This document shows positions 1-64,000 of a DNA stretch of 64,000 nt, piece by piece. The translations under genes and the position numbers were made by a program. Source of the DNA: Paracoccus tegillarcae (GTDB lineage: Bacteria; Pseudomonadota; Alphaproteobacteria; Rhodobacterales; Rhodobacteraceae); contig NZ_CP025408.1 of the NCBI RefSeq assembly GCF_002847305.1, positions 1,881,001 to 1,945,000 of the forward strand, given 5' to 3'. The notes beneath the pieces were generated by a model. It was not told the DNA's origin. It ran no database searches and worked only from the letters and a program-made list of their open reading frames with translations. Positions within the stretch are counted from its first letter, which is position 1. Each line of letters starts with the position of its first letter.

Positions 1-657
1 TTCGGTGATGGCGCCGATGTCGGCACGCCGCATTTCTTCGACGCGCGAGAGGGCGGCACTGCCAATCTGGGCGGTTCTGGCTGGGTCGAGGTGGACGGCA
101 CCCGCTTTGCGCTGGCCAACCGTGATTGCCTGTATATCGGGCGCGGTGCCAAGGCCGTCCGGTTGGGCAGCGATGATCCGCGGCAGCCTGCGCGCCTCTA
201 TCTGAACTCGGTTCCTGCCGGGGCCGATCATCCGACCCGTGCGATCACCCGTGCGGAATCGAAGCCGATAGAGTTCGGCCAGCGTGAGCGCGGCAATTTC
301 CGGCAGTTGCGCATGTATATCCATCCGCAGGTCGCCCCGTCTTGTCTGCTGCTGATGGGGATCACTGATTTGCCGGAAGGACAGGTCTGGAATACCCAGC
401 CCCCGCATCTGCATGAACGGCGGATGGAGGCCTATTGCTATTTTGATCTGGCGCCCGAAGATCGTGTCTTTCACTTCATGGGCCGGCCCGACAACACCCG
501 CCATCTGGTTGTGCAGAACGGCGATGTGGTGCTGTCGCCCGCCTGGTCGATCCATATGGGCGCGGGCACCGGGCGTTATGGCTTTGTCTGGGGGATGACC
601 GGCGAAAATCAGGCCTATGAAGACGTTGACCCTCTGCCTGTGAGTGCGCTGCGATGA
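1..657 (+). CDS. kduI: 5-keto-4-deoxyuronate isomerase (4-deoxy-L-threo-5-hexosulose-uronate ketol-isomerase), 5' end missing
   Basis: The frame is open from base 1, so the N-terminus (roughly 60 residues compared with the usual ~278-residue family) lies off the left edge; 218 codons remain. KduI is a cytosolic cupin-fold metalloenzyme that isomerises the 4-deoxy-5-keto-uronate released from unsaturated uronate sugars into 2,5-diketo-3-deoxygluconate. The metal ligand run H-x-H-x4-E is visible in HLHERRMEAYCYF (about bases 406-445), and a further His follows in SPAWSIHMGAG. The stop overlaps the next start as ATGA (654-657), so the two genes are translationally coupled and co-transcribed with the ABC importer downstream. 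Family assignment is secure; whether its substrate here is the classical one is not shown by the sequence. Confidence 0.93.
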   Translation, partial: FGDGADVGTPHFFDAREGGTANLGGSGWVEVDGTRFALANRDCLYIGRGAKAVRLGSDDPRQPARLYLNSVPAGADHPTRAITRAESKPIEFGQRERGNFRQLRMYIHPQVAPSCLLLMGITDLPEGQVWNTQPPHLHERRMEAYCYFDLAPEDRVFHFMGRPDNTRHLVVQNGDVVLSPAWSIHMGAGTGRYGFVWGMTGENQAYEDVDPLPVSALR

Positions 658-3089
658 CACTCAACCCCGGCGATGCGCTGCGATATTGGCAGGTCTCGGA
701 CGTGGTCGTGGACCGCTATGATGTGGCCGACGCGCCCCTGCTTGGCGAAATGGATCCGTTCTTTTTCCTGACCAAGGACAAGAACTTCATCCCGCATGAA
801 TATCCCTGCCGCACCGAATTCGCGGCGCAGTACCGCGACAAGCGGCCCGATCAGCGTGGTGTGGCGAAATGGGCCGTAAACGCGCTGCCCTTTGGTCAGG
901 ACATGCTGGATCTGTCGGGCTTCTGGTTTCGGCCCACGCGGCTGGCGGCCTGGGCGCGGACGGTGATCCTCGCGGATGATGCCGGTCCCGCGCGGTTGCG
1001 GCTTACGACCTGCGGTGGCGCGATCCTGTTTGTGAACGGGACAGAGGCCGGCTGGATGGCGCCCTATCTGCGCAACTACAACGGCGGTGCCGAGTTCGAG
1101 GTCGATCTGCGCGCAGGCCAGAACGAGATCACTGTCTTCTTTGACGATCTGGCCGAGCGTGACACGCGGTTCCTGTTCCGGCTGGACTGGCTGGATGGCC
1201 CAACCGCCACGGCCGGTCTGCCGTTTGACGCACCCGATGCGACGGTTCGTTCGGTCGAGACGCTACTGGAACAGATGCATTTCGACCGCCCCGCCTATGA
1301 TGATGGCGAGGTGGTGCTGGTCCTGCCCTCGCCCTTGGGCGCAGAGGGCTCTGCCGCCGTGGTGATCGAGGGCGACTTTATGTCGCACGAACGAATGGAC
1401 CGACGCTATCCTATAACGGCGGATCAAACGCGGCTGGTGCTGGGTCATGTCACCGACTTCCCCGCCGACTTCCGCCATTTCCGTATCACGCTGACCCGCG
1501 ACGGCTTTGCCGCCACCCGCACCCTGGGCGTCGAGATCGCACATCCCGATGGTCCGGCACCTGCGGCGCAGGCCGACCGCGTGGCCGAGGCGCTGGAGGC
1601 TGTTGCTGACAAGGCCGAGCCCGATACGGTCTGCGCACTGGCACGACTGGCGACGGGGCGTCCGGCTGATGACATGATCCTGCGCGTCCTGCCGACCATC
1701 AAGGATTGCTGGGATTGCGCCGATTTCGCGCTGGTGCCGCTGCTGTGGTCGCGGATGCGCTTTGCTGACCGGGTGCAGCCCGAAACGCTGGCCCAGATCG
1801 ACGACACGATCCTTGCCTATCGCTATTGGATGGATGAGCCGGGCAATGATGTGCAGTGGTATTTCAGCGAAAACCACGCGCTGCTGTTTCATACCGCCGC
1901 CTATCTGGCCGGTCATATCCTGCCTGACGCGACCTTCCGTCGGTCCGGGCGTGATGGTCATGCGCAATCCGCCGTCGGTGCCGAACGGGTGCGCGCCTGG
2001 CTGGATCATTTCGAGGCCTGCGAGATGGCCGAGTTCAACAGCGCGCCCTATTTTCCCATCGACCTCAAGGGGCTGTGCGCCTTGTTCGCGCTGGCATCCG
2101 ATGCCGATATCCGGGACCGGGCAGGCAAGGCGGTGGCGCGGCTGATCGAACTGGTGGCCAATAGCGCGCATCAGGGCGTGCTGACCGCCGCGCAGGGGCG
2201 CAGCTATGAACATACGCTGCGCGCCGGGGCGACGCTGGAACTGTCGGCCATCGGGCGGATGCTTTGGGGGCAGGGCCATTTCGGCGCGCGTTTCCATTGC
2301 CTGCCGCAACTGGCGTTGTGCCTGCGCGATCACAGTCTGGAACTGCCGGATCTGAGTGACCGCGCGCTGTGGGATCGGGACGGCGGGCAGGAATGGTGCT
2401 TTAGCCAGGGCGAGGGGCGTTTTGCGCAGCTTTATCACTGGAAAACGCGCGATACGGCGATGGGATCGGCCGCGCATTACCGTTGGGGTGACTGGGGTTA
2501 TCAGGAAACGCTGATCCATGCCCGCATCGGTCGCAACCCGCAGGCGCAGGTCTGGATCAACCAGCCGGGCGAGTTGATCCAGTCGGGCTATGGCAGGCCG
2601 TCCTATTGGGGCGGCTCGGCCAGCGTCCCGCGCGTGCAGCAATATCGTGGGCTGGCAGTCGTGCTGTTCGACGGCGTGGCGCCGCAGCCCGATCTGACCC
2701 ATGCGTGGTTTCCAGAAAGCATGTTCGACGCCGCGCGGGTCGAAGACAACGTCGCGATGGCTACGGCGCAGGGCGCAGGGCTGTTGCTGGTCGCCTCGGG
2801 TCCTCTGTCGCGCGTGAGCGAAGGGCCAAGTGCGGGCAATGAATTGCGGCTGGAGGGTCGCGATGGCCGCTGGATCGTCCGCCTGACCGAAGGGGCAGAC
2901 GATCTGGACGGGTTGCGCGATCGTTTTGGCAAGCTGTCATTGATCGAAAAGCCGGATGGCCGCATTCTGGTGACGGATCCGGATTACGGCAGCGTCATCT
3001 TCTGCCCCGACGGAACGGTGGAGGCAGAAGGACGCAAACTTGACCCGTCCCAATGGACTGTGGAGGGTCAAAGAACGATCACCTCGTAG
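654..3089 (+). CDS. Uncharacterised 811-residue protein, probable carbohydrate-active enzyme (beta-sandwich plus alpha-toroid)
   Basis: I do not recognise a named family. Residues about 90-190 read like a jelly-roll sugar-binding or accessory domain (alternating beta strands with a VNG turn, as in several glycoside hydrolase families). The middle, about 330-560, is helix-rich with WYFSENHALLFHTAAYLAG, a WLDHF stretch and GRSYEH, a pattern reminiscent of (alpha/alpha)-toroid hydrolases and lyases. The C-terminal 200 residues look beta-rich again. There is no signal peptide, so it should act in the cytoplasm on an imported sugar. It is coupled to kduI by an ATGA overlap and sits 40 bp before the binding-protein gene, which starts with its own GGGAGGAGAG ribosome site. 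A glycoside hydrolase or lyase role is inference from architecture and neighbours only. Confidence 0.85.
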   Translation: MTLNPGDALRYWQVSDVVVDRYDVADAPLLGEMDPFFFLTKDKNFIPHEYPCRTEFAAQYRDKRPDQRGVAKWAVNALPFGQDMLDLSGFWFRPTRLAAWARTVILADDAGPARLRLTTCGGAILFVNGTEAGWMAPYLRNYNGGAEFEVDLRAGQNEITVFFDDLAERDTRFLFRLDWLDGPTATAGLPFDAPDATVRSVETLLEQMHFDRPAYDDGEVVLVLPSPLGAEGSAAVVIEGDFMSHERMDRRYPITADQTRLVLGHVTDFPADFRHFRITLTRDGFAATRTLGVEIAHPDGPAPAAQADRVAEALEAVADKAEPDTVCALARLATGRPADDMILRVLPTIKDCWDCADFALVPLLWSRMRFADRVQPETLAQIDDTILAYRYWMDEPGNDVQWYFSENHALLFHTAAYLAGHILPDATFRRSGRDGHAQSAVGAERVRAWLDHFEACEMAEFNSAPYFPIDLKGLCALFALASDADIRDRAGKAVARLIELVANSAHQGVLTAAQGRSYEHTLRAGATLELSAIGRMLWGQGHFGARFHCLPQLALCLRDHSLELPDLSDRALWDRDGGQEWCFSQGEGRFAQLYHWKTRDTAMGSAAHYRWGDWGYQETLIHARIGRNPQAQVWINQPGELIQSGYGRPSYWGGSASVPRVQQYRGLAVVLFDGVAPQPDLTHAWFPESMFDAARVEDNVAMATAQGAGLLLVASGPLSRVSEGPSAGNELRLEGRDGRWIVRLTEGADDLDGLRDRFGKLSLIEKPDGRILVTDPDYGSVIFCPDGTVEAEGRKLDPSQWTVEGQRTITS

Positions 3090-3129
3090 CCGTTGAGCCG
3101 CGGGGGAAACCAGGGAGGAGAGACGACAA

Positions 3130-4404
3130 ATGCAAAAGATACTCAGCATCGCGGCGACTGCGTCCGCGCTGGCCATTGCGGCTTCGGCGCAGGCGGGCGA
3201 CGTGCGCATCATGTGGTATTCCGACGGGATCGAGGGCGAGGTCATGCAGGATCTGCTTGACCGTTTCTCAGAGCAGAACCCCGATATTAACGTGACACTG
3301 GACAATGTGGCCTATCAGGTCATTCAGGAACAGTTGCCGATCCAGCTGGCCGCTGGCGAGGGCCCCGATATCGCGCGGGTCACCAACCTCAAGGAACAGG
3401 CCGATCATTGGCTGGACCTGACGCCCTATATCGAAGATCCGGCCTATTGGAACGAGAATTTCGGTGACCAGTTCGACTGGATGCGCCCCGATGACACCGA
3501 GATCATTCCGGGTTTCATGACCCAGCTGACGCTGGTCGGCGGCTTTGCCAACAAGACGCTGTTTGAACAGGCCGGTGTCGAGATGCCGGGCGAGGGCGCG
3601 ACCTGGGAGGACTGGGTCAATGCCTCGACCGAGGTGCAGGAAAGCCAGCAATTGCCGGCGGCCTTTGTCATCGACCGTTCGGGCCACCGGATCACCGGGC
3701 CGATGATTTCCTATGGTGCGCAATTGAAGGGCGAAGATGGCAAGCCCGCCCCGCTGGATGCGGCGGCGCAGGAGTTCATCACCCAACTGGTCGGCTGGAC
3801 GGAAAGCGGCCAGCACATGAAGGATGTCTGGGTCAGTGCGGCCGGTACGACCTATCGCGCTGGTGCGGATGAGTTCATCAACGCCAATATCGCCTTTTAC
3901 TATTCGGGCTCGTGGCAGGTGGCGAACCTGACAACCAAGATCGGCGACGGGTTTGATTGGGTCGCGACCGGATCGCCTTGCGGTGCGGCGGGATGTTCGG
4001 GTCTGCCGGGTGGCGCGGCGTTGGTCGCCAACAAGAACACCCAGAACCCCGAGGATGTTGGCAAAGTCATGGATTACCTGGCCAGCACCGAGGTGGTGAA
4101 GGAATTTACCGAACGCACGCTGTTCCTGCCCGCGCATCAGGGCGTGATCAAAGCCGGCGATCTGGATTTCCAGACCGATGACGCGAACGCCAAGGCGGCC
4201 CTGGAGGTGTTTGTCGCGGCAACCGGCGATCTGCTGCCCGAAGCCAATGCGATCCCGGCATGGCGCTATGCCAATGCCGTTTATGGCGGGATGGTCAGCC
4301 GGATCAGCCAGGCCATGGCTGGCGAAATGCCGGTGGCCGATATCTTTGCCCGCATCGATAACGACATAGCCGAGCAAGTCGCCGCGGCGGACGCAGGTCA
4401 GTGA
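3130..4404 (+). CDS. Sugar ABC transporter substrate-binding protein (family 1), candidate sulfosugar-binding protein
   Basis: A 424-residue extracytoplasmic solute-binding protein of the MalE/UgpB class. Residues 1-22 form a Sec signal peptide ending SAQA, followed by the mature start GDVRIMWYSDG. It would capture a mono- or oligosaccharide in the periplasm and deliver it to the two permeases that follow. A Cys pair (GSPCGAAGCSG, near residue 290) could form a disulfide in the periplasm. A strong GGGAGGAG site precedes the ATG, and the stop overlaps the permease start (ATGA at 4401-4406 region). Because the neighbouring monooxygenase and reductase resemble SmoC and SmoB, this may be the SmoF-type sulfoquinovose-binding protein; that specificity is inference and not legible from the protein alone. 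Confidence 0.92.
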   Translation: MQKILSIAATASALAIAASAQAGDVRIMWYSDGIEGEVMQDLLDRFSEQNPDINVTLDNVAYQVIQEQLPIQLAAGEGPDIARVTNLKEQADHWLDLTPYIEDPAYWNENFGDQFDWMRPDDTEIIPGFMTQLTLVGGFANKTLFEQAGVEMPGEGATWEDWVNASTEVQESQQLPAAFVIDRSGHRITGPMISYGAQLKGEDGKPAPLDAAAQEFITQLVGWTESGQHMKDVWVSAAGTTYRAGADEFINANIAFYYSGSWQVANLTTKIGDGFDWVATGSPCGAAGCSGLPGGAALVANKNTQNPEDVGKVMDYLASTEVVKEFTERTLFLPAHQGVIKAGDLDFQTDDANAKAALEVFVAATGDLLPEANAIPAWRYANAVYGGMVSRISQAMAGEMPVADIFARIDNDIAEQVAAADAGQ

Positions 4405-5396
4405 TGCAGCGGGGCGTCTCATACTGGGTGATGGCGCCCCTTCGCTGGCTGGCGCGGATGGCCGATGTGCCGCTGCGCGCCTGGCAACGCTTGACCGGAC
4501 AGGGCGGCATGATCGCCCTGTTCCTGCTGCCCAATATGGCGATCTTCACCGTTTTCGTCCTTGTCCCGCTGGTCATGAACGCGCTTTATTCGACCACCGG
4601 CGGGGTCGAGTTCTTTCTGGCGGACCGCCCCTATATCGGGTCCGACCACTATCAGCGCTTGCTGGATTGCGGCAGCTATCTGGACCCGCTGAGCTGCCGC
4701 GACGACATGTTCTGGACCGCCGTCTGGAACACCGCGCGCTTTGTCATCTTTCAGGTCGGCTCGATCATTCTGGTGGCGATGATCACCGCACTGATCCTGA
4801 ACCGCGCCATCCCCGCCAAGGCATTCTGGCGCGCCGTTTTCTTCTTTCCGGTTCTGCTGAGCCCGGTTGTTGTCGGCCTGATCTGGAAATGGATCCTGCA
4901 ACGTCAGGGCCTGGCCAATCTGGGCATGGTCGAACTGGGGCTAGAGCCGGTCAACTGGCTCACCGAACGATTCTGGGCCTTCGTCGCCGCAGTGGGCGTC
5001 AGTGTCTGGGCGCATATGGGGTTCTATACGCTGATCCTGCTGGCCGGTTTGCAGGCGATCCCGCGCGATCTTTATGAGGCGGCCGAAATGGACGGCACCC
5101 CGCCGTTTCGCGTCTTTTACCGCATCACCCTGCCGCTGCTGATGCCCAATCTGCTGGTCGTTCTGGTGCTGGCGCTGATCCGTGCCGTTCAGATCTTTGA
5201 CGAGGCCTATGTGTTGACAGGCGGCGGGCCGGGCACCTCGACCATGTTTATCACGCAATATATTTACGAGGTCGGTTTCGCCAATCTGCTGCGCAATCCG
5301 GGGCTTGCGGCTGCGGCCTCTATCCTGATGGCGGGGGTTCTGGTCGTGCTGACGCTGATCCAGCTATGGCTGAGCCAACGGGCGGGGAAACGCTGA
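4404..5396 (+). CDS. Sugar ABC transporter permease (MalF-type)
   Basis: A 330-residue inner-membrane permease with about six hydrophobic segments, the first near residues 35-60 (ALFLLPNMAIFTVFVLVP). The cytoplasmic EAA loop that docks the ATPase is intact: LYEAAEMDGTPPFRVFYRI followed by TLPLLMP. It pairs with the next permease to form the membrane channel of the importer. I chose the ATG at 4404, which overlaps the upstream stop by four bases; a GTG three bases earlier is the alternative. The downstream permease start overlaps this stop in the same way, so binding protein, both permeases and ATPase are translationally coupled. Confidence 0.93.
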   Translation: MQRGVSYWVMAPLRWLARMADVPLRAWQRLTGQGGMIALFLLPNMAIFTVFVLVPLVMNALYSTTGGVEFFLADRPYIGSDHYQRLLDCGSYLDPLSCRDDMFWTAVWNTARFVIFQVGSIILVAMITALILNRAIPAKAFWRAVFFFPVLLSPVVVGLIWKWILQRQGLANLGMVELGLEPVNWLTERFWAFVAAVGVSVWAHMGFYTLILLAGLQAIPRDLYEAAEMDGTPPFRVFYRITLPLLMPNLLVVLVLALIRAVQIFDEAYVLTGGGPGTSTMFITQYIYEVGFANLLRNPGLAAAASILMAGVLVVLTLIQLWLSQRAGKR

Positions 5397-6445
5397 TGCG
5401 CTGGCTGGTCGCGAGACGCGGGAAAACCGGTGATGGCCGCGGTTGGCACTGGACCGATATCGCCACCTGGATCTGGTTGATCGGCGGCACGATCCTGATG
5501 TTCGGCCCGGCGCTGTGGCTGGTTCTGTCCAGCTTCAAGACACCCGCCGGACTGGCCGAGTTTCCGCCCACCCTGTTGCCCTATACGCAGCAGACCGTTC
5601 AGGTGGATGGTGCCGAAAAACCACTGTTCACCGTGACGCTGGAAGATGGCAGCGAAAAGACCATGGCGGAACTGCGCCGCGTGGGCATCGTTGCGCAGAT
5701 GGTCGATCCCGACGCGCCCGAGGACGAGGTGCTCCGCGTCAATATCTCAGAGCGCACGCCCATTCGCGAGGTTCGCTTTGCGCTGGAAAACTATACCCAG
5801 CCTTTCCTGCAATTCGACTTTCTGCTCTATCTGCGCAACTCGGTCTTTGTGACCCTCATGGCCACGCTGATCACGCTGCTGACCAACTCGATGGCGGCGT
5901 TTGCCCTGTCGAAATATGATTTCCGTGGCCGAAATGCGGTGATGCTGCTGATCATCGCCACGCTGATGGTGCCGCTGTCGGTGATCCTTGTGCCGCTCTA
6001 TTCGGTGGTCTCGGCGACCGGGCTGCTGAACAGCCTCTGGGGGGTGATCCTGCCCACGGTTGCCACGCCGACAGGGGTGTTCCTGCTGCGCCAATACATG
6101 CTGACCATCCCCGACGAGTTACTGGACGCGGCGCGGATGGATCACGCAAGCGAGTGGCAGATCTATTGGCGCATAGTCCTGCCGCTGGCTGCGCCGGCCT
6201 TGGCGGTGCTGGCGATCTTTTCGGTCGTGTGGCGGTGGAATGATTTTCTGTGGCCGCTTGTCGTGCTGTCGCGCAAGGAACTTTACACATTGCAGATCGG
6301 GCTGAACACCTATGCGGGCGAGCTGAACGTCCAGTGGCACTTTATCCTTGCGATGACCGTGGTTGCGATGATTCCGGTCGTGCTGGTCTTCGTCTTTCTT
6401 CAGCGCTTTATCACCGCAGGCATTGCCGGAACGGGACTGAAATAA
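5396..6445 (+). CDS. Sugar ABC transporter permease (MalG-type) with an enlarged first periplasmic loop
   Basis: A 349-residue inner-membrane permease. The EAA loop is LLDAARMDHASEWQIYWRI followed by VLPLAAPALA, confirming the carbohydrate-importer class. Between the first membrane segment (about residues 22-45) and the second (about 145) lies an extra ~80-residue hydrophilic stretch rich in acidic residues, larger than in E. coli MalG-type proteins. The ATG at 5396 overlaps the previous stop (ATGA); an upstream in-frame ATG at 5366 would lengthen the protein by ten residues but lies inside the first permease. The stop overlaps the ATPase start (TAATG at 6443-6447). Confidence 0.92.
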   Translation: MRWLVARRGKTGDGRGWHWTDIATWIWLIGGTILMFGPALWLVLSSFKTPAGLAEFPPTLLPYTQQTVQVDGAEKPLFTVTLEDGSEKTMAELRRVGIVAQMVDPDAPEDEVLRVNISERTPIREVRFALENYTQPFLQFDFLLYLRNSVFVTLMATLITLLTNSMAAFALSKYDFRGRNAVMLLIIATLMVPLSVILVPLYSVVSATGLLNSLWGVILPTVATPTGVFLLRQYMLTIPDELLDAARMDHASEWQIYWRIVLPLAAPALAVLAIFSVVWRWNDFLWPLVVLSRKELYTLQIGLNTYAGELNVQWHFILAMTVVAMIPVVLVFVFLQRFITAGIAGTGLK

Positions 6446-7422
6446 TGGGTCAGATCGAGCTGCAGAACATCGTCAAATCATTCGGCACGGTCGAGGTGAT
6501 CAAGGACATCTCGCTGACCATTCCCGAGGGTGAACTGGTCGTTTTCGTTGGCCCCTCAGGTTGCGGGAAATCGACCTTGCTGCGGCTGATCTCGGGGCTG
6601 GACCAACCGACATCGGGCAGCGTGATGATCGACGGGCAGGATGTGACGCGGCGGTCGGCTGCGGATCGTGGGCTGGCAATGGTGTTTCAATCCTACGCCC
6701 TTTATCCGCATATGTCGGTGCGCCAGAACATGGCGTTCGGGCTGGAAAACACCAGCATGCCAAAGCCCGAGATTACCGCCCGCATCGAGGACTCGGCCCG
6801 CATGCTGGAAATCGAGGCGCTGCTGGATCGCCGCCCCGGCCAACTGTCCGGCGGTCAGCGCCAGCGGGTCGCCATTGGCCGTGCAATTGTCCGCGAACCA
6901 ACGGCGTTCCTGCTGGATGAGCCGCTGTCCAATCTGGACGCGGAATTGCGGGGCACCATGCGGGCCGAGCTGGCCGCGCTGCATGGCCGCTTGGGCAAGA
7001 CGATGATCTATGTCACCCATGACCAGATCGAGGCCATGACGCTGGCCGACCGCATCGTCGTGCTGCGCGGCGGTGTGGTGGAGCAGGTCGACACGCCGCT
7101 GAACCTGTTCAACGCGCCTGCCAACCGCTTTGTCGCGGGCTTTATCGGTGCGCCCAGGATGAACTTTCTGACGGCGCCCGATGGCCGCACCATGGGCATC
7201 CGCCCCCAGCATCTGCGCCTTGGTGAAGGCGGCATGACGGTCACGGTCGAGATGGCTGAAAATCTGGGCGCGGAAACGCTGATCCACGCCCGCACCGACA
7301 AGGGCGAGCAGATACTGGCAATGCTGCCGGGTCAGATACAGCCTGAACGCGGCGAGACACTATCGCTGACCCATGATGCCGCTGATGCGCATTGGTTCGG
7401 AGAAGACGGCCTCAGGCAGTAA
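6445..7422 (+). CDS. Sugar ABC transporter ATP-binding protein (MalK/UgpC family)
   Basis: A 325-residue cytosolic ATPase that powers the preceding importer. Walker A is GPSGCGKST (about residues 36-44), the ABC signature is LSGGQRQRVAIGR, Walker B is AFLLDEPLSNLD and the switch His is in YVTHDQIEAM. The last ~100 residues form the short OB/TOBE-type regulatory domain usual for MalK relatives, though shorter than in E. coli MalK. I start it at the ATG of 6445, overlapping the permease stop; upstream in-frame codons lie inside the permease gene. It is the last gene of the plus-strand operon, which meets the convergent aldo/keto reductase gene only three bases later. Confidence 0.95.
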   Translation: MGQIELQNIVKSFGTVEVIKDISLTIPEGELVVFVGPSGCGKSTLLRLISGLDQPTSGSVMIDGQDVTRRSAADRGLAMVFQSYALYPHMSVRQNMAFGLENTSMPKPEITARIEDSARMLEIEALLDRRPGQLSGGQRQRVAIGRAIVREPTAFLLDEPLSNLDAELRGTMRAELAALHGRLGKTMIYVTHDQIEAMTLADRIVVLRGGVVEQVDTPLNLFNAPANRFVAGFIGAPRMNFLTAPDGRTMGIRPQHLRLGEGGMTVTVEMAENLGAETLIHARTDKGEQILAMLPGQIQPERGETLSLTHDAADAHWFGEDGLRQ

Positions 7423-7425
7423 CCT

Positions 7426-8319
7426 TCAGGGAACCTCGTGGCCCAGTGCGGCCTCGTAAAGCCAGAACCAATCCTTGCGGTCCAGCGTGATCCGCAGCGC
7501 GTCTGACAGGCGTGCGATCCGTTCGATCCGATTGGTGCCCATGACCGGGATGATCCCCGCCGGATGCGCCAACAGCCATGCCACGGCAATGGCCGCCGGA
7601 TCGACGCCATGACGCTCGGCCAGTTCGCGCAGCCGCTCGGTCAGGCGCGGTTGTGCGGCGGCCATCAGGCTGCCACCACCAAGGGGGGACCAGGCCATCA
7701 CGGTCATTCGCTGGCGCTGCAGATAAGCCAGATCGCCATTGGCAAAGGCGTCGTGCGCGGACAGGTTCAACTCTATCTGATTGACGGCCAGGCGTTGCGT
7801 CATCCGGCTTTGCAGCAGATCGACATCCCAGGGCCGAAAATTCGACACGCCGACAGATCGCACCTTGCCGCTGTCCACCAACCCGTCCAGGGCCGCGCCG
7901 GTCGCATCGGCATCCATCAACGGATCGGGGCGATGCAGCAGAAGCAGGTCGATCCGGTCGGTTGCCAGATCGCCAAGGCTGCGTTCGACGGCGGCGGTGA
8001 TATAGGCGGGCGAGGTGTCGTAGTGTTTGACCCCGGCATCCGCGTTACGCCCGATCGGGGCGACGATGTCGCATTTCGTCACCACTTCGCAGCGATCGCG
8101 CAATCCCGGCGATGCGCGAAAGGCCGCTCCCAGCAGCGCCTCGCCTGCATAGTCGCCGTAGATATCTGCGTGGTCCAGCGTGGTGATGCCCTGTTCCTGA
8201 CAGGTTTCGATCTTGCGCTGTACATGTGCGGGCGAGGTGTCGGCATCGTCGCCCAAGCGCCACATGCCATAAACGATGCGGCTGACATCCAGCCCATCCG
8301 CGATCTTGACCCGTTCCAT
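7426..8319 (-). CDS. smoB: Aldo/keto reductase, candidate 6-oxo-glucose reductase (SmoB-like)
   Basis: A 297-residue NAD(P)H-dependent aldo/keto reductase of the YdhF/SmoB type. The catalytic tetrad is complete: D49, Y54, K82 and H129 (motifs LDHADIYG, VTKCD, LLLLHRPDP). The C-terminal cofactor segment GIIPVMGTNRIERI is also intact. In the sulfo-SMO pathway the SmoB reductase converts 6-oxo-glucose, made by the monooxygenase, to glucose. The gene overlaps the monooxygenase gene by an ATGA junction (8317-8321), so the pair is co-translated, which supports a shared pathway. Family membership is certain; the specific substrate is inferred from the pairing. It converges tail to tail with the importer operon. 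Confidence 0.85.
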   Translation of the reverse strand: MERVKIADGLDVSRIVYGMWRLGDDADTSPAHVQRKIETCQEQGITTLDHADIYGDYAGEALLGAAFRASPGLRDRCEVVTKCDIVAPIGRNADAGVKHYDTSPAYITAAVERSLGDLATDRIDLLLLHRPDPLMDADATGAALDGLVDSGKVRSVGVSNFRPWDVDLLQSRMTQRLAVNQIELNLSAHDAFANGDLAYLQRQRMTVMAWSPLGGGSLMAAAQPRLTERLRELAERHGVDPAAIAVAWLLAHPAGIIPVMGTNRIERIARLSDALRITLDRKDWFWLYEAALGHEVP

Positions 8320-9476
8320 CAGCGGCGTTCTCCGGTTCCCAGTGGCGTGGCGGGCATGCCTGCCGGCACGCGGCCATATGCATGGGGCAGTGAGCAGGTT
8401 TTCAGATGTGGCATGACCAGCCGGCCGAAATGTTCAGCCTCGTCCATATGCGGATAGCCCGAGAAGATGAAGGCACGGATGCCCATGCGGCGGTATTCCT
8501 CGATCTCGGACAGGATCTGATCGGCTGATCCGACCAGCGCCGCCCCGCAGCCAGATCGCGCCCGCCCGATGCCCGTCCACAGATGCGGCTCGACATAGCC
8601 GAACTGATCGGCCAGTTCCCGCGCGCGGGCCTGATGCGAAACGCCAAGGCTGCTGGCATCATGGGCGCGTTCGCGGATCAACCGGCCATATTCGTCATCA
8701 AGCTTGGCCACCAGATGGTCTGCATATTCCCGCGCTTCGGCCTCGGTGTCGCGCACGATCATATGGACGCGCAGCCCGTAATCCAGCGTTCGGCCATGTG
8801 CGGCGGCGCGCGCATTCACCGCGCGCATCCGTTCGGCGATCTGGTCCTTGGGTTCTGGCCACATCAGATAGACGTCGCATTGCGCCCCGCACAGTTCCAG
8901 CGCGTCGGGCGAGTAGCCGCCGAAATACAGCAGTGGCCCGCCGTTTTGCTGATAGGGCCGGGCAGGCTCCGTGGGGACATTCTGGAACTGATAGATCTCG
9001 CCCTGATGGTTGATCTCGTCCTGTGTCCAGGCCTGACGCAGGATCTGCACGACCTCGTGGCTGCGGCGATAGCGATAGGCGCTGTCTTCCTTTTGGCCGG
9101 CGAAATCACTGCTGATGACGTTCAGCGTCAATCGCCCCTCCAGCATATGGTCCAGCGTGGCGATGGCGCGGGCCAGCATGATCGGCTGCACCTCGCCCAT
9201 GCGGATCGCGGCCAGCAGATTGATCCGCTCGGTGATCGGCGCGCAGCCGGCGACGAAGCTCAGCGTGTCCTGCCCGACCTGATAGGATGAGGGGCACAGC
9301 ACATTGCGGAACCCCAGATCCTCGGCGCGCTGGACAATGCTTGAGCAGTGTTTCCACGAGGAACGCAGATCGCCGTCGGGCACCCCCAATTGGCGGTAAT
9401 CATCAGAACAAAGTGCGGCGAACCAAGAGACTTCGCTGGCATCCAGATCTGCCGAGGTGACGGGAACGATGGTCAT
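8319..9476 (-). CDS. smoC: LLM-class FMNH2-dependent monooxygenase, SsuD/SmoC type (candidate sulfoquinovose monooxygenase)
   Basis: A 385-residue luciferase-like flavin monooxygenase. The residues that form the sulfonate pocket in SsuD are kept: R236 and H238 (GLRVHMIVRDTEAEA) and Y341 and H343 (SGYPHMDEAEHFG), corresponding to SsuD R226, H228, Y331 and H333; W206 (YLMWPEPKDQ) is also present. Such enzymes use FMNH2 and O2 to cleave a C-S bond, giving an aldehyde and sulfite; for sulfoquinovose the product is 6-oxo-glucose. Partnering with an aldo/keto reductase and a sugar importer favours SmoC over a general alkanesulfonate enzyme. No flavin reductase (SmoA) is visible in the window, so it must come from elsewhere. 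It is divergent from the GntR gene and probably controlled by it. Confidence 0.86.
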   Translation of the reverse strand: MTIVPVTSADLDASEVSWFAALCSDDYRQLGVPDGDLRSSWKHCSSIVQRAEDLGFRNVLCPSSYQVGQDTLSFVAGCAPITERINLLAAIRMGEVQPIMLARAIATLDHMLEGRLTLNVISSDFAGQKEDSAYRYRRSHEVVQILRQAWTQDEINHQGEIYQFQNVPTEPARPYQQNGGPLLYFGGYSPDALELCGAQCDVYLMWPEPKDQIAERMRAVNARAAAHGRTLDYGLRVHMIVRDTEAEAREYADHLVAKLDDEYGRLIRERAHDASSLGVSHQARARELADQFGYVEPHLWTGIGRARSGCGAALVGSADQILSEIEEYRRMGIRAFIFSGYPHMDEAEHFGRLVMPHLKTCSLPHAYGRVPAGMPATPLGTGERR

Positions 9477-9503
9477 CGGCGCCCTCCTGCGCTTTTTCCT
9501 TGC

Positions 9504-9524
9504 TTACCTTCGGTGATCGGGTAA
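9504..9524. promoter_or_regulatory. Palindromic operator candidate between monooxygenase and GntR genes
   Basis: A 21-bp interrupted palindrome, TTACC-N11-GGTAA, lies in the 75-bp divergent gap and is centred at 9514. Just beside it the hexamer ATCAAT occurs twice 11 bp apart (9525 and 9536). GntR/UTRA repressors commonly bind short inverted repeats of this size in divergent promoters, so autoregulation together with control of the monooxygenase pair is plausible. The symmetry is visible in the sequence; binding is inference. Confidence 0.5.
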
Positions 9525-9551
9525 ATCAATAATATATCAATTCGAGAGATC

Positions 9552-10253
9552 ATGCCGCAATCCGCCCCGCTTCCTGCCTATCTGCGACTGGCCGAGACCT
9601 TCGGGCGCGATATCGCGTCGGGCCGGCTGAAGGATGGTCACAGACTGCCGCCGGAACGCGAGATGGCGGCGGATCAGGGTGTTGCCGTTGGCACGCTGCG
9701 CAAGGCGCTGGCCGAGCTGGAAACGCGCGGGCTGCTGATCCGCAAACATGGGTCCGGCAACTATGTCCGGGCCCATGGCCGCGCGGTCGGCGTTTATGCG
9801 CTGTTCCGGCTGGAACTGATCGAGGGCGGCGGATTGCCGACGGCCGAACTGCTGTCACTGGAACGATGCGCCAAGCCGGCGGATCTGCCAGCATTCGGCG
9901 ACGGACCCGACGCCCATCGCATTCGCAGGTTGCGTCGGCTTTCGGGACAGCCGGCCAGCGTCGAGGAAATCTGGCTGTGTGCATCCTACGCGGATCGGCT
10001 GGATCGGGGCACCTTGTCGGAATCGCTGTATCTGCACTATCGGCGGCATCTGGGCCTGAACATCATCCGCGCCGAGGATCGGGTCGGGCAGGAGGTCCTT
10101 CCTGACTGGACGCCGGCAACATTCGGGATGTCGGCCGGCGCGCCGGCCCCGCAGGTGCTGCGCCTGTCCATCGCCGATGACGGGCGTGTGGCCGAGATCT
10201 CGCGCAATTGGTTCGATCCGGGCATCGCCCGCTATGTGGCGAGGTTGGCATGA
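9552..10253 (+). CDS. GntR-family transcriptional regulator with UTRA domain
   Basis: A 233-residue cytosolic repressor. Residues about 5-75 form the winged helix-turn-helix, with the classic GntR features LPPEREMAADQGVAVGTLRKAL and GLLIRKHGSGNYV. The remainder matches the UTRA ligand-sensing fold (HRIRRLRRLSG, VEEIWL, the VGQEVLPDWTP segment) that binds sugars or sugar phosphates in HutC-type regulators. It is divergent from the monooxygenase/reductase pair and overlaps the Gfo/Idh gene by ATGA. It most likely senses the imported sugar or an intermediate and derepresses the locus; the ligand is not determinable from sequence. Confidence 0.93.
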   Translation: MPQSAPLPAYLRLAETFGRDIASGRLKDGHRLPPEREMAADQGVAVGTLRKALAELETRGLLIRKHGSGNYVRAHGRAVGVYALFRLELIEGGGLPTAELLSLERCAKPADLPAFGDGPDAHRIRRLRRLSGQPASVEEIWLCASYADRLDRGTLSESLYLHYRRHLGLNIIRAEDRVGQEVLPDWTPATFGMSAGAPAPQVLRLSIADDGRVAEISRNWFDPGIARYVARLA

Positions 10254-11377
10254 TCAGATACGGCATCATCGGGTGCGGCATGATGGGGCAAGAGCATATT
10301 CGCAACATCGCCCTGTTGCCCGGCGCTATGGTGGCCGCTTATGTCGAACCCGATGCGGCGATGGCGGCCAGGGCCGCAAACCTGTTGCCCGATGCGCGTC
10401 GCTGTGCGTCGGTATCGGATTTGCTGGATCAGCCCATTGATGCGCTGCTGATCGCCAGTCCGAACGACCTGCACCTGCCACAGATAGAGGTGATCGCGAC
10501 CCGGCGCCCGCTGCCGTTGCTGGTGGAAAAGCCATTGTTCACGGCGCCCGATCAGGCCGCACGGCTGGCGGCACTGGCCGATTATCCCGCGCCGGTCTGG
10601 GTGGCGATGGAATATCGCTATATGCCGCCCATTGCCCGGCTGATCGCCGAGGCAGATGCGGTGACGGGTGGCATCAGGATGCTCACCATCCGCGAACACC
10701 GTTTTCCATTTCTGGACAAGGTCGGCAACTGGAACCGGTTCAACACCCGCAGCGGTGGCACAATGGTCGAGAAATGCTGCCATTTCTTTGACCTGATGCG
10801 ACTGATCCTGCGCGATGATCCGGTGCGGGTGATGGCCAGCGCCGGGCAGGCCGTGAACCATCTGGACGAGCGTATCAACGGGCGTCCGCCCGATATCTGG
10901 GACAATGGTTATGTGATCGTCGATTTCGCGCGTGGCGCCCGCGCCATGCTGGAATTGTGCATGTTCGCCGAGGGCGCGCGCTATCAGGAACAGGTGTCGG
11001 TGATCGGCGCGGATGGCATGATAGAGGCCCATGTGCCCGGCCCCTCACGGTTCTGGCCCGCCGATCTGGGGCCGCCGCCGGTGGCGCAGGTCATCGCCAG
11101 CCCGCGCCATCCCAAAGGCCCGCAACTGATCGAGATCCCCGTCGATCCGGCCTTGCTGGCGGCGGGTGATCATAATGGTGCGACCTATTGGCAGCATCGG
11201 CGCTTTGTCCAGGCGCTGCAGGGTCAGGCCCCGGTCGAGGTGACCCTGCAGGATGGCTGGTGGGCGGCCGCGATGGGCATGGCCGCGCAACTGTCGGCGC
11301 GAACGGGGCAGGCGGTTGATATTGCCGGACTGGATTTCGTTCCCAGGACCAGCCAGTTCGCCGCATCGGTCGCGTGA
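10250..11377 (+). CDS. Gfo/Idh/MocA-family NAD(P)-dependent oxidoreductase, candidate NAD-dependent sulfoquinovosidase
   Basis: A 375-residue protein with an N-terminal Rossmann domain (GIIGCGMMG at residues 5-13), the family EKP motif (E93-K94-P95) and the C-terminal alpha/beta sheet domain with GGTMVEKCCHFFD, giving the H178-x2-D181 pair. Members oxidise sugars at C3 or, in CAZy families GH109, GH179 and GH188, hydrolyse glycosides by transient oxidation with bound NAD. GH188 enzymes release sulfoquinovose from its glycosides. With no GH31 sulfoquinovosidase in sight, this protein is the best local candidate for that step, but a plain dehydrogenase role is equally compatible. Start at 10250 overlaps the GntR stop; an earlier in-frame start at 10208 lies within that gene. 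Confidence 0.87.
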   Translation: MIRYGIIGCGMMGQEHIRNIALLPGAMVAAYVEPDAAMAARAANLLPDARRCASVSDLLDQPIDALLIASPNDLHLPQIEVIATRRPLPLLVEKPLFTAPDQAARLAALADYPAPVWVAMEYRYMPPIARLIAEADAVTGGIRMLTIREHRFPFLDKVGNWNRFNTRSGGTMVEKCCHFFDLMRLILRDDPVRVMASAGQAVNHLDERINGRPPDIWDNGYVIVDFARGARAMLELCMFAEGARYQEQVSVIGADGMIEAHVPGPSRFWPADLGPPPVAQVIASPRHPKGPQLIEIPVDPALLAAGDHNGATYWQHRRFVQALQGQAPVEVTLQDGWWAAAMGMAAQLSARTGQAVDIAGLDFVPRTSQFAASVA

Positions 11378-11384
11378 CGGGCGC

Positions 11385-11762
11385 TTACTCGGTCGCGTGG
11401 CCGTTATCGACCAGCCATTGTTTCATCATCGCGATTTCGGCTTCTTGTGCCGCGATCACCTCTTCGGCCAGCGCGCGGATCTCGGGGTCTTTACCGTGCT
11501 CAAGAACGATTTGGGCCATGGCGACGGCACCCTCGTGATGGGGGATCATGCCAAGGACGAAATCGGCATCTGCATCGCCGGTCGGCTCGATCATCATGTC
11601 TTCGTGCATCTGGGTCATCGCCTCGGCATAGGCTGCCGATGAATCGCCCTGCATCGTGGCCATGTCATGGCCCTCATGGTTGCTGTCCTGCGCATAGGCA
11701 CCAAAGGCCAGCGCGAAGAGAATCGGGCTGAGTGCGGCGACGCGAATGGTCTTGCGGGTCAT
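11385..11762 (-). CDS. DUF305 family periplasmic protein
   Basis: A 125-residue exported protein. A signal peptide covers about residues 1-24 (MTRKTIRVAALSPILFAL, ending AYA). The DUF305 hallmark D-x2-F-x2-G-MIPHHEGAVAMA is intact at about residues 66-84, followed by the helix containing AAQEAEIAMMKQW. The family is a small ferritin-like helical bundle rich in His and Met; some members (CopM) bind copper in the periplasm, others have no known role. It stands alone, converging with the Gfo/Idh gene and with 90 bp of upstream sequence before rsmD. Metal binding here is an inference from the HH and Met-rich motifs. Confidence 0.9.
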   Translation of the reverse strand: MTRKTIRVAALSPILFALAFGAYAQDSNHEGHDMATMQGDSSAAYAEAMTQMHEDMMIEPTGDADADFVLGMIPHHEGAVAMAQIVLEHGKDPEIRALAEEVIAAQEAEIAMMKQWLVDNGHATE

Positions 11763-11852
11763 GTTTTCCCTCGTGCTTTTATCGTGCTGTTATTGCGGGC
11801 TCATGACAACAAAATTGCCTGTCAAAGCAAGCGGATCAGCGATCAAGCCTCG

Positions 11853-12425
11853 TCACGATGACGGCATTCGGGCCAGCGTGACGATGCTGTCGCCATAGCG
11901 GCGCTGGTCGATCTGGGTCAGCGGGGCGGGGATGACGGGTGCCCGTGATTCCTCGCAGACGATCATGGCGTCTGGCGCGATCCAGCCGCCCTCGAGCGCC
12001 GATGCAAGGGCGCGTTCGGCCAGGCCCTGCGCATAGGGTGGGTCGAGGAAGATCAGCCCATATGGCGCGCTGCGGTTCGGGCCGAGCCTGGTCGCATCGC
12101 GCCGCCAGATATCGGTGACACCCATGGCGCGGGCCTTTTCGATATTGGTGCGGATCAGCCCACGGGCCGCACCGCCGTCATCGACAAAGGCCACGCGCGC
12201 GGCGCCCCGCGACAGCGCCTCGAGACCAAGCGCGCCGGTGCCGGCAAACAGGTCCAGCACACGCGCATCCGGGATCGGATTGCCATGGGTGCCGTTGATC
12301 AGCAGGTTGAAGATCGCCTCGCGCACCCGATCCGTGGTTGGGCGCAGATGGGCTGCCGTGTCGCCCTCACCGACATCAGCCAGTTTCAGCCCGCGCAGGC
12401 TGCCGCCGACGATCCTCATGGCCAC
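11853..12425 (-). CDS. rsmD: 16S rRNA (guanine(966)-N(2))-methyltransferase
   Basis: A 190-residue SAM-dependent methyltransferase that modifies G966 of 16S rRNA in the 30S subunit. The N-terminus MRIVGGSLRG and the substrate loop LRPTTDRVREAIFN are diagnostic of RsmD. The SAM motif is DLFAGTGALGLEALSRGA, and the catalytic motif is the DPPY of FLDPPYA. Length matches the family (about 180-200). The Met two codons in (12419) may be the true start. A hairpin repeat lies just upstream. No operon partner is evident. Confidence 0.94.
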   Translation of the reverse strand: MAMRIVGGSLRGLKLADVGEGDTAAHLRPTTDRVREAIFNLLINGTHGNPIPDARVLDLFAGTGALGLEALSRGAARVAFVDDGGAARGLIRTNIEKARAMGVTDIWRRDATRLGPNRSAPYGLIFLDPPYAQGLAERALASALEGGWIAPDAMIVCEESRAPVIPAPLTQIDQRRYGDSIVTLARMPSS

Positions 12426-12451
12426 CGCCGTGTTTGCGTCCCGCGACGGGC

Positions 12452-12503
12452 GGGGGGCTGTCTGCCCCCCGCACCCCCCGAGGATATTTCTACACCGAAG
12501 ATG
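12452..12503. repeat. REP-like GC hairpin element, copy A
   Basis: A perfect-looking G6C/GC6 hairpin (12452-12470) is followed by a second C-run, CCCCCCGAGGATATTTC, and an A-rich tail ending GAAGATGA. The same layout recurs at 56136-56183. In Rhodobacterales such elements are scattered between genes and inside gene ends and can act as transcription terminators or mRNA stabilisers. Here it lies between the divergent rsmD and peroxiredoxin genes. Confidence 0.7.
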
Positions 12504-12643
12504 ATCATGATGCCCGTGGCGTGCCGCGGGCGGTGATCTGACCTGTTTTGGCGGTGGGGATGGGCATGTTTCTCTCTGGCTGGCGTGTGTCCGGGGCGCA
12601 CCCTATAGTCGCGGCGAATCCGTTGCAATTCGTGGAGGACGCG

Positions 12644-13129
12644 ATGACGATCAAAGCTGGTGACAAGCTGCCCGATGGTAAATTGCTGCATCTGGGCGAG
12701 GGTGGCCCCGCAGCCGTGGACATGGCCGATCTGGCCAAGGGCCGGGTGGTGATTTTTGGTTTGCCCGGTGCCTATACCGGCACCTGTACAACCGCGCATA
12801 TGCCCAGTTTTATCCGCACCGCTGATCAGTTTCGTGCCAAGGGCGTGGACCGGATTGTTTGCCTGACCGTGAATGATCCTTTTGTCGCAACAGCCTGGGC
12901 CAGGGAAACCGGCGCTGACAAAGCGGGGATCGAGGTGCTGGCCGATGCGGATGGCAGCGTGACTGCCGCGATGGGGTTGAATTTCGATGCGCCGCCCGCC
13001 GGTTTTTATGGCCGGTGTCAGCGCTGCGCGATGATCGTCAGTGACGGTGCCGTCGAGGTGATCCAGATCGAGGATTCGCCCGGTGTCTGCACCGTGTCGG
13101 GTGGCGAGGCGCTGCTGGACCACGCGTGA
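12644..13129 (+). CDS. Peroxiredoxin of the Prx5 (glutaredoxin-linked) type
   Basis: A 161-residue thiol peroxidase that reduces hydrogen peroxide and alkyl hydroperoxides in the cytosol. The peroxidatic Cys is C48 in GLPGAYTGTCTTAHMPSF; further cysteines occur in YGRCQRCAMIV and GVCTVSG, and one of these may resolve it. The Prx5 features DPFVATAWA and LADADGS are present. I chose the ATG at 12644 because GTGGAGGAC sits at the right distance and the family begins with MTIKAGDKLP; a longer reading frame upstream is not supported. The next gene begins ten bases after the stop. Confidence 0.93.
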   Translation: MTIKAGDKLPDGKLLHLGEGGPAAVDMADLAKGRVVIFGLPGAYTGTCTTAHMPSFIRTADQFRAKGVDRIVCLTVNDPFVATAWARETGADKAGIEVLADADGSVTAAMGLNFDAPPAGFYGRCQRCAMIVSDGAVEVIQIEDSPGVCTVSGGEALLDHA

Positions 13130-13138
13130 CGGCCCGTG

Positions 13139-13735
13139 ATGCCGGTTGAACGGGATCGGCAGACGCTGCGCTTTTATGATCAGAATGCGCCGGAATACGT
13201 GGCGGGCGGGTTGCAAGGCCCGTCGCGCCATTTGATCGGCTTTGTTGCGCGCCTGGCTGAGGGTGCCCGGGTTCTGGAATTGGGGTGCGGCGGCGGGCGC
13301 GATGCAATCGAGATGATTGCGGCAGGGCTGCAGGTCACGCTGGTCGACGCAAGTCCGGCTATGGCCAAGCAGGCCGAGGCGCGGACAGGCCTGCCCGTCC
13401 GGGTGATGGGTTTTGATGAGATCGACGCGCGGTCGGCCTATGACGGCATCTTTGCCAATGCCAGCCTGCTGCATGTCCCACGCGAGGCCTTGTCCGGTAT
13501 TCTGACGCGGATCCATACGGCGTTGCGGCCCGGAGGATGGCATTTCGCCAGCTATAAGGCCGGCCTTGCCGAGGGGCGCGATGAATTCGGTCGTTTCTTC
13601 AATTATCCCGACGTGGATTGGCTGCGTGCAACCTATGGCGCGGCGGGGCTGCGGGTCGATACGGTTCAGGAATATCCCGGTGGCAGCTATCGCGGCGTGC
13701 TGCAGCCCTGGATCGGGATCACGGTGCAGAGGTGA
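13139..13735 (+). CDS. Class I SAM-dependent methyltransferase
   Basis: A 198-residue cytosolic methyltransferase. SAM motif I is VLELGCGGGRDAIEM and motif II ends VTLVDASPAM. The DGIFANASLLHVPR segment and the LRPGGWHFASYK post-motif are typical of the Methyltransf_11/25 group. The substrate cannot be read from the sequence; the N-terminal FYDQNAPEY is shared by many small-molecule and TehB-like enzymes. It starts nine bases after the peroxiredoxin stop (a GTG at 13136 is an alternative) and overlaps the next gene by GTGA, so the three form an operon. Confidence 0.9.
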   Translation: MPVERDRQTLRFYDQNAPEYVAGGLQGPSRHLIGFVARLAEGARVLELGCGGGRDAIEMIAAGLQVTLVDASPAMAKQAEARTGLPVRVMGFDEIDARSAYDGIFANASLLHVPREALSGILTRIHTALRPGGWHFASYKAGLAEGRDEFGRFFNYPDVDWLRATYGAAGLRVDTVQEYPGGSYRGVLQPWIGITVQR

Positions 13736-14277
13736 GCTTTTACTACTTTGCCTATGGATCGAACATGCTGCCTGCCCGGCTGGTGGCACGTTGTCCCTCG
13801 GCGCAGGTGTTCGGCAGGGCGGCGGCACCCGGCTGGCGGGTCGAGTTCTGGAAGCATGGACGGGATGGATCGGGCAAGGCCACGCTGATCGAGGATACGG
13901 CAACGCAGGTGCCGGGGGTGCTGTATCGGATCGAGGATGGCGATCTGGCGGCCCTTGACCGGGCCGAGGGTGCCGGCTTCGGGTATGATCGCCTCGATGA
14001 TCTTGCGATCGACGCAGCAGGGACGGCGCTGCGTGTCGCCAGCTATGTCGCCTCGCATCCCGAGCCCGATCTGCTGCCGTTCGATTGGTATCTCGCATTG
14101 GTCGTTGCCGGGGCGGAACAGGCCGGGTTAGGCGCTGACCATATCGCTGCATTGCGCCGCCATGACTGGCAGGTTGACGCGTTTCTTGCGCGGGCAGGGC
14201 GGCAAGAGGGGCTGCGGGCCTTGACGGCGCATGGTTGGGCAGACGCGGCGGCGGTTCTGCAGGGTCAGGCAGGCTGA
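13732..14277 (+). CDS. Gamma-glutamylcyclotransferase-like (AIG2 fold) protein
   Basis: A 181-residue protein starting with GTG that overlaps the methyltransferase stop. The first residues, SFYYFAYGSNM, carry the YGSxM nucleotide-like binding loop that defines the family, and the acidic residue of DRAEGAGFGYDR lies where the catalytic Glu of gamma-glutamylcyclotransferases is found. Such enzymes turn gamma-glutamyl peptides into 5-oxoproline, and relatives act in glutathione turnover. Exact substrate is uncertain. A longer reading frame from 13618 would overlap the upstream gene heavily and is not needed. Confidence 0.88.
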   Translation: MSFYYFAYGSNMLPARLVARCPSAQVFGRAAAPGWRVEFWKHGRDGSGKATLIEDTATQVPGVLYRIEDGDLAALDRAEGAGFGYDRLDDLAIDAAGTALRVASYVASHPEPDLLPFDWYLALVVAGAEQAGLGADHIAALRRHDWQVDAFLARAGRQEGLRALTAHGWADAAAVLQGQAG

Positions 14278-15200
14278 TCCAGTCCGGCCTGTCGTTCGAG
14301 GTTGCGGCATGTGTCGATGATGATGTCGCGCAGCCAGCGATGCGCCCGGTCGTTGCGATATCGTGGATGCCAGCCGATATTGATGACCGGCGGCACCTGT
14401 TCGAACGGCAGGGCGGCCCAGGTCAAACCCTTGCCATCCAGATGCAGGCTGATTTCCGGCACGACGGCGATGAAGTTGGATGACCGCAGCAGCGCGGGTG
14501 CCAGGCCATAGCTTGTGATCGAGGCGTTGACCTGTCGCCGCCGGTTCAGCCGCGCCAACAACTGATCGACCGGACCGTGCAGGCTGCCTTCGACCGGCGA
14601 GACGATCAGTTGCGGCAGGCGGCAGAAATCGTCCAGCGTGATCTGTCCGTCGGTCAGATCCGGATGCCCCTGCCGCCAGGCGACGCAGTTTGGGCCCTGA
14701 AGCAGCCGTGTGGTCTGGAACGACGACGGCATTCTGGGCGCCGCGGTGATCGCGATATCCAGCGTTCCGGCCTCGGAATCGTCCGTCATCGTGTCGTGGT
14801 TCAGGGCGCCAGTGGTCAGCCGCAGGTTCGGTGCAAGTTCAGACATGGCGTGCAGGATCGGGGGCAGGACAACAGCAAGAGACAGATCCGTGGTTGCGAG
14901 GTGGAAATGACGATTGCTGGCTGCCGGATCAAAGGCCACTTCGGAAAAGATCAGCTCGGACATGTCCTGCAACAGCGCATGCAGCGGGGCCTGCACCGCC
15001 TGCGCGCGGGGCGTCGCCACCATGCCATGCGCGTTGCCGACCAGAATATCGTCGCCCATCAGGTCGCGCAGCCGTGCCAGTTGCGCAGATAGCGCCGGCT
15101 GGCTGATCCCCAGACGTCGCGCGGCGGCGGTGACGCTGCGTTCGGCCAACAGCGCGTCCAGCGACACCAGCAATCCCAGATCGGCGCGACGTATATCCAT
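14265..15200 (-). CDS. LysR-family transcriptional regulator
   Basis: A 311-residue regulator. The helix-turn-helix is at residues about 18-40 (TAAARRLGISQPALSAQLARLRD), followed by the linker helix and a LysR substrate-binding domain; the overall look is NodD/NocR-group (LATTDLSLAVVLPPIL). The effector is unknown. It overlaps the end of the AIG2-like gene by 13 bp tail to tail and is divergent from a small secreted protein with a 106-bp gap, the usual arrangement for a LysR protein and its target. Confidence 0.93.
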   Translation of the reverse strand: MDIRRADLGLLVSLDALLAERSVTAAARRLGISQPALSAQLARLRDLMGDDILVGNAHGMVATPRAQAVQAPLHALLQDMSELIFSEVAFDPAASNRHFHLATTDLSLAVVLPPILHAMSELAPNLRLTTGALNHDTMTDDSEAGTLDIAITAAPRMPSSFQTTRLLQGPNCVAWRQGHPDLTDGQITLDDFCRLPQLIVSPVEGSLHGPVDQLLARLNRRRQVNASITSYGLAPALLRSSNFIAVVPEISLHLDGKGLTWAALPFEQVPPVINIGWHPRYRNDRAHRWLRDIIIDTCRNLERQAGLDQPA

Positions 15201-15218
15201 ACAGGTTATCCTGACTAT

Positions 15219-15231
15219 ATCGTCAATCGAT
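15219..15231. promoter_or_regulatory. Possible LysR-type operator half-sites
   Basis: ATCG-N5-CGAT forms a short dyad in the divergent gap between the LysR gene and the secreted-protein gene, within an A/T-rich stretch where promoters are expected. LysR boxes (T-N11-A with local dyad) often look like this. The dyad is short and could be chance. Confidence 0.3.
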
Positions 15232-15306
15232 TTTTATTATTCACGCCAAGAGCCCATTGTCTAGTCATCAAGACACACAGCAACACACATCTAAGGGAGA
15301 ACCGAA

Positions 15307-15663
15307 ATGTCCGTCAAACTTGCAACCGCCGCCCTGCTGACCGCCCTCGCACCCGCAGCCGTCATGGCAGAAACCGCAACCCTGACCGTTCCGCTGGCCG
15401 GCGCGACCATTCAGAACGAAGAGGCCGATATGAGCGTCTATTTCGTTGATGGCGAGGACGGCGCGGTGACGGTTTATGCCGCCTATGTCACGGATGATGC
15501 GCCTTACGCACCCAACCGCCTGACCATGTCGCTGCAAAACGGCGATGATGTCACCTTTTCGCTGCCGGGCCTGCCGGAAACGAATTACAGCTTTGCCCGC
15601 ACCGGCGGCATCGTGACCGTTACGGGCGAACCCGTTGAGCCGGCAATCGCCGCCAACAGCTAA
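15307..15663 (+). CDS. Small secreted protein of unknown function
   Basis: A 118-residue protein that I do not recognise. A Sec signal peptide covers residues 1-20 (MSVKLATAALLTALAPAA, ending VMA), giving a mature beta-rich, acidic periplasmic protein of about 98 residues with no Cys. A strong AAGGGAGAA ribosome site precedes the ATG. The gene is monocistronic, followed closely by a strong hairpin terminator, and is divergent from the LysR gene, which may control it. Nothing in the sequence indicates an enzymatic role. Confidence 0.82.
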   Translation: MSVKLATAALLTALAPAAVMAETATLTVPLAGATIQNEEADMSVYFVDGEDGAVTVYAAYVTDDAPYAPNRLTMSLQNGDDVTFSLPGLPETNYSFARTGGIVTVTGEPVEPAIAANS

Positions 15664-15683
15664 GCTGTCGCCACCCGCAAACG

Positions 15684-15715
15684 AAAAGCCCGCCAGATCG
15701 TCTGGCGGGCTTTCG
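15684..15715 (+). terminator. Rho-independent terminator
   Basis: Ten-base stem GCCCGCCAGA / TCTGGCGGGC with a three-base TCG loop, preceded by A-rich and followed by TTTCG sequence. It ends the secreted-protein transcript and can also serve the convergent flavoprotein gene. Confidence 0.85.
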
Positions 15716-15737
15716 CATGTCTGCAATGGCGTGCTGG

Positions 15738-16703
15738 TTAAAGCGCCAAACGCTGCCGAGCGGCGGCGTATTCGTTGGCCAGACGGTCCACCAGTTCGGC
15801 CGCTGGCAAGACCTCGCTCACCGCGCCGATGCCTTGTCCGCAGCCCCAGATCGTGCTCCAGGCTTTGGGCTTGGACGCGCCTTGGCCGAAATCCATGCTG
15901 CTGGCATCGGCGCGTTCCAGCGCCTCTGGGTCCAGCCCTGCATTGCGGATCGACGGAGCGAGGTAGTTGCCCGAAACGCCAGTGAACAGCGATGATGTGA
16001 CGATATCCATCGCCCCGGACTCGACGATCATCTGCTTGTATTCGGGCTGGGCGTTTGCCTCGGTCGTGGCGATGAACGGGCTGCCGATATAGGCCAGATC
16101 GGCCCCCATCGCCTGCGCCGCCAGCACCGCATCGCCGGTGGCAATCGCGCCTGACAGCAGCAGCGGGCCGTCGAACCATTCGCGGATCTCCTGGATCAAT
16201 GCAAAGGGCGATTGCGGGCCGGCATGGCCGCCAGCGCCGGCAGCCACGGCGATCAGGCCGTTGGCGCCTTTCTCGATGGCCTTTCGGGCGAACTTGTTGT
16301 TGATGATGTCGTGCAGCGAGATGCCGCCGCAGTCATGGGCCGCGTCGTTTACTTCCTTGCGTGCGCCAAGCGAGGTGATCCAGATCGGTACCTTGTAGCG
16401 GTGGCAAATCTCGATATCGCGTTCGAGCCGCGCGTTGCTGCGATGGACGATCTGGTTGACGGCGAAGGGCGCGGCGGGCTGGTCGGGATTGGCCTGATTG
16501 TGGCGGTCCAGCTCTTCGGTGATGCGGGTCAGCCATGCCTCGAGCATGATCGGTTCGCCATCCTTTTCGCGGGCGTTCAGCGCCGGAAAACTGCCGACGA
16601 TGCCGGCCTTGCATTGCGCGATCACCAGATCAGGGTTCGAGACGATGAACATGGGCGATCCCACGACCGGGATACGCAGGTTTTGCAGGATGGGTGGCAG
16701 CAT
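15738..16703 (-). CDS. NAD(P)H-dependent flavin oxidoreductase / nitronate monooxygenase family protein
   Basis: A 321-residue FMN-binding TIM-barrel protein. Motifs visible are the N-terminal PVVGSPMFIVSNPDL, the LIAVAAGAGGHAGPQSPFAL stretch that includes the conserved His and FMN-phosphate glycines, and LLSGAIATGDAVLAAQAMGADLAYIGSPF. Family members oxidise nitronates or act as NADH:quinone reductases or enoyl reductases; the physiological substrate is undetermined. The ATG at 16703 is favoured by the GGGAGA site just upstream and by the family N-terminus; the frame is open further up without coding character. Confidence 0.9.
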   Translation of the reverse strand: MLPPILQNLRIPVVGSPMFIVSNPDLVIAQCKAGIVGSFPALNAREKDGEPIMLEAWLTRITEELDRHNQANPDQPAAPFAVNQIVHRSNARLERDIEICHRYKVPIWITSLGARKEVNDAAHDCGGISLHDIINNKFARKAIEKGANGLIAVAAGAGGHAGPQSPFALIQEIREWFDGPLLLSGAIATGDAVLAAQAMGADLAYIGSPFIATTEANAQPEYKQMIVESGAMDIVTSSLFTGVSGNYLAPSIRNAGLDPEALERADASSMDFGQGASKPKAWSTIWGCGQGIGAVSEVLPAAELVDRLANEYAAARQRLAL

Positions 16704-16892
16704 GGCGGTCTCTCCCTTGACGTTCGCGGCAACTATGCGGTGGCAGATGCCGGCCCGCAAGAGTGACGTCGCGCCCGCTGCGCAGAGCATTGGCGTGCCG
16801 TTAAGCTTTGAGCGGCGCACCAAGCGTGCGGTGGGGGCGCAACAGTGCAACACCCTGGCCCGCGAAAATGCCAGCGTTTACTGGGTTTCATG

Positions 16893-16953
16893 CCGCACAG
16901 CACGTACACCGCGCGTGCACAGGGCGTACACAACCTGTACACAGGCTGCGCAC
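16893..16953. repeat. 11-bp phased direct repeats (GTACAC iterons)
   Basis: Hexamers ending in CAC recur every 11 bp exactly: CCGCAC at 16893, GTACAC at 16904, GTGCAC at 16915, GTACAC at 16926, GTACAC at 16937 and GCGCAC at 16948. The four central copies are the best. Spacing of one helical turn places every copy on the same DNA face, as in iterons bound by multimeric regulators or ParR-type partition proteins. The pattern is directly visible; function is unknown. Confidence 0.75.
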
Positions 16954-17239
16954 CTGCGGTTAGGGATGTGTTAGCGAATGGGGGCGGATTGCGCAGGGAG
17001 GCGTTGCGCCGCTCTGCCAGCTGTGCTTGCCGCATCTGACGCGCGCCTGCTCTGAGCCCACCTTGACCGATGTGACGCACGGATGACTGCTATCACGAGA
17101 GTGCCGAAAACCTTCAACAACCATACAGGTTTTGAATGGCGTTCGTGGCACGGTCAATCGGAGCGACTTGCCCCTGTTCAAAAAAGGAGCGTTTTTAGAT
17201 CGTGCGGACCCGTTCCCTGTCAACCTAGTGTCTAAGAAT

Positions 17240-17290
17240 GTATAGGCAAGTATAGATTTTAAAGTTATATACGGTTATATCTAGTTAGAG
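17240..17290 (+). repeat. 10-bp phased TA-rich direct repeats upstream of the ATPase gene
   Basis: GTATAG occurs at 17240 and 17250, and GTTATAT/GTTATAT/GTTAGAG at 17264, 17274 and 17284, so copies are spaced by 10 bp with one 14-bp step. The array ends directly before a TATAAT box (17296-17301). The position suggests an operator for a co-operatively binding regulator, possibly the ATPase itself through its C-terminal winged helix. Confidence 0.6.
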
Positions 17291-17295
17291 TTGCC

Positions 17296-17301
17296 TATAA
17301 T
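17296..17301 (+). promoter_or_regulatory. -10 promoter element of the ATPase gene
   Basis: A perfect TATAAT lies 13 bp before the ATG at 17315, which would give a leader of only a few bases containing the GGAG site at 17304-17307. No good -35 is seen at 17 bp; the phased repeats occupy that space, suggesting activation or repression through them. Alternatively this is simply A/T-rich sequence. Confidence 0.4.
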
Positions 17302-17314
17302 TTGGAGTATTAGG

Positions 17315-18478
17315 ATGGACCCCTACCGCAATCCATTCGCCCCCGGAGCAGGAAGCAGGCCTCCTGAGTTGGCAGGGCGTGATGACATCTTGGAAGACGC
17401 TAAGATCGCATGTGGCCGCGCCTTGCTGGGGCGCAATCCGAGATCCATGATGCTTCTTGGATTGCGAGGAACAGGCAAGACAGTCTTACTGAATGAGATT
17501 GGTCGCATTGCAGAAAAGCAGGGCTATTTCATCTCAAAAATCGAGGCCCCTGAACACCAAAGCCTCGCGCGACTTCTCTATCCAGAAATGCGTAAGGTTT
17601 TACGCGCACTATCATCAATCGAAGCTACAAAGCAACTTGCACATCGTGGCCTCAGAGCCCTTCGCGGCTTCGCGTCGATATTCAAGATCGAGGTGGCTGG
17701 CGCGGAAATTGGCGTCGAACCCCAACCTGGGCTTGCCGATAGTGGCGACATTCAGTTCGATCTCCCAGACCTTTTCACAGCTATCGGGAAAGCAGCAAAA
17801 GCTGGGGGCAGGGGTTGGGTGCTACTGATCGACGAGGTGCAATATCTTTCTGAAGCAGACCTATCCGCTCTCATCGTATCAATTCATCGAATGTCACAAG
17901 AAGGTCTGCCCGTGATTATGGTTGGCGGAGGTCTTCCACAGATTGCCCGCCTTGCCGGTGAGGCCAAATCCTACTCTGAAAGACTCTTCCTATATCCAGG
18001 TGTTGGTGCGCTCGACCCAGCATCCGCAAGACAAGCGGTGGAAAAGCCTATCGTCGAGGAAAATGCCGCTATCTCACCTGATGCCCTCACACAGATAGTG
18101 ACCAAAACACAAGGCTATCCTTTTTTTCTGCAGGAGTGGTCATCTAAGGCCTGGGACAATGCCGAAGGTTCGGAAATCACTAAACATGATGTAGACAATG
18201 CCTATACCGAAACCCTCACATCACTCGACGACGGCTTCTTCCGAGTGCGCCTAGATAGACTGACGCCAAAGGAAACAGAGTTTGTAACGGTCATGGCCTC
18301 ACTTGGGAATGGCCCTTATGCCATGAGCGATATCGCGAAGGCTTTGGGTAAAAAACTGTCTTCGCTTGGCCCAGTGCGTGCAAAAACCATCTCCAAAGGG
18401 ATGATTTATAGTACTGAGCACGGTTTTCTTGACTTTTCAGTTCCGCTTTTTGCAGAATTCATGCGCCGTCAAGCGTAG
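17315..18478 (+). CDS. AAA+ ATPase of the archaeal-ATPase/ORC-like class with C-terminal winged helix
   Basis: A 387-residue protein. Walker A is GLRGTGKT (residues 49-56) and Walker B is WVLLIDEV (168-175); the C-terminal ~90 residues (LTPKETEFVTVMASLGNGP to HGFLDFSVPLFAEFMRR) match the winged helix that follows the ATPase core in COG1672-type proteins. The family is widespread and uncharacterised; ORC/Cdc6-like or STAND-like switch roles have been proposed for relatives. Base composition is clearly poorer in GC than the neighbours and rare codons (ATA, TTA, AGA) appear, which points to recent acquisition. GGAG at 17304 fixes the ATG start; an upstream TTG at 17291 is less likely. It stands alone with no partner gene. 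Confidence 0.88.
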   Translation: MDPYRNPFAPGAGSRPPELAGRDDILEDAKIACGRALLGRNPRSMMLLGLRGTGKTVLLNEIGRIAEKQGYFISKIEAPEHQSLARLLYPEMRKVLRALSSIEATKQLAHRGLRALRGFASIFKIEVAGAEIGVEPQPGLADSGDIQFDLPDLFTAIGKAAKAGGRGWVLLIDEVQYLSEADLSALIVSIHRMSQEGLPVIMVGGGLPQIARLAGEAKSYSERLFLYPGVGALDPASARQAVEKPIVEENAAISPDALTQIVTKTQGYPFFLQEWSSKAWDNAEGSEITKHDVDNAYTETLTSLDDGFFRVRLDRLTPKETEFVTVMASLGNGPYAMSDIAKALGKKLSSLGPVRAKTISKGMIYSTEHGFLDFSVPLFAEFMRRQA

Positions 18479-18514
18479 GCTTTCCACGCCAGTAGTGATC
18501 AGCTTGAAGCTGCC

Positions 18515-18534
18515 AAAAACCACCGTTTTTGAAC
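18515..18534. repeat. A/T hairpin AAAAAC-CACC-GTTTTT, inverted relative of a motif left of the ATPase
   Basis: AAAAACCACCGTTTTTGAAC forms a short hairpin 37 bp after the ATPase stop and may terminate it. Its reverse complement begins GTTCAAAAA and ends GTTTTT, as does the sequence at 17176-17196. Only the arms match well. Confidence 0.45.
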
Positions 18535-18626
18535 GGCCCCAGGAACTGATGATGCCACAGTCGCTGCGAAAGCGTGCTTTGTCCCGTGCAGTTGCAATGA
18601 CCACGGTTACTGTCCAATCACCAGAA

Positions 18627-18650
18627 AGCCCCGCCATTGCTGGCGGGGCT
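18627..18650 (-). terminator. clpB terminator (bidirectional hairpin)
   Basis: Ten-base stem AGCCCCGCCA / TGGCGGGGCT with a four-base loop, ten bases beyond the clpB stop on the minus strand, followed on that strand by TTTCTGG. It may also stop transcripts arriving from the ATPase gene. Confidence 0.8.
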
Positions 18651-18659
18651 GTCTGTTTC

Positions 18660-21299
<2,640 letters not shown>

Positions 21300-21378
21300 C
21301 GGTCATTCTCCTTATGGTTAGCCCCCGTTGATGAGCCGCCCTGTCGGCACGGCTCGGTTCGGGTCCTTATGTGGCAAA

Positions 21379-21405
21379 ATGGGCACGGACTTTCGGGCTT
21401 TCAAG
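21379..21405 (-). promoter_or_regulatory. RpoH (sigma-32) promoter of clpB
   Basis: Read on the minus strand: CTTGAAA (21405-21399), a 15-bp spacer, then CCCAT followed by TTT (from 21383). This matches the alphaproteobacterial heat-shock consensus CTTGAAA-N11-16-CCCATnT. It lies about 75 bp upstream of the clpB start. Confidence 0.75.
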
Positions 21406-21457
21406 ACAGTCGAACGGGTGTATAACGCCTCGGTTCAACGAAAGTTCGGAGGCTTCA

Positions 21458-22165
21458 ATGGATGACCGGCTGATCGTGGCACTGGATGTGCCTGATGCGA
21501 TTTCTGGGTTGGAGCTGGCGGGCAAGCTGGGCGATGCCGTCAGCTTTTACAAGATCGGGCTGGGCATGCTGACCGGCGGCGGGCTGGCGCTGGCAAATGA
21601 GCTGAAGGCAGAGCACGGAAAACGCATTTTCCTGGATATGAAGCTGTTCGATATCGGTGCGACGGTCGAGGCGGCGGTGCGCGGTCTGACGCAGTTCGAT
21701 CTGGATTTTCTGACGGTGCACGGCGATCCGCATGTGGTGCGTGCCGCAAAAGAGGGGGCGGCGGGGACCGGCCTCAGGATTCTGGGCGTCACCATTCTGA
21801 CCTCTCTGGATCGCGCCGATCTGGATGCGGGGATGATCCAACCCGGCGATATTCACGACATTACGGTCGAACGCGCCGCGCGTGCCTTTGACGCGGGCGC
21901 GGACGGGATCATCTGTTCCCCGCGCGAGGCCAGCGCGATCCGCGCCTTGCCGAATGCAGGCCTGATCGTGACCCCCGGAGTGCGGCCAGCGGGCGCCGAT
22001 CCGGGCGATCAGAAGCGGGTCGAAACCCCTGCCAGCGCCATCGCGGCGGGGGCCGATCATATCGTCGTGGGCCGCCCGGTCTGGCAGGCCCAAAGCCCCC
22101 GCGCGGCTGCCGAATCCATTCTGGCCGAGATGGCCTCGCCGCAGGCAACCACGCCCAACGGCTGA
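21458..22165 (+). CDS. pyrF: Orotidine 5'-phosphate decarboxylase
   Basis: A 235-residue TIM-barrel enzyme that makes UMP from OMP, the last step of de novo pyrimidine synthesis. The catalytic cluster D-x-K-x2-D-I is intact in FLDMKLFDIGATVEAA (about residues 60-75), and the phosphate-binding end TPGVRPAG...IVVGRPV is present. The ATG at 21458 follows a CGGAGG site by six bases; the frame is open upstream to 21371 but without family similarity. Divergent from clpB. Confidence 0.96.
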   Translation: MDDRLIVALDVPDAISGLELAGKLGDAVSFYKIGLGMLTGGGLALANELKAEHGKRIFLDMKLFDIGATVEAAVRGLTQFDLDFLTVHGDPHVVRAAKEGAAGTGLRILGVTILTSLDRADLDAGMIQPGDIHDITVERAARAFDAGADGIICSPREASAIRALPNAGLIVTPGVRPAGADPGDQKRVETPASAIAAGADHIVVGRPVWQAQSPRAAAESILAEMASPQATTPNG

Positions 22166-22252
22166 CCGCAGCAACACCGGCGGGCGCTGTGGTCATCTGT
22201 TGTTGACGGTAAGAGATGCAGGCTGCAACTCTTGCAAAAAAGAGGGGCGGCG

Positions 22253-23002
22253 ATGGAACAGGACATCTCGGGGGTGCGGCAAAAGGCCAACAACGATCTG
22301 GTCGTTTCCTTTCGCTCGGTCCGGCGCGCTATCGGGGTGTTGGGATTGTTCCTGCCGTTTTCGCTGGTCGCATATGGGCTATTCAGCGCCGATGGCATTC
22401 TGGGCAGCATGTCGGCCTATTACTATTCCCCCATGCGAGAGATTTTCGTCGGCACGCTTTGCGCGCTGGCGGTGTTTCTGTGGACCTATGAGGGCTATCG
22501 CGCCAATCCGGGCGAGATGCTCAGCGACCGGCTGCTGTCGCGCATCGCCTCGCTGGGCGCGGCAGGGGTGGCGCTGATGCCGACCGCATCGGCGGCGGTC
22601 TTTGCGGAAGCGGGCGCGCCGGTGACCGAGGCGCTGCCGGTTACCTGCACGCTGACCCAGTGCATCTTTGGCGAGGGCATCATCAGCGTCGTGCATTTTC
22701 TGGCGGCAGCGGTGTTTTTCATCGCCATGGCGGTGATCGCGCTGGTGCTGTTCACGCGGGGCGATGCAAGCGATCCGGCCAAGCAGGCGGCCAACCGTAT
22801 CTATCGCATCTGCGGCTGGACCATCCTGACGGCGGTGATCGTGATCGGGCTTTTGCAATTCACCGGGCTGCGCCAGCAATTGCAGGGGATACGCCCGGTC
22901 TTTTGGCTGGAGGTGGTGGCCAGCATCGCGATTGCCGTCAGCTGGATGACAAAGGGCGATGCGATGCAGCCCTTGCAGCGGATGATGGTGCCGCAGCGCT
23001 AG
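22253..23002 (+). CDS. Integral membrane protein of unknown function
   Basis: A 249-residue inner-membrane protein with about six or seven hydrophobic segments (for example near residues 26-46, 65-82, 95-120, 140-165 and 185-205). A recognisable feature is GSMSAYYYSPMREIFVGTLCALAVFLW, which recurs in a family of bacterial membrane proteins without assigned function. Two Cys residues in TCTLTQCIFGEG sit in a loop and could form a disulfide. An AGAGGGG site precedes the ATG. It is 87 bp downstream of pyrF on the same strand. Confidence 0.8.
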   Translation: MEQDISGVRQKANNDLVVSFRSVRRAIGVLGLFLPFSLVAYGLFSADGILGSMSAYYYSPMREIFVGTLCALAVFLWTYEGYRANPGEMLSDRLLSRIASLGAAGVALMPTASAAVFAEAGAPVTEALPVTCTLTQCIFGEGIISVVHFLAAAVFFIAMAVIALVLFTRGDASDPAKQAANRIYRICGWTILTAVIVIGLLQFTGLRQQLQGIRPVFWLEVVASIAIAVSWMTKGDAMQPLQRMMVPQR

Positions 23003-23023
23003 GCCGCGGCACCGACACCAGGA

Positions 23024-23494
23024 TCAGGTGTTCACGTCAGTCACGGCAAGGCCGGTCAGCTTGTTGTTCGCCGCCTTTTCCATGTCCAGGATACGGCCCA
23101 GAATGTCGGCAGCGTCCTTGTGGCCCAGTTCCTTGGCCCATTCGCGCAGCGTGCCATAGCGGGCGATCTCGTAATGCTCGATCGCCTGCAGGCAGCCCAC
23201 GACCGCGGCCTCCAGTGCCACGCCTTCGGCTTCGTCGATGACGCCTTCGCATTCCTTGATCAGGCCCTCGATGGCATCGCATTTCTCGCCCTCGGGCTTT
23301 TCCCCGATGACCTTGAACACGTCCTTGAGCAGGTCAACCTGCTGCCTGGTCTCGTCCATATGGCCTTCGATGGCCTTTTTCAGCTCTGCCGTTTTCACCG
23401 CCTTGGCGACCTTTGGGCCGGCCTTCAGAATGGCGTTCTCGGCGTAATAGATGTCTTTCAGCGTGTGGCTGAAGGCGTCAGCTAGGGTTTTCAC
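23024..23494 (-). CDS. DUF892 / YciE-type ferritin-like protein
   Basis: A 156-residue four-helix protein of the YciF/YciE stress family. The characteristic opening LADAFSHTLKDIYYAENAILKAGPKVAKA and the later E-x6-Y-x2-I-E-H-Y-E-I-A-R-Y segment carry the Glu and His residues expected for a di-iron site. Function is unknown, with links to osmotic and general stress. I chose the GTG at 23494 because an AGGAGGA ribosome site lies six bases upstream; the 16-codon extension to 23542 would contain that site. Confidence 0.87.
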   Translation of the reverse strand: MKTLADAFSHTLKDIYYAENAILKAGPKVAKAVKTAELKKAIEGHMDETRQQVDLLKDVFKVIGEKPEGEKCDAIEGLIKECEGVIDEAEGVALEAAVVGCLQAIEHYEIARYGTLREWAKELGHKDAADILGRILDMEKAANNKLTGLAVTDVNT

Positions 23495-23553
23495 GGGTGA
23501 TCCTCCTGTTGGACCTGTTGGGATATCGTGGCGGGACAACAAGCGGCGCGAGG

Positions 23554-24006
23554 TCAGGGTTGCGTGTCGCCGATTTGATAATTGTTAGAGAGAACCGCGT
23601 TGATCCAGTTCTTGAAATGCGGCACCGCGCGGGGATGGGCCAGAAAGCCGGCAACCGGCATCATCCGCCATTCCTGACCCTCGTCGCCAAACCGGATCGC
23701 GGCGATTTCCTGTGCGAGAATAGTGCCGTGCAGCAGCCATGCGGTGCGACCGGGAGATTGTGCCGAGGGAAAGGCGCGCGCCGTCAGCCGTTCGGGCGGC
23801 AGTTCGATGCCGAATTCCTCGGCCAGTTCGCGCAGCCCGCATTGCATCGGGGTTTCACCGGCCTCGCGCCCGCCGCCCGGCAGATCCCAATGCGCCGGAA
23901 AGGGGATGTGGTCGAAATCGTCGCGCAGGCAGGTCAAAAGCGCGCCGTCATGGGTCAGCAGCAGCTTGGTCCCGATGAAATCGAGGCCAGGTGCGGCGTC
24001 ATTCAT
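23554..24006 (-). CDS. NUDIX hydrolase
   Basis: A 150-residue pyrophosphohydrolase. The Nudix box G-x5-E-x7-R-E-x2-E-E-x-G is complete in GGREAGETPMQCGLRELAEE followed by FGI (about residues 46-68), with the Mg-binding Glu residues in place. It is probably a house-cleaning enzyme for damaged nucleotides or a sugar-nucleotide hydrolase; the substrate is not legible. It overlaps the NfeD-like gene by eight bases, so it is likely the last gene of the SPFH-NfeD operon. Confidence 0.9.
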   Translation of the reverse strand: MNDAAPGLDFIGTKLLLTHDGALLTCLRDDFDHIPFPAHWDLPGGGREAGETPMQCGLRELAEEFGIELPPERLTARAFPSAQSPGRTAWLLHGTILAQEIAAIRFGDEGQEWRMMPVAGFLAHPRAVPHFKNWINAVLSNNYQIGDTQP

Positions 24007-24274
24007 CGTCGTTGATGTCGCGGTCCCAGATGCGCACCTGCCCCTCGCGCACGCCCACGGCGCGGCGAAGGATCAGCCAGATCACGCCCGACAAGAGCGC
24101 GGTGACGACCAGTGCCAGCGGCAGCCCCGCCGACCAGAGGTCAGCAAGGATGACGACGCCCATGATCGCGGTGGCCAGCGCGATGCCCATGAAGATCCAG
24201 CCGGGCAGCAGCAATTCCAGCAGGGCCAGCAGCAGCGCGGCGATGAGCCAGATCCAGCCGTTGTCCCAGATCAT
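23999..24274 (-). CDS. Short NfeD-family membrane protein
   Basis: A 91-residue protein with two long hydrophobic segments (about residues 5-42 and 50-70: IWLIAALLLALLELLLPGW, LPLALVVTALLSGVIWLIL) and a charged tail. Short NfeD proteins without the protease domain occur beside SPFH/stomatin genes and anchor or oligomerise with them in membrane microdomains. It overlaps the SPFH gene by four bases (ATGA), confirming the pair. Confidence 0.85.
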   Translation of the reverse strand: MIWDNGWIWLIAALLLALLELLLPGWIFMGIALATAIMGVVILADLWSAGLPLALVVTALLSGVIWLILRRAVGVREGQVRIWDRDINDDE

Positions 24275-25161
24275 TTGCGCGACCCCGTCAGCAGGCGGAA
24301 CGCATCGCCGAAGGCGTCAACCGCCGCCGCCGGGACGATCACGGTCTGACTGCCCTCGCTATTGCCGACGGCGGTCAGGGCCTCGACCTGTTTGAGGGCC
24401 ACCTGATATTGCGCGGCCTCGAGCCCGCCCTTGGCGATGGCTTCGGCAATGGCCGATGTGGCATATGCCTCGGCCTCGGCCAGAATGCGGCGGGCCTTGG
24501 CCTGCTGTTCGGCGGCGTAAAGGTCGCCATCGGCGGCCAGTTCGACGGCGCGGCGCCTGCCCTCGGCCTCGGTCACCTGTGCGCGCCGCGCACGTTCGGC
24601 GTTGAGCTGTTGCAGCATTGCGGCGCGGGTGGCCTCGTCCAGATTGACGTCGAGGATCTCGGCGCGCGTGACCTCGATGCCCCAGTCATCGACGATATTG
24701 GCCAGCGAATCGCGGATCCGTTCGATCAGGCTGGCACGGTTGGACTGGACCTGATCCAGTTCCATGGTGCCGATCTCGGAGCGGACGATGCCGGCGACGG
24801 TGGTGGCGATGGCGGCATCGACATCGCGGATGCGGTAGACGGTTTTTTCGGGTTCGATGATCCGGTAAAAGACGCTGCTTTCGACCTGCACCAGCACGTT
24901 GTCGGCGGTAATCGCGTCCTGGCTGTTGGTCGGCAACTGGCGTTCCAGCACCGAGATCTTATGCGCCACCCGGTCGATGAACGGGGTGATGATGTTGATC
25001 CCCGGTCCCAGCACCGAACGCAGGCGGCCGAAGCGTTCGACCACGTATTTTTCCGATTGCGGCACGATGCGGATGGCCGAGGTGATCGCCAGAAAGATGA
25101 CGACCGCAAGGATGATGTAGAAGATGTTCTGGCCCAGAAGGTCGAGAAGCGTGTCTTGCAT
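24271..25161 (-). CDS. SPFH/band-7 (stomatin-like, QmcA-type) membrane protein
   Basis: A 296-residue protein with one N-terminal membrane anchor (about residues 11-30, IFYIILAVVIFLAITSAI) and the SPFH domain: RIVPQSEKYVVERFGR, the GINIITPFIDRVAHKIS segment and DVNLDEATRAAMLQQLNAERARRA. The C-terminal coiled coil is rich in Ala and Glu. Such proteins form large ring complexes in the inner membrane and scaffold proteases or transporters. The ATG at 25161 gives the family N-terminus MQDTLLDLL; the longer frame is not supported. Operon with the NfeD-like and Nudix genes. Confidence 0.93.
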   Translation of the reverse strand: MQDTLLDLLGQNIFYIILAVVIFLAITSAIRIVPQSEKYVVERFGRLRSVLGPGINIITPFIDRVAHKISVLERQLPTNSQDAITADNVLVQVESSVFYRIIEPEKTVYRIRDVDAAIATTVAGIVRSEIGTMELDQVQSNRASLIERIRDSLANIVDDWGIEVTRAEILDVNLDEATRAAMLQQLNAERARRAQVTEAEGRRRAVELAADGDLYAAEQQAKARRILAEAEAYATSAIAEAIAKGGLEAAQYQVALKQVEALTAVGNSEGSQTVIVPAAAVDAFGDAFRLLTGSRK

Positions 25162-25199
25162 GGGTGTTTCCTGAAAACTGATTACGGGTGACGCGAAGC

Positions 25200-26066
25200 C
25201 TATTCGGCGGCGACCGAACGGGGTGGGCGGCCGGCGCAATCCAGCACCGAAAGTCTGCGGACAATGCGGCTGATCCGCGCGGCGACATCGTCGAATTCCG
25301 GCAGCGGGGTCAGGGTCGCCTCGTCCATGTAGAGGCTGCGGTCGATTTCCAGCTGCACGACATGGATATTGCGCGCGGGCGCACCGTAGGTCGAGGCGAT
25401 ATAGGCGCCTGAAAAGGGCGAGTTGCGACGGAGCTGCCAGCCCTCGTCCTCGCAGGCGCTGGTGACGGCGTCGCTGACATGGGCCGAGGCCGATTTTCCG
25501 TGCCGGTTGCCCAGCACGATATCCGGGCGTGGCCGGGACAGGTTGCCGAGCGCGTCACGGGGCATCGAGTGCATGTCGATCAGCACCGCCTGGCCAAAGC
25601 GGCGATGCGCCTCGGTGATCAGCGACGACAGGGCGTCGTGATAGGGGTGCCAATAGGCGGCAAGGCGGCGGTCGGCCTCGGACCGGGTGATCGGCTTTTT
25701 GTGGATCGTGCGGCCCTGCGACACGACGCGGGGAATGACGCCCAGCCCGGCCATGGTGCGCTGGTTTTGCGGCGCGCGCGGGGCGCCGGTGACGACCAGC
25801 GGGTCAATCTCTTCGGTGCCGCGATTGAGGTCGACCAGCGCGCGCGGATAACAGGCGCTGAGTGCGACGGCACCGAAATCGGGCGCGCAGGCGATCAGCC
25901 GGTCGATGAACGCATCCTCGGACGAGCGCAGCAGATTCAGGGGCAGGCGCGACGATGCGAGGAACCAGTCAGGATAGATGCAGCCCGAATGCGGCGATGC
26001 AAAGATCACCCCATTGGCCCAGTGTCGGGGCCGGGTCAGAATGAATGCCGGGGCAGTGTCGGTCAT
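25200..26066 (-). CDS. N-formylglutamate amidohydrolase family protein
   Basis: A 288-residue zinc-dependent amidohydrolase. Conserved parts include FASPHSGCIYPDWF (metal-binding His), RSSEDAFIDRL, PRALVDLNRG and LIDMHSMP, plus NSPFSGAYIASTYG near residue 225. The reference enzyme HutG hydrolyses N-formyl-glutamate in histidine degradation, but paralogues of this length also act on other N-acyl amino acids, and no hut genes are nearby. It starts about 160 bp upstream of tRNA-Val on the opposite strand and its stop is 38 bp from the SPFH start. Confidence 0.9.
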   Translation of the reverse strand: MTDTAPAFILTRPRHWANGVIFASPHSGCIYPDWFLASSRLPLNLLRSSEDAFIDRLIACAPDFGAVALSACYPRALVDLNRGTEEIDPLVVTGAPRAPQNQRTMAGLGVIPRVVSQGRTIHKKPITRSEADRRLAAYWHPYHDALSSLITEAHRRFGQAVLIDMHSMPRDALGNLSRPRPDIVLGNRHGKSASAHVSDAVTSACEDEGWQLRRNSPFSGAYIASTYGAPARNIHVVQLEIDRSLYMDEATLTPLPEFDDVAARISRIVRRLSVLDCAGRPPRSVAAE

Positions 26067-26137
26067 TCCCGTAAGATCCGCTTTCTTGCCTGTCTGTGAC
26101 TTCTTTATAAGGCTTTCCCAATCTGTTCCAATAGCAC

Positions 26138-26166
26138 TTGAACCCTTTGGATAGTCGCTATATAGA
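26138..26166 (+). promoter_or_regulatory. Sigma-70 promoter of tRNA-Val (and rpmJ)
   Basis: TTGAAC at 26138, an exact 17-bp spacer and TATAGA at 26161 form one of the best housekeeping promoters in the window. The tRNA begins 64 bp beyond the -10 box. Confidence 0.75.
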
Positions 26167-26229
26167 CACGCGGACCGGCGGGATTTCGGCCTGTTTTCTC
26201 AACAGGGACAGGCAGAATCACGAGGGTAA

Positions 26230-26304
26230 GGGCGGTTAGCTCAGCGGTAGAGCACTACGTTGACATCGTAGTGGCCACTGGTTCGATCCCAGTACCGCCC
26301 ACCA
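26230..26304 (+). tRNA. tRNA-Val (anticodon GAC)
   Basis: A complete cloverleaf: acceptor stem GGGCGGT / ACCGCCC, D-arm with TAGCTCAGCGGTAGAGCA, anticodon stem CTACG / CGTAG around the loop TTGACAT, T-arm with GGTTCGATCCC, and an encoded ACCA end. The anticodon GAC is at 26262-26264 and reads GUC and GUU valine codons. Confidence 0.97.
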
Positions 26305-26312
26305 TTGTTCGC

Positions 26313-26337
26313 GCCCCCGGAAGGCCGGGGGCATTTC
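26313..26337 (+). terminator. Hairpin between tRNA-Val and rpmJ
   Basis: GCCCCCGG / CCGGGGGC stem with a four-base loop followed by ATTTCGTTTT. It lies nine bases after the tRNA and may terminate or process the transcript ahead of rpmJ. Confidence 0.65.
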
Positions 26338-26379
26338 GTTTTCAGGCGCCGTCGCGGCGCTGACAGCAGGAGAAGACCT

Positions 26380-26505
26380 ATGAAGGTTGTCAATTCGCTC
26401 CGGTCGCTGAAGAACCGGCACCGCGACTGCCAAGTGGTGCGTCGCAAGGGCCGGATCTACGTGATCAACAAGACCAACCGTCGCTTCAAGGCCCGTCAGG
26501 GCTGA
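26380..26505 (+). CDS. rpmJ: 50S ribosomal protein L36
   Basis: A 41-residue, very basic protein ([20 protein letters not shown] to KARQG). It is the zinc-free paralogue type: only one Cys is present where the zinc-ribbon form has three Cys and a His. The length and the [13 protein letters not shown] core are typical of alphaproteobacterial L36. A CAGGAGAAG site precedes the ATG, and a hairpin terminator follows 28 bp after the stop. Confidence 0.96.
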
Positions 26506-26532
26506 GGCGCGGAGCACCCGCAAGACGAAATG

Positions 26533-26557
26533 ACCCGCCCTCGCCGGCGGGTTTTTT
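26533..26557 (+). terminator. rpmJ terminator
   Basis: ACCCGCC / GGCGGGT stem with a six-base loop followed by TTTTTT. It partly precedes the start of the next gene. Confidence 0.85.
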
Positions 26558-26574
26558 CATGGCAGAGGGCAGAC

Positions 26575-27096
26575 ATGACCTCGGATAGTTTTGAGATCCG
26601 CCGACACCGTGCTGACGGCAAGCGATCCTGGGCGGCCTATTCGCCCTGCGGTCAGTATCGCTATGGCCTGTCTCGGCGCTGGGGCAGCGGGCCGGCGCTG
26701 CTATATGTGATGCTGAACCCCTCGACTGCCACGGAAATGGCCAATGACCCGACCATCGAGCGCTGTGAACGCCGGGCGCGGGCATTGGGCTTTGACGGCT
26801 TGGGCGTGGTCAACCTGTTCGCCTATCGCGCGACGCGCCCTGAGGATCTTCGGCGGGCCGCTGATCCGGTCGGACCGCTGAACGACGATGCGATTCGCGC
26901 AGCGGCGTTGCGTGCGGATCGGGTGCTATGTGCCTGGGGCGTTCACGGCGATCATCTGGGGCGCGCCGAACAGGTGCGGGCGGCATTGCGGGGGCTGCGG
27001 CGACCGATGCTGCATCTGGGTCTGACCAAGGCGGGGCATCCGCGCCACCCCTTGTATGTTTCTTATGCCAGATCGCCAGCGGATTGGTATTGTTAA
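26575..27096 (+). CDS. DUF1643 domain protein
   Basis: A 173-residue protein matching DUF1643: YSPCGQYRYGLSRRWG near the start, LLYVMLNPSTATEMANDPTIERC (about residues 43-65) and FAYRATRPEDLR. The family has no assigned activity and is often found near mobile or defence genes, but here it sits among ribosomal genes. The ATG at 26575 directly follows the rpmJ terminator region; the frame continues upstream to 26530 through the hairpin, which is unlikely to be translated. Confidence 0.86.
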   Translation: MTSDSFEIRRHRADGKRSWAAYSPCGQYRYGLSRRWGSGPALLYVMLNPSTATEMANDPTIERCERRARALGFDGLGVVNLFAYRATRPEDLRRAADPVGPLNDDAIRAAALRADRVLCAWGVHGDHLGRAEQVRAALRGLRRPMLHLGLTKAGHPRHPLYVSYARSPADWYC

Positions 27097-27184
27097 CCTT
27101 TTATTAATCAAGTGCTTTGAGAAGCTGCACTGGCTGGCATATTGTTGAGCAGGTACCAGTTTGCCTGTTCCAAGAGGTGTTGAG

Positions 27185-28252
27185 ATGTTGATGATAGCAG
27201 GGCTGATGAGCCTGCTCATGGTCGGTGTTGCCGTCGATATGAGCATCGCGGGCGCGACGTCACATGATGACGATGATGACCTGCCTGTCGGCGGTCCGGA
27301 CGAGCAGCCCGGCGAGGATCAGGACATGGGCGATCATGAGCCTGACGAGCCGGAGGCGGGTGTCGCCGATGAGGCCGGGCCCGACCTGCCCGTTGATCCC
27401 GCCGTGCCAGATGAATCCGCCGTGCCAGATGAAACAGATGATGTGATTGACGAGAACGCCGAGCCGGTCATCGATGAGGCGACGACCACCGATGCATCCG
27501 ATCTGGATCAGGTGTTGGTCGGCACTGACGGCTTTGATGCGCTGATGGGTTATGACGGCGATGATCTGCTGCAGGGCTTTCGCGGCGACGATGATCTGCG
27601 CGGCGGTCAGGGCGACGATACGCTGGAGGGCGGCGACGGCGATGACTGGCTGCAGGGCGAATCGGATTACGGTCCCGGCGGCAATGATCTGCTGGATGGC
27701 GGCGCGGGCAATGACTCGCTGGCCGGTCAGGGTGGCGACGATACCATTCTGGGCGGCGACGGCGACGACACCATGCAGGGCGGCGATGGCAATGACAGCA
27801 TGATGGGCGGCGCCGGGCGCGACTGGATCGACGGCAATGCCGGTGACGACACGCTGATCGCCGGTGACGGCGACGACGATTTGAGCGGCGGTGAGGGCGA
27901 CGATCTGCTGATTGGCAATGACGGTTCCGAAACGGCCTGGCTGCATGGCGGCGAGGGCGATGACACGCTGATGCCGGGCGCGGGCGACTTTGCCGAGGGG
28001 CAGGAGGGGGCGGATCTGTATGTCTTGCGTGAGGGCGAGGGCGCGCTGCCTGTCATCTCGGGCTTTGATGGCGCAGAGGATCAACTGGAAATATCCTTGT
28101 CAGCGGATCGCGCTGAAGATGCGCAGATCGAATTGATCGAGGATGATGACGGCAGCCTGCTGCTGCAGGTTGACGGGCAGCCCGTTGCACGACTGGTCGG
28201 GGCCGTGAACGCCGACGGGGTGAATGTGCTGGTCAACCATCCCCAAGTCTGA
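27185..28252 (+). CDS. RTX (hemolysin-type) calcium-binding repeat protein
   Basis: A 355-residue protein. The N-terminus has one hydrophobic segment (about residues 2-22), then a 90-residue acidic linker rich in Asp, Glu and Pro with a duplicated VPDESAVPDE motif. From about residue 115 to 265 it carries roughly fifteen GGxGxDx(L/I/W) nonapeptides (such as GGDGDDTMQ), which wind into a calcium-loaded beta-roll. The C-terminal ~70 residues (ISGFDGAEDQLEI and DDDGSLLLQVDG) resemble the end domain often following RTX repeats. It may be anchored to the membrane or exported by a type I system such as the one at 37.8-41 kb; neither is proven. Start by ATG at 27185 after GAGG. Confidence 0.88.
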   Translation: MLMIAGLMSLLMVGVAVDMSIAGATSHDDDDDLPVGGPDEQPGEDQDMGDHEPDEPEAGVADEAGPDLPVDPAVPDESAVPDETDDVIDENAEPVIDEATTTDASDLDQVLVGTDGFDALMGYDGDDLLQGFRGDDDLRGGQGDDTLEGGDGDDWLQGESDYGPGGNDLLDGGAGNDSLAGQGGDDTILGGDGDDTMQGGDGNDSMMGGAGRDWIDGNAGDDTLIAGDGDDDLSGGEGDDLLIGNDGSETAWLHGGEGDDTLMPGAGDFAEGQEGADLYVLREGEGALPVISGFDGAEDQLEISLSADRAEDAQIELIEDDDGSLLLQVDGQPVARLVGAVNADGVNVLVNHPQV

Positions 28253-28324
28253 ACCCAGATCGTATGAATTGATTAAAATCGGGCCTGCTATTATTAATAA
28301 GAGAGGGAAGATCAGGCGGAATAG

Positions 28325-29125
28325 ATGAGCGATATCGATTTAGGTTTGGATGGCTTGACGGTCTGCTGCCTCAGCAACGATCGCGAGATTCTGGATCTGA
28401 ATCTGAGGGCCTCGCCAGTCATTGCATCTGGTCGTTTGCAGTTGGATGTCGAGATGGACGCGCCGTCGGCCACCATCGGCTATAACAGACTGCTTGAGCG
28501 GCATCCGACGGATATCTGTATCCTTGTCCATCACGATGTCTATTTGCCTGACGGCTGGGACCGGCTGCTGATGCGCCGTATCGCCGAGGTCGAGGCCCAT
28601 GACCCGGACTGGGCCGTGATCGCCGCGTCCGGAATCGGGCCGGATGGGCGGCATTGGGGCCCCGTCTGGTCATCCGCCTTTTCGCGCGTGCTGGGCGGCG
28701 TCACAGCCGCGCCCCAGCCTATTCAGGCCGCGGATGAGTTGCTGATTGTTTTCCGGGCCGATACCGGGCTGCGCTTTGATGAAGAACTGCCGCATTTCCA
28801 TTTTCACGGGCTGGATATCGTTCAAACCGTGCTGGCGGCAGGGAAGGGCGCCTATAATGTGCCCTTGCCGCTGATCCATAACGACCGTTTCGCAAAGATG
28901 CTGGGCGATGATTATCGGGATGGATATCGCCATATGCAGCGGAAATGGCGCGATGTACTGCCGCTGATGTCCACGACAGTCAAGATTTCCTGGCACGGAT
29001 TGCACCTGCGTCGTGCGCTGCGCCGGATGAAGAACTATAGTGCGGTGGGCAGCGAGCGCGCTTCGCGCAACGACACGCCGCCGCAGGTTTATGCCGAACG
29101 CTGCTGCTGGTCGTCTGTCGGATAG
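28325..29125 (+). CDS. StrF-type glycosyltransferase-like protein (Glyco_tranf_2_5)
   Basis: A 266-residue soluble protein with a GT-A-like fold. The segment ATIGYNRLLERHPTDICILVHHDVYLPDGWDRLL (with DV as the metal-binding acidic pair region) is the signature of the StrF/Glyco_tranf_2_5 group, which is found in surface-glycan and streptomycin clusters. Later, FHFHGLDIVQTVLAAGKGAYNVPLPLIHND is also typical. Donor and acceptor sugars are unknown. It follows the RTX gene by 72 bp on the same strand and precedes rpsO. Confidence 0.8.
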   Translation: MSDIDLGLDGLTVCCLSNDREILDLNLRASPVIASGRLQLDVEMDAPSATIGYNRLLERHPTDICILVHHDVYLPDGWDRLLMRRIAEVEAHDPDWAVIAASGIGPDGRHWGPVWSSAFSRVLGGVTAAPQPIQAADELLIVFRADTGLRFDEELPHFHFHGLDIVQTVLAAGKGAYNVPLPLIHNDRFAKMLGDDYRDGYRHMQRKWRDVLPLMSTTVKISWHGLHLRRALRRMKNYSAVGSERASRNDTPPQVYAERCCWSSVG

Positions 29126-29162
29126 TCGCGTCGCGCCTCTTTCCTTTTCGCGCAATTCCCCC

Positions 29163-29196
29163 TATACGCGCCCATCCGCCAGAGCGATTCTGGCGG
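29163..29196 (+). promoter_or_regulatory. rpsO promoter -10 and leader hairpin
   Basis: A TATACG -10-like box at 29163 is followed within eight bases by a strong hairpin, CCGCCAGA / TCTGGCGG with a five-base loop (29176-29196). It lacks a T-tract, so it reads as a 5'-leader structure of rpsO and not a terminator. S15 represses its own mRNA in several bacteria through leader structures; that role here is inference. Confidence 0.45.
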
Positions 29197-29268
29197 GTGC
29201 TCCATGGGCCTGTGCTGGACGACATCCCGGCCTGCGCCATAACCCTTTGATCTGAAAAGGAGACCCCG

Positions 29269-29538
29269 ATGTCGATTACGGTTGAAGAAAAGAACAAGGT
29301 CATGAAGGACTTTGCGACGAAAGAAGGCGACACCGGCTCGCCCGAAGTTCAGGTCGCGATCCTGACCTCGCGTATTTCCACGCTGACCGAGCATTTCAAG
29401 ACGCACAAGAAAGACAACCACAGCCGCCGTGGGTTGCTGATGATGGTCGCGCAGCGTCGTAAGCTGCTGGACTATCTCAAGCGCAATGATGAGGCCCGTT
29501 ACCAGGACCTGATCAAGCGTCTGGGCATCCGCCGCTAA
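29269..29538 (+). CDS. rpsO: 30S ribosomal protein S15
   Basis: An 89-residue primary 16S rRNA-binding protein of the small-subunit platform. Family landmarks are [17 protein letters not shown] (about residues 22-38), the [15 protein letters not shown] loop that contacts rRNA, and [12 protein letters not shown]. An AAAAGGAGA site precedes the ATG. In most proteobacteria pnp follows directly; here a DUF2254 gene in the opposite orientation intervenes. Confidence 0.98.
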
Positions 29539-29561
29539 GCGCCCGTCTTTCGGGAAAGAAT

Positions 29562-29590
29562 ACGCCCGTGCCGCAAGGCGCGGGCGTTTG
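29562..29590 (+). terminator. rpsO terminator
   Basis: ACGCCCGTGCC / GGCGCGGGCGT stem (one G-U pair) with a GCAA loop, followed by TTGTGT. It separates rpsO from the convergent DUF2254 gene and may serve both. Confidence 0.8.
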
Positions 29591-29598
29591 TGTCTGGT

Positions 29599-30876
29599 TC
29601 AGGCCGCAGCATCCTCGATGGCGCGCTTATAAATGCTTTTCAGCCGCCCCTTTTCCGCCTCGGTCGACAGCGCTTCGAGCGACCGCTCATAGGCCAGATC
29701 AAGCTGATGCTGCGCCGCCCGCCGTGAGGCCATCGGCCCGATCCGCGTCAGCGCGGTCAGCGATTTCAGCAGGCGCGACATCACGTCGATCTGCGCCGCG
29801 CCGTCGCGGGCGATCAGGTTGAACGCGTCCTCGTACATGTCCTCATAGATCAGCGGCAGCACGCTGACATTGGGGTATTCGGGCTCTTTCTTCTCGGCCT
29901 CGGCCCAGGCCTCGCCCCAATAGCTGAGCAGCCGCGTCTGCCGTCCGATCACGTCAATCGCGGTGCCCGGGTCATTCACCGCGGGCGAGAGGGCGCGCAG
30001 CGCCACCTCGGTCAGGGCGATCAACCCAAATCGGGGGTCCTGATCAAAGCTGCGATTGGGGCCGAATTCAAACGCATTATGGACCAGATGTTCGATCCCC
30101 TCGGGCAACACGTCGCCCTGGCTGTGGATATGGGCCAGCAGAGAATCCTCGTAGACAAAGCTGCCCGGCAGAACCAGAACATCGATCTGCAGCGATTCCT
30201 GTTCGCAAATATCGGCAAGCAGCTTGATCGTGATGAACTGGACATAGCCGACGGTGCTGGCGCGAACAGGCAGACCCCTGCGGGCCTGATGGGCGACATC
30301 GGGCAGGGATTTGCCGCCGAGGAACGGGTATTGCAGGCGATTTTCCATGGCCTCTTTCGCGGTGTTCTCGATCCGCGAGATGGTATCGGCAACGCGGCCC
30401 AACTTGGTCAGCTGGTTGATCAGGCGCAGCAGTGCGACGACGATCATCGCAATGACGACCAGCGTCACGATGAACAACAGCGCGCGTCCCTGCGGTCCGT
30501 AGAAGCTGACCTTGAGCGCGATCAGCCCCACGATGCTGAAGAGGAAAGACCCGACAAAGGTGGCCAGCGATGACTGGACGATCTCGTCCTCGGTCAGCAG
30601 GCCGGTGGCCCGCGCCGTGCCGTTCGAGGTGGCCGAACTATAGGCCGAGGTCAGCGCGCCGAGGGAAAAGGTGGTGATGGTCAGCATGCTGGTGGCGATG
30701 ATCGTCAGCAGGCTGTCGATGGCATCGGTGCTGATCTCGAAAGGCAGCGCCCAAGGCAGATAGTTCGTCGCCAGTGACGCCAGCGCCGCCACGATCAGCC
30801 CCATCACCGCATAGGAGGCCACATGCACCATAAGGGTCCGCCGCAGCCGGTTCAGTATCCATCTGATTTTGGTCAT
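29599..30876 (-). CDS. DUF2254 membrane protein
   Basis: A 425-residue inner-membrane protein with four hydrophobic segments in the first 160 residues (VASYAVMGLIVAALASLAT, SLLTIIATSMLTITTFSLGAL, TFVGSFLFSIVGLIAL, ALLFIVTLVVIAMIVVALL). The soluble second half includes DQDPRFGLIALTEVALRALSPAVNDPGTA, the DUF2254 hallmark. No function is established for the family. A start at 30897 seven codons earlier is possible. The gene sits between rpsO and pnp on the opposite strand, breaking the usual rpsO-pnp pair. Confidence 0.9.
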   Translation of the reverse strand: MTKIRWILNRLRRTLMVHVASYAVMGLIVAALASLATNYLPWALPFEISTDAIDSLLTIIATSMLTITTFSLGALTSAYSSATSNGTARATGLLTEDEIVQSSLATFVGSFLFSIVGLIALKVSFYGPQGRALLFIVTLVVIAMIVVALLRLINQLTKLGRVADTISRIENTAKEAMENRLQYPFLGGKSLPDVAHQARRGLPVRASTVGYVQFITIKLLADICEQESLQIDVLVLPGSFVYEDSLLAHIHSQGDVLPEGIEHLVHNAFEFGPNRSFDQDPRFGLIALTEVALRALSPAVNDPGTAIDVIGRQTRLLSYWGEAWAEAEKKEPEYPNVSVLPLIYEDMYEDAFNLIARDGAAQIDVMSRLLKSLTALTRIGPMASRRAAQHQLDLAYERSLEALSTEAEKGRLKSIYKRAIEDAAA

Positions 30877-31122
30877 CGCGCTATCTTTTCGGGTCAATCA
30901 TCTTGCAGTGTCTGTTTGCCGCAAAATTGGGGCAAAGGGAAATGCCCCTTTCGTGGGTTCTGCTGCGCCCTGCCGATTGGTCTGAAATGTCTGGATGGCC
31001 CAGAGGCGGGGCTGGCTGGCGACCTTTTTACGCCCACTTCCCAACACCTTCCATTTCCTGTAAACGCCCCCAATCTGAGACGTATCGTTCGGCCCCGGGG
31101 CGACGCATAAGGATCGGGGTAC

Positions 31123-31175
31123 GGCGGCAATGGGGCCGCCATTTGAACGGCGCGGCCAGAGGGCTGGCCCGCGCC
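31123..31175 (+). promoter_or_regulatory. pnp 5' leader with two hairpins
   Basis: Two stems precede the ribosome site: GGCGGC / GCCGCC (31123-31140) and a long GGCGCGGCCAG / CTGGCCCGCGCC stem with one bulged G (31149-31175). The second ends five bases before the AAGAGGAAAC site. In E. coli, RNase III cuts a pnp leader stem and PNPase then degrades the leader to repress itself; the position here fits the same mechanism. Structure is seen, mechanism inferred. Confidence 0.6.
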
Positions 31176-31188
31176 AAGAGGAAACAAG

Positions 31189-33333
31189 ATGTTTGAAGAA
31201 GTAAGAAAATCAATCCAGTGGGGCGAAGAAACGCTGACACTGGAAACGGGCAAGGTTGCCCGCCAGGCTGATGGCAGCGTCATTGCCACGCTTGGCGAGA
31301 CCAGCGTCATGGCCAACGTGACCTATGCGCGCGAGCCCAAGCCCGGTCAGGATTTCTTTCCGCTGACCGTGCATTACAACGAAAAAACCTATGCCGCCGG
31401 CAAGATCCCCGGTGGCTTCTTCAAGCGCGAAGGCCGTCCGACCGAAAAAGAGACGCTGACCTCGCGCCTGATCGACCGTCCGATCCGCCCGCTGTTCGTC
31501 AAGGGCTTCAAGAACGAAGTTCTGGTGATCTGCACCGTGCTGTCGCACGATCTGGTCAATGACCCCGACATCGTGGCGATGATCGCCGCGTCGGCTGCGC
31601 TGACCATTTCGGGCGTTCCGTTCATGGGCCCGATTGCTGCGGCGCGTGTCGGCTTTGCCGATGGCGACTATGTGCTGAACCCCGAAGTTGCGGATATGGA
31701 CCAGCTGCGCAACAACCCCGAGCAGCGCCTGGATCTGATCGTCGCCGGCACCAAGGACGCCGTGATGATGGTGGAATCGGAAGCATACGAGCTGTCCGAG
31801 GCTGAAATGCTGGGTGCCGTCAAATTCGGCCACGAGCAGATGCAGCCGGTGATCGACCTGATCATCGACTTTGCCGAAGACGCCGCAAAAGAACCGTTTG
31901 ATTACCAGCCGCCGGAATACGGTGCGCTGTATGACAAGGTGAAATCGCTGGGCGAGGCCGATATGCGCGCCGCCTATGCGATCAAGGACAAGAGCGACCG
32001 TCAGGACGCTGTTGCCGCGACCAAGACCAAGATCAAGGATGGCCTGTCGGAAGACGAACTGGCCGACGCAAATCTGGGTTCGGCGCTGAAAAAGCTGGAA
32101 TCGGGCATCCTGCGCGGTGACATCATCAATGGTGGCGCACGCATCGACGGCCGCGACACCAAGACCGTTCGCGCGATCGACTGCGAAGTGGGCTTCTTGC
32201 CGCGCACGCACGGTTCGGCGCTGTTCACCCGTGGTGAAACGCAGGGTCTGGTTGTGACCACGCTGGGCACCGGTGACGATGAGCAGATCATCGACGCGCT
32301 GCATGGCAATTTCCGTTCCAACTTTCTGCTGCACTATAACTTCCCGCCGTATTCGGTCGGCGAGGTTGGCCGCTTTGGCCCTCCGGGTCGTCGTGAAATC
32401 GGTCATGGCAAGCTGGCATGGCGTGCGTTGCAGGCCGTTCTGCCTGCTGCGACCGACTTTCCCTATACCATCCGCGTCGTGTCCGAGATCACGGAATCGA
32501 ACGGTTCGTCCAGCATGGCTTCGGTCTGCGGCGGTTCGCTGTCGATGATGGATGCGGGTGTGCCGCTGAAGGCGCCGGTTGCCGGTGTCGCCATGGGTCT
32601 GATCCTTGAAGATGACGGCAAATACGCCGTTCTGACCGACATTCTGGGTGACGAAGATCACCTGGGTGACATGGACTTCAAGGTGGCTGGTACCGAAAAC
32701 GGCATCACCAGCCTGCAGATGGACATCAAGGTTGCCGGCATCACGCCGGAAATCATGGAGCAGGCGCTTGCGCAGGCGAAAGATGGCCGGCTGCACATTC
32801 TGGAAGAGATGGGCAAGGCACTGACCGAAGGTCGCCGTGAATTCAGCGCCCATGCGCCGCGCATCGAGACCATGCAGATCCCGACCGACAAGATCCGTGA
32901 AGTGATCGGTTCGGGCGGCAAGGTCATCCGCGAGATCGTGGAAGTCTCGGGTGCCAAGGTCGATATCAATGACGATGGCATCATCAAGATCGCCAGCGCC
33001 AACGGCGATTCGATCAAGAAGGCATACGAGATGATCCACTCGATCGTCGCCGAGCCGGAAGAAGGCCAGATCTACACCGGCAAGGTGGTGAAGCTGGTTG
33101 ATTTCGGTGCCTTTGTGAACTTCTTCGGCAAGCGTGACGGGCTGGTCCATGTCAGCCAGATCGCCAACAAGCGGTTGGGTCACCCCTCCGAGGCGCTGAA
33201 AGAGGGCCAGGAGGTCAAGGTTAAGCTGCTGGGCTTTGACGACCGTGGCAAGGTGCGCCTTGGCATGAAGATGGTCGATCAGGAAACCGGTGAAGAAGTC
33301 ACCGAAGCCAAGGAAGAGGCTGGCTCGGAATAA
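31189..33333 (+). CDS. pnp: Polyribonucleotide nucleotidyltransferase (PNPase)
   Basis: A 714-residue exoribonuclease that degrades RNA phosphorolytically in the degradosome. Two RNase PH domains are recognisable ([20 protein letters not shown] in the first; [20 protein letters not shown] and [20 protein letters not shown] in the second), followed by the KH domain ([17 protein letters not shown], about residues 560-576) and the S1 domain ([20 protein letters not shown]). Length matches the family. It needs its own promoter, because the upstream rpsO is cut off by an opposed gene and a terminator. Confidence 0.98.
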
Positions 33334-33360
33334 ATCCGTTCGGTCTTTGGTATTCAGGGA

Positions 33361-33392
33361 AGGCCGCGACATGTTCGCGGCCTTTCTTTTTG
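33361..33392 (+). terminator. pnp terminator
   Basis: GGCCGCGA / TCGCGGCC stem with a five-base loop followed by TTTCTTTTT, 28 bp after the pnp stop. Confidence 0.9.
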
Positions 33393-33737
33393 CAAGGTCG
33401 CGGCGGCGGGGATAGCTGCCGGGCAGGTTTCCCTTTTTAACAGCGCGCTGAATGGTTGAACGCTCGTTTGCGACGATGGGCCAGGTCCTGTGCACGATCA
33501 GCCGATAACGCATCGTATCGCAATGTTCAGACGCCCTATGTCTTTCACAACGTAGATGACTGGCAATTCGAGCGGACCGATTTTCTGGCGCAGGCGGTCA
33601 CGTTGCCTGAGGCCGATCCGATGATCTCGGTCGTTTGTCTGCGTGACACGGCGGATATGCCGATCCCGCCTCGCGAGGCAGGAACTTTTCCGTGATCTGC
33701 AGCCTTGAGTTGAGTGATCCGTGAGGAGGGACCAGCC
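33393..33737. other. 345-bp gap before the sugar dehydrogenase, no supported gene
   Basis: Only a 79-codon frame at 33456-33695 is open here. It has no ribosome site, no recognisable domain and a composition like non-coding sequence. The last 40 bp hold the GTGAGGAGGGA ribosome site of the next gene. No repeats or strong hairpins were seen. Confidence 0.6.
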
Positions 33738-35594
33738 ATGACATTTCGACTGATGACAACCGCCGCCCTTGTTTGCGCCGCAGGACCCGCGTTCGCGCAG
33801 CAGACCCCCGCCAATGTCCAGACCGCGCCCGAGATCTTTGAGATGCGCGAGATTGTGTCGGGACTGGACAATCCATGGGAAATCGCGCTGGCCCCCGATG
33901 GCTGGCTGTGGGTGACAGAGCGCAGCGGGCTGAAAATCAACCGCATCAACCCCGAGGATGGCACGCTCGAGACCGTCGCCGAACTGACCAATGCCGCCGT
34001 TCCGGGCGGACAGGACGGGCTGATGGGTCTGGCGCTGCATCCCGATTTCGGCAATGGCACCGATCAGATTTTCACCGCCTATACCTATGACGACCCCGAT
34101 TACAGCAACCCGCTGGTGACCGATCCGGAAAGCCCCTATCTGCATCTGCGCACCAAGATCGTGCGGTTCGACTGGAACGCCGAAAGCGGCCAGTTGGAGA
34201 ATGAGACCGATGTGATCACCGGGCTGCCGGCCTCGAACGACCACAACTCGGGGCGCATCAAGATCGGGCCCGACGGGATGCTGTATTACACCATCGGTGA
34301 CGGCGGGAATAACCAGTTGGCGAACTGGTGCCGCCCGATTCTGGCGCAGCGTCTGCCCACCGCCGATGAGGTCGGGGCAGAGGACTGGATCGCCTATCAG
34401 GGCAAATCGCTGCGGATGGCGCTGGACGGCACGATCCCCGAGGACAACCCCGAGATCGACGGCGTGCGCAGCCATGTCTACACCTATGGCCACCGCAATA
34501 TGCAGGGCATTGATTTCGGCCCCGATGGCACGCTTTACGCCAGCGAGCATGGCCCCAAGACCGATGATGAGGTCAATATCCTGGAGGCCGGCGGCAATTA
34601 TGGCTGGCCGAATATCGCGGGCTATATCGACGACAAGGCCTATGTCGAGGCGCGCTGGTCAGAGGCGCCGGATTGCGCGGATCTGACATTCTCGGATCTG
34701 GAGATCGCGCCGAGCGTGCCGACCACGCCCGAAAGCGAATGGCCGGTGCCGGAAAACTATCACGCGCCGGCGGCAACCATGTTCACCGTGCCCAGTGACT
34801 GGAACTTTGCCGAGACGGAATGCGCCGGCATCGACTATGTGTGCTGGCCCACCGTCGCGCCTTCGAACATTGAATACTATGCCAGCGACGCGATTCCGGG
34901 CTGGCAGGATTCGGTGCTGATAGCGACGCTGAAACGCGGTTCGGTCTACCGTGCGGCTGTCAGCAAGGATGGCCGGATGGTGCAGCAGCCGTTCGAGCGT
35001 CTGTTCGACGGTGAAAACCGCATTCGTGATACCGAAGTGTCCGATGACGGGCTGACGATCTATGTCGCCGTGGACAGCGGCGGAGTGATCGAGGGTAATG
35101 AGGGCGGCGTCGTTACCGAGATGACCAATCCCGGCGCGATTCTGGCCTATACCTATACCGGCGAAAATGCCGATGTTCCCGCGGATGGCGGCGCATCGGA
35201 TGGTGCGGCGGATGGCAGCGATCAGGCAGCGGCTGCGCCGGTTGAACTGGGCGAACTCGAAGGGCCGGCTGTCAGCTATACCGCCGAACAGGCAGAGGCC
35301 GGCAAGCAGGTCGCCATGACCTATTGCGCGGCCTGCCACGGTGCCGATTTTGCCTCGGCGAACTATGGCCCGCCGGTAAACGGGCAGGTGTTTCAGCGTA
35401 ACTGGCATAACAAGGAGGCGGTTGAATTGCTGACCAAGTCCATGACCATGCCGCCGTCGCAGGCAGGGACTCTGTCGCCTGAACAATATGCCGATGTGAC
35501 GGCCTATATTCTGTCGATGAACGGGATGCAGCCGGGGGATGAGCCGCTGACGATGGACAGCGCCGGCTATGTTGACGCGCGCGCATCAGAATAA
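33738..35594 (+). CDS. PQQ-dependent sugar dehydrogenase (GSDH family) fused to cytochrome c
   Basis: A 618-residue periplasmic enzyme. A signal peptide (about residues 1-21, ending AFA) is followed by a six-bladed propeller of the soluble glucose/aldose dehydrogenase type: LDNPWEIALAPDGWLWVTERSG, LMGLALHPDFG, YGHRNMQGIDFGPDGTLYASEHGP. A ~25-residue Ala/Gly/Asp linker (about 490-515) leads to a class I cytochrome c with the haem site CAACH (about residue 540) and a likely Met ligand in SMTMPPSQAG. Electrons from sugar oxidation would pass through the fused haem to the respiratory chain. GAGGAGGGA precedes the ATG; the strong hairpin at 35605 follows. Confidence 0.92.
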   Translation: MTFRLMTTAALVCAAGPAFAQQTPANVQTAPEIFEMREIVSGLDNPWEIALAPDGWLWVTERSGLKINRINPEDGTLETVAELTNAAVPGGQDGLMGLALHPDFGNGTDQIFTAYTYDDPDYSNPLVTDPESPYLHLRTKIVRFDWNAESGQLENETDVITGLPASNDHNSGRIKIGPDGMLYYTIGDGGNNQLANWCRPILAQRLPTADEVGAEDWIAYQGKSLRMALDGTIPEDNPEIDGVRSHVYTYGHRNMQGIDFGPDGTLYASEHGPKTDDEVNILEAGGNYGWPNIAGYIDDKAYVEARWSEAPDCADLTFSDLEIAPSVPTTPESEWPVPENYHAPAATMFTVPSDWNFAETECAGIDYVCWPTVAPSNIEYYASDAIPGWQDSVLIATLKRGSVYRAAVSKDGRMVQQPFERLFDGENRIRDTEVSDDGLTIYVAVDSGGVIEGNEGGVVTEMTNPGAILAYTYTGENADVPADGGASDGAADGSDQAAAAPVELGELEGPAVSYTAEQAEAGKQVAMTYCAACHGADFASANYGPPVNGQVFQRNWHNKEAVELLTKSMTMPPSQAGTLSPEQYADVTAYILSMNGMQPGDEPLTMDSAGYVDARASE

Positions 35595-35604
35595 ACACTA
35601 GCAA

Positions 35605-35640
35605 GATCCCGGCCCGGTGTTGTTCCGGGCCGGGGTGATC
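35605..35640 (+). terminator. Terminator between dehydrogenase and peroxiredoxin genes
   Basis: CCCGGCCCGG / CCGGGCCGGG stem (35608-35617 with 35625-35634), extended by GATC on both sides. It lacks a clear T-tract but lies between convergent genes, where it can act on both strands. Confidence 0.65.
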
Positions 35641-35649
35641 TGGCCCGGC

Positions 35650-36306
35650 TCAGGCCGGGTCTTTTGCAAAGCGCAGATAGGGCAGTTTCTTGTCCAATGC
35701 GCCGTATTTTTCTTCGGCTGCGGCGTCATCCAGAGACAGCGCGACGATCACGTCCTGACCGGGCACCCAGTTGGCGGGGGTTGCCAGCGGCGCACCATCG
35801 GTCTTGATGACCGCGTCCAGCGCCCGGACGATTTCGGCAAAGTTGCGGCCGATCGACATCGGGTAGGTCATGGTCAGCCGGACCTTTTTGTCCGGTCCGA
35901 TGATAAAGACGCTGCGCACGGTGGCCGAATCGGCGGGCGTGCGGCCTTCGGAGGGCAGATAGTGCTCGGCGGGCAGCATGTCATAGGCCTTGGCGACGGC
36001 CAGATCGCTGTCGTCGATGATCGCGAAATTCGCAGGCGCGCCGGCGAACTGGGCGATGTCATTCTTCCATTTCAGGTGATCGTCGACACTGTCGACCGAG
36101 ACACCCAGAACCTTGGTGTTGCGGGCCTCGAATTCAGAGGCAAGCTGTGCCACGGCACCGAATTCGGTGGTGCAGACCGGGGTAAAGTCGCGCGGATGGC
36201 TGAAGATGATGGCATAGCCGTCGCCTACCCAGTCGTGAAAGCTGATCTCGCCTTCGGTCGATTTCGCGGTGAAATCGGGGGCGGTATCGTTGATGCGCAG
36301 GGACAT
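35650..36306 (-). CDS. 1-Cys peroxiredoxin (Prx6 type)
   Basis: A 218-residue thiol peroxidase. The peroxidatic Cys lies in FSHPRDFTPVCTTEFG (C45), and no resolving Cys is present elsewhere, as expected for Prx6. The dimer-forming C-terminal half (VRSVFIIGPDKKVRLTMTYPMSIGRNF and NWVPGQDVIVALSL) is complete. It detoxifies peroxides, including lipid hydroperoxides, and needs an external thiol. It is a stand-alone gene with AGGACAGATC just upstream. Confidence 0.95.
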   Translation of the reverse strand: MSLRINDTAPDFTAKSTEGEISFHDWVGDGYAIIFSHPRDFTPVCTTEFGAVAQLASEFEARNTKVLGVSVDSVDDHLKWKNDIAQFAGAPANFAIIDDSDLAVAKAYDMLPAEHYLPSEGRTPADSATVRSVFIIGPDKKVRLTMTYPMSIGRNFAEIVRALDAVIKTDGAPLATPANWVPGQDVIVALSLDDAAAEEKYGALDKKLPYLRFAKDPA

Positions 36307-36397
36307 GATCTGTCCTTTCCGTTGGTTGCGTCGAGGTGAACATATGCACCCGGAACAGGATTGCCAGAGCTTACCTGTTCCGGATTGGTCCGCCGGG

Positions 36398-37711
36398 TCA
36401 GAGCAGCAAGAGCAGGCTGCCGACCAGGACGCCGATGATCACCAGCAGAACCACGCAGAAGCCCATGATGTCGCGCGGCTTGAGGCCCGCGATGCCCAGC
36501 ATCGGCAATGCCCAGAAGGGCTGCAACAGGTTGGTCCAGGCATCGCCCCAGGCCACGCCCATGACAACGCGCGGGATGTCCGCGCCCAGGGCCTCGGCTG
36601 CGGGCAGCATCACCGGGGCCTGCACCGCCCATTGGCCGCCGCCCGAGGGGACAAAGACGTTGACGATGCCGGCGCTGATAAAGCTCCAGAATGGCAGGGT
36701 CTGTGCGGTCGAGATCGAGACGAAGAATTCCGACATGCTGGCTGCCAGCCCGCTGCCGGTCATGATCGCCATGATGCCGGCATAGAACGGGAACTGGATC
36801 ACGATGCCTGCGCCGCCGCGAACGGCCTCGTCCAGCGACGCCAGCAGGCTGCGGGGGGTGCCGTGGCAGAGGATGCCCAGAAACAGGAACAGGAAGTTCA
36901 CGACGTTCAGGTTGATGCCGCCGCCGCCGATGAAATACTGGGCCAGCCAGATCAGGCCCGGAATGCCAACCGCCCACATCAGGATGGGGCTGTTTTCCAG
37001 CCGCTCGGCCGGGGTGGCGTCGGGGCCAAGCGGGGGCAGGGCGTTGCTGTCGCCCAGTTTCGCCGGATCGACCAGCACCTGTTCGGATTCCAGCGGCAGC
37101 ATGGCGCGGTTGACCAGTGGCAGGACCACAAAGACCGCCGCGACGATGATCAGGTTCCAGACCGAAAAGATCGTCTCGGATGTCGGGATGACGCCGATCT
37201 GATCGGCGGTAAAGTGGTCAGGCGTGGCGATGGTCAGCGGGATAGAGCCCGAGAGCCCGCCGTGCCAGATGACAAAGCCCGAATAGGCCGAGGCGACCAG
37301 CAGCCGGTAATCGACCTTGATCTGCCGGGCCAGTTCCTTGGCGAAGATCGCGCCCACGACCAGACCAAAGCCCCAGTTGATCCAGCTTGCCGCCAGCGAC
37401 ACGACGGTCACCAGAATGATGGCGGACCCGCGAGAGCTGGCCAGCCCGGCCATCTTTTCCAAAAGCGCCCGCACCGGCGGGGAAGAGGCCAGAATAAAGC
37501 CGGTCACCAGCACCAGCAGCATCTGCATGGCGAATTGCAGCAGCGACCAGAAGCCGTCGCCCCACATCTGGACCAGTGCGATGGGGTTGGTGCCTTGTGT
37601 CAGGATGGCAGCCAGAGCGGCGACCAGGGTCAGGACAATGACAAAGATGAATGCATCGGGCAGCCACCGTTCCATCAGGCGGGTGGCGGGGCGTGCAAGG
37701 GCTCTTAACAT
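36398..37711 (-). CDS. atoE: Short-chain fatty acid transporter (AtoE family)
   Basis: A 437-residue inner-membrane carrier with about ten to twelve hydrophobic segments. Family landmarks are the opening RLMERWLPDAFIFVIVLTLVA, SWINWGFGLVVGAIFAKELAR, the GFVIWHGGLSGSIPLTIATP motif and FVPSGGGQWAVQAPVMLPAA. It imports butyrate, acetoacetate and similar acids. In this bacterium, which carries phaA and phaB at 49-51 kb, it may feed C4 acids to storage or beta-oxidation, but the genes are not linked. Single gene on the minus strand. Confidence 0.92.
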   Translation of the reverse strand: MLRALARPATRLMERWLPDAFIFVIVLTLVAALAAILTQGTNPIALVQMWGDGFWSLLQFAMQMLLVLVTGFILASSPPVRALLEKMAGLASSRGSAIILVTVVSLAASWINWGFGLVVGAIFAKELARQIKVDYRLLVASAYSGFVIWHGGLSGSIPLTIATPDHFTADQIGVIPTSETIFSVWNLIIVAAVFVVLPLVNRAMLPLESEQVLVDPAKLGDSNALPPLGPDATPAERLENSPILMWAVGIPGLIWLAQYFIGGGGINLNVVNFLFLFLGILCHGTPRSLLASLDEAVRGGAGIVIQFPFYAGIMAIMTGSGLAASMSEFFVSISTAQTLPFWSFISAGIVNVFVPSGGGQWAVQAPVMLPAAEALGADIPRVVMGVAWGDAWTNLLQPFWALPMLGIAGLKPRDIMGFCVVLLVIIGVLVGSLLLLL

Positions 37712-37783
37712 GGGGGCCTCCTCAAATTTTCGGCAGGTTGCGTGATCGCGCGGGCGATGGCAAGCCGAACAGGAGGGCCCGGA

Positions 37784-39226
37784 TCAGCTTTCGCGGAAGG
37801 CGCGGTTAAAGTAATCCGCCAGCGGTTTCATGAGATAGGCCATCGGGCTGCGTTCGCCGGTCTGGATATAGACCTCGACCGGCATTCCGGGGATCAGCGC
37901 CAGGCCCTGCAGCTTTTCCAGCTGATCGGGCGGGATCGTGACCTCGGCGCGGTAATAGGGTGCCTGGGTCGCCTCGTCGATCAGCGCATCGGCCGACACG
38001 CGCAGCAACTCGCCGTCGATCTCGGGCGTGGTGCGCGACGAGAACGAGGAAAACCGCAGCATGACGTCCTGTCCTGCCTGAACCTCATCGACATTGATCG
38101 TGGCAATGCGCGCGCCGATGATCAGCGGGCGATCCTGCGGGATGATGTACATCACCGGATCTGCGGCTCTGATGACCGAACGTGGCGTGGTGAACTGCAA
38201 CTGGTGAACGATGCCCGACACGGGCGAGCGAATGTCCAGACGGTTGATCTGTTCGCTCAGCGCGCGGCGGCGTTCGGCCAGTTCCAATTCGCGATAGCCA
38301 AGGTCGCGCAACTCTGTCTCGGCGCTTTCGCGGCGCTCGGCACTCAGGCGCAACTGTTCGATGCCGATCTCGGTCTGGCGCGTTTCGGCCTGCGCGCGCG
38401 AGGCCTGCATCTCGCCCAACTGGCCGTCAAGGCGTGCGGCCTCGCGTTCCAGCGCCAGAACGCGGGTCGCCTGCGCCAGCCCCTTTTCCAGCAGGGAGCG
38501 CTGATCGCCCAGTTCTTCCTGAATGAACTCTCGTTGTTTGCCCAGGGCATCGAACTGCGCGTCGATCCCGGCGATCTGCTGGCCCATCTGTTCGGATTGC
38601 TTGCTGAGCTGATCCAGAGACTGGCGGATGGTGTCGCGGCGGGCGGTGAACAGGCTGCGCTGACCGTCCATCAGTTGCGTCAGATCGGCATGCTGGCTGG
38701 TCTGTTCGACCAACTCGGCGGGAAAGATGATTTCCTCGACATCGGCGCGTTCGGCCTCCAGCCGACCGCGGCGGGCGAGGATTTCGAAATACTGACCCTC
38801 GACGATGGTCAGTTCGGTCATCAACAGTGAGCCGTCCAGCCGGACCAGGGTATCTCCGGCCTCGACGCTATCGCCCTCGGCCACCATGATTTCCTCGATC
38901 ACACCGCCGTCGGGGTGCTGGACGACCTGACGATGCTGTTCGACCTCGACCTGACCGGGGGCGACAACGGCACCGGCGATGCGGGTCAGCATGGCCCAGC
39001 TGCCAAAGCCGCCAAACAGCAGCAGGATACCGGCAAGCCCAAGTATCACCGCGCCGCGCACCGGCCAGCGCCGTGCCAGTTCGGTCCTGTCGGGCGCGGT
39101 CGCCTTGGGCGGCGGCGGGGCGGGGCCGGGATCGTCGGCAGGCGGAACAGCCTGCGGGACGGATTGTTGCACCGGCTGGATACGCGCCAGCGGCTTGCCG
39201 ATATTGCCCTGATCTTCGTCGCTCAT
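37784..39226 (-). CDS. Type I secretion membrane fusion protein (HlyD/PrtE family)
   Basis: A 480-residue adaptor linking an inner-membrane ABC exporter to a TolC-like outer-membrane channel. A cytosolic Pro/Ala-rich N-terminus (about 1-50) is followed by one membrane span (GAVILGLAGILLLFGGFGSW), a biotinyl-lipoyl half (GQVEVEQHRQVVQHPDGGVI), a long coiled coil (about 165-330, rich in Gln, Glu and Arg) and the second barrel half (DIRSPVSGIVHQLQFTTP). The start at 39226 overlaps the ABC stop by ATGA. No TolC gene is adjacent. Confidence 0.93.
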   Translation of the reverse strand: MSDEDQGNIGKPLARIQPVQQSVPQAVPPADDPGPAPPPPKATAPDRTELARRWPVRGAVILGLAGILLLFGGFGSWAMLTRIAGAVVAPGQVEVEQHRQVVQHPDGGVIEEIMVAEGDSVEAGDTLVRLDGSLLMTELTIVEGQYFEILARRGRLEAERADVEEIIFPAELVEQTSQHADLTQLMDGQRSLFTARRDTIRQSLDQLSKQSEQMGQQIAGIDAQFDALGKQREFIQEELGDQRSLLEKGLAQATRVLALEREAARLDGQLGEMQASRAQAETRQTEIGIEQLRLSAERRESAETELRDLGYRELELAERRRALSEQINRLDIRSPVSGIVHQLQFTTPRSVIRAADPVMYIIPQDRPLIIGARIATINVDEVQAGQDVMLRFSSFSSRTTPEIDGELLRVSADALIDEATQAPYYRAEVTIPPDQLEKLQGLALIPGMPVEVYIQTGERSPMAYLMKPLADYFNRAFRES

Positions 39227-40971
39227 GTGATGCCCCCGCTTTTGCCGGCGCTTTGCGACTGGCGGATGTTTTCGGCGTTCTTGACCATGGATTTCAGTAC
39301 GTCGTCGCGCGGGCCGAAGGCGCGGCGCGAGCCCTGATCCAACACCAGCAGCAATTCGCATTCGCTGATGGCAGCGGGTCGGTGCGCCATTATCATGACC
39401 GAGCCACCGCGCGCCTTGATGCTGCGGATGGCCTGGTTCAGCGCCTCAGAGCCCTGATTGTCCAGATTGGAATTCGGCTCATCCAGAACGAACAGGGCCG
39501 GCTGCGGATACAGCGCGCGGGCCAGTCCGACGCGCTGGATCTGGCCGCCCGACAGGCGCCCGCCGGCCTGACTGATCGGTGTGTCATAGCCCTGCGGCAG
39601 ATCCAGAATCATCTGATGCGCGGCGGCGGCCTTGGCGGCGGCGACGACGCGCTGCGGATCGGGATTGGGGTTCATCCGGGCAATATTGTCGGCGATGGTG
39701 CCGTCAAACAGCGTCACCTGCTGGGGCAGATAGCCGATCAGGTTGCCCAGCACATCGGGGTCATACTGGTCCAGCGTCGCGCCGCCCAACCGGATCGAGC
39801 CTGCCCCAAGCGGCCATGCACCGATGATCGCGCGGGCCAGTGTGGTCTTGCCCGCGCCCGAAGGCCCGATGACACCAAGCGCCTTGCCGGGCGGCAGCGA
39901 AAAGCTGATGCCGCGCAAGGTCGGCTGGTTCTGCCCGGGTGGAATGACCGACAGGTTGCGCACGTCAAGCTGCGCGCGCGGGCGCGGCAGCGGCGTCCGA
40001 TCGGGCACGGGCGGCTGGCGCGACAGCAATTCGGCCAGCCGTGCCCAACCGTCCTGTGCGCGCTGCACGATGGGCCAGCCGCCGACCACCTGATCGATGG
40101 GCGCCAGCGCGCGGCCCATCAGGATCGAACTGGCGATCATGGCGCCGGGCGTCAGTTGCTGTTGCAGCACCAGCCACGCACCGGCAGCCAGCATCGCGCT
40201 TTGCAAGAACAGGCGGAAGGTCCGCGAAAACACGGTAAAGGTCGAGGCGCGGTCGGCACCCTGCACGCCGTGTTGCGTCGCCTCGGCACGCGCCTTTTGC
40301 CAGCGGTCAAAGGCTGCGCCGCGCATCCCGAGCGAGCCGATCAATTCGCCCTCGTCGCGGTAAAGCTCGTTCATTCGGTCGGCTTTTTGCGTCGCGACGG
40401 CGGATTGCTGCAGCGGTGCGCGGCTGAACCAGCGGTTCAACAGCGTCGCCAGCACCAGCAACGCGCCACCGGCCGTGGCAACGACGCCCAAAAGCGGGTG
40501 GAAGATGAAGACCGCGCCCAGAAAGATCGGCGCCCATGGCAGATCGAACAGCGCCAGAACGACGGGCGAGGACAGGAACCGGTGCACGGCCTCCAGATCG
40601 CGCATCCCGCCGCGCATGGCGATGTCGTTGCCCGAGGCGTTGCCCTCGGTCAGGGCGGCGGTAAAGACGCGCGGCTCGAGCCGGTTCTGGAACCGCGCGG
40701 CGACGCGGGTCATCACCCGGTTGCGCGCGACATCCAGCACACCCATCAGCAGGAACAGGAACGTGACCAGCACGAACAGCGCCGTCAGCGTCTCGTAGGA
40801 ACGCGAGGCCAGGACGCGGTCATAGACCTGCAGCATGAACAGCGGGCCGGTCAGCATCAGGATGTTGACCACCGCCGAAAACAGACCCACCGCGATAAAC
40901 AGTCGCCAGCCTTCCGACCGCGCCGATCGAAGCTCTGCCTTGCCGCGTTGCGTATCGGGCGCTCGTGCCAT
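39223..40971 (-). CDS. Type I secretion ABC permease/ATPase (PrtD family)
   Basis: A 582-residue half-transporter of the RTX-exporter class without an N-terminal peptidase-like domain. The membrane domain covers about residues 20-300 (LFIAVGLFSAVVNILMLTGPLFMLQVYDRVL at the start). The ATPase has Walker A GPSGAGKTTLAR (about 370), signature LSGGQIQRVGLARAL and Walker B LFVLDEPNSNLD. PrtD-type exporters send out RTX proteins carrying a C-terminal signal. No substrate gene adjoins; the RTX protein at 27.2 kb is one candidate. It is transcribed first in a two-gene operon with the fusion protein. Confidence 0.94.
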   Translation of the reverse strand: MARAPDTQRGKAELRSARSEGWRLFIAVGLFSAVVNILMLTGPLFMLQVYDRVLASRSYETLTALFVLVTFLFLLMGVLDVARNRVMTRVAARFQNRLEPRVFTAALTEGNASGNDIAMRGGMRDLEAVHRFLSSPVVLALFDLPWAPIFLGAVFIFHPLLGVVATAGGALLVLATLLNRWFSRAPLQQSAVATQKADRMNELYRDEGELIGSLGMRGAAFDRWQKARAEATQHGVQGADRASTFTVFSRTFRLFLQSAMLAAGAWLVLQQQLTPGAMIASSILMGRALAPIDQVVGGWPIVQRAQDGWARLAELLSRQPPVPDRTPLPRPRAQLDVRNLSVIPPGQNQPTLRGISFSLPPGKALGVIGPSGAGKTTLARAIIGAWPLGAGSIRLGGATLDQYDPDVLGNLIGYLPQQVTLFDGTIADNIARMNPNPDPQRVVAAAKAAAAHQMILDLPQGYDTPISQAGGRLSGGQIQRVGLARALYPQPALFVLDEPNSNLDNQGSEALNQAIRSIKARGGSVMIMAHRPAAISECELLLVLDQGSRRAFGPRDDVLKSMVKNAENIRQSQSAGKSGGIT

Positions 40972-41168
40972 ACTGCCGTCCGTCCTGTTTAACCGGGGCC
41001 TCCTAAGCGCCTGTCAAGACATCGGCGGACCTTGACCGATCCGCCTTGCCTGCGCTTGCCCTGCCACAGGAACGGTTTTATGCGAGTTAAGACAAATAGA
41101 ACAGGCTGTTTCGCCTTGGTGCTGCGTATCGCAGACGAGGTATTGCAGGCGCATCGCGAGGAACCGAA

Positions 41169-41966
41169 TTGTCACGACGCATCCATGTGCCGCTTGTCCT
41201 TTTGCTGCTGGGGGCCTGCACTGCGCAAGGCGACCGTCCCGCGCAGACCGTCAACGACCCGTTCGAAAGCACGAACCGACAGATCCACGCCTTCAACAAG
41301 GGGTTGGACACCAATCTTGTCCGTCCGTTGACGCGGGCGATGGACGGTGGCGATCAGCCCGATGCTGGCGCAGAGACGGGCGGGCCGCTGGATATCGTGG
41401 CCAATATCGGCGGCAACCTGTCGCTGCCGGGCAAGGTGCTGAACCATATCCTGCAGGGCCGCCCTGAACCGGCCATGCGCAACGGGCTGCGCTTTGTCGT
41501 AAATTCCACGCTTGGCCTTGGCGGGATGCACGATCCGGCGGGGGCAGAGTTTGCGCTGACCGAGATCGATACCGATTTCGGAGAGACGCTGTATGTCTGG
41601 GGCCTGCCCGAGGGACCCTATCTGGAGCTGCCGGTTCTGGGGCCATCGACCAGCCGCAGGGCGGTCGGGCGTGTGGTCGATATGGCGATTGATCCACTGG
41701 ACAATTGGCTCAACCGCGATCAGCGGAACGGTGCGACGGCGATCCGGCTGATCTCAAAAGCCGGTGAACGCTCGCGTTTTGGCGACACTGTGGATAGCGT
41801 TCTGTATGAAAGTGCCGATAGTTACGCGCAGGCGCGGTTGATCTATCTGATGCACCGCCATCATGAACTTGGACAAGAGGGGGGAACGGATGATCCCTAT
41901 GTCATCGACCCATATGAAGACAGCGCGGCCAGCGACGACGGTATCATCGACCCCTATGAGGATTGA
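41169..41966 (+). CDS. mlaA: MlaA (VacJ) outer-membrane lipoprotein
   Basis: A 265-residue lipoprotein of the Mla pathway, which removes misplaced phospholipids from the outer leaflet of the outer membrane. The lipobox LLGAC puts the lipidated Cys at residue 17. The family core NDPFESTNRQIHAFNKGLD, RFVVNSTLGLGGMHDPA and LGPSTSRRAVGRVVD is intact. The start is TTG at 41169, supported by GAGGAA five bases upstream. The tail carries a duplicated IDPYED motif. It overlaps mlaC by 11 bp, giving a two-gene operon without mlaFED. Confidence 0.93.
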   Translation: MSRRIHVPLVLLLLGACTAQGDRPAQTVNDPFESTNRQIHAFNKGLDTNLVRPLTRAMDGGDQPDAGAETGGPLDIVANIGGNLSLPGKVLNHILQGRPEPAMRNGLRFVVNSTLGLGGMHDPAGAEFALTEIDTDFGETLYVWGLPEGPYLELPVLGPSTSRRAVGRVVDMAIDPLDNWLNRDQRNGATAIRLISKAGERSRFGDTVDSVLYESADSYAQARLIYLMHRHHELGQEGGTDDPYVIDPYEDSAASDDGIIDPYED

Positions 41967-42558
41967 TAGGCGCGGCTTTATCGCGCTGGCCGGGGGTGGG
42001 GTGCTGGCGCTGGCCTTGCGGCCGGTCGCGGCGTTCGCGCTGGATACCAATCAGGCCAGTGCGCTGATCGAAAAATCGCTGGCCGAGGTCTATGCGGTCA
42101 TCAATTCCGGCCAGGCGCCGGCGCAGATGTACCAGCAATTCGAGGCCATCTTTGCGCGTTATGCCGATGTCGATATCATCGCGCGCTCGGCCCTGGGCCC
42201 GGCCGCCCGCCAGGTCAGCGCGGCTGAATTCGGCGCATACCGGCAGGCGTTTCAGGGCTATATCGGGCGCAAATATGGCAAGCGGTTTCATGAATTCATC
42301 GGCTCGAAGATCGAAGTTACCGGGGCCCGCCCGCTGAAAAGCTTTGTCGCGGTGACCTCTGTTGCCTATCTGAACGGCCGCGCGCCGATGCAGGTGGAAT
42401 GGCATGTCTCGGACAAATCGGGTCGCGACCTTTACTTCAATATCATCATCGAGGGCGTGAACATGCTCGCGACCGAGCGGACCGAGATCGGTGCGATGCT
42501 GGCCCGGCGCAATGGTGATGTCGCTGCGTTGATCGCCGACCTGAAACAGTCCGGCTGA
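41956..42558 (+). CDS. mlaC: MlaC periplasmic phospholipid-binding protein (Tat-type signal)
   Basis: A 200-residue shuttle that carries phospholipid between MlaA and the inner-membrane MlaFEDB complex. Family features are AEFGAYRQAFQGYIGRKYGKRF and the late VEWHVSDKSGRDLYFNIIIEGVNML. The leader MRIDRRGFIALAGGGVLAL, ending AFA, has a twin-arginine RRGF motif, suggesting folded export, which is unusual compared with E. coli MlaC (Sec). The ATG at 41956 lies inside the end of mlaA. A strong terminator follows. Confidence 0.92.
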   Translation: MRIDRRGFIALAGGGVLALALRPVAAFALDTNQASALIEKSLAEVYAVINSGQAPAQMYQQFEAIFARYADVDIIARSALGPAARQVSAAEFGAYRQAFQGYIGRKYGKRFHEFIGSKIEVTGARPLKSFVAVTSVAYLNGRAPMQVEWHVSDKSGRDLYFNIIIEGVNMLATERTEIGAMLARRNGDVAALIADLKQSG

Positions 42559-42618
42559 TACTGCGGCGGCGTCGCCCGCCGGGAGAGATCATCTTTTCAA
42601 TGAGGCCGCAGCAGCGCG

Positions 42619-42650
42619 GCAAAGGGGGGCCGGGTCAGCCCCCCTTTTTC
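42619..42650. terminator. Bidirectional terminator between mlaC and the PBP1A gene
   Basis: AAAGGGGGG / CCCCCCTTT stem (42621-42629 with 42639-42647) with a nine-base loop and TTTTTC after it; on the minus strand it lies just past the PBP stop. Confidence 0.85.
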
Positions 42651-42651
42651 G

Positions 42652-44925
42652 TCAGTTGCCGCCCAGAATGCCGTTCAAAGCCTGGCTGAGCGCATCGTCA
42701 CCCTGGCCCTGCGCGGGGGTCGGTGCGGGGTCGCCCGCGCTGACGCTGTTGCCGGGCGTGCGGGGCGCAGTGCCCTGCGGCGCCGGCTGGCGGGGCTGGG
42801 TTTCACCCATCGCCTCTGCCAGTGCTGCTGCCAGCGGATCATTGGTCGCAGCGCCGCTGAGCAGGCTTTGCCCGGCCGCCCCGCCACCTGCGTCAGGCGC
42901 AACAGTGGGCAGCGGCAGTGCCGGCAGCCCGTCATGGATCTGCACCATCACCTCTTGCCAGATCTCGGCGGGCAATCCGCCGCCCGTAACCCCGGTCAGC
43001 GGTGTGTTGTCGTCATAACCCATCCAGACGCCGGTCACGTATTGCTCGGTAAAGCCGATGAACCAGGCATCGCGATAGGACGAGGTGGTGCCGGTCTTGC
43101 CCGCGGCCTCGCGCCCGGGCAATTGTGCACGCTTGCCGGTGCCATTCGTGATGACGTTTTCCATCATGTAGATCAGCTGACCTGCCGCGCGCTGGCTGAT
43201 CACACGTTCACCCATGCCGCCGGCCTGACCCATCAGCGCCTGATCATCGCCGGCGATGCGCAACTCGACCAGGCCATAGGGATGCACCGCGGTGCCGCCG
43301 TTGCGAATGCCGGCATAAGCGCCGGTCATTTCCAGCAAGGTGCTTTCCGAGGCACCCAGCCCCAGAGACGGGCCGTTGGTCATGTTGCTGGCAAAGCCGA
43401 AATCTTCGGCGACCTGGCGCACCAGATCGCGGCCAGCCGATTCCTGCAGGCGGATGGTTGCTGTGTTCAGCGAACTGGACAGCGCCTGCGTCAGCGTCAC
43501 ATTGCCGCGATAGTTGCGGGTATAGTTCTTGGGCGTCCAGGGGCCAGAGCCGCGAATATTGATGGTCAGCGGACCGTCCAGCACGACATCGTCGGGGCGA
43601 TAGCCCAGTTCCAAGGCTGCCGCAAAGACGAAGGGCTTGAAGGACGAACCCGGCTGGCGTTTCGCCTGCGTGGCGCGGTTGAACACGCCGTTCACGACGC
43701 TGTCGCGCCCGCCGATCATGGCCCGCACTGCGCCATCGGCGCTCATGACGACGATGGCGGCTTCGGCCTTGCTGCCCGCCTTGACCTTTTCGTCGATCAC
43801 CGAGGCCATGGCCCGTTCGGCGGCGCGCTGGATGCGCTGATCGAAGGTGGTCTTGATGGTGACGTCTTCGGTCGTCTCGGAGGTCAGGAAGCCGGGACCC
43901 GATTCCATCACCCAATCGGCGAAGTAACCGCCAGCCCGCGCGGCTGCCGCACGGCTCAGCGCTGCCGGGTTGGCCTTGGCATCGGCAAATTGAGCGTCAT
44001 CGATAAAGCCCTGCTCGTGCATCAGGCCCAGAATCACCCCGGCCCGATCCTGCGAGCGTTCAAGGTTCGAGGTCGGCGCGTAATAGCTGGGGGCCTTGAG
44101 CAGACCGGCCAGCATGGCAGCCTCGGCTGCGTTCACATCGCTGGCGGGCTTGTTGAAGTAACGCTGGCTGGCGGCCTCAAAGCCGCGCGCGCCACCGCCC
44201 AGATACGAGCGGTTCATATAGATGTTGAGAACGTCATTCTTGGAATATTTGGCCTCCAGTGCCAGCGAGAAGGGCACCTCTTTGACCTTGCGCCACAGGC
44301 TGCCAACGCGGCAATCGGCCTCGTATGCGGCTTCGTCTTCCCACCGGATCGGGTCGAACGTGTCGCCCAGACAAAGCAGTTTGGCGACCTGCTGCGTGAT
44401 GGTCGAGCCGCCATGCCCTTCAAGCGGGCCACGGCCTTCGGACATGTTGATTCGGATGGCGCTGGCGATGCCGCGCGGGTCGACGCCCAGATGGCTGTAA
44501 AAGCGCTTGTCCTCGGTCGCGATCACGGCCTCTTTCAGGACCGGTGCGATCTTGTCTGCGCTGACGGTGCCAAAGGTTTCGCCGCGCCAGGCAAAGACGC
44601 GTCCATCGCGGTCCAGCATGGTGACCGATCCGCGCGCGCGCGCATCAAACAGTGCCGAGGCCTCGGGCAAACCGCTGTAATAATAAAAGGTTGCAGCGCC
44701 CACGATCAGGGCCATGACAAAGGCAAGGCGCCATGTCGTGCCCCAGATCACCCGCCAGACAAGGCTGACAAAGCCGGTGATGCCGCGGGTTACGACATTG
44801 CCACGCTTTTTCGGCGCAGGCTTGCGCCGCGCCGCTTTCTTGGGCGGTGTCGGGTCCGAAAAGCTGCGCTTTTCAGCAACGGGGCTGCTGCCCGTGCGTT
44901 TGGGTGTGCCGGTCGGTTTTTTCAT
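42652..44925 (-). CDS. Bifunctional penicillin-binding protein 1A-type (transglycosylase/transpeptidase)
   Basis: A 757-residue class A PBP that polymerises and cross-links peptidoglycan. A Lys-rich cytosolic tail (about 1-55) is followed by one membrane span (RLAFVMALIVGAATFYYYSG), the GT51 domain (ATEDKRFYSHLGVDPRG with catalytic Glu, GGSTITQQVAK) and the transpeptidase domain (SSFK in QPGSSFKPF with the active Ser, SSLN as SxN motif, GKTGTTSSYRDAWF as KTG motif). A Pro/Gln/Gly-rich tail of ~90 residues ends the protein. The ATG at 44925 gives a normal N-terminus; the longer frame is not supported. Confidence 0.94.
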   Translation of the reverse strand: MKKPTGTPKRTGSSPVAEKRSFSDPTPPKKAARRKPAPKKRGNVVTRGITGFVSLVWRVIWGTTWRLAFVMALIVGAATFYYYSGLPEASALFDARARGSVTMLDRDGRVFAWRGETFGTVSADKIAPVLKEAVIATEDKRFYSHLGVDPRGIASAIRINMSEGRGPLEGHGGSTITQQVAKLLCLGDTFDPIRWEDEAAYEADCRVGSLWRKVKEVPFSLALEAKYSKNDVLNIYMNRSYLGGGARGFEAASQRYFNKPASDVNAAEAAMLAGLLKAPSYYAPTSNLERSQDRAGVILGLMHEQGFIDDAQFADAKANPAALSRAAAARAGGYFADWVMESGPGFLTSETTEDVTIKTTFDQRIQRAAERAMASVIDEKVKAGSKAEAAIVVMSADGAVRAMIGGRDSVVNGVFNRATQAKRQPGSSFKPFVFAAALELGYRPDDVVLDGPLTINIRGSGPWTPKNYTRNYRGNVTLTQALSSSLNTATIRLQESAGRDLVRQVAEDFGFASNMTNGPSLGLGASESTLLEMTGAYAGIRNGGTAVHPYGLVELRIAGDDQALMGQAGGMGERVISQRAAGQLIYMMENVITNGTGKRAQLPGREAAGKTGTTSSYRDAWFIGFTEQYVTGVWMGYDDNTPLTGVTGGGLPAEIWQEVMVQIHDGLPALPLPTVAPDAGGGAAGQSLLSGAATNDPLAAALAEAMGETQPRQPAPQGTAPRTPGNSVSAGDPAPTPAQGQGDDALSQALNGILGGN

Positions 44926-45193
44926 GCCTGCGTTCCTGCCCGGCCGATTTGTCCGGCCTGATTGCGATGCAGCATACAACAAGAATCGCGCCGAGGGAAT
45001 TGACCCCACCAATGCGTGATCTGCCCGCGAATTGGGCAATCAACCTGAGGGTCGCCTGTTTTTTGATCGCTGCCGGGTTCTGCGCTGCGGCATGGCGCCC
45101 TGCGCTTGTGCAATGCCGCGCCAGATGTCGATCAAGGCAGGGTAAGCGGCCCTCGCTCACGGGGCTGCGGCGGACGAAACAGGTGACAGACAC

Positions 45194-46528
45194 ATGAGAA
45201 AATTCTCCCTTCCCCTAATCGCAGCATTGCTTGCGCTGGCTGGCCCGGCGCTGGCGCAAGATGCCGCCGGGGCCGAAGCGGCAGCCGCCGCCATCAGCCC
45301 CGACGTGGTCTATATCTTCAACACGCTGCTGTTCCTGATCGGCGGCTTTCTGGTCATGTGGATGGCAGCGGGCTTTGCCATGCTGGAGGCCGGGCTGGTC
45401 CGGTCCAAGAACGTGACCACGCAGCTGTTCAAGAACATCTCGCTGTTTTCGATTGCCGGCCTGATGTACTGGCTGGTCGGCTATAACCTGATGTATCCGG
45501 TCGATGGCTGGACCATTCCCGGCGTCGTCGGCCAGTTGTTCTCGCCCAAAGCCATCGACCCTGCAGGCGCGGGAAATGCAGCCGACGGCTATTCCGCGGG
45601 TTCGGATTTCTTCTTTCAGCTGATGTTCTGCGCCACCACCGCCTCGATCGTGTCGGGTACGCTTGCCGAGCGGATCAAGCTGTGGCCGTTCATGATCTTC
45701 ACCGTCATCCTGACCGGATTTATCTATCCCATCGAAGCCAGCTGGGAATGGGGCGCAGGCTGGCTGGATGCGCGCGGGTTCTCCGATTTCGCAGGCTCGA
45801 CGCTGGTGCATGCGACGGGCGGTTTTGCCGCGCTGGCCGGTGCCATCGTTCTGGGTGCACGTCACGGCAAGTACCGGGCCGATGGGCGGATGCAGCCGAT
45901 GCCGGGTTCGAACCTTGCACTGGCGACCCTGGGCACGTTCATCCTGTGGTTGGGCTGGTTCGGGTTTAACGGCGCATCGCAACTGGCATTGGGCAGCGTG
46001 AATGACGCAGCCGATGTGGGCCGCATCTTCGTCAACACCAATATGGCGGCATCCGCCGGTGCAATCGCCGCGATCATCACGACGCAGCTGATGTACGGCA
46101 AGATCGACCTGACCATGGTGCTGAACGGCGCCTTGGCCGGTCTGGTTGCGATCACCGCCGAACCGCTGATGCCCTCGATCCTGGGCGCGGTTCTGATCGG
46201 CGGCGTTGGTGGTGCCATCGCCGTGCTGGTCGTGCCGATGCTGGACCGCTGGAAGATCGACGATGTGGTCGGCGCCATTCCGGTGCATCTGGTCGCGGGT
46301 GTCTGGGGCACGATGATCGTGCCGGCCTCGAACCCCGATGCCAGCTACAGCGTGCAGGCCCTGGGCGTGATCGCCATTGGTGGTTTCGTCTTTATCGTCA
46401 GCTACGCCTTGTGGCTGGTTCTGAAGGCGACGATGGGCATTCGCGTCAGTCAGGAGGCAGAGATCACCGGGCTGGATATCAGCGAAATGGGGATGGAGGC
46501 CTATCCGGACTTCGTCATCGCCAAATAA
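45194..46528 (+). CDS. amtB: Ammonium transporter (Amt family)
   Basis: A 444-residue inner-membrane channel for ammonium. A signal-like N-terminus ending ALA (about residue 21) precedes eleven hydrophobic segments. Landmarks are FFFQLMFCATTASIVSGTLAER, the pore His in STLVHATGGFAALAGA and the second pore His in VHLVAGVWGTM. A GlnK (PII) gene normally precedes amtB in proteobacteria; the 268-bp upstream gap contains none. Ends at a GC hairpin shared with the convergent polyprenyl synthase gene. Confidence 0.95.
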   Translation: MRKFSLPLIAALLALAGPALAQDAAGAEAAAAAISPDVVYIFNTLLFLIGGFLVMWMAAGFAMLEAGLVRSKNVTTQLFKNISLFSIAGLMYWLVGYNLMYPVDGWTIPGVVGQLFSPKAIDPAGAGNAADGYSAGSDFFFQLMFCATTASIVSGTLAERIKLWPFMIFTVILTGFIYPIEASWEWGAGWLDARGFSDFAGSTLVHATGGFAALAGAIVLGARHGKYRADGRMQPMPGSNLALATLGTFILWLGWFGFNGASQLALGSVNDAADVGRIFVNTNMAASAGAIAAIITTQLMYGKIDLTMVLNGALAGLVAITAEPLMPSILGAVLIGGVGGAIAVLVVPMLDRWKIDDVVGAIPVHLVAGVWGTMIVPASNPDASYSVQALGVIAIGGFVFIVSYALWLVLKATMGIRVSQEAEITGLDISEMGMEAYPDFVIAK

Positions 46529-46555
46529 CGCGCAACACAGGCAGAAACCAACGCG

Positions 46556-46587
46556 GCGGGGCGTCCGATGGGGCGCCCCGTCCTTTT
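46556..46587 (+). terminator. amtB terminator
   Basis: GGGGCG / CGCCCC stem (46558-46563 with 46574-46579) followed by GTCCTTTTAAT, between convergent genes. Confidence 0.7.
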
Positions 46588-46605
46588 AATGAGTTTGGGG
46601 ATGGC

Positions 46606-47607
46606 TCAGGCGACGCGGGCGACGACGAAATCGGCCAATTCGTCCAGCAAATCGCGGATCGGATTGGCTGGCAGCGTGGCAAGTGCGGCCTTGGCCCGGC
46701 CGACCCAGTCCAGCGCATCGGCGCGGGCGGCCTGCATCGCGCCATGACGGGCCATGATGGCCAGCGCCTGTTCCAGATCGCCGTCGCGCTGATCACCCGC
46801 TTCGATGGTGCGGGTCCAGAAGGCGCGTTCGGTCGCATCGCCTGCCGCTATCGCCTTGATCACCGGCAGGGTCAGCTTGCGTTCGCGGAAATCATCTCCG
46901 GTATTCTTGCCGATGGTCGCGGTGACGCCGCCGTAATCCAGCAGATCGTCGACAATCTGAAAGGCGATGCCAAGCGCGTCGCCATAATCGAACAGCGCGC
47001 GGACCTGATCCTCGGGCGCGCCGGCGATGACGCCGCCAACCTCGGTCGCGGCGGAAAACAGCGCCGCCGTCTTGCCGCGGACCACCTGCAGATAGATGTC
47101 TTCATCCGTGCGCAGATCCTGCGCTGCGGTTAGTTGCAGCACCTCGCCCTCGGCGATGGTGGCGCTGGCATTGGCCAGAATGTCCAGCACCCTCAGGCTG
47201 CCGGTTTCGGTCATCAACTGAAAGCTGCGGGCGAACAGATAATCGCCGACCAGAACGCTGGATTTGTTGTCCCAAAGCAGGTTGGCGGTGGGCCGGCCGC
47301 GTCTCTGGCGGCTTTCATCGACCACATCATCATGCAGCAGCGTTGCCGTGTGAATGAACTCGACCGTCGCCGCCAGCTTGACGTGATCGTCGCCCTGATA
47401 GCCCAGCATCCGCGCCGCAGACAGCGTCAGCATTGGCCGCAGCCGTTTGCCGCCCGCCTCGACCAGATGTGCCGTTACCTCTGGGATGCGGGGCGCGTGG
47501 CGGCTGGCCATGCGCTGCCGGATCAGGGTGCTGACCTGTTCCAACTCGGGCGCGATTTGCACCGCCAGGCGGTCCAGTGGGGTGGATGCGCTATTGGTCA
47601 TGTTCAT
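46606..47607 (-). CDS. ispB: All-trans polyprenyl diphosphate synthase (octa-/decaprenyl; ubiquinone side chain)
   Basis: A 333-residue trans-prenyltransferase that builds the ubiquinone tail from FPP/GGPP and IPP. Both Asp-rich motifs are intact: LLHDDVVDESRQRRG (first, about residue 97) and FQIVDDLLDYGG (second, about 223), and the GGKRLRPML IPP-binding motif is present. The residues before the first Asp-rich motif (TATL) are small, allowing a long product. Paracoccus makes ubiquinone-10, so a decaprenyl product (DdsA) is likely. I start at 47607 (MNMTNSA); the frame is open further upstream without support. Confidence 0.93.
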   Translation of the reverse strand: MNMTNSASTPLDRLAVQIAPELEQVSTLIRQRMASRHAPRIPEVTAHLVEAGGKRLRPMLTLSAARMLGYQGDDHVKLAATVEFIHTATLLHDDVVDESRQRRGRPTANLLWDNKSSVLVGDYLFARSFQLMTETGSLRVLDILANASATIAEGEVLQLTAAQDLRTDEDIYLQVVRGKTAALFSAATEVGGVIAGAPEDQVRALFDYGDALGIAFQIVDDLLDYGGVTATIGKNTGDDFRERKLTLPVIKAIAAGDATERAFWTRTIEAGDQRDGDLEQALAIMARHGAMQAARADALDWVGRAKAALATLPANPIRDLLDELADFVVARVA

Positions 47608-47683
47608 CGACAGTCCCTTTTTCGTGACATGCAATTGCCACGCCATCGACATCTGCGCAACCGCTGCATATCGTCGCGCCACC

Positions 47684-47893
47684 ATGAAAGAACTGTTCCG
47701 CACCACCGATCCGCTGCGCATGACACGCGCCATCGACCTGTTGGATGATCAGGGCGTGCGCGCCTTTGCCTTTGATCAGCACATGAGTGTGCTCGAGGGA
47801 TCCATCGGGATTTTGCCGCAGCGGCTGATGGTCGCTGACCGTGATCATTTCATTGCCACTGCCATTCTGCGCGATGCCGGGCTGGATGAGTGA
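47684..47893 (+). CDS. DUF2007 family small protein
   Basis: A 69-residue protein with the DUF2007 pattern: MKELFRTTDPLRMTRAIDLLDDQGVRAF, then a VLEGSIGILPQRLMVADRD segment. The family is predicted to be a small ferredoxin-like signalling or binding module, without proven function. Its gene overlaps the methyltransferase gene by eight bases, an arrangement common in Rhodobacterales, and is divergent from the polyprenyl synthase gene. Confidence 0.87.
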   Translation: MKELFRTTDPLRMTRAIDLLDDQGVRAFAFDQHMSVLEGSIGILPQRLMVADRDHFIATAILRDAGLDE

Positions 47894-48629
47894 TCTGACG
47901 CAGGACGGTTTTCTGGATGGCCGGCTTCTGATTGCGCAGCCCGTGCGTGGCTATCGCTCGGGCGCCGATGCGGTGATGCTGGCGGCGGCCTGTTCGGCAG
48001 AGCGCGGGCAATCGGTGCTGGAACTGGGATGCGGCGCGGGTGTTGCGAGCCTGTGTCTGGGCTGGCGGGTGCCGGATCTGCGTCTGACCGGACTGGAGCG
48101 GCAGGCGAATTATGCCGATCTTGCGCGGCAGAACGCACAAGCCAACGGCATCGCGATGCGGGTGATCACGGGCGATCTGGCGGCGATGCCGGCCGAGTTG
48201 CGGGCGGAAAGCTATGACCATGTCATCGCCAATCCGCCCTATTTCCTGAACGGCACCTGTGCATCCGATGACGGGCGGACCGAGGCGCGGCACGAACAGA
48301 CCGCGCTGAGCCTGTGGGTCGATGCGGCGTTGCGGCGGTTGCGTCCTGACGGGCGGGTGACGCTGATCCATCGCGCCGACCGGCTGGATGCAATCCTGGC
48401 CGGTTTGGGCGCGCGGGCGGGTGCAATCGTGGTGCTGCCGATCGCCGCGCGTCCCGGTCGCGAGGCCGGGCGGGTCATTGTCACCGCACGCAAGGGCGCG
48501 CGGACGCCGTTGCGGCTGCTGGCGCCGCTGATCACGCATCAGGCGCCGTCACATCTGCGCGATGGCGAGGACCTGTCGCAGCAATCCGCCGACATTCTGC
48601 GCGCTGGCCGGCGAATCAACCTTGGGTAG
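47886..48629 (+). CDS. tRNA1(Val) (adenine(37)-N6)-methyltransferase-like protein
   Basis: A 247-residue N6-adenine-type methyltransferase of the TrmN6/YfiC group. SAM motif I is VLELGCGAGVASL (about residues 45-57) and the catalytic NPPY is in VIANPPYFLNGT. The N-terminal LIAQPVRGYRSGADAVMLAAA is the group signature. It probably modifies A37 of a tRNA; HemK/RsmC-like alternatives are less likely because of this N-terminus. Translationally coupled to DUF2007. Confidence 0.88.
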   Translation: MSDLTQDGFLDGRLLIAQPVRGYRSGADAVMLAAACSAERGQSVLELGCGAGVASLCLGWRVPDLRLTGLERQANYADLARQNAQANGIAMRVITGDLAAMPAELRAESYDHVIANPPYFLNGTCASDDGRTEARHEQTALSLWVDAALRRLRPDGRVTLIHRADRLDAILAGLGARAGAIVVLPIAARPGREAGRVIVTARKGARTPLRLLAPLITHQAPSHLRDGEDLSQQSADILRAGRRINLG

Positions 48630-48704
48630 TGCGAAAGTTTGATGACAGAATCGGAAATCTGTGCTGCACTAAACCTGTTTCGCGAGACAAATAGGGAGAA
48701 CGAA

Positions 48705-48866
48705 ATGTCGGTTGCTTCTCACGTCGAGGAATTGCGCAAAAAACACAACGTATTGTCCGAGGCGGTTGAAAAAGCTCAGAGAAGTCCCGGAACGGACGAT
48801 CTGGATATCGCCACAATGAAGCGCGAGAAGCTTCGCCTGAAAGAAGAAATCACCCGTCTGTCCTGA
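48705..48866 (+). CDS. YdcH family (DUF465) small protein
   Basis: A 53-residue helical protein: HVEELRKKHNVLSEAVEKAQ and KREKLRLKEEITRL are the two DUF465 helices forming a short hairpin coiled coil. No function is established. AGGGAG lies seven bases before the ATG, fixing the start against a longer frame from 48639. A hairpin terminator follows. Confidence 0.9.
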   Translation: MSVASHVEELRKKHNVLSEAVEKAQRSPGTDDLDIATMKREKLRLKEEITRLS

Positions 48867-48891
48867 CGATCTGTAACACGTTTCAAATGCA

Positions 48892-48925
48892 GAACGGCCC
48901 GCGATCACCGCGGGCCGTTTTCTTG
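48892..48925 (+). terminator. ydcH terminator
   Basis: AACGGCCCGCG / CGCGGGCCGTT stem with a four-to-five-base loop followed by TTCTT, 27 bp after the stop. Confidence 0.88.
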
Positions 48926-48962
48926 AGTATCAGGCATTTTAGCGATCTGTGCCGACGAGTGC

Positions 48963-49688
48963 CTAGCTAAAGAACTGTGCGCCGTTGGCCGAGATCGTCG
49001 AGCCGGTGACAAAGCCTGCATCATCCGCGGCCAGGAATACGACGGCCCGCGCGATCTCTTCGGGTTCGCCAAGGCGGCCGACCGGGATTTGCGGGATGAT
49101 CCGTTCGTTCAGGACCTTTTCGTCGATCGCGCGAACCATTTCGGTGCCAATATAACCCGGCGCAATGGCGTTGACGGTGATGCCTGCGCGCGCGCCCTCT
49201 TGTGCCAGCGCGCGGGTAAAGCCGATATCGCCCGCCTTGGCGGCGGAATAGTTGGCCTGACCGGCTTGGCCCTTTTGACCATTGACAGAACTGATATTGA
49301 CCACGCGGCCGAATTTACGATCGCGCATCCCGCCCCAAACCGAATGGGTCATGTTGAACAATCCGGTCAGATTGGTGTCGATGACCTCTTTCCACTGCTG
49401 GGGCGTCATCTTGTGGAACATCGCATCGCGGGTGATGCCGGCATTGTTGACCAGCACGGCGACGGGCCCCAGTTCCTCTTCGACCTGTTTCACGCCAGCG
49501 GCGCAGCCGTCATAATCCGCCACCGACCACTTATAGGTCTTGATGCCGGTCTCTTCGGTAAAGGCGGTGGCCGCCTCGTCATTGCCGGCGTAGTTCGCGG
49601 CAACGGTATAGCCCGCATCTTTCAGCGCCTTGGAAATTGCGGCGCCAATTCCGCGCGAGCCTCCGGTAACCAGTGCAACTTTCGACAT
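48963..49688 (-). CDS. phaB: Acetoacetyl-CoA reductase
   Basis: A 241-residue short-chain dehydrogenase that reduces acetoacetyl-CoA to (R)-3-hydroxybutyryl-CoA for polyhydroxybutyrate. The cofactor motif TGGSRGIG (about residues 8-15) and catalytic YSAAKAG (Y-x3-K, about 150) are intact, as are SSVNGQKGQAGQANY and the PhaB-type GNDEAATAFTEETGI, favouring NADPH. It follows phaA by 95 bp on the same strand; the intergenic space is short enough for one transcript. No phaC is present here. Confidence 0.94.
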   Translation of the reverse strand: MSKVALVTGGSRGIGAAISKALKDAGYTVAANYAGNDEAATAFTEETGIKTYKWSVADYDGCAAGVKQVEEELGPVAVLVNNAGITRDAMFHKMTPQQWKEVIDTNLTGLFNMTHSVWGGMRDRKFGRVVNISSVNGQKGQAGQANYSAAKAGDIGFTRALAQEGARAGITVNAIAPGYIGTEMVRAIDEKVLNERIIPQIPVGRLGEPEEIARAVVFLAADDAGFVTGSTISANGAQFFS

Positions 49689-49783
49689 GTCTCCCCCTCG
49701 CTTGTCGATTGCGTCGAAATCTTGTTATCCAAGCGGCGCCCTGTGCGCAAGATCATTGCGCACAGGATTTTCCGGCCGGTCGG

Positions 49784-50959
49784 TCAGTCGCGTTCCAGGC
49801 ACAAGGCGACGCCCATGCCTCCGCCGATGCACAGCGTCGCCAGGCCTTTCTTGGCGTCGCGGCGGCCCATCTCGAACAAAAGCGTGTTCAGGATGCGCGC
49901 GCCCGAGGCACCGATCGGATGGCCGATGGCAATCGCACCGCCGTTGACGTTCACGATTTCGGGGTTCCAGCCCATTTCCTTGTTCACCGCCAGCGCCTGC
50001 GCGGCGAAGGCTTCGTTTGCCTCGATCAGATCAAGATCGTCGGCGGTCCAGCCGGCTTTTTCCAGCGCCTTGCGGCTGGCATAGATCGGGCCAACGCCCA
50101 TGATCGCCGGGTCCAGCCCCGCCGTGGCGTAAGAGGCGATCCGCGCCAGCGGCTTCAGCCCGCGCTTGTTTGCCTCTTCCTCGGACATCACCATCACGGC
50201 GGCGGCGCCGTCGTTCAGGCCCGATGCATTGGCGGCCGTCACCGTGCCATCGCGGGTAAAGGCAGGGCGCAGCTTTTGCATCGCCTCCATCGTCGCGCCG
50301 TGGCGGATATATTCATCCTTGTCGACGACAGTGTCGCCTTTACGGGTCTTGACGGTATAGGCGACGATCTCGTCGTCGAACTTGCCGGCCTTTTGCGCAG
50401 CCTCGGCCTTGTTCTGGCTTGAGACGGCGAATTCGTCCTGCGCCTCGCGGCTGATTTGCCATTTTTCGGCGACGTTCTCGGCCGTCTGGCCCATGTGGTA
50501 ATTGTTGAAGGCATCCCACAGGCCGTCACGGATCATCGTGTCGATGGACTGCATGTCGCCCATCTTCTGGCCGGCGCGCAGATAGCTGGCATGCGGCGAC
50601 AGCGACATGCTTTCCTGACCGCCTGCGATGACGATATCCGCATCGCCCATACCGATCTGCTGTGCGGCCAGCGCGATGGCCCGCAGTCCCGAGCCGCAGA
50701 CCTGGTTCAGACCCCAGGCGGCGGCTTCCTTGGGCAATCCGGCGTTGATATGCGCCTGACGCGCCGGGTTCTGGCCCTGAGCGGCGGTCAAGACCTGGCC
50801 CAGGATCGTCTCGCTGACCTCTGCCGGGTCAACGCCCGCGCGCTCGACCACCGCCTTCAGAACGGCCGTGCCCAGATCATGTGCCGGAACATTGGCAAAG
50901 GACCCCATGAAGCTGCCCACGGGGGTGCGGGCAGCGGAAACGATGACAGCTTTCGACAT
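49784..50959 (-). CDS. phaA: Acetyl-CoA C-acetyltransferase (beta-ketothiolase)
   Basis: A 391-residue biosynthetic thiolase that condenses two acetyl-CoA to acetoacetyl-CoA. The nucleophile is C88 in [12 protein letters not shown]; the catalytic His is in [17 protein letters not shown] and the second Cys in [15 protein letters not shown]. Length matches PhaA exactly. It is the first gene of phaAB, with a palindrome flanked by direct repeats about 20-50 bp upstream. Confidence 0.95.
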
Positions 50960-50979
50960 GTGAGGTTCCTTGTTCTATC

Positions 50980-51011
50980 CATTCGTGCCAGCCCCCGGCT
51001 GGCATTCGTGC
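50980..51011. promoter_or_regulatory. Palindrome with flanking direct repeats upstream of phaA
   Basis: GCCAGC-CCCCG-GCTGGC (50987-51003) is flanked by two copies of CATTCGTGC (50980 and 51003), overlapping its arms. Lying 20-50 bp before the phaA ATG, it is well placed for an operator or a leader hairpin. The regulator is unknown; PhaR is a possible binder but the match is not diagnostic. Confidence 0.4.
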
Positions 51012-51250
51012 ATAGGATGCGGGTTCGCGACGTGGCGTCAAGAGCAGCAGGGTTCCTGATTTCAGCGGACAGGTCGAATATCGTGCGGCGGTTGGCCAAT
51101 AATGGCCGGGTGCCGCCCACGAAGCCGCGACAAATGATCCCGGTTCGGCGGCTTGCGGCGGCGTCTTTGGGCGCTGCGGGCGTCCGGCGCCTACGCCCCC
51201 GTCATCACGCCCGGTTGGCGAGGGTCATTCAGCAGGCCATTCTGTTAACG

Positions 51251-52069
51251 TTACTGCTGCGCCTTTGCCGGAGGGCTTTTCCACGGCGGCGCGATGGTCG
51301 GCGCGCCGAAATAATAGCCCTGAAGGCAGTCGATGCCGATGTCGATCAGGAAGGCTGCGTCGTCAGCGGTCTCGACCTGCTCTGCCACGGTGAACATGTC
51401 GAAATGCGTGGCGATTGATTGCAGCGCACGCGTAAGGACCTGATTGTCGGGATGGCTGGATATTTCGCGGACGAACTGGCCGTCGATCTTGATCATGTCA
51501 AAGCAGAAATCGCGCAGATAGCGGAACGAGGTGTAACCCGCACCAAAATCGTCCAATGCCAGGCTGACGCCCATGTTCTGCACTTCGCGCATGAAATGGC
51601 TGACGTCGTCTGGCAACTCCATCGCCGAACTTTCGGTGATCTCCAATATCAGGCGTTCGGCAACGTCGGGCGCGTCGGACAGGCCCGCGCGGAGAATATG
51701 GATCCAGTTCGGATAGCCGATCGAGCGCGCCGACATATTGATCGACAGGCGCAGGGACGGATCTTCGGTCAGTGCCGTCAGGCCCAGTTGCAACGACAAA
51801 CAGTCGATCTGCCGCCCCAGTTCGGTGGTTTCGGCAATCGGCATGAAGTCCTCGAGCGGTACGATCCGCCCCGAATCATCGACGATTCGGATCAGCCCTT
51901 CGTAAAAGGCAGGTTTGCCCGTTCGTTTCGATTGCACCACCGGCTGATAGGCCAGAAGGGCGTTGCCCTTGGCCACGGCTGCCTGCACAGCCGGAATGGT
52001 GATCCGGCTTTGTCGATTGATGGCGAAATCCAGCGGCGAACCGGATTTCGACGAATTGCCCCCGCTCAC
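51251..52069 (-). CDS. EAL-domain protein (probable c-di-GMP phosphodiesterase)
   Basis: A 272-residue stand-alone EAL domain without sensor or GGDEF part. The signature appears as YEGLIRI (EGL for EAL), and the metal/catalytic residues are largely present: SINMSARS (Asn), LEITESS (Glu), LALDDFGAGYTSF (DD), MIKIDGQF (Lys) and VAEQVET (Glu), with QGYYFGAP at the end. These suggest an active hydrolase of c-di-GMP, although AEQVE replaces the usual AEGVE. It is a single gene that could affect motility or biofilm state. Confidence 0.9.
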   Translation of the reverse strand: MSGGNSSKSGSPLDFAINRQSRITIPAVQAAVAKGNALLAYQPVVQSKRTGKPAFYEGLIRIVDDSGRIVPLEDFMPIAETTELGRQIDCLSLQLGLTALTEDPSLRLSINMSARSIGYPNWIHILRAGLSDAPDVAERLILEITESSAMELPDDVSHFMREVQNMGVSLALDDFGAGYTSFRYLRDFCFDMIKIDGQFVREISSHPDNQVLTRALQSIATHFDMFTVAEQVETADDAAFLIDIGIDCLQGYYFGAPTIAPPWKSPPAKAQQ

Positions 52070-52165
52070 GTCTTGGCCTCCTGTGTCTGCGTCGTTGCAC
52101 TATTCGCATATTGTTCTAATTTCCGGTGAATCACTCATGCTTTGTCGAAAACAGGTTAATCCGTG

Positions 52166-52732
52166 ATGAACGAGCGCTGCCCCTGGTGCGGGACCGATCC
52201 GACCTATGTTGCCTATCACGACACCGAATGGGGCGTGCCCGAACGCGATCCGCGTGCGCTGTGGGAAAAGCTGGTGCTGGACGGATTTCAGGCCGGCCTG
52301 AGCTGGATCACGATCCTGCGCAAACGCGACAATTTCCGCGAAGAATTTGAGGGTTTCGACCCCGAGCGCGTGGCCGCCTGGGATGACGCGCGCATCGAAA
52401 AGGCGCTGCAAAACCCCGGTATCATCCGTCACCGCGGCAAGATCACATCGACCGTCAAAGGCGCGCAGCGGTTCCTTGAGATCGAGCAGTCAGAAGGGTT
52501 CACGCCCTATATCTGGTCCTTCACCGGCGGTGAGGTGATCCAGAATGCGCCCGGCTCGATGGGTGACGTGCCGGTATCAACAGCCGAATCGACGGCCATG
52601 TCTAAATCGCTGAAAAAGCGGGGCTTCAATTTCTGCGGGCCGGTGATCGCCTATGCCTTCATGCAGGCCTGCGGGCTGGTGAACGATCACATGACCACCT
52701 GCCCGCGCCATGCAGAGGTCAAGGGGCTGTAA
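52166..52732 (+). CDS. tag: DNA-3-methyladenine glycosylase I
   Basis: A 188-residue base-excision repair enzyme that removes N3-methyladenine. The opening CPWCGTDPTYVAYHDTEWGVP (zinc ligand Cys and His), SWITILRKRDNFREEFEGFD and the closing VNDHMTTCPRH (His and Cys ligands) define Tag. A GTG three bases upstream is an alternative start. It overlaps the convergent TlpA gene by 14 bp at its end and is divergent from the EAL gene. Confidence 0.95.
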   Translation: MNERCPWCGTDPTYVAYHDTEWGVPERDPRALWEKLVLDGFQAGLSWITILRKRDNFREEFEGFDPERVAAWDDARIEKALQNPGIIRHRGKITSTVKGAQRFLEIEQSEGFTPYIWSFTGGEVIQNAPGSMGDVPVSTAESTAMSKSLKKRGFNFCGPVIAYAFMQACGLVNDHMTTCPRHAEVKGL

Positions 52733-53264
52733 GTTCGCGCACGACCTGCTTGGCCGCATCTGACGCCCAGTCGGCATCGCCCAGAAGCCGCGCGACCTCT
52801 TTTCCCTCGGGTGAAATCAGCACGGTGACCGGCAGGCCCATCACGCCCATATCGCGCGACAGTTTCTGCTTGGCATCGGTCAGCACCGGCAGGTTTTCGA
52901 TGCCGGTTTCGTCGTAGAACTTGTCGATCGCCTCGCGTGAATTGCGACCCGTCGCAACGGTCAGGACCTGAAAGTCATCGCCGCCCAGTTCGGCCTGCAA
53001 TTCATCCAGCGCCGGCATTTCCTCGCGGCAGGGGGCGCACCATGTGGCCCAGAAATTCACCAGCAAGGCGGTGCCTTCGTAATCGGCCAGCGTCACCTCG
53101 TTGTCGTCCGCATCCAGGAAAACCGTATCGGGCAGATCGGTCGCCTCGGTCTCTATCAGCTTGGGCAGCCCGTTCGCCTGAGCGGCCTCAAAGTCGATCT
53201 GACCGGCGAAACCCGCATTTGCACCGAAAACCAGCGCCGTATAAAGCAGAAGCGAACGCAGCAT
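52719..53264 (-). CDS. TlpA-type periplasmic thiol:disulfide reductase
   Basis: A 181-residue exported thioredoxin-fold protein. A signal peptide (residues 1-20, ending GFAG) is followed by the fold with the redox motif WCAPC in [18 protein letters not shown] and the cis-Pro in MGLPVTVLI. Such proteins keep periplasmic cysteines reduced, notably for cytochrome c or oxidase assembly. The start (53264) directly abuts an ATG on the other strand and lies 21 bp from the argH start chosen here, so promoters of the divergent pair must overlap coding sequence. Confidence 0.92.
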
Positions 53265-53285
53265 ATGACCTCCACAGGATCGCAA

Positions 53286-54698
53286 ATGACCGACCAGACC
53301 AAGACCGCCAACAGCATGTGGGGCGGGCGCTTTGCCGCCGGTCCAGACGCGATCATGGAACAGATCAACGCCTCGATCGGCTATGACAAGCGGCTCTATG
53401 CCCAGGACATCCGGGGCAGCCGGGCCCACGCTGCCATGTTGGCCGCGCAAGGCATCATCAGCGATAACGATGCGACAGCGATCCGGGAAGGCCTTCTCAC
53501 GGTCTTGTCAGAGATCGAGGGCGGAAATTTCCCGTTTTCACCGGCACTTGAAGACATTCACATGAATGTCGAGGCGCGGCTGAAAGAGATCATCGGCGAA
53601 CCGGCGGGCCGCCTGCACACCGGCCGGTCGCGCAACGATCAGGTGGCCACCGATTTCCGGCTGTGGGTGCGCGATCAATGCGATGCGGCGATCGGCGGGC
53701 TGCGTGCGCTGATCGGGGCTGCTTTGACGCAGGCAGAGGCAGGCGCTGATTGGGTGATGCCGGGCTTTACCCACCTGCAAACCGCGCAGCCGGTGACCTG
53801 GGGGCATCACATGATGGCCTATGTCGAGATGTTTGGCCGCGATCTGTCGCGCTTTCAGGATGCGCGGCGGCGGATGAACGAATCGCCCCTGGGTGCTGCT
53901 GCGCTGGCTGGCACCGGTTATCCGCTGGACCGCGAGGCGACGGCGAAGGCGCTGGATTTCGACCGGCCCATGGCCAATTCGCTGGATGCCGTCAGCGACC
54001 GTGATTTTGCGCTGGAGTTCCTGTCGGCCTCGTCAATCTGCGCCGTTCACCTGTCGCGGCTGGCCGAGGAACTGGTGATCTGGTCGTCGGCGCAGTTTCG
54101 GTTCGTGTCGATGTCGGACAAATGGTCAACCGGGTCGTCGATTATGCCGCAAAAGCGCAACCCGGACGCCGCCGAATTGATCCGCGCCAAGATCGGTCGG
54201 ATTCTGGGCGCGAATGTGGCGCTGTTCACGGTAATGAAGGGGCTGCCGCTGGCCTATTCCAAGGACATGCAGGAAGACAAGGAGCAGGTCTTTGACGCCG
54301 CCGATCACCTGATGCTGGCCCTGGCCGCGATGACCGGGATGCTGTCGGATCTGACCGCCAACCGTGCCAATCTGCAGGCTGCGGCCTCGTCCGGCTTCTC
54401 GACCGCGACCGATCTGGCCGATTGGCTGGTGCGCGAGGCAGGTCTGCCGTTCCGCGACGCCCATCACGCCACCGGTGCGCTGGTCGCAATGGCGGAAAAG
54501 AAGGGCTGCGATCTGGACGAATTGTCGCTGGCCGAGATGCAATCGGTCAATTCGGCGATCAACCAGTCGGTCTATTCGGTGCTGGGTGTTCACAATTCGG
54601 TCGCGTCGCGGCAAAGCTATGGCGGAACTGCACCGGATCAGGTGCGTGCGCAGATTGCGCGTTGGAATGACGTATTGGGGAAAGAGGCGCTGGCATGA
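53286..54698 (+). CDS. argH: Argininosuccinate lyase
   Basis: A 470-residue enzyme that splits argininosuccinate into arginine and fumarate. The family signature [12 protein letters not shown] (about residue 285) is intact, as are [12 protein letters not shown] and [11 protein letters not shown] chose ATG 53286 because AGGAT lies eight bases upstream; an ATG at 53265 is also in frame. The stop overlaps the small lipoprotein gene by four bases (ATGA), starting the argH-lptM-lysA unit. Confidence 0.96.
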
Positions 54699-54841
54699 AG
54701 GTAATCGCGATTATTGCAGCGCTGTTGGTCACGGCTTGCGGCGTTGATGGCCCGCCCGAACGGCCCTCGCCCCGGCTTGAGCAGCAGGTAGGGGTCAGTG
54801 TCACCGGCGACGCGCGTTTCGGTGTGCAGGCCTCGCTGTAG
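54695..54841 (+). CDS. lptM: Small lipoprotein, LptM/YifL-like
   Basis: A 48-residue protein. [16 protein letters not shown] is a lipoprotein signal with lipobox VTAC (Cys at residue 15), followed by [11 protein letters not shown], which fits the C-G-x2-G-P-x3-P pattern of LptM. In E. coli LptM stabilises the LptD-LptE lipopolysaccharide translocon and its gene also sits before dapF/lysA-type genes. The gene fills the space between argH and lysA exactly: it overlaps the argH stop and lysA begins at the very next base. Assignment rests on lipobox, short motif and position. Confidence 0.8.
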
Positions 54842-56107
54842 ATGGATCATTTCAACTATCAGCAGGGTCATCTGCATGCCGAAGAGGTGGCTCTGTCGCG
54901 GATCGCGGCGGCGGCAGGCACGCCGGTCTATATCTATTCGGCCGCCACGTTGCGCCGGCATTTCGGGCTGTTCCAGCAGGCGCTGGACTGGACCGATCAT
55001 ATGATCTGCTATGCGGTGAAGGCCAATTCCAATCTGGCGATCCTGCGGTTGATGGCGGATATGGGCGCGGGCATGGATGTCGTCTCGGGCGGGGAATATG
55101 CGCGTGCCAAGGCGGCAGGCGTGCCGGGCGAGCGGATCGTGTTTTCCGGCGTCGGAAAGACAGTGGCCGAGATGCGGCAGGCGCTGGAAGGCGGTATCCG
55201 GCAATTCAATGTCGAATCCGAGCCCGAGTTGCGGGCCTTGTCACAACTGGCCGACAGCATGGGGGCCGAGGCGCCGATTGCGATCAGGGTGAACCCCGAT
55301 GTCGACGCCAAGACGCATGAAAAGATCGCAACCGGCAAGTCCGAGAATAAATTCGGCATTCCGATCGCGCGGGCGCGCGAGGTTTACGCCGAGGCGGCAA
55401 AGCTGCCCGGGATCCGTGTGACCGGCATCGACATGCATATCGGCAGCCAGTTGACCGATCTGGACCCATATGCCCAAGCCTATGCCAAGATGGCCGATCT
55501 GACCCGCGCGCTGCGCGCCGATGGCCATGAAATCACCCGTTTGGATATGGGCGGAGGATTGGGCATTCCCTATCGCCGCGACAATAGCGCGCCGCCCTTG
55601 CCCATCGAATACGGGCAGGTGATCCGTGATGCCGTGGGTGATCTGGGCTGTGAAATCGAAATCGAACCGGGCCGCAACATCGTCGGCAATGCCGGTGTGC
55701 TGCTGGCCTCGGTCATTTATGTGAAACAGGGCGAGGGGCGGGATTTCCTGATCCTCGATGCCGCGATGAACGACCTGCTGCGGCCTGCGATGTATGGCGC
55801 GCATCACGACATCGTGCCGGTGAACGAGCCTGCCGTGGGGGTCGATGTCCTGCCCTATGACGTGGTCGGGCCGGTCTGCGAGACAGGCGATACCTTTCAG
55901 AAGGGGACCCAACTGCCGGCGATGCTGGCCGGTGATCTGGTCGCGTTCCGATCGGCGGGGGCCTACGGCGCGGTGATGGCGTCCGAGTACAACACACGGC
56001 CTCTGGTGCCCGAAGTTCTGGTCGACGGCGATCAATTTGCCGTCATTCGGGCAAGGCCAAGCATTGAGGAAATCCTGTCGCGCGATACCATACCGGAATG
56101 GTTCTAA
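54842..56107 (+). CDS. lysA: Diaminopimelate decarboxylase
   Basis: A 421-residue PLP enzyme producing lysine from meso-diaminopimelate. The PLP Lys is K60 in CYAVKANSN; the HIGSQ motif, the GGGLGIPY phosphate-binding glycines and EPGRNIVGNAG are all present, and the second active-site Cys is in VVGPVCETGD. Its ATG follows the lptM stop with no gap. The DUF4175 frame overlaps its last codons. Confidence 0.96.
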   Translation: MDHFNYQQGHLHAEEVALSRIAAAAGTPVYIYSAATLRRHFGLFQQALDWTDHMICYAVKANSNLAILRLMADMGAGMDVVSGGEYARAKAAGVPGERIVFSGVGKTVAEMRQALEGGIRQFNVESEPELRALSQLADSMGAEAPIAIRVNPDVDAKTHEKIATGKSENKFGIPIARAREVYAEAAKLPGIRVTGIDMHIGSQLTDLDPYAQAYAKMADLTRALRADGHEITRLDMGGGLGIPYRRDNSAPPLPIEYGQVIRDAVGDLGCEIEIEPGRNIVGNAGVLLASVIYVKQGEGRDFLILDAAMNDLLRPAMYGAHHDIVPVNEPAVGVDVLPYDVVGPVCETGDTFQKGTQLPAMLAGDLVAFRSAGAYGAVMASEYNTRPLVPEVLVDGDQFAVIRARPSIEEILSRDTIPEWF

Positions 56108-58635
56108 CGCGGTTCAGCCGGGGCGAGGCAGAACCGGGGGCTTCGCGCCCCCGGACCCCCGCGGGATATTTTCATGAAGAAGAACGGGCGATCCGCCTGA
56201 CCCATGCCGGTATGGTGTGGGAGCAGGTGGCCCGCGCCTTTTGGCCGCTGGCGGCGCTGCTGGCGGTGATCTTTGCGTGTTTCTGGCTGGGGCTGGTGGC
56301 GGCGCTGCCGAATATGGTGCTGCCCTGGGCCGTCGGCGCATCTTTGTTGGTGGTGATCGCGGCGGCGGTCTGGGGCGGTTTGCGGTTTTCGCGTGTCGGT
56401 TCGGGCGCCGCACTGACGCGCGTTGACGAGAAACTGCCGGGGCGTCCGTTGTCGGCGCTGCGTGATCACGCGGCGCTGGGAGATGAGGGCGCGCTGTGGC
56501 AGGCGCATCAGGCACAGATGCGTTCGCGGGCTGCGGCGGCGCGGGCGGTGGCGCCCGATGCCGGGCTGACCCGGCGCGATCCCTTTGCGCTGCGTCTGGC
56601 GGCGATGGTGGCGCTGGCCATGGCCTTGATCTTTGGCGGCGCGGGAAATCTGGGTGATGGGCTGTCGGCGGTGGCCGCGACCTTGCGTCCTCAGATCGAG
56701 CGCGGTGATGCCGTGGCGACCGGCCCGAGCTGGGAAGGCTGGGCCGAGCCGCCGGCCTATACGCGACGCCCGACGATTTATCTGAATGCTCTGCCCGAGG
56801 GCGAGGTGCTTGAACTGCCCAAGGGCAGCGCCGTCAGTTTTCGCCTTTATGGCGAAGATGCAACGGTCACGCAGACGGTTGGGACGGATCCAGGCGAGGA
56901 CCCGCAGGCGCCCGCCTTTACCGCGATGCAATCAGGCGCGGTCGAGGTGATGGGGCGGCACTTTGACATCATCGTTCTGCCGGATGCCGCGCCGCTCATT
57001 CGCCCTGGCGATGCGCCGACGCGGCGTGCCGATGGCCGCTTGGTGCAGGATTTCTTTGCCGAGGACGATCATGGTGTGGTGTCGGCAGAGGCCGGGATTG
57101 CGCTGGATCTGCAGGCGGTCGACCGCCGTTTCGGTCTGGCCGTGGCGCCCGAGCCGCGAGAGGCCGTGGCGCTGGAACTGCCGCTGCCCGGTGGCGCACG
57201 GCAAGAGGTTCAGGGGCAGCTTGTGCAGGATCTGGCGCGGCACCCCTGGGCCAATCTGCCGGTCACGGTGACCTTGAGTGCGCTGGACGGGATCGATCAG
57301 CAGGGGCAATCGGCCCCGATGCAGACCGTTCTGCCGGGGCGGCGTTTCTTTGACCCGCTGGCTGCCGCGTTGATCGAAATGCGGCGCGATCTGCTGTGGT
57401 CGCGCGAGAATGCCGGCCGCAGCGCCGAGATCCTGCGCGCGGTGACCTGGCAGCCCGACGGGTTCGTCGATGAAATCCTGTATCTGCAATTGCGCGCCAG
57501 CGTCGGCGTGCTGGAAACGACGACCCTGTCGCCCGAGGATCGCGACAAGCTGGCCGAGGCGCTTTGGCTGGCTGCGATCGAGTTGGAAGATGGCGGGCTG
57601 GCCGACGCATTGGAGCGGATGAAGCAGGCGCAGGAAAAACTGTCCGAAGCGATCCGCAACGGCGCCAGCCCTGATGAGATCCAACGCCTGATGGATGAGC
57701 TGAAATCCGCGACCGATGAATATATGCGCATGCTGGCCGAGCAGGGCCAACCCGACCCGGCAGATCGCTTTACCGACAATCAACAGCAGGGCCAGGTCAT
57801 CACCGGCGATCAGATCCAGCAGATGATGGATGAGATCCAGCGCCTGATGAACGAGGGCCGGATGGCCGAGGCCCAGCAATTGCTGGAACAGTTCAACCGC
57901 ATGATGGAAAACATGCAGGTCACCCAGTCACAGGGTCAGGGGCAAGGTCAGGGTCAGTCGGGCGAGCAGGGTAACCAGTCGATGAACCGGCTGGCCGATA
58001 CGCTGCGCGAGCAGCAAGGCCTGTCGGACGAGGCGTTCCGCGAGATGCAGGAACAATTCAGTCAGGGCGGCCAGCAGGGCAACGAAGAACTGGCGCAGCG
58101 TCAGCAGGAATTGCGCGAACAATTGGGTCAGCAGCAGGGCCTGATGCCCGGTCAGGGATCTGAACGCGGCGACGCGGCCCGTCGCAATCTGGATGAGGCC
58201 GGGCGCGCCATGGAACAGGCTGAACAGGCTCTGCGCGATGGCGATATGCCCGGCGCGATGGATCGTCAGGCCGATGCGATCCAGTCGATGCGCGAGGGGA
58301 TGCGTGCGCTGGGCGATATGCTGGGCGAGGGCGAGCGTCGCGCAGAGGGCCAGCAGCAGGGACAAGAGGGTCAGCAGGGCGATCAGCCGGGCGGGGCAAT
58401 GCGCGATGGTCAGCAACAAGGGCTGCCCTATGACCGCCGCGCTGACCGCGACCCGCTGGGCCGGCAATTGTCAGGCAATGGCAACACCATCACCGATGGC
58501 GACCCGCTGGCCGAGGGCGTCGATCCGGCCGCGCGCGCGCGCGACCTGCAGGATGAGATCCGGCGGCGCAGCGGCGAGCGGACCCGGCCCGAGGACGAGC
58601 GCGATTATCTGGGGCGCTTGCTGGACCGGTTCTGA
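56098..58635 (+). CDS. DUF4175 (TIGR02302) membrane protein with Gln/Gly-rich C-terminal region
   Basis: Up to 845 residues. Two or three membrane segments lie within about residues 45-95 and near 175-190; a large, probably periplasmic part follows, then helices (about 440-600) and a low-complexity Gln/Gly/Glu region (about 600-770) before a conserved end (DDYLGRLLDRF-like: ERDYLGRLLDRF). The family is confined mostly to alphaproteobacteria and has no function assigned. The start is uncertain: the frame opens inside lysA, but residues about 14-28 are encoded by a copy of the hairpin repeat at 56136-56183, so translation may begin later, for example at ATG 56212. Confidence 0.85.
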   Translation: MVLTRFSRGEAEPGASRPRTPAGYFHEEERAIRLTHAGMVWEQVARAFWPLAALLAVIFACFWLGLVAALPNMVLPWAVGASLLVVIAAAVWGGLRFSRVGSGAALTRVDEKLPGRPLSALRDHAALGDEGALWQAHQAQMRSRAAAARAVAPDAGLTRRDPFALRLAAMVALAMALIFGGAGNLGDGLSAVAATLRPQIERGDAVATGPSWEGWAEPPAYTRRPTIYLNALPEGEVLELPKGSAVSFRLYGEDATVTQTVGTDPGEDPQAPAFTAMQSGAVEVMGRHFDIIVLPDAAPLIRPGDAPTRRADGRLVQDFFAEDDHGVVSAEAGIALDLQAVDRRFGLAVAPEPREAVALELPLPGGARQEVQGQLVQDLARHPWANLPVTVTLSALDGIDQQGQSAPMQTVLPGRRFFDPLAAALIEMRRDLLWSRENAGRSAEILRAVTWQPDGFVDEILYLQLRASVGVLETTTLSPEDRDKLAEALWLAAIELEDGGLADALERMKQAQEKLSEAIRNGASPDEIQRLMDELKSATDEYMRMLAEQGQPDPADRFTDNQQQGQVITGDQIQQMMDEIQRLMNEGRMAEAQQLLEQFNRMMENMQVTQSQGQGQGQGQSGEQGNQSMNRLADTLREQQGLSDEAFREMQEQFSQGGQQGNEELAQRQQELREQLGQQQGLMPGQGSERGDAARRNLDEAGRAMEQAEQALRDGDMPGAMDRQADAIQSMREGMRALGDMLGEGERRAEGQQQGQEGQQGDQPGGAMRDGQQQGLPYDRRADRDPLGRQLSGNGNTITDGDPLAEGVDPAARARDLQDEIRRRSGERTRPEDERDYLGRLLDRF
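56136..56183. repeat. REP-like GC hairpin element, copy B
   Basis: GGGGGCTTCGCGCCCCC hairpin followed by GGACCCCCGCGGGATATTTTC and an A-rich tail with GAAGAAGAA. Same order of parts as copy A at 12452-12503: G-run/C-run hairpin, second C-run, G(G/A)GGATATTT, GAAGA. It lies just after the lysA stop and within the open frame of DUF4175. Confidence 0.72.
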
Positions 58636-58637
58636 GG

Positions 58638-59444
58638 TCAGTCAGTCTCGGTTTGCGGTGCAAAAAGGCGCTGATGCAGCCAGTTTCGGCCATCATCAAC
58701 CGCGATGCGCCACTCCATCAGTTTGGCGCCGGGCGCGCCTTGATCGGCAAGGCGTGGCGCGGCCAGATAGACCAGCAGCAATGCCGCCGCGATGGCGATC
58801 GACCAGCGCAGGCCACGCCGATAAGCCGAAGAACCGTGATCATCGATGGGCCGGGCGATCGACGAAAGATCGGCGGCCTCCTTCTGTGGCTCGGGGGGCG
58901 GATCGGCGCGGTGCGGTGTGGTGCGCGTGACGGTTTCTTCCATCGTCTGATGGGCGGGCGCGGCCTGAGCCGGGCGGCTTGGTTTGGCGTTTATGTGGCG
59001 TGACGGCGCCGGACCGGTTTGTGGCCTGTCCGTAGCCAGCGGCAGCGTCATGCTGGCACCGACAGAGGCCCCGTCGGTGACGGTGGTGGCGGGCCAGTCC
59101 TCGGCGGGCTCGCCGGGCGGCTGTTTCGGCGGTGCGGCAGGTGGCGCCACCTCGCCGCCACGTTGCCGGCGGGACAGTTCGGCCTCTTCCTGCAGCACCG
59201 ACAGGACCGAGGCTGGTAGCGGGCGGTTCAGCTGCGGTTGCGGCTGCGAAGCTGCCGGCGTTTTTGGTGCCGATTCCGGTGTTGCTTGCGGCGCTTTGGT
59301 GGCCGGCGCAGGTGCATTTCCCGGCTGCAACCACACGTGACCACAGGACGAGCACTCGACATTCCGCCCTGCCGCCGGGATCGCGCCCTCGGCCAGCCGG
59401 TATTCGGTGCCACATTCCGGGCATTTCAGCCGTAATTCGCCCAT
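58638..59444 (-). CDS. Zinc-ribbon (MJ0042-type) membrane protein
   Basis: A 268-residue protein. The N-terminal zinc ribbon is MGELRLKCPECGTEYRLA...CSSCGHVWLQ (two CxxC pairs, residues about 8-36). A long Pro/Ala-rich disordered stretch follows (about 40-195), then one membrane segment (LRWSIAIAAALLLVYLAAP) and a short C-terminal part with WRIAVDDGRNWLHQRLF. Function is unknown; the family recurs beside ftsE in Rhodobacterales. It converges with DUF4175 (2-bp gap) and is divergent from ftsE. Confidence 0.87.
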   Translation of the reverse strand: MGELRLKCPECGTEYRLAEGAIPAAGRNVECSSCGHVWLQPGNAPAPATKAPQATPESAPKTPAASQPQPQLNRPLPASVLSVLQEEAELSRRQRGGEVAPPAAPPKQPPGEPAEDWPATTVTDGASVGASMTLPLATDRPQTGPAPSRHINAKPSRPAQAAPAHQTMEETVTRTTPHRADPPPEPQKEAADLSSIARPIDDHGSSAYRRGLRWSIAIAAALLLVYLAAPRLADQGAPGAKLMEWRIAVDDGRNWLHQRLFAPQTETD

Positions 59445-59528
59445 CCCAACCCCTCGCATTCGGCGCTACGCTGTTCTATCAAGCCACAGCCCGGCTTCCA
59501 AGCCGCCGGGCGCAGAAGGGGGTGCCTT

Positions 59529-60203
59529 GTGATCGAGATGCAGGATACCGGCTTTGGCTATCAGGGAGGCGCGCCGCTGTTATCGGGCATGACGCTAAGC
59601 CTGCAGCCGGGGTCGTTCCATTTCCTGACCGGGCCGTCGGGCGCCGGTAAGACCACCTTCATGCGGCTTTGCTATGCCGATCTCTTGCCGACAGAGGGGC
59701 AAATGTCCGCCCTGGGCAAGGATATGCGCGGCCTGAGCCGTGACGGTATCGCGGCGCTGCGGCGCAAGGTCGGGGTGGTCCATCAGGACCCGCAATTTCT
59801 GGACCATCTGCCGGTGGCCGAGAACGTCGCCCTGCCGATGACCATTTCCGGCGAGCCGGTGAACATGGCGGCGATGCGCGACCTGTTGGGTTGGGTCGGG
59901 CTGGCGCAGCAGGCGCGTGCGATGCCGGCTTCGCTGTCGGGTGGCGAACGTCAGCGCGTTGCGCTGGCGCGTGCGGTGATTCTGTCGCCCGATCTTGTGC
60001 TGGCGGATGAGCCGACGGGAAATCTGGACTGGGATATGTCGATGCGGCTGATGCAATTGCTGATCGAGCTGAACAAATCGGGCAAGACCGTGCTGGTCGC
60101 GACCCATGACCTGAACCTGATCCGGGCCACCAAGGCGCAGGTTGCGGCGCGTGTCTTGCGGATTGCCAATGGCGGGCTGCATTTGGCGGGGGCGGATCTG
60201 TGA
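59529..60203 (+). CDS. ftsE: Cell division ATP-binding protein FtsE
   Basis: A 224-residue ABC ATPase acting with FtsX at the division septum to control peptidoglycan hydrolases. Walker A GPSGAGKTTF (about 39), signature LSGGERQRVALAR and Walker B LVLADEPTGNLDWD are intact, and the TFMRLCYADLLPTEG segment is typical of FtsE. It starts with GTG; an in-frame ATG lies nine bases later. The stop overlaps the ftsX GTG start by four bases. Confidence 0.94.
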   Translation: MIEMQDTGFGYQGGAPLLSGMTLSLQPGSFHFLTGPSGAGKTTFMRLCYADLLPTEGQMSALGKDMRGLSRDGIAALRRKVGVVHQDPQFLDHLPVAENVALPMTISGEPVNMAAMRDLLGWVGLAQQARAMPASLSGGERQRVALARAVILSPDLVLADEPTGNLDWDMSMRLMQLLIELNKSGKTVLVATHDLNLIRATKAQVAARVLRIANGGLHLAGADL

Positions 60204-61150
60204 AACTGCCGAAACTGAACAGCCGCTCTGTACGCGGCGTCGATTTGCGCAGCCTTTTGACCAGTCTGGCCAAGGCTGGCGAGGGCGCGTCTGGCGACCG
60301 GATCGTGCCGCCTACAGGCTTTACCGCGCATCTGACGCTGTTTGCCGCGGGCGCGATGGCCTTTCTGGCGGTTTTCGCCTTGGCCCTGTCCTTGGCCACC
60401 GGACGGCTGGCCGATCGCTGGTCCGATTCGCTGGCCCAGACCGTGACCGTCCGCGTTTCGGCGCCGTCGGCCGAAATCGACGCACAGGCCGATGCCGTGA
60501 TGCAGATCCTGCGCGCCACGCCCGGTGTGGGCGATCCGCATCTGTTGGAGGCTGATGAGGTTGCGGATCTGCTGACCCCCTGGTTCGGCCCGGATGTGCC
60601 GGTCGACGCCTTGCCGGTGCCGCGATTGATCGAGCTGCCCATCGCCGATGCACGTGATTTCGACGCTGACGGCTTGCGCCTGCGCCTTGAAGGCGAGGTG
60701 CCGGGTGCCGTTCTGGACGATCATACCGAGTGGCGCCGCCCGCTGGTGTCTGCTGCCAGCCGGTTGCAGGCCATGGGGGTGTTTTCCCTGCTGCTGATCG
60801 CGGCGGCCTCGGCGGCGATGATCACGCTGGCGGCCAAGGCGGCGCTGGCGGCCAATGGGCAGGTGATCCGGGTCCTGCGGCTGATCGGCGCGCGCGACAT
60901 CACCATCGCCACGGCCTTTGTTCGGCGCTTTACCCGGCGGGCGGCGATTGGCGCATCGGTGGGCACGTTGCTGGGGCTGTTGGCCATCATTGCGCTGCCG
61001 AACATGGATGACAGCGGCCAGTTTTTGACCGGCCTTGGCTTTCAGGGGTGGCACTGGCTCTGGGCGCTGCTGATCCCGCTGGTTGCCGCAGGGGTCGGTT
61101 TCCTGGCGACGCGTTGGGCGGCGCTGAGCATGTTGGGGCAGATCAGATGA
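60200..61150 (+). CDS. ftsX: Cell division protein FtsX
   Basis: A 316-residue inner-membrane partner of FtsE. Four membrane segments are visible (LTLFAAGAMAFLAVFALALSLA near residue 40; LLLIAAASAAMITLAAKAALA near 205; AAIGASVGTLLGLLAIIAL near 255; HWLWALLIPLVAAGVGFL near 290), with an extracytoplasmic domain between the first two that in FtsX engages hydrolase activators. GTG start overlapping ftsE; stop overlaps the plsC ATG (ATGA). Confidence 0.92.
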   Translation: MKLPKLNSRSVRGVDLRSLLTSLAKAGEGASGDRIVPPTGFTAHLTLFAAGAMAFLAVFALALSLATGRLADRWSDSLAQTVTVRVSAPSAEIDAQADAVMQILRATPGVGDPHLLEADEVADLLTPWFGPDVPVDALPVPRLIELPIADARDFDADGLRLRLEGEVPGAVLDDHTEWRRPLVSAASRLQAMGVFSLLLIAAASAAMITLAAKAALAANGQVIRVLRLIGARDITIATAFVRRFTRRAAIGASVGTLLGLLAIIALPNMDDSGQFLTGLGFQGWHWLWALLIPLVAAGVGFLATRWAALSMLGQIR

Positions 61151-61914
61151 GCCGGGCGGACAGCCCCGTACCCGGCAAGCTGACCCTCTGGCAATATGTC
61201 CAGAATGTGCTGTTTTATGTGCATATCGCACTGGCCACGCTGGTTTATGGCGCCTGGGGGATTTTCGTGGTGCTGCGTCGGGGCAGGGATGGCGCCAAGC
61301 ATGTGGCGACAGTCTGGCTGCGCTATCTGATCTGGGCGGCGCGGTTTCATCTGGGCATCGTGACCGAGGTTCGCGGCACCCCGCCCACGGGCGATTGTAT
61401 CGTCGCCTCCAAGCATCAGTGTTTCTGGGATATCCTGTCGCTGGCTTATGCTTTGCCCGACCGCGCATTTATCATGAAACGCGAGGTCATGCGCGTGCCG
61501 ATCATGGGCTGGTACGCCTACAAGGTTGGCTGCATTCCCATCGACCGTTCGCGCGGCAAGGACGCGATGAAGGCGATTTCGGCGCAGATCAAGGAACGCA
61601 TGCAGCGCAATGCGCTTGGCCAGTTGATCATTTATCCCGAGGGCACGCGTACCCGGCCCGGGCAGAAAAAACCCTACAAACATGGTGTCGCAACGATCCG
61701 CGCAGCCACTGGTTTGCCGGTGATTCCGGTGGCCGTGAATACCGGCCTCTTCTGGCCCCGCAAGGGCTGGGGCATCCGCCCTGGTCGTGCGGTGATCGAA
61801 TTCCTGCCTGCCGTGCCCGCCGATCTGCCGAGCAACCGACTGATCCCTCATCTACAAGAGGTGATCGAGACCAATTCTGACAGGCTGATGGCCGAAGCGG
61901 GGTTCACGGGATGA
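61147..61914 (+). CDS. plsC: 1-acyl-sn-glycerol-3-phosphate acyltransferase
   Basis: A 255-residue membrane-bound acyltransferase that converts lysophosphatidic acid to phosphatidic acid. The catalytic H-x4-D is in SKHQCFWDILS and the substrate motif is YPEGTRTRPGQKK; the third motif PVIPVAVNTG is present. One or two membrane segments lie near the N-terminus (FYVHIALATLVYGAWGIF). It is coupled to ftsX by ATGA and to the following gene by ATGA, so four genes from ftsE onward form one operon. Confidence 0.94.
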   Translation: MSRADSPVPGKLTLWQYVQNVLFYVHIALATLVYGAWGIFVVLRRGRDGAKHVATVWLRYLIWAARFHLGIVTEVRGTPPTGDCIVASKHQCFWDILSLAYALPDRAFIMKREVMRVPIMGWYAYKVGCIPIDRSRGKDAMKAISAQIKERMQRNALGQLIIYPEGTRTRPGQKKPYKHGVATIRAATGLPVIPVAVNTGLFWPRKGWGIRPGRAVIEFLPAVPADLPSNRLIPHLQEVIETNSDRLMAEAGFTG

Positions 61915-62513
61915 AATGGCTGGGCGAAGACGATCTGGCGGCGATCTACGGCACACCGCAACCGGCTGCGATGCGGAAAGTGGCGGATCGGCTGACTGCG
62001 GATTACGCCGGTTTCCTCAGGGCGTCGCGCTTTTGCGTGCTGACCACGGTTGGCCCCGAGGGCACCGATGGCAGCCCGCGCGGCGACGACGGCCCTGTGG
62101 TGCAGATCATCGACGATGCGCACCTTGCGATGCCCGATTGGCAGGGCAACGAACGGATCGATTCCCTTCGCAATATAGCCCGCGACCCGCGCGTCAGCCT
62201 GATGTTTCTGGTCCGGGGATCGAACACGGTGATCCGCGTGAACGGCTCGGCCCGGCTGACCGACGACACCGATTTGCGACAGGGTTTCGCGCGGCAGGGC
62301 AAACTGCCCCGCACCGTAATCGTGGTGCAGATCAGCGAGGTCTATTTTCAATGCGCCCGCGCCGTGTTGCGTGCAGGTCTGTGGTCGGGGGCAGATGATA
62401 GTCAGGGCCTGGCCAAGCCCGGGCAGATCTTGTCGGGCATGACCGACGGCGAGGTCGGCGGCGCAGATTACGACGCCACCTGGCCCGCGCGCGCCGCCAA
62501 GAGCATGTGGTAG
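61911..62513 (+). CDS. Pyridoxamine 5'-phosphate oxidase-like flavoprotein (MSMEG_1061-type)
   Basis: A 200-residue split-barrel FMN-binding protein. LRASRFCVLTTVGPEGTDGSPRGD, VQIIDDAHLAMPDWQGNERIDSLRNI and VSLMFLVRGSNTVIRVNGSARLT match the PNPOx-like family of this size; the C-terminal IVVQISEVYFQCARAVLRAGLW also fits. Members bind FMN or F420, and the substrate is unknown. It ends the ftsEX-plsC operon. Confidence 0.9.
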   Translation: MKWLGEDDLAAIYGTPQPAAMRKVADRLTADYAGFLRASRFCVLTTVGPEGTDGSPRGDDGPVVQIIDDAHLAMPDWQGNERIDSLRNIARDPRVSLMFLVRGSNTVIRVNGSARLTDDTDLRQGFARQGKLPRTVIVVQISEVYFQCARAVLRAGLWSGADDSQGLAKPGQILSGMTDGEVGGADYDATWPARAAKSMW

Positions 62514-62869
62514 CCTGCCGGGCGGGCTCGTGGCGCGTGTGAGCGTTCGGCCATGCGCGGACCGGCTTGAGGCCGCGCGCGCTGCGTGGACAGCCGGCTC
62601 TTTCCCCAATGTGCCGCAGACATGATGATCGACAGCGCAACAAGGCGGATCGCATGCCTGCGATTCATGGGACCGGATGCGACAAATCGGGAAAACTTGG
62701 TAGCGGAGGAGACTGCCGCAGTAGCGTTGCGAGAAGTCGCACCCCTTCATATTAATCATCTAAATATCAGTTCGTTGTGGCGATGTTCTACGGAATCAAC
62801 CCGCAATCTGTTGCATCTTGTCGCACGAAATGTGATGACTTATGGGCGGGTAGGTATGAGGATACAAAA
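62514..62869. other. 356-bp gap before the integrase, change in base composition
   Basis: No supported gene. The left part is GC-rich like the operon before it; from about 62740 (CATATTAATCATCTAAATATC) it becomes A/T-rich, as expected at the edge of an acquired element. No tRNA or clear direct repeat that could be an attachment site was found. The integrase promoter and a weak leader must lie in the last 100 bp. Confidence 0.6.
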
Positions 62870-64000
62870 ATGCCGCGAGTTGCGAAGGAATTGTCTGCGC
62901 TGGAAGTGAAGCGCCTAAAGCATCCTGGCGGTGTAGCGCGGCCTGTATCGTTCGCCGTCGGCGGCGTGGCCGGTCTGTTGTTGCAGCTCACGACGAACGG
63001 CGGGCGAACTTGGGTGCTGCGGACGCGTATCGGAGCCAAGCGCCGCGAGATTGGCTTGGGCGGCGCATCCATCACCCTCGCCGGAGCGCGTGAGCGGGCG
63101 CGCAACACCCTTGATCAGATCAGGCAGGGAATTGATCCCGTCGAGGATCGAAAAGCCAAGCAAGCTGCGCTGGCGACGGCCCAACGACGCAGCCTGACAT
63201 TTGCCGATGCGCTGGATCGATATTGCGCCGCGCGGATGGAAGAATTCGGCAGCGAGCGTCACCGTCAGATATGGCGATCGAGTGTCGAGATGTACGCAAT
63301 CCCGGCAATCGGCGAAATACTGGTGTCGGACATTGAGCGCCAAGACATTCTTCGGGTTCTGTCGCCGATCTGGACCACAAAGACTGAGACGGCGCGGCGT
63401 TTGCGCGGCCGGGTGGAAAACATCCTTTCATGGGCGACCGTTAACGGCCACAGGACCGGCGATAATCCTGCGACATGGAAGGGCAACTTGAAGGAAGACC
63501 TGCCCAAGCCGGAGAAAGTGGCAAAGCGCGGAAATCATCCCGCCGTGTCTCTGGATGATGCGGCGGCGTGGATGGCTGACGTGCGTTCGCGGTCGGGCAT
63601 CGGGACACGCGCGCTGGAATTTGCTGTGCTGTGTGCAAGCCGCTCGGCAGAAGTTCGTGGCGCGGTTTGGTTCGAAATCGATCTCGACAAGGGTCTCTGG
63701 GTCATCCCCGCCGACCGCATGAAGATGGATCGGGAACATCGGGTGCCGTTGACCGCTCAAGCGGTTGCATTGCTGAAGGCGCTGCCTCGGCTGGAGGGCA
63801 ACCCGCTCGTCTTCCCTGCCGCCCGTGGCGGGATGCTGTCTGATGCGGCGATCAGCGCAACGATGAAACGCATCCACGAAGCAAAGGCGAAAGAGGACGG
63901 CATCGGGTATGTCGACGCCCGCTCGAAGCGCCCTGCTGTCCCACATGGCACCGCCCGCAGCATGTTCAGGGATTGGGGAGCCGAGTGCACTGACTATCCA
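62870..64000 (+). CDS. Tyrosine-type site-specific integrase with Arm DNA-binding domain, 3' end off window
   Basis: 377 codons are present and open to the last base. The N-terminal Arm domain (DUF4102, about 10-95: LLLQLTTNGGRTWVLRTRI, EIGLGGASITLAGARERA) recognises arm-type sites; a core-binding SAM-like domain follows (about 108-200). Catalytic residues visible are R258 (CASRSAEVRGAVW), K285 (MKMDREHRVPL) and H359 with R363 (PHGTARSMFRDW); the Tyr nucleophile lies beyond the edge. This type integrates P4-like phages and genomic islands. The gene reads into the unseen right side, where the rest of the element is expected. Confidence 0.93.
   Translation, partial: MPRVAKELSALEVKRLKHPGGVARPVSFAVGGVAGLLLQLTTNGGRTWVLRTRIGAKRREIGLGGASITLAGARERARNTLDQIRQGIDPVEDRKAKQAALATAQRRSLTFADALDRYCAARMEEFGSERHRQIWRSSVEMYAIPAIGEILVSDIERQDILRVLSPIWTTKTETARRLRGRVENILSWATVNGHRTGDNPATWKGNLKEDLPKPEKVAKRGNHPAVSLDDAAAWMADVRSRSGIGTRALEFAVLCASRSAEVRGAVWFEIDLDKGLWVIPADRMKMDREHRVPLTAQAVALLKALPRLEGNPLVFPAARGGMLSDAAISATMKRIHEAKAKEDGIGYVDARSKRPAVPHGTARSMFRDWGAECTDYP

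Follow-up and report, generated by a model that had tools for sequence, protein, structure and literature searches.

Layout of the locus

The window, that is, the whole stretch of 64,000 nucleotides of Paracoccus tegillarcae DNA that was analysed, carries the following genes and features, whose reading frames were located by an ORF check where an initial annotation of the DNA had placed them.

1..657, + strand: kduI (5-dehydro-4-deoxy-D-glucuronate isomerase), 3' part (NCBIfam NF002091 equivalog, PF04962)
654..3089, + strand: U811, uncharacterised 811-aa protein of the uronide module, lyase-like toroid plus C-terminal beta domain (AF2 model, weak fold matches)
3130..4404, + strand: ABC solute-binding protein (SBP), not of the SmoF type (SBP_bac_1, identities, tree)
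4401..5396, + strand: ABC permease 1 (PF00528)
5366..6445, + strand: ABC permease 2 (PF00528)
6445..7422, + strand: ABC ATPase (PF00005 and PF08402), its start overlapping the permease stop
7426..8319, - strand: smoB, predicted 6-oxo-glucose reductase (aldo/keto reductase; PDB match, tetrad)
8319..9476, - strand: smoC, predicted sulfoquinovose monooxygenase (PDB match, catalytic residues)
9525..9542, + strand: predicted smo operator/promoter element, direct repeat ATCAAT-N5-ATCAAT (exact match, conservation in other loci)
9552..10253, + strand: GntR/UTRA protein, the likely smo regulator (PF00392 and PF07702, conserved orthologue)
10250..11377, + strand: sqgA, putative GH188 NAD+-dependent sulfoquinovosidase (PDB match 8qc2/8qc3, binding residues)

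The start of kduI lies about 180 bases to the left of the window (near 11821 in the flanking locus L005); sqgA is given from the ATG at 10250, and the searches used the in-frame start at 10244. The plus-strand unit (GH105)-kduI-U811-SBP-P1-P2-ATPase ends at 7422, and smoB, on the minus strand, ends at 7426. Positions 1–7422 and 7426–11377 do not form a single locus but a pair of transcription units that face each other. None of the genes for the ABC importer, KduI and U811 is a sulfo-SMO gene; they are the end of a second operon, which, with the left flank included, reads LacI / GH105-kduI-U811-ABC in this genome. The initial annotation had counted kduI and an unknown protein, U811, in the smo operon, and the evidence moves both to this separate, LacI-linked operon. 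On homology, residues, operon layout and conservation, we regard it as very probable that the stretch is best explained by a sulfo-SMO core at 7426–11377 (layout sqgA-gntR / smoC-smoB) together with a separate LacI-linked uronide operon at 1–7422.

The predicted sulfo-SMO core and its likely regulator

In a PDB search, full-length SmoC scored 751 and 750 bits against the closest solved structures (7olf and 7oh2) and 201 bits against SsuD (1m41), and residues W206, R236, H238, Y341 and H343 are all present. SmoB matched 7bby/7bbz best, with 419 bits as compared with 222 bits for the next match, and retains the aldo/keto reductase tetrad D49, Y54, K82 and H129. These data bear out the initial annotation in its description of an SsuD-type monooxygenase keeping the five residues, of a reductase with a full tetrad, and of a SmoC/SmoB sulfo-SMO route. 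Its statement that the two genes are coupled by ATGA has to be corrected, as the smoC/smoB junction reads TGATG, a 1-nt overlap; ATGA junctions here are those of kduI/U811 and gntR/sqgA. The overlapping pair lies within the span of 10 ORFs in which SmoC and SmoB are both to be encoded in a sulfo-SMO cluster, a criterion of PMC13372026. By homology, the monooxygenase and the aldo/keto reductase are identified as the sulfo-SMO enzymes SmoC and SmoB, and therefore a sulfo-SMO route is predicted.

The genomic surroundings of SmoC were compared across loci. Among 169 loci with SmoC, SqgA is present in 161 and a flavin reductase in 137, and SmoB is absent within 3.5 kb of SmoC in 16 loci, some of them ended by contig ends. 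Among relatives, G450 and G352 have SmoC, SmoB and the ABC of the window but no smo TRAP, and in G429 and G407 no smoB could be recognised next to smoC. SmoC orthologues at 83% identity in Agrobacterium and Rhizobium (L020 and L021) adjoin a GH31 gene and also a member of a binding-protein family; the one in L020 reaches 695 bits against SmoF. It is very improbable that the monooxygenase acts on another sulfonate, in the manner of SsuD-like alkanesulfonate use: the SsuD residues are conserved and NCBIfam SsuD models match, but below cut-off (250 of 518 bits), whereas the scores of about 750 bits for SmoC against about 200 for SsuD rule out an SsuD identity, that is, the placement that the initial annotation had named as fatal to its reading, and the gene stands in the usual company of a GH188 sulfoquinovosidase and SmoB.

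The product of the Gfo/Idh/MocA gene at 10250–11377 gave 376 and 374 bits in the PDB search to 8qc2 and 8qc3, which are given as FlSqgA and ArSqgA (PMC10755693). SqgA residues K94, Y122, R151, K157, E174, H178 and H308 are conserved, and in a pairwise alignment to 8qc3 the catalytic and sulfonate-binding residues Lys107, Tyr136, Arg166, Lys172, Glu189, His193 and His321 of ArSqgA are identical here (matched through a manually counted shift of 13 in the numbering; ArSqgA Glu163 could not be placed unambiguously). We assign the gene, on this homology, as a GH188 NAD+-dependent sulfoquinovosidase, through which the cluster has the sulfoquinovosidase (GH31 or GH188) of such systems. A genome-wide search with PF01055 (GH31) was negative. 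The lack of a GH31 sulfoquinovosidase noted earlier thus extends genome-wide, but it is true for GH31 only, since a predicted sulfoquinovosidase of GH188 stands at the right end of the very interval described.

No flavin reductase (PF01613) occurs in the window or just to its left, because the sole PF01613 match in the genome lies about 1.27 Mb away; that protein has 25% identity to the nearest of eight SmoA-like proteins. The initial annotation was right in finding no such gene at the locus, and its suggestion that one might lie left of base 1 led to none there. The linked SmoA of sulfo-SMO systems is absent here; it is not a required feature, because PMC9594981 describes some sulfo-SMO clusters without flavin reductase.

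The GntR/UTRA regulator (PF00392 and PF07702), correctly recognised in the initial annotation, is represented by orthologues at 145 of the 148 distinct loci with SmoC. Between gntR and smoC, the direct repeat ATCAAT-N5-ATCAAT, with an 11-bp period, was found in all 151 distinct divergent SmoC/GntR spacers of other loci and occurs exactly at 9525–9542 here. The element, which can be sought genome-wide as ATCAATANTNNATCAAT, had three off-site matches in 2.95 Mb scanned: two immediately precede the ATPase-SBP operon, in L020 and L021, and the third, in L011, lies between sqgA and an SBP operon. The repeat is predicted to be the GntR binding site, through which the divergently encoded GntR/UTRA protein would most likely control both smo transcripts. 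In the one literature library searched, titles and abstract openings on sulfoquinovose and GntR contain nothing on the present regulator.

The 17-letter form of the element also gives a match with three mismatches at 10436, inside sqgA. Weak element-like matches were seen in the own-genome scan at L218:17338 and L220:6006, neither adjoining an importer.

The probable uronide operon and candidates for sulfoquinovose import

KduI reached 357.6 bits with the NF002091 equivalog (cut-off 250) and matched PF04962; GH105 (NF051900 BglB and PF07470), KduI and OtnK all reach NCBIfam cut-offs, so that both proteins of a GH105/KduI uronide module are found above curated cut-offs. Of the 12 genomes of the genus having both SmoC and U811, 10 carry this module at a distance from smo. 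SmoC and U811 are likewise apart in 7 of 9 such genomes of the family sample (adjacent in G000 and G165), and the module is intact, at least 59 kb from smo or on another contig, in all four relatives examined at both places (G407, G352, G429 and G450).

U811 has no Pfam or NCBIfam match, and its profile gave only a chance match in the PDB. Its AF2 model (pLDDT 88.4, pTM 0.89) showed weak fold matches to a GAG lyase, dermatan sulfate epimerase and PL17 over 374–434 residues; the best 50 Foldseek rows were almost exclusively GH2 enzymes at low TM, plus one alpha-L-rhamnosidase, with no lyase among them. Across 58 alignment rows N407, H408 and Y466 never vary, and we take their spacing to resemble that of the Asn/His-Tyr pair of PL17 and heparinases. 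U811 is a candidate lyase that would probably cleave a uronide oligosaccharide. Of the 121 genomes surveyed in the genus, 37 have SmoC, 16 have U811 and 12 have both. A class-wide search found U811 in 1 of 289 genomes, namely this one, and therefore says nothing on Rhizobiales. The notion that U811 marks SmoC genomes was rejected: the SBP is the better match to the importer pattern, since U811 also occurs in G362 and G418, which lack this ABC and have a smo TRAP. Among the matches listed for sulfoquinovose and glucuronate in the one literature library searched, no title or abstract opening concerned a joint operon.

The ABC importer is complete (SBP_bac_1, two BPD_transp_1, ABC_tran with TOBE_2), as initially annotated. 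Its proposed role as SmoF with ABC partners did not survive alignment: the SBP is 21% identical to the L020 SmoF over 347 columns, and no SmoF structure matched at E<=0.001, although SmoF (7nbz) was in the searched PDB set. These results rule out a SmoF identity, and the cluster lacks the SmoF-type binding protein of the Agrobacterium type. The SBP is 41% identical to a smo-operon SBP, and in a tree its neighbours are the SBPs of uronide modules rather than those of smo operons. Group-specific residues of this SBP did not give a clear signal. A DctP search found no smo-type TRAP anywhere in this genome.

Sulfoquinovose may enter by an importer elsewhere in the genome, the ABC serving uronides only, and we give this nearly an even chance. 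The module is present in the SmoC-negative genus genomes G351, G393, G404 and G451, with LacI in all but G404, and in G362, G418, G088 and G143 it lacks this ABC and has TRAP-like genes (24–42% to smo DctP/DctM) in or beside it; the module's importer is therefore exchangeable and goes with the uronide genes. This explanation, however, does not account for the fact that, within the genus, smo TRAP and this ABC exclude one another, and no second element copy was found near a transporter in the roughly 0.48 Mb (about 12%) of the own genome scanned.

It is also possible, though we lean somewhat against it, that there is one composite sulfoquinovose system, in which the uronide-operon ABC, serving both kinds of acidic hexoside, would import sulfoquinovose or sulfoquinovosyl glycerol and replace the TRAP of other species of the genus. 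Ten of 36 SmoC-positive genus genomes with readable flanks lack an adjacent smo TRAP, and nine of these carry the window-type SBP (the tenth, G372, has a SmoF-type ABC instead), as compared with none of the 26 TRAP-positive ones (Fisher 1e-7). Smo-type DctP at E<=1e-40 was found in none of the nine, nor in G372, and in all five TRAP-positive controls; for the control G423 the match to the query itself is at 100%. The 148 distinct SmoC loci include 85 with TRAP, 29 with an SBP of the window family within 9.5 kb and none with both; the counts are 83, 24 and 0 in the 133 loci left after removal of those fetched for U811 or SBP. Relatives of the window SBP are also encoded within the smo operon of L030 and L181 and beside a smo operator in L011. 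On the other hand, no smo operator precedes the ABC module in L005 or the window, nor does one, at up to two mismatches, in the other module loci scanned; G175 (its SBP frame with one inner stop) and G303 have both the smo TRAP and this module; and the tree position is that of a uronide-module SBP. Lineage-corrected contrasts in the genus are few (three pairs, two opposite and one equal), and the seven of the wide set gave a median p of 0.25, the tests being too small.

From these sequence comparisons, the neighbouring ABC importer is the one named candidate for sulfoquinovose uptake. More tentatively still, one importer might serve two acidic sugars, the uronide ABC also carrying sulfoquinovose or its glyceride and having repeatedly replaced the smo TRAP; if true, one shared importer would explain both the TRAP/ABC exclusion in the genus and the recurrence of uronide operons beside smo clusters. 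In a bolder form, both operons would digest one uronate- and sulfoquinovose-bearing conjugate. In the one literature library searched, the sole match for sulfoquinovose and TRAP transporter is listed as concerning a taurine-respiring gut bacterium.

Proposed pathway and comparison with known systems

In the preferred reading, a sulfo-SMO core beside a separate uronide operon, imported sulfoquinovosyl glycerol would be hydrolysed by SqgA (GH188, using NAD+ catalytically at C3) to the plant sulfosugar sulfoquinovose, which SmoC, with FMNH2 and O2, would convert into sulfite and 6-oxo-glucose, the latter being reduced to glucose by SmoB. FMNH2 would be supplied by an unlinked flavin reductase, and the GntR/UTRA protein would control both smo transcripts through the direct repeat at 9525–9542. 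Positions 1–7422 would be the distal part of the LacI-linked GH105-kduI-U811-SBP-P1-P2-ATPase operon for a uronic-acid-containing oligosaccharide, taken up by the ABC importer and cleaved by U811, probably as a lyase, with the unsaturated uronate then removed by GH105 and isomerised by KduI.

The locus adds one more Paracoccus-like genome to the bacteria predicted to use all six sulfoquinovose carbons. The near-invariant DNA element may be used to search any genome for the smo regulon, unlinked importers included. Different transporters fill the importer slot of sulfo-SMO clusters, and cluster membership alone therefore does not name the importer.

The sulfo-SMO core is of a known kind, the importer question and the operator being testable additions. 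Its SmoC, SmoB and GntR genes are laid out divergently as in the Agrobacterium-type system (sulfo-ASMO) and come with the same DNA element, but it has GH188 in place of the GH31 sulfoquinovosidase, no linked smoA and a binding protein that is not SmoF (21%). It shares the sqgA-gntR / smoC-smoB arrangement with the Rhodobacterales sulfo-SMO clusters containing GH188 (PMC10755693); in most of the examined loci of that kind, genes for a flavin reductase and a TRAP importer follow (85 of 148 have TRAP), whereas both are missing from the window, where smoB is faced by an ABC operon. The facing operon resembles GH105/KduI unsaturated-uronide modules in its GH105 (PF07470), KduI equivalog, sugar ABC importer and LacI regulator, to which it adds U811, of an 800-aa family without a Pfam or NCBIfam model.

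Sulfo-SMO core and adjoining uronide operon

The reading frames assigned in the initial annotation agree with the window sequence in their coordinates, and the four genes of the sulfo-SMO core are arranged as follows.

9476-8319, minus strand, smoC (monooxygenase)
8319-7426, minus strand, smoB (6-oxo-glucose reductase)
9552-10253, plus strand, gntR (GntR/UTRA regulator)
10250-11377, plus strand, sqgA (GH188 sulfoquinovosidase)

The smoC and smoB genes overlap by one base (TGATG), and gntR and sqgA by ATGA. Between the left edge of the window and 7422, the plus strand carries genes for KduI, an uncharacterised 811-residue protein (U811), an ABC solute-binding protein (SBP), two permeases, and an ATPase; three bases separate the stop of this operon from the smoB end. 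The first gene of the operon, encoding GH105, lies in the DNA left of the window (L005, about 10745-11824), preceded by a divergent LacI gene, past which are genes for 3-oxo-tetronate kinase and a class II aldolase. Of the single sulfo-SMO locus proposed at 3130..11377, the core stands and includes a GH188 enzyme, but the proposal had merged it with a neighbouring uronide operon.

SmoC matched PDB entries 7olf (751 bits) and 7oh2 (750 bits) across 384 residues, the next-best PDB match reaching 213 bits; both entries bear generic names, and we take them to be SmoC of Rhizobium and Agrobacterium. This identity is independently supported, because orthologues (83% identity) in loci L020 and L021 adjoin GH31 genes and members of one binding-protein family, of which the L020 protein scored 694.6 bits against 7nbz, named sulfoquinovosyl glycerol-binding protein SmoF. 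SmoB matched 7bby/7bbz, presumably SmoB, with 419 bits (next PDB match, 222). SqgA scored 527 bits against 8zn9, named only as a putative oxidoreductase, and 376 and 374 bits against 8qc2 and 8qc3, which are FlSqgA and ArSqgA according to the data statement of PMC10755693. Numbered from the ATG at 10250, SqgA residues K94, Y122, R151, K157, E174, H178, and H308 are identical to the sulfoquinovose-binding and catalytic residues described in that paper, an identity covering all but its Glu163, which could not be placed in the alignment.

As for flavin supply, the only PF01613 gene in the genome is about 1.27 Mb away, and the closest among eight SmoA-like proteins shares 25% identity with its product across 112 residues. 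Elsewhere in this genome, L220 (4751-11650) encodes a 2299-residue repetitive protein with an autotransporter-like end, a description based solely on the appearance of its sequence.

Conserved clusters and the smoC-gntR spacer

SmoC relatives numbered 187 in a genome-collection scan, and the top 80 were retained. Among 169 SmoC loci, a set taking in short-flank loci and a few genomes twice, SqgA was found in 161 and a flavin reductase in 137. The commonest layout has sqgA-gntR on one side of the spacer and smoC-smoB-flavin reductase, then a DctQMP TRAP importer, on the other. No recognisable smoB occurs within 3.5 kb of smoC in L008, L009, L010, L012, L014, L015, L016, L027, L057, L093, L095, L099, L157, and L178, nor near smoC in L034 and L103, where the contig ends; one route in such loci, at a guess, would be oxidation of 6-oxo-glucose to glucuronate.

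SmoC and GntR are divergent in 159 loci, which gave 151 distinct spacers, all of which contain the direct repeat ATCAATANTNNATCAAT at ≤2 mismatches (exactly in 68). Outside these spacers, three copies occur in 2.95 Mb of the loci: in L020 and L021 immediately before the ATPase-SBP transporter operon, and between sqgA and a binding-protein operon in L011. The smoC and gntR genes of L030 are separated; each is accompanied by its own copy, and the smoB region holds a third match. The window copy (9525-9542) is exact and is the sole match in 64 kb to the 18-letter pattern at up to three mismatches, for which 0.48 is expected by chance. The element could serve as a GntR operator or belong to overlapping promoters. 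No copy was found in the left 15.5 kb, nor, outside the vicinity of gntR, in the uronide-module loci scanned. In L135 (genome G404), at about 16260-17133, the smo GntR gene is split in two and accompanied by a degenerate element next to the ABC module, and smoC and sqgA were not found; the locus resembles a remnant of the arrangement seen in the window.

TRAP and ABC importers

Within the genus, none of the 26 SmoC-positive genomes with an adjacent TRAP importer carries the window-type SBP, which is found in nine of the ten without one; G378 was excluded from this count, as its contig ends. The tenth, G372, has a SmoF-type ABC importer (50%). No smo-type DctP was matched at E≤1e-40 in any of these ten genomes, and it was matched in 5/5 controls, one being the source of the query. 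The cluster of G372 (L102, 11200 onward; importer identity, about 50%) encodes a SmoC sister to those of the window and G453. Among 148 distinct SmoC loci, omitting 14 with short flanks and biased by loci fetched for U811 (L087, L093-L096, L128-L134) or SBP (L212-L216), 85 have TRAP, 29 a window-family SBP within 9.5 kb, two the SmoF type, and 32 have none of these, while no locus combines TRAP and SBP; without the fetched loci, the counts are 83, 24, and 0 for both, of 133.

Descent-respecting tests had little power, with three starred contrasts in the genus and seven in the wider set, where importers were opposite in 3.2 and equal in 3.8 on average. Outside the genus, G175 (with one inner stop in its SBP frame) and G303 carry both importers. 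In the SBP tree, the window protein falls among uronide-module proteins, the SBPs of smo operons (L030, L181, L075, and others) and UxuA operons form a neighbouring clade, and SmoF lies far out. With the exclusion pattern set against these tests, genomes, and tree and the absence of the element, the window's ABC importer is a candidate for sulfoquinovose uptake.

U811 (654-3089; relatives P0002-P0120) belongs to a large family, mostly of 806-848 residues among listed members, whose named members are alphaproteobacterial and which no Pfam or NCBIfam model matches. Its predicted structure includes a lyase-like toroid, and the family is a candidate new polysaccharide lyase family. Genes for GH105/U811-like proteins or UxuA (mannonate dehydratase; assigned by Pfam in L088 only) also lie near the smo clusters of L088, L216, L162, L183, L214, and L072, which is uronate chemistry again.

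Comparison with known sulfo-SMO clusters

The core is a sulfo-SMO core with GH188, ordinary in kind. Clusters lacking a linked reductase are noted in PMC9594981; other papers drawn on are PMC12890257, PMC13372026, and PMC12421959. What is worth adding to the known picture is the conserved element, together with the importer exclusion. Because PMC10755693 already reports GH188 within sulfo-SMO clusters and names a Paracoccaceae record with the gene clusters it gives as examples, the core itself is not new.
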